From positions 1-30,591 of the IMG/VR virus record IMGVR_UViG_3300035070_002763: a DNA stretch of 30,591 nucleotides, one strand, 5' to 3'. Source of the DNA: a virus. A program made the position numbers and the translations under genes. The notes under the pieces are model-generated. The model had not been told where the DNA came from, did not search any database, and was given only the letters and a program-made list of their open reading frames with translations. Below are positions 1-30,591 of the stretch, one piece after another. How positions within the stretch are numbered: position 1 is the first letter of the stretch; each line of letters begins with the position of its first letter.

Positions 1-1
1 C

Positions 2-286
2 TCTGGCAGACATATAGGTCATAGTCTAGCAAAAGCTTCTCTACCAATACAATTTAAATATGATATGAGAGGACTTCGTGTCCAGTGTTATCACTGTAAT
101 TGTAATCTTGGAGGCAATCAACATATCTTTATAGGTAAACTTGAAAAAGAAAAAGAGGGACTTGAATTTTTAAATGAAGCTTGTAGAAATGTAGATGGAG
201 TGTGGTATGTAAAAAAAGAAGATACTAATGTTGATTCAAGACTATACCTTGAAAACTTACTGATTGAGTTAAAGAATATGATATAA
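2..286 (+). CDS. NinG/HNH-type recombination nuclease, 5'-truncated by window edge
   Basis: The frame is open from base 2 to the TAA at 284-286, so the real start lies outside the window; the first internal ATG is at 65. The visible part has a GH motif near the start (RHIGHSLAKA), then an LRVQCYHCNCNLGGN segment with a Cys-X2-Cys-X-Cys pattern followed by a helical C-terminus. A histidine before an 'R-x-QC-x2-CN-x2-LGGN' zinc-binding block is characteristic of lambda NinG-like proteins and related HNH nucleases that act in phage recombination. Only about 94 residues are visible, so the exact subfamily is uncertain; a plain HNH endonuclease is the alternative. Confidence 0.6.
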   Translation, partial: SGRHIGHSLAKASLPIQFKYDMRGLRVQCYHCNCNLGGNQHIFIGKLEKEKEGLEFLNEACRNVDGVWYVKKEDTNVDSRLYLENLLIELKNMI

Positions 287-287
287 T
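279..287 (+). promoter_or_regulatory. extended -10 promoter TGATATAAT
   Basis: TGATATAAT overlaps the stop codon of the preceding gene. The same nine-base motif recurs before many genes in this window. The predicted start is near 294, giving a short transcript that meets a hairpin terminator at 332-356. Confidence 0.55.
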
Positions 288-293
288 ATACTT

Positions 294-356
294 AATCCAA
301 TAGGAGTCTGTAATAATAAACAGAGTAGAAACCAGAGCAATCTGGCTTTTCTATTT
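294..356 (+). ncRNA. candidate short RNA ending in an intrinsic terminator
   Basis: The interval between the promoter at 279-287 and the next promoter at 358-366 has no ORF. It contains a hairpin TCTGT (307-311)/ACAGA (320-324), then a second hairpin CCAGA (332-336)/TCTGG (341-345) with a four-base loop, followed by the T-rich tract CTTTTCTATTT. This has the form of a roughly 60-nt independent transcript. It could equally be just the terminator of the upstream nuclease gene; the dedicated promoter is the only argument for a separate RNA. Confidence 0.35.
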
Positions 357-357
357 G

Positions 358-366
358 TGATATAAT
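358..366 (+). promoter_or_regulatory. extended -10 promoter for the zinc-ribbon gene at 389
   Basis: TGATATAAT directly follows the terminator tract. TATAAT ends at 366 and the ATG is at 389, so the predicted leader is about 16 nt. Confidence 0.6.
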
Positions 367-388
367 ATACTAAGAAAACCATTTTAAG

Positions 389-739
389 ATGACCACTCTA
401 AGTTTGGTATGTCATTGTCCTAACTGTGAAAAGAATGGACAACCTAAATTCGGCACAAAATTCGTTGTTTATGGAAAGCATCATAAGACATTTCATATCT
501 ATCAAGTAGAACACAAAGGACAGCTTGGCTTCACCCCGCACATAGTTCAACTAAAAAAAGTAATTGGTGAAAATGTTGTCTATGAAAAGGCTTGTGGAAT
601 ATGTGGAGCTTCTTTTTGGAAATCTACCGATAGCGATGAATGGTGCTTTATGATTAAAACTTGGCAGAGAGGTATGACCGATTTAGCAAACTGGAACAAA
701 TGGGTGCAGTATAAAACTGACCCAGACTACTTCCTTTAA
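389..739 (+). CDS. small zinc-ribbon protein, unknown function
   Basis: This 116-residue protein is not recognised. It has two Cys-X2-Cys knuckles, CHCPNC near the N-terminus and CGICG around residue 70, consistent with one zinc ribbon. Between them is a basic stretch with several histidines. It is rich in Trp, and the C-terminal third is W/K-rich (FMIKTWQRGMTDLANWNKW). The ATG at 389 is 22 nt downstream of a strong extended -10, and a perfect stem-loop terminator overlaps the stop codon, so it is transcribed alone. A nucleic-acid-binding or regulatory role is plausible but unproven. Confidence 0.7.
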   Translation: MTTLSLVCHCPNCEKNGQPKFGTKFVVYGKHHKTFHIYQVEHKGQLGFTPHIVQLKKVIGENVVYEKACGICGASFWKSTDSDEWCFMIKTWQRGMTDLANWNKWVQYKTDPDYFL

Positions 740-767
740 GATACAACTAATCACTGTATCTTTTTTT
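738..767 (+). terminator. intrinsic terminator
   Basis: AAGATACA (738-745) pairs perfectly with TGTATCTT (755-762) around a nine-base loop, followed by a run of T. It overlaps the stop of the zinc-ribbon gene. Confidence 0.85.
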
Positions 768-770
768 ATT

Positions 771-852
771 AAAACAAAAAGCCCTCGAGTGGCTTCTGTT
801 GAAATTCCGAATGATAACTACAATCTCTAAAAGAATGGTTAGCATTAATATT
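771..852 (-). ncRNA. candidate intergenic small RNA on the minus strand
   Basis: Read on the minus strand, TGTTATAAT (complement of 859-867) is an extended -10 with a predicted start near 852. About 60 nt downstream lies a terminator: AAGCC (complement of 795-791), a seven-base loop, GGCTT (complement of 783-779), then TTTGTTTT. No protein gene on this strand lies upstream, so the promoter and terminator have no other obvious client. A short reading frame passes through the region but runs into the terminator stem, so I favour a non-coding RNA of about 80 nt. Confidence 0.45.
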
Positions 853-891
853 ATATATATTATAACATAAATTGACATAAGATTCAAATAG

Positions 892-933
892 TTATCCACA
901 GGTGTTAAGTATAAATTAACACATTTATCCACA
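892..933 (+). promoter_or_regulatory. two exact DnaA boxes
   Basis: TTATCCACA occurs at 892-900 and again at 925-933, matching the consensus TTATNCACA, in AT-rich DNA immediately upstream of the -10 at 948. The pair could be a DnaA-responsive operator or an origin element. The minus-strand RNA promoter lies about 25 bp to the left, so both directions could be affected. Confidence 0.65.
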
Positions 934-947
934 ATTAAGTGATAGAA

Positions 948-953
948 TATAAT
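948..953 (+). promoter_or_regulatory. promoter -10 of the metallophosphoesterase gene
   Basis: TATAAT at 948-953, 14 bp after the second DnaA box. The predicted transcript start is near 960. No good -35 is seen; the DnaA box occupies that position. Confidence 0.5.
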
Positions 954-998
954 TAAGGATTATTGGGAGAAATCCTTTTAAAAAATATAAATTTTAAT

Positions 999-2351
999 AT
1001 GGTAAAATTAGAGAAGGAGGAGGACAAAACCCCTCAAAAAGTTCTAATGAAATACATTGTTACTTCGGTTCAATATAATGCAACAGTGAACAAAAATTTA
1101 CTGGAAAATATGTTGAATTTTGCTAAGGAAAATAATGTAGATAAAATCTTTACTTTCGTTCAAAGAGGTAGATATATAGAAGAAGATAAATTAAGTCCAT
1201 TGATAGCAGAAAATAACATTGAAACTATTTATAGTGAAATGAAATTAAATGCTAACTTGAAACTTTATGATACTCGTATTCTTCCACAACAAATCAATCC
1301 ATTCACAGGAATGAACAGAAAGTTGTCTAGAGATTACTCCTATATTCTACCAAGTCCAAAGATTCGCTATGAATCAATCGCTAGCAATTCTAAATATCCT
1401 CGTGCCTTTATGTCTACTGGGATGCTTACGCACCCAAACTATAAAGACCATACAGCACACGGAAGAAAAGCAGAAGAGCAACATCAGTATGGATTTGTTT
1501 TTGTAGAAATACTAAATAATCAAATCTTTACAGCTAATCAAATTGAAGCTACTCGCAAAGGAGATTTTCAACACTTAACTAGGAAATATCATTCTGGTAA
1601 AGTATTAGATAGTCAACCTGAAGCTTTAGTTCTTGGAGATTGGCACAATGGAGATACAGACCCTTATGTTAGAAAGGAATCAATAAAAATGATTTCTAAA
1701 CTTAAACCTAAGAGAGTAGTATTCCACGACATTTTTAATGGTCATTCAATTAATCACCACGAAAAAGGTCAGTTGCTTTCTGAATTACGCAATTTGCGTG
1801 ATAACAGAATTGTTTTAGAAGATGAAATTAGAGCAGTCTATAATGAAGTATGGTTCTTTGCTAATAAATTCAAAGATACCAATTTCATTATTGTTCGTTC
1901 AAATCACGATGATTTTCTGGAAAAGTATATTCAACATAAAATGTTTATAGATGATTCAAAAAACTTCTTATTCACTTGTAAAATTATCTCTCGTATTGTA
2001 AACGAGAAAAAGATACCTCTACAAGAAGCTCTTTTATTGATAGGACAGTTGCCAGATAATGTTCGCTTTACTCAACAAGATGAAAGTCTAAGAGTATATG
2101 GAATAGAATTAGCAACACACGGACACTTAGGAGCTAATGGCTCAAAGGGTTCTCCAAATCAATTTAATAGCTTAAATTTGAAGATGATAACTGGTCATAC
2201 ACATTCTCCAAAGTTAATGGAAAATGGAATGGTCGTAGGAACATCAACACATCTAAAGTTAAATTACACTCACGGAGCTTCATCTTGGTTAAACGCACAC
2301 GGAATTTTGTATAGTAATGGAAAGTATGGACTTTTAACTATCATTAAGTAA
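999..2351 (+). CDS. metallophosphoesterase-family nuclease (calcineurin/Mre11-like fold)
   Basis: This 450-residue protein carries the metallophosphoesterase signature in order: GDWHNGD (about 213-219), HD-IFNGH (about 243-249), SNHDDFL (about 301-307), THGHLG (about 373-378) and GHTHSP (about 399-404). These supply the usual two-metal ligands. The roughly 200-residue N-terminal extension is not recognised. Large phage enzymes of this type include T5 A1-like proteins implicated in DNA degradation, so a DNase role is plausible, but the resemblance to A1 is from memory only. A TTG at 963 would extend the frame by 12 residues; I prefer ATG 999, about 39 nt after the predicted start of transcription. 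ATG 1047 is a further option. A strong terminator follows. Confidence 0.75.
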   Translation: MVKLEKEEDKTPQKVLMKYIVTSVQYNATVNKNLLENMLNFAKENNVDKIFTFVQRGRYIEEDKLSPLIAENNIETIYSEMKLNANLKLYDTRILPQQINPFTGMNRKLSRDYSYILPSPKIRYESIASNSKYPRAFMSTGMLTHPNYKDHTAHGRKAEEQHQYGFVFVEILNNQIFTANQIEATRKGDFQHLTRKYHSGKVLDSQPEALVLGDWHNGDTDPYVRKESIKMISKLKPKRVVFHDIFNGHSINHHEKGQLLSELRNLRDNRIVLEDEIRAVYNEVWFFANKFKDTNFIIVRSNHDDFLEKYIQHKMFIDDSKNFLFTCKIISRIVNEKKIPLQEALLLIGQLPDNVRFTQQDESLRVYGIELATHGHLGANGSKGSPNQFNSLNLKMITGHTHSPKLMENGMVVGTSTHLKLNYTHGASSWLNAHGILYSNGKYGLLTIIK

Positions 2352-2357
2352 AAAATT

Positions 2358-2385
2358 AACATCCCTTAAACAAGGATGTTTTTTT
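2358..2385 (+). terminator. intrinsic terminator after the metallophosphoesterase
   Basis: AACATCC (2358-2364) and GGATGTT (2374-2380) form a seven-pair stem with a nine-base loop, followed by TTTTT. Confidence 0.85.
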
Positions 2386-2440
2386 ATCCACAACTTATAA
2401 ACAATATTTCAACATAAATTATAAATAGAAATGATATAAT
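2384..2440 (+). promoter_or_regulatory. DnaA box plus extended -10 for the gene at 2447
   Basis: An exact DnaA box TTATCCACA (2384-2392) lies 42 bp before TGATATAAT (2432-2440). TATAAT ends six bases before the ATG at 2447, so the mRNA should begin at or next to the start codon. Confidence 0.6.
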
Positions 2441-2446
2441 ATATAT

Positions 2447-2638
2447 ATGAACGCAGAATTTAAAAGAATAAGAAAAGAGAATACATTTTTATCAAGTATT
2501 ATTTGTTTTATGAAAGTTCTCCACTTAAAAAAATATAAGAAAGGAGAAATAACAAAAGGCTTCAATAAATTAGTCCTAAAATCAGACTATGAATTGTCAG
2601 ACAGAGAAGCTCTCTTAAATCAAATGTGGTCTATTTAA
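2447..2638 (+). CDS. small basic protein, unknown
   Basis: This 63-residue, lysine-rich protein is not recognised. The first two-thirds are basic (KRIRKEN, LKKYKKGEITKGFNKL) and the C-terminus is acidic-polar ending DREALLNQMWSI. Its promoter geometry (-10 six bases from ATG) predicts a leaderless message. It stands alone between a terminator and a convergent minus-strand gene. A small DNA-binding or host-takeover peptide would fit this position, but nothing in the sequence proves it. Confidence 0.6.
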   Translation: MNAEFKRIRKENTFLSSIICFMKVLHLKKYKKGEITKGFNKLVLKSDYELSDREALLNQMWSI

Positions 2639-2693
2639 GCCTTATTTTACAAGGTCTTAAAAAACAGAAATCGCTTGTATTAAAAAAATAAAC

Positions 2694-2721
2694 AAAAAAG
2701 GAAGAGTTTCTCGTTTACTCT
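2694..2721 (-). terminator. terminator of the minus-strand HNH gene
   Basis: On the minus strand AGAGT (complement of 2721-2717) pairs with ACTCT (complement of 2707-2703), then TCC and a run of six T. The stem overlaps the stop codon of the HNH gene. Confidence 0.55.
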
Positions 2722-3200
2722 AATTTTCCAGTCAAAATGAGCATTATCTTGTAATCAAAAGATTTAACATTTTCCTTGTCTTTTCCATAGAAATTAAGTG
2801 TGCAAAGATTATCATATCTTATTCTTAATTCATTCTTAGCCATTTCTCCACCACGAATATAAGATTTTAGACTTCCTTCTAATTCTTCAATGTCTTCATC
2901 ATCCCAATCTCTTTGTAAAAGCAACTTTTCATATTTTTGAAAAAATCTCTCTTTAATCCAGTCTTTTTTATCAATACAAGAATAAGGAACATAATCTCTT
3001 GCTAGTGAATTACAAAGTCTACAAGAATCAACTAATATCATATTTTCTTTTTGTCTAACTGTAAAATAGCTTGCTGGTATAATATGTTCTCTACATTCAG
3101 TTAAACTGTCGCAATAGAAACATCTATTTGTTCCTATATCTTTTAGGAATCCCATTGCAAGTTTTGAGATAAGGTTATTATTAAGTTTTCCCTTTTTCAT
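2715..3200 (-). CDS. HNH endonuclease, free-standing
   Basis: This protein is about 161 residues from the preferred ATG (complement of 3198-3200). It has a CFYC pair, then EHIIPAS (the H of the ββα-metal core) and, 20-odd residues later, CRLCN, giving the four-cysteine HNH layout C-X2-C...H...C-X2-C. The C-terminal half is helical and charged. The frame stays open to an ATG at 3323, but that part would cross a hairpin terminator and a promoter. The promoter TGTTATAAT (complement of 3207-3215) ends six bases before ATG 3200, which fixes the start. It is probably a selfish homing-type nuclease with its own leaderless transcript, on the strand opposite to most genes. Confidence 0.7.
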   Translation of the reverse strand: MKKGKLNNNLISKLAMGFLKDIGTNRCFYCDSLTECREHIIPASYFTVRQKENMILVDSCRLCNSLARDYVPYSCIDKKDWIKERFFQKYEKLLLQRDWDDEDIEELEGSLKSYIRGGEMAKNELRIRYDNLCTLNFYGKDKENVKSFDYKIMLILTGKLE

Positions 3201-3206
3201 CCTTAT

Positions 3207-3215
3207 ATTATAACA
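3207..3215 (-). promoter_or_regulatory. extended -10 promoter of the minus-strand HNH gene
   Basis: The complement reads TGTTATAAT. The hexamer ends six bases before the ATG at 3200, the same spacing as at seven other genes here. Confidence 0.65.
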
Positions 3216-3244
3216 CATTTTGGGTGTTGTAATTTTAAAATCAT

Positions 3245-3325
3245 AAAAGAAAAACACCCTTTCAGGTGTAATTCTTGTCCGAAGACCTCTAGAGTAAATT
3301 TGTGTGGAAAAATATAAAACCACAC
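3245..3325 (-). ncRNA. candidate structured small RNA, about 80 nt
   Basis: On the minus strand TGGTATAAT (complement of 3332-3340) predicts a start at about 3325. The RNA would begin directly with a hairpin GTGTGG/CCACAC (complements of 3325-3320 and 3307-3302), then a small stem with a UUCG tetraloop (GTC-TTCG-GAC, complement of 3286-3277), then a terminator ACACC/GGTGT (complements of 3269-3265 and 3258-3254) followed by TTTTCTTTT. There is no ORF of note. The alternative is the 3' untranslated region and terminator of the gene at 3346-3663; the promoter right after that gene's stop and the precise 5' hairpin favour a separate RNA. Confidence 0.5.
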
Positions 3326-3345
3326 TTACATATTATACCAGATTT

Positions 3346-3663
3346 TTAGATAATTTTTCCTTCTGATGTTTCATACCAAGGTTTGTAGTCTTTATCATAT
3401 TTACTAATAAAGAATTGTGGTTTTCCACTTATTGAATAATTACACAATAACGCATTATCTAATGGATTTTTACCTATTTCATTATTTAATTCTATTTGGT
3501 AATCTGTTGTATAAAGATTTGTAATTTTCTTTCTTACAATATTTTTTAATGCTTCCTCTTGTTTTTCAGGAAGACCTATTGCTTCTATTGTTTCTAAAAT
3601 CTCACCGATAGATTTTGATATCTCATAATTTGAGATAATATAATGTGTTTTATTTGTTTCCAT
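3346..3663 (-). CDS. hypothetical protein, 105 residues
   Basis: This protein is not recognised. It is a soluble mixed α/β sequence with an N-terminal segment METNKTHYIISNYEISK, a helical middle (EILETIEAIGLPEKQEEALK) and a Lys/Tyr-rich end (KYDKDYKPWYETSEGKII). It is read on the minus strand from a promoter at 3711-3719 with a 40-nt leader that can fold into a 5' hairpin. It lies in the same orientation as the HNH gene but is separated from it by a terminator and promoters. Confidence 0.6.
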   Translation of the reverse strand: METNKTHYIISNYEISKSIGEILETIEAIGLPEKQEEALKNIVRKKITNLYTTDYQIELNNEIGKNPLDNALLCNYSISGKPQFFISKYDKDYKPWYETSEGKII

Positions 3664-3684
3664 AACTTTACTTTACTATACTTG

Positions 3685-3719
3685 ACTTGTTAGTTAATCA
3701 AGTTGTATATATTATAACA
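3685..3719 (-). promoter_or_regulatory. promoter and 5' hairpin for the gene at 3346-3663
   Basis: The complement of 3711-3719 is TGTTATAAT. The predicted start is near 3704, directly at an inverted repeat ACTTG (3685-3689)/CAAGT (3699-3703) that would form a 5'-terminal RNA hairpin or serve as an operator. Confidence 0.5.
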
Positions 3720-3721
3720 TA

Positions 3722-3791
3722 GCAAAAGCCGACTCCGAGAAGTCAGCTTAAGCATACTAGTATCCGAATACCGAAGCACACTTCCACTAGC
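3722..3791 (-). ncRNA. candidate multi-hairpin small RNA, about 70 nt
   Basis: On the minus strand an extended -10-like TGCTATTAT (complement of 3798-3806) precedes a highly folded segment: GAAG/CTTC with loop TGTG (complement of 3784-3773), GTAT/ATAC with loop TCGG (complement of 3771-3760), possibly closed by CTAG/CTAG, then a nine-pair stem AAGCTGACT/AGTCGGCTT with one G-U pair (complement of 3749-3726), followed by TT. The T tract is short, so it is a weaker terminator than the others. No ORF on this strand lies upstream. It is divergent from the replication leader RNA at 3892. Confidence 0.4.
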
Positions 3792-3830
3792 AGATATATA
3801 ATAGCATAATAAAAAATAAAATGCAAGGAG

Positions 3831-3885
3831 TTATCCACAGTTTTAGTTAGTTTTATAAAAAAGTATGTTTGAAATATGATATAAT
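3831..3885 (+). promoter_or_regulatory. DnaA box and extended -10 of the replication operon
   Basis: TTATCCACA at 3831-3839 is followed 40 bp later by TATAAT (3880-3885) within TGATATAAT (3877-3885). Transcription would start near 3892 and enter a structured leader before the initiator gene. Confidence 0.6.
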
Positions 3886-3891
3886 TAGAAC

Positions 3892-4008
3892 AGCCGAAAG
3901 GTTAAACTTGTGCTTTATATCTTATCTCTTATCACAAGTTGGGGATAGGATATAGAGAAATTATACTCAAATAACACTTCGGCGATTAATAAATAATAAT
4001 CGCATTTT
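3892..4008 (+). ncRNA. structured leader RNA with two mutually exclusive folds and a terminator
   Basis: Fold A pairs AACTTGTG (3905-3912) with CACAAGTT (3933-3940). Fold B pairs 3913-3929 with 3941-3957, about 17 pairs including four G-U. A and B interlock with no connecting nucleotides, so they cannot coexist and should act as alternatives. An outer helix GCCGAA (3893-3898)/TTCGGC (3978-3983) encloses both. A terminator follows: GCGATTA (3982-3988)/TAATCGC (3997-4003), then ATTTTT. The outer helix and terminator stem share two bases. This looks like an attenuator or bistable switch controlling the replication genes; a separate regulatory RNA is the alternative. Confidence 0.55.
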
Positions 4009-4016
4009 TAACATCT

Positions 4017-4079
4017 ATGACAAAAGAAGAAATAAAACAAATTAGAAGATATTGGAGTTATGTAATTTATAAAAGATAA
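4017..4079 (+). CDS. possible 20-residue leader peptide
   Basis: An ATG at 4017 begins a 20-codon frame (MTKEEIKQIRRYWSYVIYKR) whose TAA is one base before the initiator ATG. The TAATATG junction is the same as between many definite genes here, suggesting translational coupling. It is too short to be sure of; it may be a leader peptide of the attenuator. Confidence 0.35.
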   Translation: MTKEEIKQIRRYWSYVIYKR

Positions 4080-4080
4080 T

Positions 4081-4725
4081 ATGAAAAATGAAAACTACAT
4101 CAACATTCAAGGGTGGATGATAAACGAATTAAACTTAAAAGGAAATGAATTAATTTTATTTGCCATCATTTATGGTTTTTCTCAAGACAATGAAAGTGAA
4201 TATTTTGGAAGTCAAAGATATATAAGTAAAGCGTTAAAAATATCTTTACCAACAGTTAATGAATTAATTAATAAACTGTTAGATAAAAAATTTATAATAA
4301 AAACAAGTGAAAGTCATTATAAAGTTAATGTTAAAGAAAGTTTAACAGTGTTAAAGAAAGTTAAACAGGGGTGTTTAAGAAAGTTTAACGATAGTGTTAA
4401 AGAAAGTTTAACAAATAATAATACTATAAATAAAACTAATAATAAGAGCATTGCTAAAGCAAATGCTAATAATCTTGGTTTATTGGTTAATATATATAAG
4501 GAAAAAGGTATAGATATTCCTAATACAATATTTTCAAATAAAACTGAAAGAAAAAGTGCTGATGAATTAATCAGATTAAAGGGCGAAAATAAGATTTCTA
4601 ATATGCTAGATTACTGCCTATCTTTATTGGAAGAAACTAAACAAGAAGAAAAAAGATTTATTTTGAGATTTGATACACCATACCATTTACTTAAAAATTA
4701 CGAAGCAATTAAAATGAAAATGTAA
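4081..4725 (+). CDS. winged-helix replication initiator protein
   Basis: This 214-residue protein has an N-terminal region of about 80 residues that reads as a winged helix: INIQGWMINELNLKGNELIL, then a FGSQRYISKALKISLPTVNE segment (helix-turn-helix) and a KFIIK wing. This is the layout of phage and plasmid replication initiators. The middle (about 84-125) is low-complexity because the DNA there encodes four copies of an 18-bp iteron. The C-terminal 90 residues are helical and may bind the helicase loader or helicase. The next gene is a DnaB-type helicase, supporting a replication role. Iterons inside the initiator gene recall lambda O. A transcriptional regulator is a weaker alternative. Confidence 0.7.
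   Translation: MKNENYINIQGWMINELNLKGNELILFAIIYGFSQDNESEYFGSQRYISKALKISLPTVNELINKLLDKKFIIKTSESHYKVNVKESLTVLKKVKQGCLRKFNDSVKESLTNNNTINKTNNKSIAKANANNLGLLVNIYKEKGIDIPNTIFSNKTERKSADELIRLKGENKISNMLDYCLSLLEETKQEEKRFILRFDTPYHLLKNYEAIKMKM
4330..4413 (+). repeat. four palindromic iterons, probable replication origin
   Basis: Copies of GTTAAAGAAAGTTTAACA lie at 4330-4347, 4350-4367 (TTAAACA end), 4373-4390 (GTTTAAG start) and 4396-4413. Start spacing is 20, 23 and 23 bp. Each contains the dyad GTTAAA-5-TTTAAC, so each can bind a dimer. The array is inside the presumed initiator gene and is likely the origin recognised by its product. Confidence 0.7.
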
Positions 4726-4728
4726 AAC

Positions 4729-4752
4729 TGTGATGATTGTGATGATTGTGAA
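4729..4752 (+). repeat. short direct repeat TGTGATGAT
   Basis: TGTGATGAT is repeated twice head to tail (4729-4737, 4738-4746) followed by a partial third copy. It lies immediately after the initiator gene. The function is unknown; it may be part of the origin region. Confidence 0.5.
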
Positions 4753-4778
4753 CATTAAAAATGGTTATATAAAAAGTT

Positions 4779-4833
4779 TTCCACAGGTAGAATTGCAAAA
4801 AAGTATTGTTAATTAAATTATTAGATTTATAAT
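4779..4833 (+). promoter_or_regulatory. near-consensus DnaA box and -10 for the helicase gene
   Basis: TTTTCCACA (4779-4787, one mismatch from the box found elsewhere) is followed after 40 bp by TATAAT (4828-4833), which ends six bases before the ATG at 4840. A leaderless transcript is predicted. Confidence 0.5.
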
Positions 4834-4839
4834 TAGAGT

Positions 4840-5772
4840 ATGGCAACAATAAAAGAAATAATTAAAAAAGCAAATCTTTTTGAAAATCAGTTTCAAGATA
4901 AAGTGGAGAAGAAACTAATTGAAGAAAGAAAGTTAGAATTATTAAAACATTATAAAGGTGAAGATGAGATAGTGTCTTGGAAAGATATTGAAACACGGGT
5001 TAAAGAATTAGGAGAACCTGAAAGATTAATATCTGGTCTTGAAACTTTTGATAAAGAATTAAGAGGTGGAATTGAAGTGGGTAGATTAGTTGTATTATCT
5101 GCTGGAACAAAATCTGGTAAGACCACAATAGCTATTGATTTAATGCGAAAATATAAAGATTATAATCCTTGTATGATTGTGCTTGAACAACCACCTGAAG
5201 AATTAATCAGGGAACAGCTATTTTATGGAAATGAAATACCTTTAATATACTCTCCAAAAACTTTTAATAAAGTATCAATATCTTGGCTAGAAGATAGAAT
5301 ATTAGAGAGTTATCTTAAATATGGAACAAGAGTTGCTGTTATAGACCATTTAGATTTTATAGAAAAAGATGAAAGACAAATTAATAGACATTTGCAAATT
5401 CAAAGTGTAATGGAAGAATTAAAATTAATGTCTAGAAGATTAAATGTTGCTATATTCTTAATTGCTCACATAAATAAACTATCTCCAGAAGAACAACCAA
5501 ATCATTTTAATCTAGCAGAAAGTAGTAGTATTGCAAAATTATCTGATGTTGTTTTATTCCTTTGGAGAGAATGCGTTAAAACAAATGGTAAGATTGAATA
5601 TACAGGACTTGTTAATTTAAGAATAGACATTTCAAGACAAGGAGGGACAGGAACAGACATTAAACTTCATTTTGAAAATGGTAAATATCGAGAAGCTGAC
5701 CAGTTTGAAGTTATGGATAGTGAAAGTAAGAAAGAAAATCTAACTCCAAAAAATAAAAAATATGGTGTATAA
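4840..5772 (+). CDS. DnaB-type replicative helicase ATPase domain
   Basis: This 310-residue RecA-fold ATPase has GTKSGKTT (Walker A, 89-96), followed by VLEQPPEE at the position of motif H1a, VAVIDHLDFI (Walker B, about 165-174), LIAHINKL (H3-like, with the His sensor) and a SRQGGTGTDIKLHF C-terminal strand like DnaB H4. Spacing fits the DnaB C-terminal domain (ISGLETFDKELRGGIEVGRL leads into it as in DnaB and KaiC-type proteins). It is shorter than full DnaB (about 450) and the N-terminal 60 residues are a charged helix rather than the DnaB N domain. It probably unwinds DNA at the iteron origin. A RadA/Sak4-like recombinase is the alternative. It overlaps the next gene by 11 bases. Confidence 0.75.
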   Translation: MATIKEIIKKANLFENQFQDKVEKKLIEERKLELLKHYKGEDEIVSWKDIETRVKELGEPERLISGLETFDKELRGGIEVGRLVVLSAGTKSGKTTIAIDLMRKYKDYNPCMIVLEQPPEELIREQLFYGNEIPLIYSPKTFNKVSISWLEDRILESYLKYGTRVAVIDHLDFIEKDERQINRHLQIQSVMEELKLMSRRLNVAIFLIAHINKLSPEEQPNHFNLAESSSIAKLSDVVLFLWRECVKTNGKIEYTGLVNLRIDISRQGGTGTDIKLHFENGKYREADQFEVMDSESKKENLTPKNKKYGV

Positions 5773-6052
5773 TCTATCACAAGAAGATATTGACGACTTC
5801 GATATACTTAAAGTAGAATTTAAGGAATTTGGAAAAGAGAAAGAAGCAATGGATAATCTATATACTTGTCCACACTGTTTTAATAAATATTTATTGTGTG
5901 AGTGTGAAAAAGGTATTAAGGATTTAATAAATAAAACAGAAGAATTAAAACTATTATTAGAAAGTTATAAATTTGCTTTAAACTGTAAACCAAGTAAACA
6001 AAGAGATGAAACTTTAAAAGAGCTTTCTTTTTTAATAAAACAATATGGATAA
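5762..6052 (+). CDS. small protein with CPHC...CEC zinc knuckle
   Basis: This 96-residue protein is not recognised. It has an acidic N-terminus (LSQEDIDDFDILKVEFKEFG), a CPHCFNKYLLCEC segment that could bind one zinc, then a long charged helix. It starts within the helicase gene, so it is translationally coupled to it, and its last eight bases (ATGGATAA) contain the next start. A helicase accessory or loader role is a guess from position only. Confidence 0.65.
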   Translation: MVYNLSQEDIDDFDILKVEFKEFGKEKEAMDNLYTCPHCFNKYLLCECEKGIKDLINKTEELKLLLESYKFALNCKPSKQRDETLKELSFLIKQYG

Positions 6053-6185
6053 TATTATTAAAATAATCAAAGATAAAGATACTTATACTTTTTATTATCT
6101 TAATGGAAATCCTGTTGGAGTAAAGAAGTTGTGGAGTGAAATGTCTGTATCAGAGAAAGTATTAACAGAAAGTTATTATGGATAA
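6045..6185 (+). CDS. small protein, 46 residues
   Basis: This unrecognised small gene starts at the ATG in the ATGGATAA overlap with the gene before and ends in an identical ATGGATAA overlap with the gene after. The protein has a strand-rich N-terminal half (DNIIKIIKDKDTYTFYYLNG) and KKLWSEMSVSEKVLTESYYG at the end. The tight coupling on both sides is the main support for its being real. Confidence 0.6.
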   Translation: MDNIIKIIKDKDTYTFYYLNGNPVGVKKLWSEMSVSEKVLTESYYG

Positions 6186-6369
6186 ACAAGAATTTCTAAA
6201 AAGAATATTAGAGAAACAAAAAGATAAATCTAAAATAGAACATTTAGAAAGAATTGAATATCTAAAAAATACTGACGATAAAGAATACAAAGAACTAAAA
6301 AAAGAAATAAAAGAGCAAATAATGTTAGAAGAAACACAAATTAATGAAGATTTAGAATTTTTAAAATAA
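6178..6369 (+). CDS. small coiled-coil protein, 63 residues
   Basis: It consists almost entirely of Lys, Glu, Leu and Ile in a heptad-like pattern (FLKRILEKQKDKSKIEHLER), so probably a single long helix or coiled coil. It is coupled to the upstream gene by ATGGATAA and abuts the next gene with no gap. No family is recognised. Confidence 0.6.
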   Translation: MDKQEFLKRILEKQKDKSKIEHLERIEYLKNTDDKEYKELKKEIKEQIMLEETQINEDLEFLK

Positions 6370-6555
6370 ATGGAACAACTTTACGAAATAAAAGATATAG
6401 TATACGAAAGAAGAAAGGAAGAAATAGAAAAACTATCTGAAGGATATTTTTGTGGTGTGGAATCTATTGACTTCGAAAAAGCAAAAACTTTAACTATGAG
6501 TCAATGGAAAACACTTTGTGCTAAAAGAAACATACATTATATAACTAGAGCTTGA
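6370..6555 (+). CDS. small protein, 61 residues
   Basis: It starts directly after the TAA of the preceding gene. It has an N-terminal charged helix and a C-terminal half with GYFCGVESIDFEKAKTLTMS and WKTLCAKRNIHYITRA. It ends in TGA followed by TAA. It is the last gene of the replication cluster before an intergenic control region. Unrecognised. Confidence 0.6.
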   Translation: MEQLYEIKDIVYERRKEEIEKLSEGYFCGVESIDFEKAKTLTMSQWKTLCAKRNIHYITRA

Positions 6556-6574
6556 TAAATAAGGACTTTTTGAG

Positions 6575-6641
6575 TTATCCACAGAAAAGTGATATGAAAA
6601 TAACAAAATCACTTGCATTATAATTTATGCTAGTATATAAT
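6575..6641 (+). promoter_or_regulatory. DnaA box, operator-like dyad and promoter
   Basis: TTATCCACA (6575-6583) is followed by an inverted repeat AAGTGAT (6587-6593)/ATCACTT (6608-6614) that overlaps a -35-like TTGCAT (6613-6618). TATAAT at 6636-6641 is exactly 17 bp further. A second TATAAT lies at 6619-6624. The rest of 6556-6672 shows nothing else. Confidence 0.6.
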
Positions 6642-6672
6642 ATATATATTAGTAAAGTTAATAAAAAAATAT

Positions 6673-6807
6673 ATGCAAAAAATAATTAAATCAACAATAA
6701 TCACAACAACAGCAATAACTCTATTATGGAGTATAGTAGGTCAAACATTTATTCCTGTATGTGCAAATTTATCAATAGTTTTAATCATAGCACTTTTAAA
6801 TGACTAA
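6673..6807 (+). CDS. small hydrophobic membrane protein, 44 residues
   Basis: ATG at 6673 follows AAAATAT. After MQKIIK the sequence is hydrophobic, with two possible membrane segments (STIITTTAITLLWSIVG and ANLSIVLIIALL) separated by a TFIPVC turn. It overlaps the next start by eight bases (ATGACTAA). It could be a small early membrane effector or holin-like peptide; no family is recognised. Confidence 0.55.
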   Translation: MQKIIKSTIITTTAITLLWSIVGQTFIPVCANLSIVLIIALLND

Positions 6808-7060
6808 TATGATAAAAGAAAGAGAAATTATAGAAAGAAAAAACTTTTGGATAAGTTATAATCCAAATACAGATTGTGGAGAGGAAACAGCTTTGTGTGT
6901 TCCTGCTAAAAGTAATAGACAAATGCAATTTTATATTTTACTAGGAGATTATAGAGAAGAATATAGAAATATAAAAACACTAACAAAATGTAAAAAGAAA
7001 TTTTATCAACTTATCCAAGATGGAGTAAAGGAGTCTTTTTGGAGTGTGCATAACAAATAA
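6800..7060 (+). CDS. hypothetical protein, 86 residues
   Basis: An unrecognised soluble protein coupled to the membrane peptide upstream. It is rich in aromatic residues (FWISYNP, MQFYILLGDYREEYRN) and has two isolated cysteines in the middle. The ending KKKFYQLIQDGVKESFWSVHNK looks helical. It is the second gene of the early operon that continues to about 10.4 kb. Confidence 0.6.
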   Translation: MTNMIKEREIIERKNFWISYNPNTDCGEETALCVPAKSNRQMQFYILLGDYREEYRNIKTLTKCKKKFYQLIQDGVKESFWSVHNK

Positions 7061-7066
7061 AACTAT

Positions 7067-7240
7067 ATGAAAAAAGAATTTGAAAAACTATTTAGAGAGA
7101 TAGGAACTATTAAAGATATAAAAGTAGTTCCTCTCAATGCAGTAGTAGGAAATAAATATAATATAGACTTTGGAGGGAGAGAATTATTATCAACAGAATT
7201 TAATAACTTCTTAGATGGAAGATTTAATGAAAAAATATGA
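7067..7240 (+). CDS. hypothetical protein, 57 residues
   Basis: The start is preceded by AATAAAACTAT, the usual A-rich start context here. The sequence has a helical N-terminus (KKEFEKLFREIGTIKDIK) and a glycine-containing turn before a second helix (FNNFLDGRFNEKI). It overlaps the next gene by ATGA. No family recognised. Confidence 0.55.
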   Translation: MKKEFEKLFREIGTIKDIKVVPLNAVVGNKYNIDFGGRELLSTEFNNFLDGRFNEKI

Positions 7241-7410
7241 CACAAGAACAAGAATATCTATATGAAAACTCAAATGTATTTCCAAATGAAATGAGCTTAG
7301 ATGTAGAAAATGAAAATACTTATTCAGATAAAGAAGATATACACAAAACTTATAAAAAACCTTTCTCTCCATCTATTGGAATGGTAGATGAAGATGGAAT
7401 AATAATTTAA
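7237..7410 (+). CDS. acidic small protein, 57 residues
   Basis: It starts in an ATGA overlap with the gene before. Strongly acidic N-terminal half (TQEQEYLYENSNVFPNEMS, then EN- and DE-rich), with KKPFSPSIGMVDEDG at the end. The composition suggests a disordered or DNA-mimicking peptide, but nothing specific is recognised. Confidence 0.5.
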   Translation: MTQEQEYLYENSNVFPNEMSLDVENENTYSDKEDIHKTYKKPFSPSIGMVDEDGIII

Positions 7411-7417
7411 AAAATAT

Positions 7418-7789
7418 ATGACAGAAATAAAAACAATAAATATTAAAGGTAAAGAATATGTAGAAGTTAAAGAAAGAATTAAGTTTTTAGCAACAGAAAC
7501 TAAAGATTATTCAATTACAACAGATTATACATATTTCCCAGAAAGAAAAATGTGGGTAGTAAAAGCAACTTTAACAATCGGTGAGAATGTATATAATGGT
7601 TTAGCTCAAGAAATTGAAAGTGATAATACTGCTAAAGTAAACTTTGCTTCAGCTCTTGAGAATGCAGAAACATCAGCAGTAGGTAGAGCGTGTGCGTTTG
7701 CTGGTATTGGTATCGTAGATGGTATAGCAAGTGTAGATGAAATTAATAAAGCAAAAAATAGAGTAGAAGACTCTTATAATGGATTTTAA
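7418..7789 (+). CDS. candidate ssDNA-annealing/recombination protein
   Basis: This 123-residue protein begins INIKGKEYVEVKERIKFL and has a conserved-looking C-terminal block SALENAETSAVGRACAFAGI followed by GIVDGIASVDEI. Segments of the type 'SALENxETSAVGRAxxFxGIG' are common in small phage proteins that sit in recombination clusters beside single-strand-binding proteins, as here (next gene). I infer a single-strand annealing or accessory recombination role; the family assignment is from pattern memory and moderately weak. It begins eight bases after the stop of the upstream gene. Confidence 0.55.
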   Translation: MTEIKTINIKGKEYVEVKERIKFLATETKDYSITTDYTYFPERKMWVVKATLTIGENVYNGLAQEIESDNTAKVNFASALENAETSAVGRACAFAGIGIVDGIASVDEINKAKNRVEDSYNGF

Positions 7790-7797
7790 ATAAAACT

Positions 7798-8094
7798 ATG
7801 GAAAATAAAAAAGAATACCCAGTTGGAATTAAATTTAGCAAAAGACACGAGAAAAGTCCTGATTTTGTATTAGGAAGAATAAACATTAATAGAGAGAAAG
7901 CAATCAAATGGTTACAAGAAAAGCAAGGAGAATGGATTAATTTACAATTATTAAAACCTTTCGCCTCTAAGGACACTAATGGGATTGTAGGAGAGCCTTA
8001 TTTAGTTGTAGATAATTGGGTCAAACAGGTTGATTTTGATAACAATATAAAGGTAGAACAAGATATTAATATTCAAGATGAAGAACCATTTTAA
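7798..8094 (+). CDS. SSB-like protein with acidic DEEPF tail
   Basis: This 98-residue protein has a β-rich body (YPVGIKFSKRHEKSPDFVLG, then WINLQLLKPF and PYLVVDNWVKQVDF) and ends in an acidic disordered tail INIQDEEPF. Bacterial SSB proteins end in a similar tip (DDDIPF-like) that recruits repair and replication partners. Together with the preceding annealing candidate this argues for a single-stranded-DNA-binding protein. It lacks a clear full-length OB-fold signature and is shorter than cellular SSB (about 110-180), so this is inference. Confidence 0.5.
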   Translation: MENKKEYPVGIKFSKRHEKSPDFVLGRININREKAIKWLQEKQGEWINLQLLKPFASKDTNGIVGEPYLVVDNWVKQVDFDNNIKVEQDINIQDEEPF

Positions 8095-8099
8095 TTAAT

Positions 8100-8246
8100 A
8101 TGACAAAAAACATAAACAAAATAATTGAAGAGCAGAGAAAATTATGGATTTATGTTCCAGTAAAAGAAGTAGAGCTTATAATTAGACCAAAAAAACTAGA
8201 CGAAGACATCACAAACCTTACAAATATAAAGAATAATATAAAATAA
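8100..8246 (+). CDS. small protein, 48 residues, start shared with a later gene
   Basis: ATG 8100 follows the TAAT of the SSB-like gene. The protein MTKNINKIIEEQRKLW... contains a segment encoded by a 29-base sequence identical to the start of the gene at 9570. After that point the two proteins diverge (here WIYVPVKEVELIIRPKK). Unknown function; possibly a truncated duplicate. Confidence 0.5.
   Translation: MTKNINKIIEEQRKLWIYVPVKEVELIIRPKKLDEDITNLTNIKNNIK
8110..8138 (+). repeat. 29-bp exact direct repeat, copy 1 (copy 2 at 9577-9605)
   Basis: The 29 bases from ACATAAACAAAATAATTGAA to GCAGAGA are identical at both places and encode INKIIEEQR near the N-termini of two different genes. This suggests a partial gene duplication or a recombination target. 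Confidence 0.75.
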
Positions 8247-8250
8247 AGAT

Positions 8251-8973
8251 ATGAGAAATAAAGAAGAATTATTAAAAGAATTAGCTAAAATAAAGGAACA
8301 AGAAATAAAAGAGGAAGAAGAAGAGAGAAAGGCGAAGAATTATGAAAACTTTATAAATAGAGCTAATGATTATATGATAGGAAAAGCTCATTGTGATTTA
8401 GATTTTATAAATAAAAGATATGAAGATGATAGGTTAGAAAGTATATTTCCTATATCAGTTAGTATCACTGGCAATAGTGGAGCAACATTTACAGGTAAAA
8501 TACCAATGACTAGTGCTTCTAAGACTTATTATAGAAATATCTGGGGAGATGGAAAGGTGGATTATGAAAAAGCTTTTGATGAAGAATTAAAAAATTTAGT
8601 AAAAAAATATGTTGATTTAGTATGTAACGATATAAGCTGTAAATTAGAACTTATGGGATTACAAAATAACGATTACTATATTAATGCTAATAATTTTCCT
8701 GAAGATAAAATAAATGAAGTAAAAAATATACTAGAAGAATCACGTGCAGAACTTCTAGATAAGTATTCTGATGATGAAATTAAATCATTAATATATGAAT
8801 ACCCACAATATAATGAAGAAGGAGAGAGAGTCAATTCAGAATTAAGAACACGACTCAGTCATTCTAATATGATTTTATATAAGTATATATTTAGTAAAAG
8901 ACCAACTTTACAAGATTATTTTTCAAATACTTCTTTTTATAAAAGTCATAAAAAAGATATAGTTACTATTTAA
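8251..8973 (+). CDS. hypothetical protein, 240 residues
   Basis: This is the largest early gene without a recognised family. The N-terminal 35 residues form a highly charged helix (EELLKELAKIKEQEIKEEEE). The middle includes FINKRYEDDRLESIFPISVS and a TGNSGATFTGKIPM strand-turn, then KTYYRNIWGDGKVDYEKAFD. The C-terminal half is helical. No enzymatic motif is visible. It is followed by the TTAACGCTTCCTA motif that recurs at 10412. A structural or regulatory early protein is as much as can be said. Confidence 0.65.
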   Translation: MRNKEELLKELAKIKEQEIKEEEEERKAKNYENFINRANDYMIGKAHCDLDFINKRYEDDRLESIFPISVSITGNSGATFTGKIPMTSASKTYYRNIWGDGKVDYEKAFDEELKNLVKKYVDLVCNDISCKLELMGLQNNDYYINANNFPEDKINEVKNILEESRAELLDKYSDDEIKSLIYEYPQYNEEGERVNSELRTRLSHSNMILYKYIFSKRPTLQDYFSNTSFYKSHKKDIVTI

Positions 8974-8982
8974 CGCTTCCTA
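8970..8982 (+). repeat. 13-bp motif TTAACGCTTCCTA, copy 1 (copy 2 at 10412-10424)
   Basis: This exact 13-base motif covers the stop of the 240-residue gene. The second copy lies just after the methyltransferase gene and forms part of a hairpin. Both copies precede an intergenic gap before a new gene, so this may be an mRNA processing or stability signal. Confidence 0.5.
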
Positions 8983-8994
8983 AACAATAAATAT

Positions 8995-9240
8995 ATGAAT
9001 AAATTAAAAGAACTACTTAAAATAAAAGATGAAGTTGAAAATATAGAAGAGAACCTTAAATCAATTAAGAATGATATGTATAGAGAAATAAGACTTGAAA
9101 GTATTGAATGTCTGTTTACTTATGGCGAATTACAACAAATTGAAAAAGCAATAAATTGTTATACTTTCTCTCAAAGAATTATGCCGGAACATTCTGAATT
9201 TTACATTATCCACCAGAAAATAAAAGGGTTATTAAAATAA
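8995..9240 (+). CDS. hypothetical protein, 81 residues
   Basis: It starts after AATAAATAT. The N-terminal half is a Lys/Glu/Leu helix (KELLKIKDEVENIEENLKSI) and the C-terminal half contains FTYGELQQIEKAINCYTFSQ. Probably all-helical. Unrecognised; part of the early operon. Confidence 0.6.
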   Translation: MNKLKELLKIKDEVENIEENLKSIKNDMYREIRLESIECLFTYGELQQIEKAINCYTFSQRIMPEHSEFYIIHQKIKGLLK

Positions 9241-9244
9241 ATAT

Positions 9245-9568
9245 ATGAAGATAATTATAAATGAAGAGAATGATTGGGAAGGTGAGACATTTGGATATAT
9301 TCTAGATGTTTCAGAACAAGAATTAAAACACATAGAAGACATATTAAAAAATGATGACGGAAATTTAGCAGGTTATATTTTAGAAATAAAAGATTTACCT
9401 ATAAATGAAATAGATAAAATTAATAAATATAGTGATAATACTTATATGGATAGACTAAATACTATTTCTAGACCAGAAAATACAGATAATATTTTTTTAA
9501 AACTGTCTAACAAAAATTTTAGTGATGTTTTTTATAAAGGTGTAAATTTTAATATATTATCTAACTAA
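9245..9568 (+). CDS. hypothetical protein, 107 residues
   Basis: An acidic soluble protein beginning MKIIINEENDWEGETFGYIL, followed by a helical EQELKHIEDILKNDDGN segment. It has no cysteines and no visible motif. It is separated from the neighbours by four bases upstream and one base downstream, so firmly within the operon. Confidence 0.6.
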   Translation: MKIIINEENDWEGETFGYILDVSEQELKHIEDILKNDDGNLAGYILEIKDLPINEIDKINKYSDNTYMDRLNTISRPENTDNIFLKLSNKNFSDVFYKGVNFNILSN

Positions 9569-9569
9569 T

Positions 9570-9809
9570 ATGTCAGACATAAACAAAATAATTGAAGAGC
9601 AGAGAGAAGAGTTTGAAAAATTCTTTGTAAAGATAATTCCAAATGATAGTAAAGATTTAGAAGTTTCAAAACTATTACAAAAGATATATGATGCAACTTA
9701 TCAAAAACAAAAGGAACAATTCTATAACTGGCACATCAATGCAATGAAACAGTTTGTAGATACATTAATAGAGGAGACAGAAAAAAGAAGGACAAAGCTC
9801 AAGACCTAA
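9570..9809 (+). CDS. hypothetical helical protein, 79 residues
   Basis: It starts in a TAATATG junction. The first codons repeat the DNA of the gene at 8100 (INKIIEEQR). The remainder is charged and helical with YNWHINAMKQFVDTLIEETE near the end. It runs up to the truncated methyltransferase gene; the junction between them may be a deletion scar. Confidence 0.55.
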   Translation: MSDINKIIEEQREEFEKFFVKIIPNDSKDLEVSKLLQKIYDATYQKQKEQFYNWHINAMKQFVDTLIEETEKRRTKLKT

Positions 9810-9825
9810 CTCAACAAGCAAAGGT

Positions 9826-10410
9826 ATGGAGTTTTATGCAGAGGGCGAAGATAATGATTTTAATAGAAGTGATAGGTCAGACATTACTGGTCGCTTCCCA
9901 GCCAACCTAATCCACGACAACAGTGAAGAAGTAAGAGAGTGTTTTCCTGAGACGAAAACAGGGGCAGTAAAAAACTTTACTATTTCAACAGAAGATAAAG
10001 GAAAAATAAAATTTACAAAAGAAACTTATACGAAAGAAAGACCATCAGACTCAGGTAATGCTTCTCGTTTCTTTAAATCAATAATCTATCAAGCAAAAGC
10101 AAGTAAGAGTGAGAGGAATAAGGGAATGGAAGAGTTGGAAGCAAAAGAGTGGAAACAAGAAAACTCACCAAATCCAAATAGAGAAGAAAGACCTTTTATA
10201 CCAGTAAAAAATAACCACCCAACAGTTAAACCTATCGCACTTATGGAATATCTAATAAAAATGGTAACCCCAAAAGGTGGAATAGTATTAGACCCTTTTA
10301 TGGGAAGTGGTAGCACAGGTGTAGCCTGCAAACAAAATGGTTATGACTTTATAGGAATTGAAATGGAAGAAGAATATATAAAAATAGCAGAAGCTAGAAT
10401 AAATTATTAA
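9826..10410 (+). CDS. DNA methyltransferase, N-terminally truncated
   Basis: This 194-residue protein matches the C-terminal half of phage β-class DNA methyltransferases: GRFPANLIHD (about 22-31), a SRFF...AKASKSERN block (80-98), HPTVKP (131-136) and the SAM-binding DPFMGSGSTG motif (156-165), ending FIGIEMEEEYIKIAE. In this class the catalytic DPPY motif comes first, in an N-terminal half of 100 residues or more that is absent here. The frame is open back to only about 9772 without such a motif. It is therefore a remnant, a partner needing another subunit, or misassembled. The upstream gene carries a duplicated start, so a deletion is likely. Confidence 0.7.
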   Translation: MEFYAEGEDNDFNRSDRSDITGRFPANLIHDNSEEVRECFPETKTGAVKNFTISTEDKGKIKFTKETYTKERPSDSGNASRFFKSIIYQAKASKSERNKGMEELEAKEWKQENSPNPNREERPFIPVKNNHPTVKPIALMEYLIKMVTPKGGIVLDPFMGSGSTGVACKQNGYDFIGIEMEEEYIKIAEARINY

Positions 10411-10411
10411 A

Positions 10412-10442
10412 TTAACGCTTCCTAGTAAGCATATAAACTAGG
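10412..10442 (+). repeat. TTAACGCTTCCTA copy 2 with hairpin before the next start
   Basis: The 13-base motif (10412-10424) is identical to 8970-8982. Its CCTAGT end (10421-10426) pairs with ACTAGG (10437-10442) across a ten-base loop, 10 bases before ATG 10453. It could hide or expose the following start or mark an RNA-processing site. Confidence 0.45.
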
Positions 10443-10452
10443 GAAAAGAGAT

Positions 10453-10623
10453 ATGGAAGAAGAAGACATAGATTACTGTTTAAAACATAATAAAAGATTT
10501 TATTCGAGACTAGGGTGTTATCTCTGTAATAGACGAGAAAGAGATATAATTATGATTGGACTTATAATAACATTTCTATTTACAATTATCGCTTTATTAT
10601 TTTTAGGATTTGGAAATATTTAA
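10453..10623 (+). CDS. small single-pass membrane protein, 56 residues
   Basis: The N-terminal half is charged and contains a CYLC pair (residues 22-25) that with C9 could hold a metal. The C-terminal half IGLIITFLFTIIALLFLGFG is one strong membrane segment. ATG 10453 is followed without interruption to TAA 10621-10623. Type and partner unknown. Confidence 0.55.
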   Translation: MEEEDIDYCLKHNKRFYSRLGCYLCNRRERDIIMIGLIITFLFTIIALLFLGFGNI

Positions 10624-10637
10624 TTAACTAAACCACT

Positions 10638-10994
10638 ATGACAACAAATAACAAATGGGAAGAAGAATTTGATAAACTTGTTCCCCAAACAACAGATGAA
10701 TTACTAGACGGAGATATTGAAGAAACCGAGCCAACACAATTTGGTTATAAAATCGTAGACAATACACATAAGATAGTTCATATTCATACGATAACAGATT
10801 GGCAAGGAATTAAAAACTTCATCTCTAAAATAGAACAAGATGCCTATAATAGAGGAAAGGAGGAAACACTAGATAAAGTGAAGGAGGTGATAGGGAAACT
10901 GAAGTTAAATTATGATAGAGATTATTATCCGTCAATTTTTGAAGATGTTGAAGGTGTAAGAGAACAGATTTTACAAGAACTTAATAATATATAA
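10638..10994 (+). CDS. hypothetical protein, 118 residues
   Basis: An acidic protein beginning TTNNKWEEEFDKLVPQTTDE, with a central IVHIHTITDWQGIKNF segment and a C-terminal region KEETLDKVKEVIGKLKLNYD that appears in many phage early proteins of unknown role. The start follows AACTAAACCACT, another A/C-rich context without Shine-Dalgarno. No enzymatic motif. Confidence 0.6.
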   Translation: MTTNNKWEEEFDKLVPQTTDELLDGDIEETEPTQFGYKIVDNTHKIVHIHTITDWQGIKNFISKIEQDAYNRGKEETLDKVKEVIGKLKLNYDRDYYPSIFEDVEGVREQILQELNNI

Positions 10995-10996
10995 CT

Positions 10997-11386
10997 ATGA
11001 AAGACACAATTAAAGCAAAAATAGGTGGTGATGGAGAATTAGAGAACTTTCTACCTAAAGGATATGAAGATAAAGAAGTCTTTATTTCAGCTATTGGAGA
11101 TATTATAGATACCTCTAAAAGACCATTAGAAAATGGAGAGTTTCTATATACTTATAAATTCAAAACAAGAATTATAACTGACATTAAAGTTGGAGATACT
11201 AAAATAGAAATAAAACCACAAAAGGGGTCTTGGTCGCAAAACAAAAGAAATGAAATTATAGGATTCTGGAAACACGAGATAAGAGATAAAAGTGAAAGAA
11301 CACACCAAGATATCTATAATGATTTCTGTAACTGGGTAGATAAGAATATGGGAGAATTTTATAAAGAACAATTAACAAAAATATGA
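10997..11386 (+). CDS. hypothetical protein, 129 residues
   Basis: A mostly β sequence (VFISAIGDIIDTSKRPLENG, LYTYKFKTRIITDIKVGD) followed by a Trp-rich helical region (GSWSQNKRNEIIGFWKHEI, DFCNWVDKNMGEFY). It overlaps the HNH gene by four bases (ATGA), so the endonuclease is inserted tightly behind it. Unrecognised. Confidence 0.6.
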   Translation: MKDTIKAKIGGDGELENFLPKGYEDKEVFISAIGDIIDTSKRPLENGEFLYTYKFKTRIITDIKVGDTKIEIKPQKGSWSQNKRNEIIGFWKHEIRDKSERTHQDIYNDFCNWVDKNMGEFYKEQLTKI

Positions 11387-11772
11387 ACTACGAATTAGCA
11401 AAAGAATTAAAAGATAGTAAAGGACAAAATAATAATAGATGGAAAGGTAATCTCGCAAGTTATCAATCCAAGCATCAATTTTTGAAAAGAAATTATGGTA
11501 ATCCTTTGTTATGTGACTTTTGTGGTATTCAAGGTTACAAAGAAAATGGAGGTAGATGGAGTATACATTTTGCAAAAAAGTTATATAAAGAATATTCTCA
11601 TAATCGAGAAGATTATTATGGATTATGTAGAGTGTGTCACGGTAAATATGATTTAAACGATAAAAAAATAGAAAGGTTTCAGAAGATGGGTAAACTTTCT
11701 AAGGGAATTAAATCAGAGAAGAAAAGTTTAATAGCTAAAAATAGAAACAGAAAATATGGAAGATTTATTTAA
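11383..11772 (+). CDS. HNH homing-type endonuclease, free-standing
   Basis: This 129-residue protein contains NNRWKGNLASYQSKHQFL, then LCDFCG, a central histidine region and LCRVCHGKYD. This is the layout of a widespread family of small phage HNH endonucleases: WKG motif, C-X2-C, catalytic H region, C-X2-C-H. The C-terminus is very basic, suited to DNA contact. It overlaps both neighbours (4 bases upstream, 17 downstream), so it is read with the operon, unlike the other HNH genes here that own promoters. Probably an intron-less homing gene. Confidence 0.75.
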   Translation: MNYELAKELKDSKGQNNNRWKGNLASYQSKHQFLKRNYGNPLLCDFCGIQGYKENGGRWSIHFAKKLYKEYSHNREDYYGLCRVCHGKYDLNDKKIERFQKMGKLSKGIKSEKKSLIAKNRNRKYGRFI

Positions 11773-12031
11773 ACAGATGATAATATTAGGTTATAAAGGT
11801 AAATTTGATTTATCTTCTTTAGTAGAAGCTTGTGGATATAAATTAAGGGCGATTCAAAGAGAAGATTATGAAGATGAGTTATATGATATTGAAACTCCAA
11901 ACGAAAAGAAATGGTGTGCTGTAAAAGAATGGTATGAGTTTTATCCACCAGCAGTAGAAATTGGAGAATATGGTTCAACTCCAGAAGAAGCAGTGGCTCG
12001 TTTATGGCTAACACTTAATAAAAAAGACTAA
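11756..12031 (+). CDS. conserved-looking phage protein, 91 residues
   Basis: It starts inside the HNH gene. The sequence has a Trp/Tyr-rich centre (KKWCAVKEWYEFYPPAVEIG) and ends GSTPEEAVARLWLTLN, a C-terminal pattern I have seen in many small phage and prophage proteins of unknown role. Probably a small α/β protein. The end of the operon: a promoter follows at 12058. Confidence 0.65.
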   Translation: MEDLFKQMIILGYKGKFDLSSLVEACGYKLRAIQREDYEDELYDIETPNEKKWCAVKEWYEFYPPAVEIGEYGSTPEEAVARLWLTLNKKD

Positions 12032-12057
12032 GTCAAGTCTTAAATAATGGTCGAATA

Positions 12058-12066
12058 TGATATAAT
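12058..12066 (+). promoter_or_regulatory. extended -10 promoter for the gene at 12090
   Basis: TGATATAAT, 23 bases before ATG 12090. A weak dyad AAGACT (12024-12029)/AGTCTT (12036-12041) precedes it across the stop of the upstream gene. Confidence 0.55.
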
Positions 12067-12089
12067 TATTAATACTGTTCTACAAAACT

Positions 12090-12335
12090 ATGACAAACGA
12101 AGAACGACTGAAGCGTAATGCTAGAGGTAGAGCATACTACGCTAAAAATAAAGAAAAACAAAGGGCATACCTATATAAAAAGAATAAAGAAAGAATTGAA
12201 AACAACCGAGAAGCCTATAACGCATATATGCGAGAATATAGGAAGAAAAATAAAGAGAAATTATCAATTAAGAAGAAAGAATATAACAAAAAATACAAAA
12301 AAACTGTGGAAAACTCTCTTGCTAATCGTGCATAG
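12090..12335 (+). CDS. basic Tyr/Lys/Asn-repeat protein, 81 residues
   Basis: It is built of degenerate repeats of the form Y-x2-KNKE-x-R-x-Y (RAYYAKNKEKQRAYLYKKNK, AYMREYRKKNKEK). Such Arg/Lys-rich repeats occur in phage DNA-binding proteins and in the repeat arms of some homing endonucleases. Charge is strongly positive, so nucleic-acid binding is likely. It lies alone between two promoters. No defined family. Confidence 0.6.
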   Translation: MTNEERLKRNARGRAYYAKNKEKQRAYLYKKNKERIENNREAYNAYMREYRKKNKEKLSIKKKEYNKKYKKTVENSLANRA

Positions 12336-12340
12336 TAAGA

Positions 12341-12346
12341 TACAAT
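12341..12346 (+). promoter_or_regulatory. -10 TACAAT for the lysozyme-like gene
   Basis: TACAAT ends six bases before ATG 12353, predicting a leaderless message. There is no TG extension, and this is the weakest member of the series. Confidence 0.4.
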
Positions 12347-12352
12347 GTATAT

Positions 12353-12811
12353 ATGTTAAAAACAATAATATTTACCATATTACTACTCATAGCAATAACG
12401 GCTAGAGCAAATATGGTAACAATAACAGCAGATTCAACGAATATCCTAAAAGAATATTCAACAGATGAGGGCTGTAAAAAGACACTTAAACAACTAAAAA
12501 TAAACAATAGTTGTGATGAAGTGAGAAAGATTATTAACGCTTTTGATAGAAATCCTATCTTAGTGGCTACATTCCTACACGAGAGCAACTTTAATCGTAA
12601 TGCTAGAAATGTAAATAAAAATGGAAGTGTGGATAGCGGAGTGTTCCAACTAAATAGCACCTACTGGACTGTAAATGGGGACATAAATCATTCAATAACT
12701 CAAGCACAAAAATGTTATAAAGATATGGGATATAAATGTTGGGCGTCTTATAATAATGGAAAATATAAAGAAAGGTGGAATGATGCAATATTGTTAATAA
12801 AAAATATATAA
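12353..12811 (+). CDS. secreted lysozyme/transglycosylase-like muralytic protein
   Basis: This 152-residue protein begins with a signal-peptide-like hydrophobic stretch (MLKTIIFTILLLIAITARAN). The domain contains ILVATFLHESNFN (candidate catalytic Glu at about 77), NKNGSVDSGVFQLN (like the GxFQ motif of soluble lytic transglycosylases), and CYKDMGYKCWASYNNGKYK near the end, where a YN-G motif is typical. It would cleave peptidoglycan glycan strands during lysis or entry. No holin gene is obvious beside it; the 44-residue membrane protein at 6673 is far away. Leaderless promoter predicted. Confidence 0.75.
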   Translation: MLKTIIFTILLLIAITARANMVTITADSTNILKEYSTDEGCKKTLKQLKINNSCDEVRKIINAFDRNPILVATFLHESNFNRNARNVNKNGSVDSGVFQLNSTYWTVNGDINHSITQAQKCYKDMGYKCWASYNNGKYKERWNDAILLIKNI

Positions 12812-12816
12812 AAAAT

Positions 12817-12984
12817 ATGATGATATTAAATATAGAAAATCAAGAAAATAATTATATAATAACTTCTCTTGATAAAGAGAATAAACAATTAGTAACTTCT
12901 AAAATACCAAAAGAAAATATTGATTATAAAATAGAAGAAAAAATTAAAGAATGGTTAAAAACTGGCTCTTCATTAAAATTATAA
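12817..12984 (+). CDS. small acidic protein, 55 residues
   Basis: ATG 12817 follows AAAAAAT shortly after the lysozyme-like gene. Sequence MMILNIENQENNYIITSLDK and a C-terminal helix KIEEKIKEWLKTGSSLKL. Its 'YKIEEKIKEWL' end is plausible for a small partner-binding peptide. Unrecognised. Confidence 0.5.
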   Translation: MMILNIENQENNYIITSLDKENKQLVTSKIPKENIDYKIEEKIKEWLKTGSSLKL

Positions 12985-12993
12985 AAAAAAATA

Positions 12994-13002
12994 TGTTATA
13001 AT
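12994..13002 (+). promoter_or_regulatory. extended -10 promoter for the glycosyltransferase operon
   Basis: TGTTATAAT ends seven bases before ATG 13010, predicting a leaderless message for the first glycosyltransferase. Confidence 0.6.
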
Positions 13003-13009
13003 ATATAAT

Positions 13010-13840
13010 ATGCAAATCGCTGTCGTAGTCCCAACTATAAGAGAAGATAAATTAAGAATCTTTTTAAATGTTTGGGATTTTCTTTTTAAAAAACACAATA
13101 TTTCACTTTATATAGTGAGAGATGGTAAAAATCCAACAGTAAATGGGTTATCTGTAAAAGAAGTAATGGGTAAATATTCAAATTTAATTTACAACTTTAA
13201 TGACGGAGTTAGAAATCTTGGCTTTGCTATGGCTTATAAAGAAGGTGCTGACATAATTATTTCACTTGATGATGATACTTTACCAGAAGGAGATACAATT
13301 CAAGACCACTTAAATATTTTAAATACTAGACAACCTATATCATTTATGAACTCGGTAGATGATATATATATGCGTGGTTTTCCTTACTGGGTAAGAGAAG
13401 AAGCTCCTGTAATGTTTTCACATGGAGTTTGGAATGGAGTATATGACTTTGACGCTTCAACACAACTTTTAATGGGAACACCACAACCAAGACACAGAAA
13501 AATGACTGTGCCTAAAGGAGTATTAATGCCTGTTTGTGTGATGAATGTAGCTTTCCGAAGAGAAGTATTGCCTTATTATTATCAAGCTCCAATGTTTGGA
13601 GATATAAATAGATTTGCGGACATTTGGAGTGGTTGGGAAGTTAAGAAAGCGATAGATGAAAATAATTGGGCAATGGTAACAGGTTATGCAAAAGTAAATC
13701 ATAACAGAGCAAGTAATGCTTTCGTAAACTTAGTTAAAGAAGCAAAGGGAGTGGGAATGAATGAGAATTATGGGAAAGATGAGTATTTTAAACTTTATCA
13801 AAAAAATATAAAATTATGGAAAGAATTTCTAAAGGGATAG
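13010..13840 (+). CDS. RGP/UDP-arabinopyranose mutase-like glycosyltransferase (GT75-type)
   Basis: This 276-residue protein opens with IAVVVPTIREDKL and has the nucleotide-sugar motif SLDDDTLPEGD (about 85-95). The long middle (MRGFPYWVREEAPVMFSHGV, ASTQLL, TVPKGVLMPVCVMNVAFRRE) and the end (RFADIWSGWEVKKAI, NRASNAFVNLVKEAKG) line up in order with the plant reversibly glycosylated polypeptides, which bind UDP-sugars and interconvert UDP-arabinopyranose and furanose. Phage copies are not something I would expect. It could make an unusual sugar nucleotide or transfer a sugar to a virion or cell-surface target. It overlaps the next gene by 25 bases. Confidence 0.8.
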   Translation: MQIAVVVPTIREDKLRIFLNVWDFLFKKHNISLYIVRDGKNPTVNGLSVKEVMGKYSNLIYNFNDGVRNLGFAMAYKEGADIIISLDDDTLPEGDTIQDHLNILNTRQPISFMNSVDDIYMRGFPYWVREEAPVMFSHGVWNGVYDFDASTQLLMGTPQPRHRKMTVPKGVLMPVCVMNVAFRREVLPYYYQAPMFGDINRFADIWSGWEVKKAIDENNWAMVTGYAKVNHNRASNAFVNLVKEAKGVGMNENYGKDEYFKLYQKNIKLWKEFLKG

Positions 13841-14319
13841 TTATAACTACAAGTGATTTTACTTCTGATTATTTAGAGCCTTTATTAGAATCTATTAAAG
13901 ATACTAAGTATCCAATAGTTATTCATAAAAACACCAAGGAGAATAACGGCTGGGAATTAGCTGGTTTAAAAAAAGGAAAAGAAACTTTCGATGAGTTCAT
14001 TCATTTAATGGATTCAACACTTGTTAAAGATATAAAACTATTTGATGAATTATTTAAAATGGAAGGAAATGTATTTTTAACTAATGGTGGCTATCATTAT
14101 ATGGGGAAATTTGTATCTAATACATTACCAGAATTACCTAATGCGTCCACAAAACAAGAAGCTATTATGTATGAATTACATTGGCTACCAAAACCATATA
14201 AATACTTTGAGCCAGATTTACCAGTCCACACAGATAAGTTTGAAGAGAAATACGGACAAAGGAGAATGAGATTAGAGAATGATTTTATAATAAAATGGAA
14301 GGGGACCTTCTTCATCTGA
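13816..14319 (+). CDS. glycosyltransferase-like protein, 167 residues
   Basis: The sequence begins ERISKGIVITTSDFTSDYLE, with LLESIKDTKYPIVIHKNTKE and NGWELAGLKKGKETFDEF, then FIHLMDSTLVKD, where LMDST could hold a divalent metal as in GT-A enzymes (a DXD-like site). It continues with a β-rich region including VFLTNGGYHYMGKF. It is short for a complete GT-A fold. It is coupled to the RGP-like gene and the methyltransferase. The substrate is unknown. Confidence is for a sugar-transfer-type protein, not for any specific reaction. Confidence 0.5.
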   Translation: MERISKGIVITTSDFTSDYLEPLLESIKDTKYPIVIHKNTKENNGWELAGLKKGKETFDEFIHLMDSTLVKDIKLFDELFKMEGNVFLTNGGYHYMGKFVSNTLPELPNASTKQEAIMYELHWLPKPYKYFEPDLPVHTDKFEEKYGQRRMRLENDFIIKWKGTFFI

Positions 14320-14320
14320 T

Positions 14321-14860
14321 ATGGAATTAGGACCTATTCAATCTTGCGATGTTTTACTCTTACAAGCAGTTATTAAAATGACTTGCCCTTTAAACTTAGT
14401 AGAACTTGGTTATCTTAATGGATATTCAACTCGTAAGATACTAGAAGCAATGCGACCTGATGCAAAATTAACAAGTTATGACAATACAGTAAGAGGAACT
14501 GATATTATAGATGAAAGATTAACATTTAAGAATAAAAGTCAAACAGAAGTAGAAGAGAAAGATATTGATTTTATATTCTTTGATGCTTCTCACGATTTAG
14601 AGATAAATAAAGAAACTTGGAAGAAACTAAACCTAACAGATGACTGTATAATAGCAATACACGATACAGGACTATGGGATAAAATGATAATGGATACTGG
14701 AGGACAATGGATAGGAAATGGTTATGCTCACAGACAAGGAGAAAGAGATTTTGTTAAATGGATTAAAGAAAACTACCCTGAATATCAAATAATAAACTTT
14801 CACACATTAAAAGAAACAAGACATGGTATTACACTGATACAGAAATGTGGTATAATATAA
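14321..14860 (+). CDS. class I SAM-dependent methyltransferase
   Basis: This 179-residue protein has VELGYLNGYSTRKIL (motif I, glycine-rich SAM loop), LTSYDNTVRG (motif II acidic strand), IDFIFFDASHDLE (motif III/IV, with a DxSHxxE pattern of metal-dependent O-methyltransferases and cephalosporin-hydroxylase-like proteins) and IIAIHDTG. It most resembles the 'Methyltransf_24' type that methylates sugars or small molecules. Next to two glycosyltransferases it probably methylates a glycan or sugar nucleotide. It starts one base after the TGA of the previous gene. Confidence 0.75.
   Translation: MELGPIQSCDVLLLQAVIKMTCPLNLVELGYLNGYSTRKILEAMRPDAKLTSYDNTVRGTDIIDERLTFKNKSQTEVEEKDIDFIFFDASHDLEINKETWKKLNLTDDCIIAIHDTGLWDKMIMDTGGQWIGNGYAHRQGERDFVKWIKENYPEYQIINFHTLKETRHGITLIQKCGII
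14848..14856 (+). promoter_or_regulatory. extended -10 promoter at the start of the virion module
   Basis: TGGTATAAT lies inside the end of the methyltransferase gene and ends seven bases before ATG 14864. Confidence 0.6.
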
Positions 14861-14863
14861 ACT

Positions 14864-15100
14864 ATGAAATATGACCTATGCTTACATTTACCAAGTAATA
14901 AATATTATTTAGTAAAATATATAAGACCAGACTATTATTTAGAACTTTGGGAAGATAATATAGAAACTAACTATTGGTTATGGAAAGTAATGCCAGATAA
15001 AATAGGAGGAGTATATGGTGGTAGTGTAATGAAATTAGTAGCTAAAAGATTTACATTAAAATGGTTTTTAAATTTACATAAATTATGGAAGAAAATATAG
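14864..15100 (+). CDS. hypothetical protein, 78 residues
   Basis: The first gene of the late module, with a predicted leaderless message. It is rich in Tyr and Trp (YLVKYIRPDYYLELWEDNIE, NYWLWKVMPDKIGG) and basic at the C-terminus (WFLNLHKLWKKI). It overlaps the small terminase gene by 16 bases. Unrecognised. Confidence 0.6.
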   Translation: MKYDLCLHLPSNKYYLVKYIRPDYYLELWEDNIETNYWLWKVMPDKIGGVYGGSVMKLVAKRFTLKWFLNLHKLWKKI

Positions 15101-15438
15101 AGAATTCAAGCGAAAACAAGCCAATGAGAGATGAACTAGGAAGATTATTGCCTGGCTATACTGCTAATCCTAATGGTAGACCTGAAATGACAGAAGCAGA
15201 AAAACTCATTGCTAAAGCTAAAAGAGATTTTGTTAAAGAATATAAAGAAAGTCTTAGAGAATCATTACCTTTAATTAAACCAGTATTGATAGCAATGGCT
15301 TTAGAAGGAAATATACAGGCTATTAAAGAGCTTAATGATAGAGCAATGGGTAAAGCAGAATCTAAAGCAGATATAACATCTAATGGAGAAACTATTGCAT
15401 CAGTAATAAATATAATTAAACCAAATGACAGAGATTAA
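15085..15438 (+). CDS. terminase small subunit-like protein
   Basis: This 117-residue protein contains GRLLPGYTANPNGRPEMTEA near the N-terminus, a pattern typical of small DNA-packaging proteins, then a basic helix (KAKRDFVKEYKESLRESL) and KPVLIAMALEGNIQAIKELN, ending with NDRAMGKAESKADITSNGE. Together with its position directly before, and overlapping by 14 bases, the large terminase it is best read as the small terminase, which recognises DNA for packaging. It is shorter than classic TerS, but this class often is. Confidence 0.7.
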   Translation: MEENIENSSENKPMRDELGRLLPGYTANPNGRPEMTEAEKLIAKAKRDFVKEYKESLRESLPLIKPVLIAMALEGNIQAIKELNDRAMGKAESKADITSNGETIASVINIIKPNDRD

Positions 15439-17722
15439 CTTTTCCCCGAGTTTAAAACAGTTCAAGGCTTGGGAGTATCTAAATGATGATATAACTACTG
15501 AAATAGGATATGGTGGTGCTGCTTGTTTTACTGGAAATACAGAAGTCCTTACAGGGAATGGATATAAACCAATATCAGATATTCAAGTAGATGATAATGT
15601 TATTTCTCTCAATGAATTATCTGAAAAATTAGAAATAAAAAGAGTTTCTAATGTTTTTAAGTATGGTGGTTGCAATCCAAGACAAAAGATGATAGAATTA
15701 AGAGTATATGGAGAAACTATCACAACAACACCAGAACATAGATTTTACTTTAATGGACATTGGGTGCAAATTAAAACCATTAGAGAACGAATATTGGAGA
15801 TATGTGGAGGGAACGAACAAACTTTATTTAATCTCAAATCAAGGGCGTTTACTAACGAGGAATTGGAAAAACTGCAAACGAGATGCGATAATGAAACCTG
15901 CTTACGATGCAAAGGGTTATCTCCGAACAATGATAAAACAGGAGAGAATACATACAATCAAGATACACAGATTAGTAGCACAAGCTTTTATACCGAATCC
16001 ACAGAACAAGGAGCAAGTCAATCACAAGAACTTCAACAAGAGCGACAACAGAGTGGAGAATTTGGAATGGGTAACAGCCAAAGAGAATATGAAACACTCA
16101 ATGCAAATAAGGACTTTTCACAAATGGAAAAAGAAACCAGAACAAATACAGAGAGGCTCACAAGTGGGAACATCAATACTCAAGGAACATCAAGTATTAG
16201 AGATAAGAAAAATGTTTATTCCAAGAGTGATGACACGAAAAATGATAGCGAATATATACAATATCTCACCAGCGACAGTAAAAGATATTATTTTGAAGAA
16301 AAGTTGGAAGCATTTGAATTAAATATCCAAGCTATTGAAAGTATCAAAGAAATTGAGATAGATGAAGATGTTTACGATTTAGAAGTAGAAGATAATCAAA
16401 ATTATGTTGTTTCAAGAAATAATATAATCGTTCATAATTCTGGTGGTAAATCTTATCTTGGTTGTGTATGGATTACAGCCATGTGTATGGCTTATCCTGA
16501 TACAGGTTGGCTTATTGGTCGTAAAGAACTAACAAACTTAAAGAGAACAACACTTTTAACTTTATTTAAAGTATTTAAAGAGTTTGGTATTACAGATAAA
16601 CACTATACATATAATCAACAGAATAATATTCTAACTTTTAATAATGGCTCACAAATCTTTTTCATTGACTTAGGATACAAACCATCTGACCCACTGTATA
16701 CCCGTTTAGGAGGACTTGAACTAACAGGAGCATTTATTGATGAATCTAATGAAATACCTTATCAAGCTATTGAAATACTAAAAACTCGTATTGGTCGTAG
16801 AGGAACACACAGACCTAAATTACTTGAAACATTTAATCCTGACAAGGGACATGTTTATTCTCGTTATTATAAGTTGTGGAAAGATGAGAAACTACCTGAA
16901 TATAGACAATTCTTACAAGCATTGCCTAATGATAATCCTTACACATCAAAGGAATATATCGAACAACTACAAAATGCAGATAAGATAACTAAGGAAAGAC
17001 TTTTATTTGGAAACTTTGAATATGATGACGACCCTACAATACTTGTAAGAAATGATGCTTTTGAAGATATGTGGAGCAACACAGTAGATACTGAAACTAA
17101 AATCATATCAGTAGATGTGGCTAGATTTGGTAAAGACACTACTAGAATCGGACTATGGAATGGACTAGAACTAACTAAGGTATGGACTTATGAGAAGTAT
17201 GCAGTAGACCAGACAGCAGATGAGATTAAAAGAATAGCAAGTGAATATCGTGTGCCTTTCTCTCAAATCATTATAGATGAAGATGGAGTTGGTGGTGGGG
17301 TATTAGACTTAGTTCGTGGTGCTAAAGGTTTCATGGGAAACTCTGTGCCTTTTCCTATATGGGATACAAGACAGTTTAAATTTGTGCCTGCTAACTATCA
17401 GAATTTAAGAAATCAATGTTACTTTACACTAGCTGAATATATAAACAATCATAAGATAGCAATTAAAGATGAGAGTATCAAAGAAATCCTAAGAGAAGAT
17501 ATATCAGTTATTAGACAGAAGAACATAGACACAGATGGAAAGTTATCAATTATCTCTAAGGATGATATGAAAGAGATTATCGGTAGAAGTCCTGACATAT
17601 CAGATATGATGATGATGAGAATGTATTTTGAATTTAAGAAACCAGACGAACAAAGAAGAATAGAAATCAAAATGCAAGGATTCGCTAACAGACATAAACA
17701 TAAAACTAACCAAGTAGAGTAG
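15425..17722 (+). CDS. terL: terminase large subunit precursor, interrupted by an intein
   Basis: The precursor has 765 residues: N-extein 33, intein 305 (34-338), C-extein 427. Removal of the intein gives about 460 residues, normal for TerL. The joined sequence GYGGAA+SGGKS rebuilds the Walker A loop, split just before Ser339. Walker B is LTGAFIDE (about 433-440). Nuclease motifs are SVDVARFGKD (Asp about 564), IIIDEDGVGGG (Asp about 618) and SPDISDMM (Asp about 724 and 727). The protein packages DNA at the portal and cuts it. It cannot hydrolyse ATP until the intein is spliced. Part of the intein DNA also encodes an HNH endonuclease in the +1 frame. Confidence 0.9.
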   Translation: MTEINFSPSLKQFKAWEYLNDDITTEIGYGGAACFTGNTEVLTGNGYKPISDIQVDDNVISLNELSEKLEIKRVSNVFKYGGCNPRQKMIELRVYGETITTTPEHRFYFNGHWVQIKTIRERILEICGGNEQTLFNLKSRAFTNEELEKLQTRCDNETCLRCKGLSPNNDKTGENTYNQDTQISSTSFYTESTEQGASQSQELQQERQQSGEFGMGNSQREYETLNANKDFSQMEKETRTNTERLTSGNINTQGTSSIRDKKNVYSKSDDTKNDSEYIQYLTSDSKRYYFEEKLEAFELNIQAIESIKEIEIDEDVYDLEVEDNQNYVVSRNNIIVHNSGGKSYLGCVWITAMCMAYPDTGWLIGRKELTNLKRTTLLTLFKVFKEFGITDKHYTYNQQNNILTFNNGSQIFFIDLGYKPSDPLYTRLGGLELTGAFIDESNEIPYQAIEILKTRIGRRGTHRPKLLETFNPDKGHVYSRYYKLWKDEKLPEYRQFLQALPNDNPYTSKEYIEQLQNADKITKERLLFGNFEYDDDPTILVRNDAFEDMWSNTVDTETKIISVDVARFGKDTTRIGLWNGLELTKVWTYEKYAVDQTADEIKRIASEYRVPFSQIIIDEDGVGGGVLDLVRGAKGFMGNSVPFPIWDTRQFKFVPANYQNLRNQCYFTLAEYINNHKIAIKDESIKEILREDISVIRQKNIDTDGKLSIISKDDMKEIIGRSPDISDMMMMRMYFEFKKPDEQRRIEIKMQGFANRHKHKTNQVE
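15524..16438 (+). other. intein in the Walker A motif of TerL, with dual-coding centre
   Basis: Residues 34-338 of the precursor. Block A: Cys1 in CFTGNTEVLTGNGYKPISDI. Block B: TTTPEHRFYFNGHW with the T-x2-H. Blocks F/G: VYDLEVEDNQNYVVSRN then IIVHN, followed by Ser+1. The splicing segments are about 87 and 37 residues, as in mini-inteins. Between them about 180 residues are rich in Gln, Ser, Thr, Asn and Glu with no recognisable domain: they are the frame-shifted reading of the HNH gene at 15708-16322. The block F position usually held by a basic or acidic residue is Asn/Gln-Asn here, so catalytic efficiency is unsure. Confidence 0.9.
15708..16322 (+). CDS. NUMOD4-HNH homing endonuclease, nested in +1 frame of the intein
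   Basis: A complete 204-residue endonuclease in the +1 frame relative to TerL. It has a NUMOD4-type start (EYWRYVEGTNKLYLISNQGR, 29-47), the HNH_3 core IHRLVAQAFIPNPQ (86-99) and VNHKNFNKSDNRVENLEWVT (104-123; His87, His106, Asn114, Asn118), and a C-terminal helix-turn-helix (160-200, NISPATVKDI). It ends in its own TAA at 16320-16322. ATG 15708 is the first start; ATG 15753 (MDIGCKLKP) is closer to the domain. No -10 was seen next to either, so initiation or frameshifting is unresolved. It presumably cuts intein-less terL alleles. Confidence 0.85.
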   Translation: MEKLSQQHQNIDFTLMDIGCKLKPLENEYWRYVEGTNKLYLISNQGRLLTRNWKNCKRDAIMKPAYDAKGYLRTMIKQERIHTIKIHRLVAQAFIPNPQNKEQVNHKNFNKSDNRVENLEWVTAKENMKHSMQIRTFHKWKKKPEQIQRGSQVGTSILKEHQVLEIRKMFIPRVMTRKMIANIYNISPATVKDIILKKSWKHLN

Positions 17723-17741
17723 TTAGATAGTTTTACACACA

Positions 17742-17778
17742 TTATCCACAGGTTTATCCACAGTTTTTATGTTATAAT
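17742..17778 (+). promoter_or_regulatory. two DnaA boxes and promoter for the portal gene
   Basis: TTATCCACA at 17742-17750 and 17754-17762 are 3 bp apart, followed by TTATAAT with TATAAT at 17773-17778. An inverted repeat TAGTTTTA (17728-17735)/TAAAACTA (17782-17789) flanks the set. ATG 17798 is 19 bases after the -10. Confidence 0.65.
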
Positions 17779-17797
17779 ATATAAAACTAACTACTAT

Positions 17798-19591
17798 ATG
17801 GAAAAAACAATACTTAAGGAGATTAACGACCAAATCGCTACTTATTATAATAAATCAATACAAATCATAGAGGGACTTTACTACAACCAATATCAGACTT
17901 TAAAGAAAATTGAGTTTTATTGGAACTCTCAATATATCAATGGACAGACTGATGATATTGGAAGAATAAAACCTTTCTATAATATTTCAAAGTTTAGAGT
18001 AAATGTAGCAACAAGAGCAACTGACCTTGATGTTAAAGATGTTCGTATCACTTCTGACAATACGAATGATAGAGTTCGCTCAATGTTATTAAATCACGAA
18101 TTAAAGAATTGGTTTAAAGAAGCAGACTTTTCTAAATTATTAAATGACTGGGGAAAGACAAGAACTAAATATGGAGGTGTTTTGATTAAGAAATGTTACG
18201 AAGAGGAAGATGGAGGAAAAGAATTAAAGATAGATTTAGTAGAGTGGAAGAATGTTATCACTGACCAAGTCAATATTGGTAGTGGTGCTATCATTGAAGT
18301 TCACTATATGTCCCCTTCAGAACTATCAAAGAAAATTGGTATTTGGAACAATGTAGAAGATGCAATGAAACTTGCAACTAAATCTCGTGGAATGAAAGGT
18401 AACAAAGAAGATGGAAATGAAAAGAAAATTCCTATTTATGAAGTTCATGGAGAATATCCTTCAAATTATAATCCTGACACACCAGATGGCGACCCTAACA
18501 AATATGAAAGAATGTCATTTATTATTGCTGGTAATGAGAGCAATAAACAAATTATACTTTGGCATGAAATTGAAGATGAAAATCCTTATCGTTATTTAGC
18601 TTGGGATAATGTAGCTGGTAGAGGACTTGGTATTGGAATAGTTGAAGATGGATTTGAAGCTCAAATGTGGACTAATGACGCTATTATCGCAGAGCGTAAT
18701 GTAATGGAATTAGCTGGTAAAGTATTCATTAAGACTAATTCAAAACAATTTGGTAATAACATTATTTCTGATATGGATAATGGACAAGTTATTGAATTGG
18801 AAGACGGGGCAGATGCTAACTTACTTTCTTTAGTTCCTTCATCACTTCCACAATTCCAAAACACAGTAGAGAAGTGGAATGTTCAATATGAAAGAGCAAC
18901 TAATACTTTTGATGCAGTTACAGGAGAGCAAATGCCTTCTAATACTCCTTTAGGTTCAGTCGCTATTCAATCAGCACAAGCTTCATCATTCTTTGATTAT
19001 CGTAGAGAAGAAGCTGGAATCTTTTGGACAGAAGTATTAATGGACTGGGTTATTCCTTATCTCATTAAGAAAATTAACAAAGCACATATCTTAGCATCAG
19101 ACTTCTCAATAGAAGAATTAAAACAAATTGATAAGGCATTTGCATTGAATGAAGCTAATCAACAAGTTATAGATGCAGTATTAAATGGAAAGATTATAAC
19201 TGGTGATGACTACCAACAAGCAGTAGATGGAATGTTACAGTTTATCGGAATGGACGGAAAGAGAAGATATATTGATATTCCAAAAGATTACTTTAAGAAT
19301 TATGAAGATAACATCACTATCGACATTACAGGTGAAACTAGAAATAAACAAGCAACACTTCAAACTCTATCAACAATACTCGGACAAGTTGCTTCTAATC
19401 CAGCTTTACTACAAGACCCTACACTTGCTCAAATCTTTGGAGAGATACTTGAAATATCTGGTATAGATATAATTCCATCAGCACCACTACCTCAACCACA
19501 GCAACCACAGGGAAACAATACACCAGCTCCTAAACAAGCATCAGCTTTAGAAAATCAAACAGCATCAGTATTACCAACAGCACAACAATAA
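17798..19591 (+). CDS. portal protein
   Basis: This 597-residue protein follows the terminase and precedes scaffold and capsid genes. It has the portal character: an N-terminal helical region (QIATYYNKSIQIIEGLYYNQ), a long mixed wing and stem region and a C-terminal region with Pro/Gln-rich low complexity (PSAPLPQPQQPQGNNTPAP). It contains 'GSVAIQSAQASSFFDYRREE' near 385-410, a segment seen in many Gram-positive-type phage portals, and WTEVLMDWVIPYLI. Portals form the dodecameric DNA-entry ring at one capsid vertex. Its own promoter with two DnaA boxes suggests late gene timing. Confidence 0.75.
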   Translation: MEKTILKEINDQIATYYNKSIQIIEGLYYNQYQTLKKIEFYWNSQYINGQTDDIGRIKPFYNISKFRVNVATRATDLDVKDVRITSDNTNDRVRSMLLNHELKNWFKEADFSKLLNDWGKTRTKYGGVLIKKCYEEEDGGKELKIDLVEWKNVITDQVNIGSGAIIEVHYMSPSELSKKIGIWNNVEDAMKLATKSRGMKGNKEDGNEKKIPIYEVHGEYPSNYNPDTPDGDPNKYERMSFIIAGNESNKQIILWHEIEDENPYRYLAWDNVAGRGLGIGIVEDGFEAQMWTNDAIIAERNVMELAGKVFIKTNSKQFGNNIISDMDNGQVIELEDGADANLLSLVPSSLPQFQNTVEKWNVQYERATNTFDAVTGEQMPSNTPLGSVAIQSAQASSFFDYRREEAGIFWTEVLMDWVIPYLIKKINKAHILASDFSIEELKQIDKAFALNEANQQVIDAVLNGKIITGDDYQQAVDGMLQFIGMDGKRRYIDIPKDYFKNYEDNITIDITGETRNKQATLQTLSTILGQVASNPALLQDPTLAQIFGEILEISGIDIIPSAPLPQPQQPQGNNTPAPKQASALENQTASVLPTAQQ

Positions 19592-19592
19592 T

Positions 19593-19814
19593 ATGGATAA
19601 ACTCGTAATATTATCACAAGACAAAGCAACACTACAAGCAGTCAGAGATTATTTAAATTCTACTCTTAGAAAGAAACTTGTATATAAAGCATTGAAGAAA
19701 GAAGATATATCTGGCTTTGCTGACGCCTCTAATATTATCAAGGTCGCACTTGATGAAATAGATGGGTTATCAAAGAAAGATAATGAAGTTAAAAGAATTA
19801 ATCAATCAGAATAG
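19593..19814 (+). CDS. small virion-module protein, 73 residues
   Basis: It starts in the TAATATG junction with the portal gene. A helical sequence (VILSQDKATLQAVRDYLNST, then KKLVYKALKKEDISGFADAS) of the type often found between portal and scaffold in small phages. It may be a head-completion or assembly factor. Unrecognised. Confidence 0.6.
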   Translation: MDKLVILSQDKATLQAVRDYLNSTLRKKLVYKALKKEDISGFADASNIIKVALDEIDGLSKKDNEVKRINQSE

Positions 19815-19849
19815 TTTTTCGGTTCTATATCCGACCAAAATATAACTTT

Positions 19850-19855
19850 TATAAT
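19850..19855 (+). promoter_or_regulatory. possible -10 TATAAT before the scaffold gene
   Basis: TATAAT at 19850-19855 in the 91-bp gap before ATG 19906. No TG extension. The same gap has a short dyad TCGG/CCGA at about 19819-19834. Weak support. Confidence 0.3.
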
Positions 19856-19905
19856 ACAGGAAGTCTAACCTGATAAATGGGACAACAATAATCTAGAACA
19901 TCACT

Positions 19906-20397
19906 ATGCAAAACGATGAAATAACTCCAGAAGTAGAACTGGACGAAAATGAAATCAACGATATAGATACAACAACTGAAAATGAAGTTGTGTCTGACCA
20001 TGAAGCCGATGAGGTAGATTGGAAAGCAGAAGCACTTAAATACAAAGCAATCTTGGCTCGTAAAACTAAACAAGTTACAACTAAGTCTGCTGTGCCTACG
20101 CAAACTTTACAAGAAAACTATCTTACCAGAGAAGAAGGTATTCTAATCGCAAAAGGTATGGACGATGAGAATATTTCTCAATTAAAAGCAATAGCAAAAG
20201 GTAAAAATATCTCTTTGTTAGAAGCAGAGAAAGACCCTCTATTCGTATCATACTTTGAGAAAGTCCAAAAGGAAAAGAAATCAGAACAAGCTAAACTAGG
20301 AGCGTCAAAAGGCTCTACCTATAAAGAAACTAAACCTGCATTTACTCCAGGACTAACACGAGAGGAACACGAGAAACTTTGGCGAGAAACACAATAA
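19906..20397 (+). CDS. capsid scaffolding protein
   Basis: This 163-residue protein starts with an acidic disordered region (EVELDENEINDIDTTTENEV), continues with a charged helix (WKAEALKYKAILARKTKQ) and ends in a basic helix with TREEHEKLWRETQ. Acidic N-terminus, coiled centre and basic C-terminal helix, immediately before the major capsid gene, are the hallmarks of phage scaffolding proteins, which template procapsid assembly and then leave or are cut. No protease gene was seen nearby. Confidence 0.7.
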   Translation: MQNDEITPEVELDENEINDIDTTTENEVVSDHEADEVDWKAEALKYKAILARKTKQVTTKSAVPTQTLQENYLTREEGILIAKGMDDENISQLKAIAKGKNISLLEAEKDPLFVSYFEKVQKEKKSEQAKLGASKGSTYKETKPAFTPGLTREEHEKLWRETQ

Positions 20398-20440
20398 TTA
20401 ATAATCATTACAAATTTATAAGTAATGTGTCCTTAAAACT

Positions 20441-22730
20441 ATGGCATTTCCTTGGTAACTGACTGTGGGAAATTAAAATCAATTCTAATATACGGCGAAC
20501 ACCTAGAGATAGACAACGCCTTGGAAGCGAAAGCACCAACAGAGACTAAACGAATTGACTCGAAAGAGATGTAATAGTCCGAACTCTGACAATAATCTAA
20601 AAAGAAATCAGAGAAATAAATAGAAATATTTATTCGTTCCTTGTGATATAATTATTATATGAAATTTACTAAAGGTTATACACCACACAATAAAGGTAAA
20701 AAATCTCCTTGGGTATCAGAAAGAAACAAGAGAGACAATAGAACTCGCACTAGAGAGAAACACTGGAATTGGAAAGGTGGTATATCTAAAATAGATAAGA
20801 TTGTTAGAGAAATGCCAGAATATAAACAATGGCGTTCAGATTGTTTTGAAAGAGATAACTGGACTTGTCAGACTTGTAACATTCGTGGAGTTTATCTAAC
20901 AGTTCATCATATAAAATCTTTTGTTTCTATACTGAAAGAATATAAATTAAAATCAACATTAGAAGCAATAGACTGTAAAGAATTATGGGACATTAATAAT
21001 GGAGTAACACTCTGTGAAAATTGTCATTCTTTAACAGATAATTATAAAGGCAGGGCAATAGTAACAAAATAGACAGGAACAGAAACATCAACAACCTTAG
21101 CGGAGTTGATTCCTTTAAAATGGGGAGAAAGAATCAATGACTTCTTCAAATTGAAGCTCATGATTGCTGACTTCTTCACAGACCGTTCAGCAGAACTCGC
21201 AGATGGCGGTTCAGCTCTTTATACACCAAATCTAACAGAGATGACAGCTAACAGTAAAACTGTTGCTACAGCCGTTAATATCATGGCGGCACTAAACTTT
21301 GCATAGAACTTCATTTATGATATAATTAAGATATGAAAAATAAATATCTTAGAAATATCAAATGTTCAAACTGTAAAGAAATAGTTAATAAACCACCTTG
21401 TCATACAATTAATAAGAAAAACAATTATTGTAATAGAAATTGCTATATGGAAGCCATAAGAAAAAATCCATCACTAGCAAGTAATTACAAAAATATAAAT
21501 AAAGAATTTAATTGTTTACAATGTAAAAAGTTATTTATAAGAAGACCACACAGTTCTACATCTTTACCAAAATTTTGTTCAGCAGTATGTTCTGGAACAT
21601 ATAATGCAAAAAAGGGAGAGAATAATTGGAACTGGAAAGGTGGAAATAATTCAAGATACCTTAAAAACTTAGCACCTAGACCAAGACCTAAAACTTGCGA
21701 AATATGCGGAGAAGAAGGTAAAAAAAGAAATGGAATAGTATTAGACCATAATCACAATACAGCAAAATTCAGAGGCTGGTTATGCTCAAACTGTAATACT
21801 ATAATTGGATTATCTGGTGAAAATATAAATAAACTAAATAAAATTATTAGCTATATTAGTGAAAATTCTCTCTGATTGACTCGAACGCTGAAATGCCAAC
21901 GAGGCGGAAGCGAAAGCACCGTGAACGACTAAGCGAGAGAACACCGAAAGGTGATGCAATAGTCTGCTCTTATAGGAATAGTAACTATAAGAGGCTAGCA
22001 GAAATGACTAGCCAATCCTAATAAGGATTTAACAAATGGCACTCTTAATCAACCAACAGAAACTAAAATCACTTTGTCTGTCAATCAATGGTATGAAGTA
22101 TCATTTGCTATTGAAGATAGAGAAGCTGCTCAAGTTAAACATTCATATTACCTCCAAGAGAAATATGCTATGAATGCTGGTTATACAATGGCAAAGAAAC
22201 TAGAAGTTGCTCTTGCATCATTATTTGCTGGCTTTTCAACAACAGTTGGAGCTTCAACAACTAATCTTGCTGACTCTGAAATTCGTGCTGCTATCAACGC
22301 TCTTGAGCAAGTTGGTATTGATACAACTTCAGATGTTGCATTCTTCGTTTCTCCAGCAGTATTCTGGAAACAAATTCAGAATATTGACAAATTCAGTTTA
22401 GCTATTAACTCTCCAGTTAATGACCCTACTGCAAAAACTCCTAAAGCTACACTTTATGGTATTCCAGTATATGTTTCTAATAACATTCAATATGTATCAG
22501 GAACTACAGGAAGAGCAAATGCTCTAGCTCACAGAGATGCAATCCACTTTGCTACTTCACCTCTAGGTTCAGGTGGCTCAATGGGTTCATCAATGACAGG
22601 AAAATATGGTGTTAGAGTTCAATCAAACTATGTCCCAGAATATCTTTCAACTGTAACAACAGCTGACTTGCTATATGGTGTTATAGAGAATCGTGATAAT
22701 GCTGGTGTATTGATTTACACAGCTGCATAG
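20441..22730 (+). CDS. major capsid protein gene split by two group I introns
   Basis: Exon 1 is 20441-20452 (MAFP), exon 2 is 21073-21276 (68 codons) and exon 3 is 22026-22730 (234 codons), giving 306 residues. The junctions keep the frame: MAFP|TGTETSTTLAELIPLKW and ANSKTVATAV|DLTNGTLNQPTE. The spliced protein reads like a P22/HK97-type coat: ELIPLKWGERINDFFKLK, FTDRSAELADGGSALYTPNL, ITLSVNQWYEVSFAIEDREA, and a long C-terminal domain with FFVSPAVFWKQIQNIDKFS and YGIPVYVSN. Without splicing, exon 1 alone would be a four-residue start running into intron stops. The product forms the icosahedral shell. Confidence 0.9.
20644..20652 (+). promoter_or_regulatory. intronic promoter of the HNH gene
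   Basis: TGATATAAT inside intron 1, ending six bases before ATG 20659. The endonuclease could be made from its own leaderless mRNA, independent of capsid transcription and splicing. Confidence 0.65.
20659..21072 (+). CDS. intron-encoded HNH endonuclease with NUMOD3 motifs
   Basis: This 137-residue protein contains a NUMOD3-like YTPHNKGKKSPW segment and HWNWKGG, then a full HNH domain: EYKQWRSDCFERDNWTCQTC, then LTVHHIKSF and NGVTLCENCHSLT, with C-X2-C, HH and C-X2-CH. It is of the type that makes group I introns mobile by cutting intron-less alleles near the insertion site. The gene lies after the ribozyme core, and its stop codon TAG (21070-21072) ends on the last base of the intron. Confidence 0.85.
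   Translation: MKFTKGYTPHNKGKKSPWVSERNKRDNRTRTREKHWNWKGGISKIDKIVREMPEYKQWRSDCFERDNWTCQTCNIRGVYLTVHHIKSFVSILKEYKLKSTLEAIDCKELWDINNGVTLCENCHSLTDNYKGRAIVTK
21318..21326 (+). promoter_or_regulatory. intronic promoter of the second endonuclease gene
   Basis: TGATATAAT in intron 2, ending six bases before ATG 21333, the same geometry as in intron 1. Confidence 0.65.
21333..21875 (+). CDS. intron-encoded endonuclease VII-like homing nuclease
   Basis: This 180-residue protein has two N-terminal zinc knuckles (CSNCKE near residue 11, YCNRNC, and CLQCKK with CSAVCSG later), a NUMOD3-like NNWNWKGG, and a C-terminal domain CEICGEEGKKRNGIVLDHNH, then FRGWLCSNCNTIIGL. The CxxC...DHNH...RGWLC-CN arrangement is that of recombination endonuclease VII (T4 gp49-type), a ββα-metal nuclease. 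It sits at the start of the intron, before the ribozyme core. This contrasts with the HNH in intron 1. It likely moves the intron. Confidence 0.85.
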   Translation: MKNKYLRNIKCSNCKEIVNKPPCHTINKKNNYCNRNCYMEAIRKNPSLASNYKNINKEFNCLQCKKLFIRRPHSSTSLPKFCSAVCSGTYNAKKGENNWNWKGGNNSRYLKNLAPRPRPKTCEICGEEGKKRNGIVLDHNHNTAKFRGWLCSNCNTIIGLSGENINKLNKIISYISENSL

Positions 22731-22744
22731 TTTTCAATTACTAA

Positions 22745-22807
22745 AATTGTTTGTTGCTTGTAGTCGCTCCTTTTTGAGATATACAAGCAGCAGAAAAGGA
22801 AACAATT
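22745..22807 (+). ncRNA. pseudoknot-capable RNA element after the capsid gene
   Basis: AATTGTTT (22745-22752) pairs with AAACAATT (22800-22807). Inside, GTTGCTTGTA (22753-22762) pairs with TACAAGCAGC (22782-22791) with one G-U pair. The loop sequence CCTTTT (22769-22774) can pair with the AAAAGG bulge (22794-22799), making a pseudoknot. It has no T tract, so it is not an ordinary terminator. It fills most of the 96-bp gap behind the capsid gene and could stabilise or cut its mRNA. Confidence 0.5.
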
Positions 22808-22826
22808 AACTTAAAAAAATAAATAT

Positions 22827-23132
22827 ATGGGAAATGTATATATAGACCCAAATCTAAGAAAAACATCAGAAAGAATTGACCCTAATGGAAATGTAATCAA
22901 TCCAAGAACAAAAGAGGTTATTCAACCAGTTATAGAAGAATATGTAGAACCAACAGAAGTTATCACAGAAGCTCCTAAGACCTCACCACAGCCTCTACAA
23001 GCCCCTATAACGAGTTCTTTATCAATACAGGAACAGATAGACCAAGCAAAACAAAATCTTGCTAAATTAGAAGAATTAAAAAAACTAAAAATAGCTCAAA
23101 TGAAAGCAGAAATTGAGTTATTAGAACAATAA
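22827..23132 (+). CDS. small virion-associated protein, 101 residues
   Basis: It has a low-complexity Pro/Thr-rich middle (TEVITEAPKTSPQPLQAPIT) and a C-terminal charged helix that looks like a coiled coil (SIQEQIDQAKQNLAKLEELK). It lies directly behind the capsid gene in the position of a head decoration or head-completion gene. No family is recognised. It is coupled by TAATATG to the glycosyltransferase that follows. Confidence 0.6.
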   Translation: MGNVYIDPNLRKTSERIDPNGNVINPRTKEVIQPVIEEYVEPTEVITEAPKTSPQPLQAPITSSLSIQEQIDQAKQNLAKLEELKKLKIAQMKAEIELLEQ

Positions 23133-23133
23133 T

Positions 23134-24204
23134 ATGAAAGTATTTTACGTTTCGTCAAGCTTGGAGGGCTGCTACAACGTTCGTTGTCTTTTTCCTTTAC
23201 AGGCTAATGGTTTTGACGGAGACCGCACGACATTCTTAGCATATCGTATGACACCAGAGAATAAAGCGAGAGCAGCAGAAGCATCTGATATAGTTGTATT
23301 TCATAGACCACAGCGAGAAGGAAAACTAGAACTAGCAAAACTTCTTAAAAAGGCTGGAAAGAAAATTGTATTTGATAATGATGACACAGTAAAAGATGAT
23401 GGAGGACTTAAATTTAATGAGTTCATTGATGAAGAGAGAATTAAACAAGGACTTGAAAAATTAAATGATGCAACAGATAAGTTTATTGAGATAGCGGACT
23501 TGGTTACTTGTTCAACAGAAAAATTAGCAGAAGAATATCGTAAAATAAATCCAAATGTTATTGTATTACCTAACTGTATTGACCCATTTTACTTTGATGA
23601 GCCATTAAAAAATGAAACTGATAAAATAAGAATAGGAGTAACAGGCTCGGTGGGTATAACTTCTGATATTGAAGTATTGAGACCTATTCTAGAGCATTAC
23701 AGAGGAGATAAGCGTATTCAATTAGTATTATTCTCACTACCACCAGCTAAAGATGATAAGATTACTCGTGAATTATATAGTGAAGAGTATAAATTCTGGG
23801 ATAGTATGGATATTGAATGGCAACCTTTTGTCCCAGCAGAAGAATATTACGACAAACTCAATGAATTAAGACTAGATATGATTATAATTCCAAGAGCAGA
23901 TAACTATTTTAATCGTTGTAAATCAAATCTTAAATTCCTTGAGAACTCAATGTTTGAAATACCAACAATAGCACAAGCATTTTCAACAGGAGACAGTCCT
24001 TATCAACAAAATCCTGAAGACCAAAAGTATATGTTACTCGCTAACACAACTGAAGAATGGATTGAGCAAATTGAAAAACTAATTAATAATAAAGAATTGC
24101 GTGAAGAGTTAGGAAAGAAAGCAAAAGAGTATGTGGAAGAAAATTACAACATAAACACCAAAGCTCACTTATGGAAAGAAGCTTATGAAACATTATATAA
24201 ATAA
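23134..24204 (+). CDS. GT4-type glycosyltransferase in the virion module
   Basis: This 356-residue protein has a GT-B fold pattern: an N-terminal MKVFYVSSSLEGCYNVRCLF, a 'DIVVFHRP' strand, VFDNDDTVKDDG, LVTCSTEKLAEEY, VIVLPNCIDP at the domain boundary, IRIGVTGSVG, and a C-terminal donor domain with FLENSMFEIPTIAQAF and EEWIEQIEKLINNKELREEL. This is the glycosyltransferase family 1/4 arrangement. It lies between virion genes rather than in a metabolic cluster, so it may glycosylate capsid or tail protein. The substrate is unknown. Confidence 0.75.
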   Translation: MKVFYVSSSLEGCYNVRCLFPLQANGFDGDRTTFLAYRMTPENKARAAEASDIVVFHRPQREGKLELAKLLKKAGKKIVFDNDDTVKDDGGLKFNEFIDEERIKQGLEKLNDATDKFIEIADLVTCSTEKLAEEYRKINPNVIVLPNCIDPFYFDEPLKNETDKIRIGVTGSVGITSDIEVLRPILEHYRGDKRIQLVLFSLPPAKDDKITRELYSEEYKFWDSMDIEWQPFVPAEEYYDKLNELRLDMIIIPRADNYFNRCKSNLKFLENSMFEIPTIAQAFSTGDSPYQQNPEDQKYMLLANTTEEWIEQIEKLINNKELREELGKKAKEYVEENYNINTKAHLWKEAYETLYK

Positions 24205-24212
24205 ATAAAACT

Positions 24213-24755
24213 ATGTATCCAAAACAAATTGAATTAAATGATGAGAAATTAAAAACATTACTTGAAAAGAAAGGAGTATTAATCACCGAAGGTCGTGCTA
24301 AATCAGAAAGAATAGAGGAAGTGGAAAAGGAAATGCAAGAAATCGATGCAAAACTTGTGGAAGCTGAAAAAGAAGTAGATATTTCAGATATTGATGCTAA
24401 CGCTCAAGATATTACAGATAGATTTAATGCTTTAAAAGCTGAAATGGACGCTATAAATAAAGCAGTTAGAGAAAGACTATCAGAACACGCACCACTTGAA
24501 TTAAGAGAGCAATATCACACTTTAAAGAAAGAATTAGACCAATTAGAGTCAGACAGAAATAAAATTGCTATTAAAGCACAGAAATATAACGATAAGATTA
24601 TTCCAACTGTTAGAGCTTTACTCAAGCCTTATATCACTGATGATTTTGAAGATTATGGAGCAGTAAAGATAGAAGATGGAAAGATAATTGGAGAAGTTAT
24701 CAACCACTTAGAAGAATATAAACAAAACTTCTTAGAAAAGAAATACAAAGGTTAA
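24213..24755 (+). CDS. coiled-coil virion-module protein, 180 residues
   Basis: Highly charged and heptad-like: KLKTLLEKKGVLITEGRAKS, ERIEEVEKEMQEIDAKLVEA and LREQYHTLKKELDQLESDRN. A long coiled coil is the clear prediction, followed by a C-terminal region with TDDFEDYGAVKIEDGKIIGE. It might be a head-associated or internal protein. No family recognised. The start follows AATAAAACT. Confidence 0.6.
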   Translation: MYPKQIELNDEKLKTLLEKKGVLITEGRAKSERIEEVEKEMQEIDAKLVEAEKEVDISDIDANAQDITDRFNALKAEMDAINKAVRERLSEHAPLELREQYHTLKKELDQLESDRNKIAIKAQKYNDKIIPTVRALLKPYITDDFEDYGAVKIEDGKIIGEVINHLEEYKQNFLEKKYKG

Positions 24756-24760
24756 TAACC

Positions 24761-24792
24761 TGTGGATAAACTGTGGAAAAGTGTGATATAAT
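24761..24792 (+). promoter_or_regulatory. reverse DnaA boxes and promoter for the connector gene
   Basis: TGTGGATAA (24761-24769, complement of TTATCCACA) and TGTGGAAAA (24772-24780) sit just upstream of TGATATAAT (24784-24792). The ATG is 19 bases further, as at the portal gene. Confidence 0.6.
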
Positions 24793-24811
24793 ATAACCAT
24801 AAAACAAACTT

Positions 24812-25528
24812 ATGGTATTTAGCGACTCATCAACAAAAACAGGTTTGGTGGAAATGGTTAGAAGGCTTACTAACACTGACACAAATACTTATCCGATAGC
24901 AGATTTAACAGCAGATTTAAACACAATTTATAGCGAATATGTGTCTGTTATGCTTTCTTCTGATACGAGGTGGCAGTGGGACGATTCTAATTTTTCTACT
25001 TTACCTATTTCAACAACAGACTTAGTTAGTGGACAGAGAGATTATAAATTTAACGATACTTTCTTAAAAGTAATAAAAGTATATGTTAAAGATGCGACTG
25101 GAAATTATTATGAATTGAAACAATTAGACCCACAAGATTCAGTATCAAACTTTGAGGCAATGTCAATGAATGAAAATAATTCTGCTAATACAGGACAGCC
25201 TGCATGGTTTGATTTAGATGGAGATATATTAAGATTACAACCTTCTCCAAATTATTCACAGACAGATGGAATAAAAGTATTCTTTCAAAGATATGAAAGT
25301 GTCTTTGCTTCAACTGACACAACAAAGACACCTGCTATTCCACAGCCTTTTCATATGGGACTTGCTTATGGAACAGCACATATTTTCGCTTTAGTTCACG
25401 GACAACCAACAGTTGATAGACTAAAAATAGAAGACATTGAGTGTAGAAAGTCCTTAGCAGAGTTTTTAAGTAAAAGAAACAAAGCAGAAAGACCAACATT
25501 AACAGCAAAATTTAGAAATCCAAAATAA
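24812..25528 (+). CDS. head-tail connector/adaptor protein
   Basis: This 238-residue protein starts with GLVEMVRRLTNTDTNTYPIA and is helical at the N-terminus, then a β-rich domain with GQRDYKFNDTFLKVIKVYVK and RLQPSPNYSQTDGIKVFFQR, ending PFHMGLAYGTAHIFALVHGQ. This order of helices, 'DY' strand and 'G-I-V-Y-Y' strands is typical of head-tail adaptor proteins in small tailed phages, forming the ring under the portal. Its own promoter with reverse DnaA boxes starts the tail block. Confidence 0.65.
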   Translation: MVFSDSSTKTGLVEMVRRLTNTDTNTYPIADLTADLNTIYSEYVSVMLSSDTRWQWDDSNFSTLPISTTDLVSGQRDYKFNDTFLKVIKVYVKDATGNYYELKQLDPQDSVSNFEAMSMNENNSANTGQPAWFDLDGDILRLQPSPNYSQTDGIKVFFQRYESVFASTDTTKTPAIPQPFHMGLAYGTAHIFALVHGQPTVDRLKIEDIECRKSLAEFLSKRNKAERPTLTAKFRNPK

Positions 25529-25530
25529 TT

Positions 25531-25941
25531 ATGGCAACATTTACAAAAGTAGACAAATTCGTTTTAAATCTAGGAAGTAAAGTATTCAATCTTGCTTCTG
25601 ACACATTAAAAGTAGCATTAACAAATACTATTCCAACAGTAGCAACAGCTAACCAGTTATCAAACATCACTGAAATATCTTATACAAATCTTTCAGCAAG
25701 AACAGTAACTACTACAAGTTTTACTCAAACAAGTGGAACAGCTAAATTAGTATTAGCAGACTTAGTTTTAACAGCATCAGGAGCAGTCGGTCCTTTCCAA
25801 TATGTTGTATTATATGATGATACAGCTTCTAATGATGAACTTATCGGATTTTATGACTACGGTTCTGCTTTAACACTAGACAATGGAGATAGTTTTACAA
25901 TAGACTTTGATGCTTCAGCGGGAGCTTTAACAATAAATTAA
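25531..25941 (+). CDS. virion protein, 136 residues
   Basis: β-rich, Thr/Ser/Ala-rich sequence (VFNLASDTLKVALTNTIPTV, TVTTTSFTQTSGTAKLVLAD) with VGPFQYVVLYDDTASNDELI and GSALTLDNGDSFTIDFDASA. This pattern ('K-V-A-L..', 'Y-V-V-L-Y-D-D') resembles a family of small phage structural proteins with a β-sandwich fold. It overlaps the next gene by one base. Probably a tail or capsid-decorating component. Confidence 0.6.
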   Translation: MATFTKVDKFVLNLGSKVFNLASDTLKVALTNTIPTVATANQLSNITEISYTNLSARTVTTTSFTQTSGTAKLVLADLVLTASGAVGPFQYVVLYDDTASNDELIGFYDYGSALTLDNGDSFTIDFDASAGALTIN

Positions 25942-26876
25942 TGGCTTTATCAACCAACTTAGTATCATACTGGAAATTAGACGAATCATCAGGAAACGCT
26001 AGTGATAGTGTTGGTAGTAATACAGCAACAAATAGCAATGTTACTTATGGGACTGGTAAAATAAATAATGGGGCTATTTTTAATGGTAGTAGTTCTGCTT
26101 TTACATTTGCAACAGTCCCTGTAACAGGCTCTAGTTCTTTTTCTGTTTCTTTCTGGCTTAAGGGTGGTTCTTTAGTAAGTGGTATGAGTGCTTTACACTT
26201 TGGAACTGATGCTTCTAATCAGGCTTTTACTGTATATCTAGATGCTTCTTCTAAAATTGCAGCTAACTTTGCAGGTGGAGGTGGGCAAGTTACATCAACA
26301 ACAACATTATCTACTTCTGTTTTTCAACTATGCACTGTAACTTATGATGGAACTAATGTAAGATTATATGTAAATGGGACTCTTGAAAATACTTCTTCAT
26401 CTTATACATCAGCAAATATAGGAACAACAAATAAATTTATCGGAAAATACGCTGGAAATACCAATTGGTGGAATGGAAGTATAGATGAGATTGGAATGTG
26501 GAGCAGAGCTTTAACAGGAAGTGAAATAACACAACTATATAATAGTGGAGCTGGTAATCAATATCCTTTTGGAAATGCTTATACATTAGCAGTAACAGTA
26601 GGTTCATTTGTATTAACTGGAGTATCAGTAATATTCAACAAGGCAATGAGAATAGCAACAACAGTTGGAACTTTCACTTTAACAGGAGTAAATGTTGCTT
26701 TTAAACTTGGAAAAGGACTAGTTGCGGGAGTAGGAAGTTTTATATTAACAGGAAATCCAGCAAACTTAGTTGGTCCTTTCAGAACAGTTTGGACCAATAG
26801 TAGTAAACCAACTACTACGTGGACTGATGGAAATAAACCAAGCACAACTTGGACAGATATAACTAAAGGACAATAA
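25941..26876 (+). CDS. LamG/concanavalin-like virion protein with C-terminal repeats
   Basis: This 311-residue protein begins with a LamG-type (laminin-G/concanavalin-like) lectin domain: VSYWKLDESSGNASDSVG, INNGAIFNGSS, FSVSFWLKGG, VTYDGTNVRLYVNGTLEN and GSIDEIGMWSRALTGSEITQ. After about residue 215 come three related segments (VGSFVLTGVSVIFNK, VGTFTLTGVNVAFK, VGSFILTGNPANL) and two TTTWTD/STTWTD repeats. Such proteins bind glycans and serve as receptor-binding or decoration proteins. It probably contacts host surface polysaccharide. Confidence 0.75.
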   Translation: MALSTNLVSYWKLDESSGNASDSVGSNTATNSNVTYGTGKINNGAIFNGSSSAFTFATVPVTGSSSFSVSFWLKGGSLVSGMSALHFGTDASNQAFTVYLDASSKIAANFAGGGGQVTSTTTLSTSVFQLCTVTYDGTNVRLYVNGTLENTSSSYTSANIGTTNKFIGKYAGNTNWWNGSIDEIGMWSRALTGSEITQLYNSGAGNQYPFGNAYTLAVTVGSFVLTGVSVIFNKAMRIATTVGTFTLTGVNVAFKLGKGLVAGVGSFILTGNPANLVGPFRTVWTNSSKPTTTWTDGNKPSTTWTDITKGQ

Positions 26877-26877
26877 T

Positions 26878-28377
26878 ATGGCAGAACAAAAACCAATCAC
26901 AATTAATAATTTTCAACAAGGAGTATCTAAATCTCAGTATACTGGTTTTTCGGCTATGTATAATCTAAATACAAGTGTAAATGGTGCTATATCACAAAAT
27001 CCAAAAATGGTAGCACAGACAAGTTTAGATGGTCTTGTTAGATGGACTACTTATGACAACAGTGGAGATAGATGGGAATTAACTTCTAAAGGAAAATTAT
27101 ATAAAAATGGAACACTTGTTCCAGGAAACACACTTGAATCAAGCACAGAATATACAGGTTGTGGTCTTGCTTATTATAACGGATATATTTATACAGCAAA
27201 TTCAACAAGAGTTGAAAGATACGAAATTGCAACTACAACTTGGACTACTTCTTGGCAAAACTGGTCTAATAGTAATATGTATGATACATATCACCAAATG
27301 ATAGTTGGTATTGATGATATTTTATATATTGCGGCAGGTAATGTTGTATCAACATATAATGGAACTACTTGGACAGAATCTAAAGTTACTTTACCAAAAC
27401 AAAGTAGAGTTAGATGTATGACAACTCTTGGAGATAATATCCTTTTAGGAACTGTGAGATATGATAATGTGATTGCTGCTGATATTTATGTATGGAATAG
27501 AACAGCAAATCTTGCTGATTCTGTTATTAAAATTAAAGAAAATGGTGTATTCCAAATGATAACAAAAAATAATACTGTCTATGCAGTATGTGGAAATAAT
27601 GCAACTCTTTATTCAACAGTTGGTAGTGGAGTAACTAAATTAATATCGTTTGCTGACTATATAAGAGAAGATGATGATACAAGTTTACCTAATTATATTG
27701 GATATTCTCAAAATATTCACAGAATAACATATAACTCATATCAATCAGCTCCAAGTATACACCCAGCAGCAATCAATGTTATTGCTAATAAAATTTTAAT
27801 AGGATTATGTGATACAACAGTTGATACTGCAGGTTTGATTTATCCTTATGGAGTTTGGTCTTATGATACAGAAAGTGGAGCTGTTGTATTGGAATATTCA
27901 CTAAATATAACAAGAACATACAGTAAAACAATGGAAATTGGTTGTATAGATGCTTCACAATCTGGAAGTATAAGGGCTAGTTGGAGAAAAGATGTTGCAG
28001 GAACTCCAAGTTATGGTATTGATTCTGTATCTACAACTTTTGTAACAGCATTTCATTCTAACTATGAAGACTATTTTGAAACTGCTATATATCAAGTTGG
28101 TTTAACAAATACTAAGAGAACTTTCAATACGCTTACAGTTCAATTATCTAAAAAACTTCTACCGACACAAGGTATACAAATAAAATATAGAAATTATAGG
28201 TCTGATAACTGGACTACTCTTGGAACACTTGCAACAACTGGAATGTCATCAAAGGAATTTCCTTTTGCTGTATCGTGTGAATTATTACAGATTAGAGTAG
28301 AATTTAGTGGAACTAATGAAGGAACAAGTCCTTTTATTAGATTTTCACCAGAATTATTATCAATTATTATTAAATAG
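26878..28377 (+). CDS. tail/virion protein with β-propeller-like repeats
   Basis: This 499-residue protein starts ITINNFQQGVSKSQYTGFSA, a common start among podovirus-like tail proteins. The body repeats a pattern of short β strands (LTSKGKLYKNGTLVPGN, GLAYYNGYIYTANSTRVERY, MIVGIDDILYIAAGNVVSTY, AVCGNNATLYSTVG), consistent with a propeller. The C-terminus is another β-rich domain. It likely forms part of the tail tip or knob. No enzymatic motif seen. Confidence 0.6.
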   Translation: MAEQKPITINNFQQGVSKSQYTGFSAMYNLNTSVNGAISQNPKMVAQTSLDGLVRWTTYDNSGDRWELTSKGKLYKNGTLVPGNTLESSTEYTGCGLAYYNGYIYTANSTRVERYEIATTTWTTSWQNWSNSNMYDTYHQMIVGIDDILYIAAGNVVSTYNGTTWTESKVTLPKQSRVRCMTTLGDNILLGTVRYDNVIAADIYVWNRTANLADSVIKIKENGVFQMITKNNTVYAVCGNNATLYSTVGSGVTKLISFADYIREDDDTSLPNYIGYSQNIHRITYNSYQSAPSIHPAAINVIANKILIGLCDTTVDTAGLIYPYGVWSYDTESGAVVLEYSLNITRTYSKTMEIGCIDASQSGSIRASWRKDVAGTPSYGIDSVSTTFVTAFHSNYEDYFETAIYQVGLTNTKRTFNTLTVQLSKKLLPTQGIQIKYRNYRSDNWTTLGTLATTGMSSKEFPFAVSCELLQIRVEFSGTNEGTSPFIRFSPELLSIIIK

Positions 28378-28378
28378 T

Positions 28379-28615
28379 ATGACAATAGAAGAACAAATCA
28401 AACAATTAGAGGATATGGTTAGAAAACTGCGAAGTGATTACGACAACCATAGACATACTGGAAATGATAATCTAAAAATAAAATATACAGATATTCAACC
28501 AGTAAAACAAGCAGCAATCACAGCACCAACAGGCGGAGCAACAATAGATACACAAGCAAGAACAGCGATAGGAACAATATTAACAACATTACAGGCATTA
28601 AATTTAACAAACTAA
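28379..28615 (+). CDS. small tail protein with coiled coil and HRHTG motif
   Basis: The ATG at 28379 follows the stop of the previous gene after one base. A 15-25 residue coiled coil (IEEQIKQLEDMVRKLRSDYD) is followed by NHRHTGNDNLKI, a His-rich D-x-H-x-H-like motif common in trimeric phage tail fibre proteins, and a Gly/Ala/Thr-rich end. 78 residues. Probably a short fibre or fibre-linker. Confidence 0.65.
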   Translation: MTIEEQIKQLEDMVRKLRSDYDNHRHTGNDNLKIKYTDIQPVKQAAITAPTGGATIDTQARTAIGTILTTLQALNLTN

Positions 28616-28616
28616 T

Positions 28617-30200
28617 ATGGCAACTTACAATATACAATCAGGAGATACACTTTCAGGAATAGCACAGAGCAATAATACAACGATTGCTAATCTTATGTCT
28701 GCTAATCCAAACATAACAGACGCTAATAAAATTTCGGCTGGTGGTAGTTTAAATATACCGACAATAAGTCCAGTAGGTGCTTTGCCAAATAGTAATGTTG
28801 TAAATGTAAACACTATTGCTAAACCACAAAGCGGAATAAATGTCCCTCCAACTCCAACTGTAACTGATACAACTTCTACTGTCGCTAATGCTCAAGACGC
28901 TATCAAGAATCTCCAAGCAGAGCAACTTAAAATAAATCAAGATATTGCAACTGCTCAACAACAGAAACTTGACCCTCTATATCAACAACAATTAGCTTTA
29001 CAAGCACAAATCACAGGAAAAGGTGCAGACCAACTACAAATGGAGCAAACAGCTGGACTTGCAGAAAAAAGACAACAACTTTCTAACTTAAACGCTTCTA
29101 TTGCTCAACAGACTGCTAAATTTAATGCAGAACAATATAGTTTTAGTGCCAATGGAAATCCAACTTTAGCTTCTATATCAAGGAAAGATGATGCTATTCA
29201 ACTTGCTATGCTAACAGCAGCAGCACAAGGTATTCAAGGAAATATTACAGCAGCAGAAACTTCTATCCAAAATGCTATCAAGTTAAAATATGATGATATA
29301 GAAAAGAAACTACAATATACACAAGACTTTATTACAAAGAATGAAGCTATAATGACAGAAGCACAGAAAAAGGTAGCAACAGATAGGTCAGCACAAATAA
29401 CTTCTCAAATCGCACAAATTCAGAAAGATAAGGAAGATATGACAAGTCTTATCACTAATGCAGTAGCACAAGGAGCACCAACTTCATTAACACAGAAAGC
29501 AGCACTTGCTAAAACTCCTTTGGAAGCAGCACAGATATTAGGTGCTTGGGCTGGTGATTATTGGAAACTTCAATCACTAAAATCTCAATTAGAAACAGAT
29601 GCTTTACAAAGAGCAAAGATAAGAGCAGATATGACACCAAGTGGAAATGTGGTTATAAACAATAGTCAATATACGAAAGAACAATATACAGCTGGAGAAC
29701 AAGCTGGTAAAATAAAAAATATACTATCTGATATTAATACAGCGATTAAAAATAATAAAGGATTTCAGGGTGCAGTTGGAGCAGGGTTTCAAAAACTACC
29801 TATCGTTAGTTGGTTTGTAGGAGATGAAACAAGTCAATTCGGTTCGGGAACAGATGCTAGAACATTTGATTTAAAAGTCCAACAATTAAAAAATGCTCTT
29901 GCTTTACCAAATCTTTCTTCATTGAAAGGTGCAATGTCAGATAAGGATATTATGTTTTTGAAAAATATAGCAACTTCTCTTGATACTGGTATGACAGAAA
30001 AAGAATTTAAAAAAGAATTAGCAAATATTGATTCAAGTTTAAAGAATGTAGAAAAGAAATATAATATATCTTTATCAGATTTTGTTAGTTCAGAAGTCAA
30101 TATGTCTTCGTTATTAGATAAGGCAGATAGTGCTATTAAAAATGCAAACAATACAACTACGACTCAAATGTATAAGAGTGGTTATCAATTTACTAATTAA
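28617..30200 (+). CDS. LysM-domain internal virion or tail protein
   Basis: This 527-residue protein starts with a LysM domain (YNIQSGDTLSGIAQSNNTTI, ANPNITDANKISAGGSLNIP), which binds peptidoglycan GlcNAc. Residues from about 85 are a long Ala/Gln/Lys/Glu-rich coiled region (IKNLQAEQLKINQDIATAQQ, GITAAETSIQNAIKLKY-like), then a more ordered C-terminal part (GFQKLPIVSWFVGDETSQFG, ALPNLSSLKGAMSDKDIMFL). It may be ejected with the DNA or lie inside the tail, anchoring to cell wall. No catalytic lysozyme motif. LysM at the extreme N-terminus is unusual for an ejection protein. Confidence 0.6.
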   Translation: MATYNIQSGDTLSGIAQSNNTTIANLMSANPNITDANKISAGGSLNIPTISPVGALPNSNVVNVNTIAKPQSGINVPPTPTVTDTTSTVANAQDAIKNLQAEQLKINQDIATAQQQKLDPLYQQQLALQAQITGKGADQLQMEQTAGLAEKRQQLSNLNASIAQQTAKFNAEQYSFSANGNPTLASISRKDDAIQLAMLTAAAQGIQGNITAAETSIQNAIKLKYDDIEKKLQYTQDFITKNEAIMTEAQKKVATDRSAQITSQIAQIQKDKEDMTSLITNAVAQGAPTSLTQKAALAKTPLEAAQILGAWAGDYWKLQSLKSQLETDALQRAKIRADMTPSGNVVINNSQYTKEQYTAGEQAGKIKNILSDINTAIKNNKGFQGAVGAGFQKLPIVSWFVGDETSQFGSGTDARTFDLKVQQLKNALALPNLSSLKGAMSDKDIMFLKNIATSLDTGMTEKEFKKELANIDSSLKNVEKKYNISLSDFVSSEVNMSSLLDKADSAIKNANNTTTTQMYKSGYQFTN

Positions 30201-30205
30201 AACTT

Positions 30206-30591
30206 ATGAAAAACAATTATCTAACAAAACAACAGGTGCAGGAATTAATAACTGGTCTAAAAGTAAAAGAATCACAAGCGGATGAGTTTTTTAAAGGTTT
30301 AACAGCAAAGGGTTATACACTTGAGGGATATAATGATGGTTCAAAAGGAAGCATAAATGAGCCTTCTACACTACAAAAAATAGGTGGTGCTATTAAAAAT
30401 GTAGCAACAGGAATTAAAGAAGGAGTAGTTAATGCTGCTAATAATATAAACGATATAAATAATCAAGTCTATGCTAAAGGTTCACAAGAATATCAAAAAT
30501 ACAAAGCTGGAGAACAAAGTATGGGAGCTGGTATAGCTAAAAGTATTGGTGGTTCGGCACAAGGAACTCTACAAGAAGCAGGACAAATCGC
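30206..30591 (+). CDS. virion protein, 3'-truncated by window edge
   Basis: It starts after AATTAAAACTT and stays open to the last base, at least 128 codons. The visible part begins MKNNYLTKQQVQELITGLKV, then KGLTAKGYTLEGYNDGSKGS and a Gly/Ala/Asn-rich helical part (ALK-like, GIKEGVVNAANNINDINNQV, GEQSMGAGIAKSIGGSAQ). This glycine/alanine-rich helical character is typical of phage internal or ejection proteins, or tape-measure-like proteins. Function uncertain. Confidence 0.55.
   Translation, partial: MKNNYLTKQQVQELITGLKVKESQADEFFKGLTAKGYTLEGYNDGSKGSINEPSTLQKIGGAIKNVATGIKEGVVNAANNINDINNQVYAKGSQEYQKYKAGEQSMGAGIAKSIGGSAQGTLQEAGQI

Follow-up and report, generated by a model that had tools for sequence, protein, structure and literature searches.

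Can a single stretch of DNA encode an intein and, in another reading frame, an independent homing endonuclease? This question is raised by the gene for the terminase large subunit (terL) in virus record IMGVR_UViG_3300035070_002763, whose window (the whole stretch of DNA analysed here) is 30.6 kb long with a GC content of 31%. The nearest named TerLs identified by tblastn came from Flavobacterium, Bacteroides and Cellulophaga phages, which is consistent with a Bacteroidota host for the window phage.

An intein interrupts the Walker A motif of TerL

The following features were assigned to the terL reading frame.

15425..17722, plus strand: terL, 765 codons and a stop, interrupted in frame by the intein (Pfam Terminase_6N E 7e-8, Intein_splicing E 7e-16; tblastn to phage terminase large subunits)
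15524..16438, plus strand: intein of 305 aa, Cys1 to Asn305 (Walker A split GGAA/SGGKS; alignment motifs; intein-free relatives L001 and L002)
15524..15823, plus strand: N-terminal half of the Hint domain, residues 1-100 (AlphaFold pLDDT mostly 83-92; Foldseek to inteins)
15827..16306, plus strand: host-frame linker, residues 102-261, predicted disordered, overlapping the HNH gene (pLDDT <50 throughout; no stop)
16307..16438, plus strand: C-terminal half of the Hint domain, ending VHN, then Ser +1 (alignment; AlphaFold)
16439..17719, plus strand: TerL C-extein, from SGGKS on (ORF; intein-free relatives)

The intein carries the residues of a class 1 intein (Cys/Ser1, block B TxxH, C-terminal His-Asn and a +1 Ser/Thr/Cys): C1, T69xxH72, H304-N305 and the +1 Ser (S306) were invariant in an alignment of 22 inteins. 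In the AlphaFold model of the host-frame intein, the Hint domain had a pLDDT of about 90 and linker residues 102-261 fell below 50. Foldseek matched this model to the Ssp DnaB mini-intein, NpuDnaE and other inteins with E values of about 1e-6 to 1e-5, in agreement with a Hint fold. The conserved GGAA/SGGKS motif is interrupted in frame, and GGAASGGKS is uninterrupted in the intein-free homologues L001 (TerL 86% identical) and L002. L001 is a 2337-base contig whose terminal repeat, about 120 bases long, joins the portal gene to terL; the contig probably arose as an artefact of chimeric or circular assembly, though its intein-free terL junction matches that of L002. An interruption of about 1 kb was also seen in the middle of another TerL homologue (L045:4865-5938).

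The two intein halves do not lie in two ORFs, as in a split intein, but in one open frame (15425-17722). No endonuclease domain was found in the intein frame; at that place the host frame encodes a linker predicted to be disordered, and the HNH lies in the +1 frame.

A complete HNH endonuclease gene lies in the +1 frame of the intein

The features of the nested gene are as follows.

15753..16322, plus strand: nested HNH homing endonuclease gene, +1 frame relative to TerL (likely ATG 15753, alternative ATG 15708; TAA 16320-16322; Pfam, PHROG_59, phmmer, Foldseek)
15789..15932, plus strand: NUMOD4 motif of the nested endonuclease (Pfam PF07463, E 1.6e-5)
15963..16091, plus strand: HNH_3 nuclease motif (Pfam PF13392, E 1e-11; H91, N103 and N112 of the 189-aa form invariant)
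16176..16283, plus strand: putative helix-turn-helix-like C-terminal DNA-binding region (Pfam HTH_7 below cut-off; model helices 145-154, 162-168 and 173-182)

The initial annotation had described a complete NUMOD4-HNH gene at 15708-16322. The plus-strand ORF of 204 codons from ATG to TAA, its frame (+1 to that of TerL) and its Pfam domains agree with that description, but translation probably starts at ATG 15753 and not at 15708, because NUMOD4 begins at about 15789 and an M[DE]xG start aligns with relatives. The gene sits exactly where the in-frame endonuclease domain of an intein would be. It matched PHROG_59 (HNH endonuclease) with an E value of 2e-44 and I-HmuI (1u3e) in phmmer with 1e-8. 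H91, N103 and N112 were invariant in 30 relatives and align with H75, N87 and N96 of I-HmuI. The AlphaFold model of the HNH protein reached a mean pLDDT of 85.9, and its sole strong PDB match in Foldseek was I-HmuI (1u3e, E 7e-7). The nested gene thus combines the NUMOD4 motif, the HNH_3 motif, the catalytic residues and the fold of an I-HmuI-like enzyme. The helix-turn-helix that had also been assigned to it is helical in the model, but HTH_7 scored only below the Pfam threshold.

The same arrangement recurs in at least 25 further type I genes

Relatives of this arrangement (type I) were sought by a scan for the intein C-terminus running into SGGK, by scans with HNH alignments and then by a uniform survey; degenerate peptide patterns were used in the searches, and all counts of nested genes are lower bounds. 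A scan of viral contigs with one HNH sequence as the query yielded no relatives, and a scan with the intein alone yielded a single distant one (L055). From the Walker A junction pattern came L058, whose TerL intein occupies the same site and has an HNH in the same frame that is 49% identical; the N-junction pattern returned only L058 and chance matches, and the scan of genome contigs gave no additional convincing nested case.

The uniform survey identified at least 237 HNH domains. Stops in the frame +2 from the HNH were distributed bimodally, with none in at least 40 rows and mostly 4 to 35 in the others. The 40 zero-stop rows include duplicates and one false positive (L311), after removal of which at least 26 distinct nested genes remained with the window, that is, at least 25 further ones, always in the same +1 frame. 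The homologous terL inteins with a two-frame arrangement that the initial annotation had suggested looking for thus exist. The remaining third frame of the nested genes was never open (15-30 stops). Both intein ends were visible in all distinct nested genes except the truncated L148, and the type I insertion points in TerL were GGAA/SGGKS, GGAAGG/SKS, GGSKG/SGKS, GGAAG/SGKS, GGSAR/SGKS, QGGT/SSGKT and QGG[ST]R/SGKT. Summed over the 26 type I genes, within-gene shuffling predicted 289.5 host-frame stops and none was observed; when each gene was tested by itself, 0 of 1000 shuffles were stop-free in any gene.

The tree of the HNH family was too poorly resolved to place the nested HNHs in one clade; it is compatible with a single origin of nesting. 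The seemingly nested L311 is a short GC-rich chance case, as is L314 (1 stop), and the phage matches H95, H187 and H100 were ordinary.

Split and free-standing relatives carry host-frame stops

Related HNHs were also found between the halves of split inteins at six loci (L144, L199, L225, L270, L276 and L277). There, the N-intein ORF ends shortly after the HNH ATG, overlapping the HNH start, and the C-intein ORF begins just ahead of the HNH stop; the HNH is +1 to the N-half, and the host frame contains 15-28 stops. A similar split intein at L141 has a different relative frame. The split inteins of L141 and L144 lie in P-loop genes unlike TerL. At L126, L132 and other loci, a free-standing HNH gene is located directly 5′ of an intein-free TerL, with many stops in the host frame. 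Homologues with host-frame stops, which would have spoken against dual coding had they been contiguous inteins, were thus split inteins or free-standing genes. These relatives are natural controls: freedom from host-frame stops is maintained in contiguous inteins alone.

Just 3′ of the free-standing HNH, the Walker A codons of some TerLs are broken by small insertions that bring a stop or a change of frame (L140, L142, L210, L218, L232, L243, L244, L245, L264, L279 and possibly L161). Examples are FGGGAG-[TA]-GGKS in L218, FGGGA-[TA]-TGGGKS in L210 and TGGR-[TA]-SGSGKS in L243, and the inserts of L140, L244 and L245 contain GC-rich inverted repeats. These insertions look like recoding cassettes reminiscent of the bypassing in T4 gene 60 beside a homing endonuclease, with sequencing error possible in each case.

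A second HNH family is nested in C-terminal TerL inteins

The TerLs of L129, L231 and L139 contain a second intein near the C-terminus, which hides an HNH in the +2 frame. This HNH (type II) belongs to a different family from type I and has zinc-finger-like cysteines. The type II nested HNH genes are listed below.

L129:4298-4837
L231:5191-5730
L139:4344-4889
L368:2613-3287
L369:1568-2248
L370:1707-2621 (stop to stop)
L371:1884-2393
many of L374-L453

Among the matches listed, 69 of 88 type II domains were nested, always in the +2 frame and none in another. Over at least 64 distinct genes, 131.8 stops were expected and 0 observed, single GC-rich cases alone not being significant. Substitutions at HNH codon positions 1/2/3 numbered 44/44/134 (p 1e-16), and in 2014 of the 2016 pairs, identity was higher in the HNH frame than in the host frame. 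Three named phages carry the type II arrangement: Acinetobacter phage vB_AbaM_Highwayman (OZ038341), Tetrasphaera phage TJE1 (HQ225832) and Rhodobacteraceae phage LS06-2018-MD07 (OP947163). In all three records, terL alone is annotated at the nested locus and no HNH.

A free-standing type II relative was located directly upstream of the small terminase gene in Acinetobacter phage vB_AbaM_BP10 (L372:1989-2630); it is about 50% identical to the nested HNH of phage Highwayman. The TerL/hint annotation of Vibrio phage 1.245.O (L454) resembles a split intein for the type II family.

Internal initiation is favoured for the nested gene

Most nested genes have an ATG at the same position of the intein. 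The host residue before a glycine varies there (N, D or Y), and its codon always ends in AT, giving ATGG with the glycine codon. ATG is absent from the exact position in L252, L255, L278 and L280-285; L222 and L224 have lost the usual ATG and have an alternative one 9 bases upstream, and L255 has only a TTG nearby. No Shine-Dalgarno sequence was evident before the HNH, which is normal for this phage, since none was evident for 32 of the 34 window genes either; this scarcity agrees with a Bacteroidota host.

A programmed +1 (or -2) frameshift from the terL frame would instead yield a TerL-N-intein-HNH fusion, and no separate enzyme. Such a shift would work in the stretch of about 15-30 codons ahead of NUMOD4 over which the HNH frame is open, and it would suit L255, which lacks a nearby ATG. 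In nearly all nested genes, though, the stretch from the last preceding stop to NUMOD4 retains an ATG, no slippery sequence common to the start contexts was evident by eye, and the split-intein relatives have the HNH as an ORF of its own that starts at the same place. Frameshifting is unlikely, and internal initiation is favoured.

Selection mainly tracks the HNH frame

In six close non-overlapping type I pairs, substitutions at HNH codon positions 1/2/3 were 30/27/124 (p = 1e-22). Host codon position 3 corresponds to HNH position 2, and selection therefore mainly tracks the HNH frame; the concentration of substitutions at HNH third positions indicates that the HNH is under purifying selection and the host frame is just kept open. 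Amino-acid identity was higher in the HNH frame than in the host frame in 325 of 325 type I pairs. The frequency of T at HNH position 3 was 0.21 in nested genes versus 0.34 in other family members. The host linker is thus free to vary but held stop-free.

The locus could also be a relic, with a defunct endonuclease frame and an intein that survives without homing. One relative bears on this: L219 (1303-1656) has a nested HNH without the NUMOD4 region, both frames still being open, an apparent decay of the endonuclease which suggests that some copies are decaying. The window HNH, by contrast, is full length and retains its catalytic residues and start, its family has the strong third-position bias given above, and a dead frame would be expected to gain stops and frameshifting indels. 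A relic is accordingly a distinctly improbable description of the window locus.

The two open frames are neither chance nor artefact

The initial annotation had reported that the host frame stays open across the HNH gene, and we asked how far this departs from expectation. With the HNH protein fixed, codon resampling at phage usage predicted 21 host-frame stops and within-gene synonymous shuffling predicted 10, against 0 observed; none of 20000 trials reached 0 stops, for resampling and for shuffling. In the reverse test with the host protein fixed, 7.8 stops were expected in the HNH frame and again 0 were observed. T at HNH third positions, which are the first bases of host codons, had a frequency of 0.18 versus 0.38 in other phage genes.

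These numbers also bear on assembly or sequencing indels, by which an HNH truly fused in frame with the intein, as usual, would only seem to be displaced. Errors can occur in one single contig, yet this reading needs two compensating ones, and such a pair would leave an unselected frame filled with 10-21 stops where 0 were seen, so that sequencing error is no explanation. The same two-frame arrangement is moreover found in 25 further distinct genes on many contigs. No indel explanation that puts the HNH in frame fits, and its probability is negligible. It is equally far-fetched that the HNH lies within a group I intron removed from the RNA, as the intron-encoded I-HmuI might suggest: no Rfam match to a conserved group I intron RNA was obtained, whether at the gathering threshold or with E values allowed up to 10, the insert is nearly all coding, and the Hint halves are contiguous, in frame and joined by an open linker. 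The nested HNH in the TerL intein is neither chance nor an indel artefact.

A probable dual-coding intein as a proposed mobile element

It is very likely, judging from the sequence and the models, that this locus is a dual-coding intein, in which a self-splicing intein in the host frame and a nested HNH translated from an internal start would together home into the P-loop. The proposal of the initial annotation that one stretch of DNA encodes the intein linker and an independent HNH is supported by the 0 stops, the 25 further genes, the position-3 substitutions and the models. The host frame is predicted to encode a class 1 intein that would splice itself out of the Walker A loop of TerL, and the middle 160 intein residues would form a disordered linker whose sole detectable job is to stay stop-free. 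The +1 frame would encode a NUMOD4-HNH homing endonuclease of the I-HmuI kind as a free-standing protein, its translation most likely starting at the internal ATG 15753 on terL mRNA. From the insertion points, we infer that the homing site is the P-loop codons. The HNH would cut these codons in the uninterrupted terL of a co-infecting relative, and break repair would then copy intein and enzyme together; the intein would maintain terL function and abolish the cut site. The HNH enzyme probably spreads the intein in this way.

More broadly, and with somewhat less assurance, we think it likely that dual-coding inteins are a widespread mobile element of phage terminases that evolved at least twice, in which an intein and a separate endonuclease share DNA and move as a unit. 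Nesting would then be one of four ways (nested intein, split intein, free-standing neighbour and recoded P-loop) by which members of one HNH family coexist with the site that they target, and split inteins may derive from the nested form, or yield it, through gain or loss of host-frame stops.

Two genes of familiar types overlap here in a natural and recurring way, and controls are built in, namely the free-standing and split-intein HNHs with stops, which allow a direct measurement of what holds an overlapping frame open. The nested form provides a specific path by which contiguous inteins could become split ones or the reverse. Nesting also explains why annotation overlooks such endonucleases, as in the terL records of Highwayman, TJE1 and MD07, and it poses a testable question of how the nested gene gets translated.

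Comparison with known systems

In full inteins, the homing endonuclease (LAGLIDADG or HNH) is a domain within the intein polypeptide. The TerL intein shares with them the splicing domain, the place of the endonuclease between blocks B and F and an inferred homing role, but its endonuclease would be a separate protein in another frame. As a contrast case, the HNH match in Aphanizomenon phage CL131 (L455:1501-1791) is in frame with an annotated dCTP deaminase. The gene for I-HmuI resides in a group I intron; the nested HNH resembles I-HmuI and other NUMOD4-HNH enzymes (PF13392, PHROG_59) in sequence and fold, but its gene overlaps an intein and not an intron. Fractured genes, in which a homing endonuclease gene lies between the halves of a split intein, were reportedly described by Dassa et al. 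in 2009. The free-standing endonuclease gene between intein halves is common to both, but the TerL intein is contiguous, with 0 host-frame stops versus 15-28 in the split relatives.

Mycobacteriophage TerL inteins are also located in the P-loop and have intein HENs (Kelley et al. 2016, PMC5050341). As far as the accessible part of that paper goes, their P-loop location and adjacent insertion points are like those described here, but no out-of-frame HNH is reported in it.

The initial annotation knew of no standard description of this arrangement. For inteins this held in full-text literature searches of partial coverage, which yielded no account of an intein with an endonuclease in a different frame; an out-of-frame HNH outside an intein has, however, been described in ShiLan (PMC11855218, 2025). 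The ShiLan paper cites, beside its remark on overlapping frames, a preprint on a 'non-canonical architecture' of actinophage inteins (PMC11855218). In ShiLan, the HNH is out of frame in a phage methylase that the authors consider neither intein nor intron, its translation mechanism is unsettled and homing is inferred (PMC11855218). In both cases a complete HNH gene of about 195 aa overlaps a host gene in a different frame, and the host frame remains open. ShiLan, however, has no splicing domain and its insert is retained in the host protein, whereas the TerL host frame, in a packaging gene that is essential, contains a splicing domain (Intein_splicing E 7e-16) and encodes a canonical intein.
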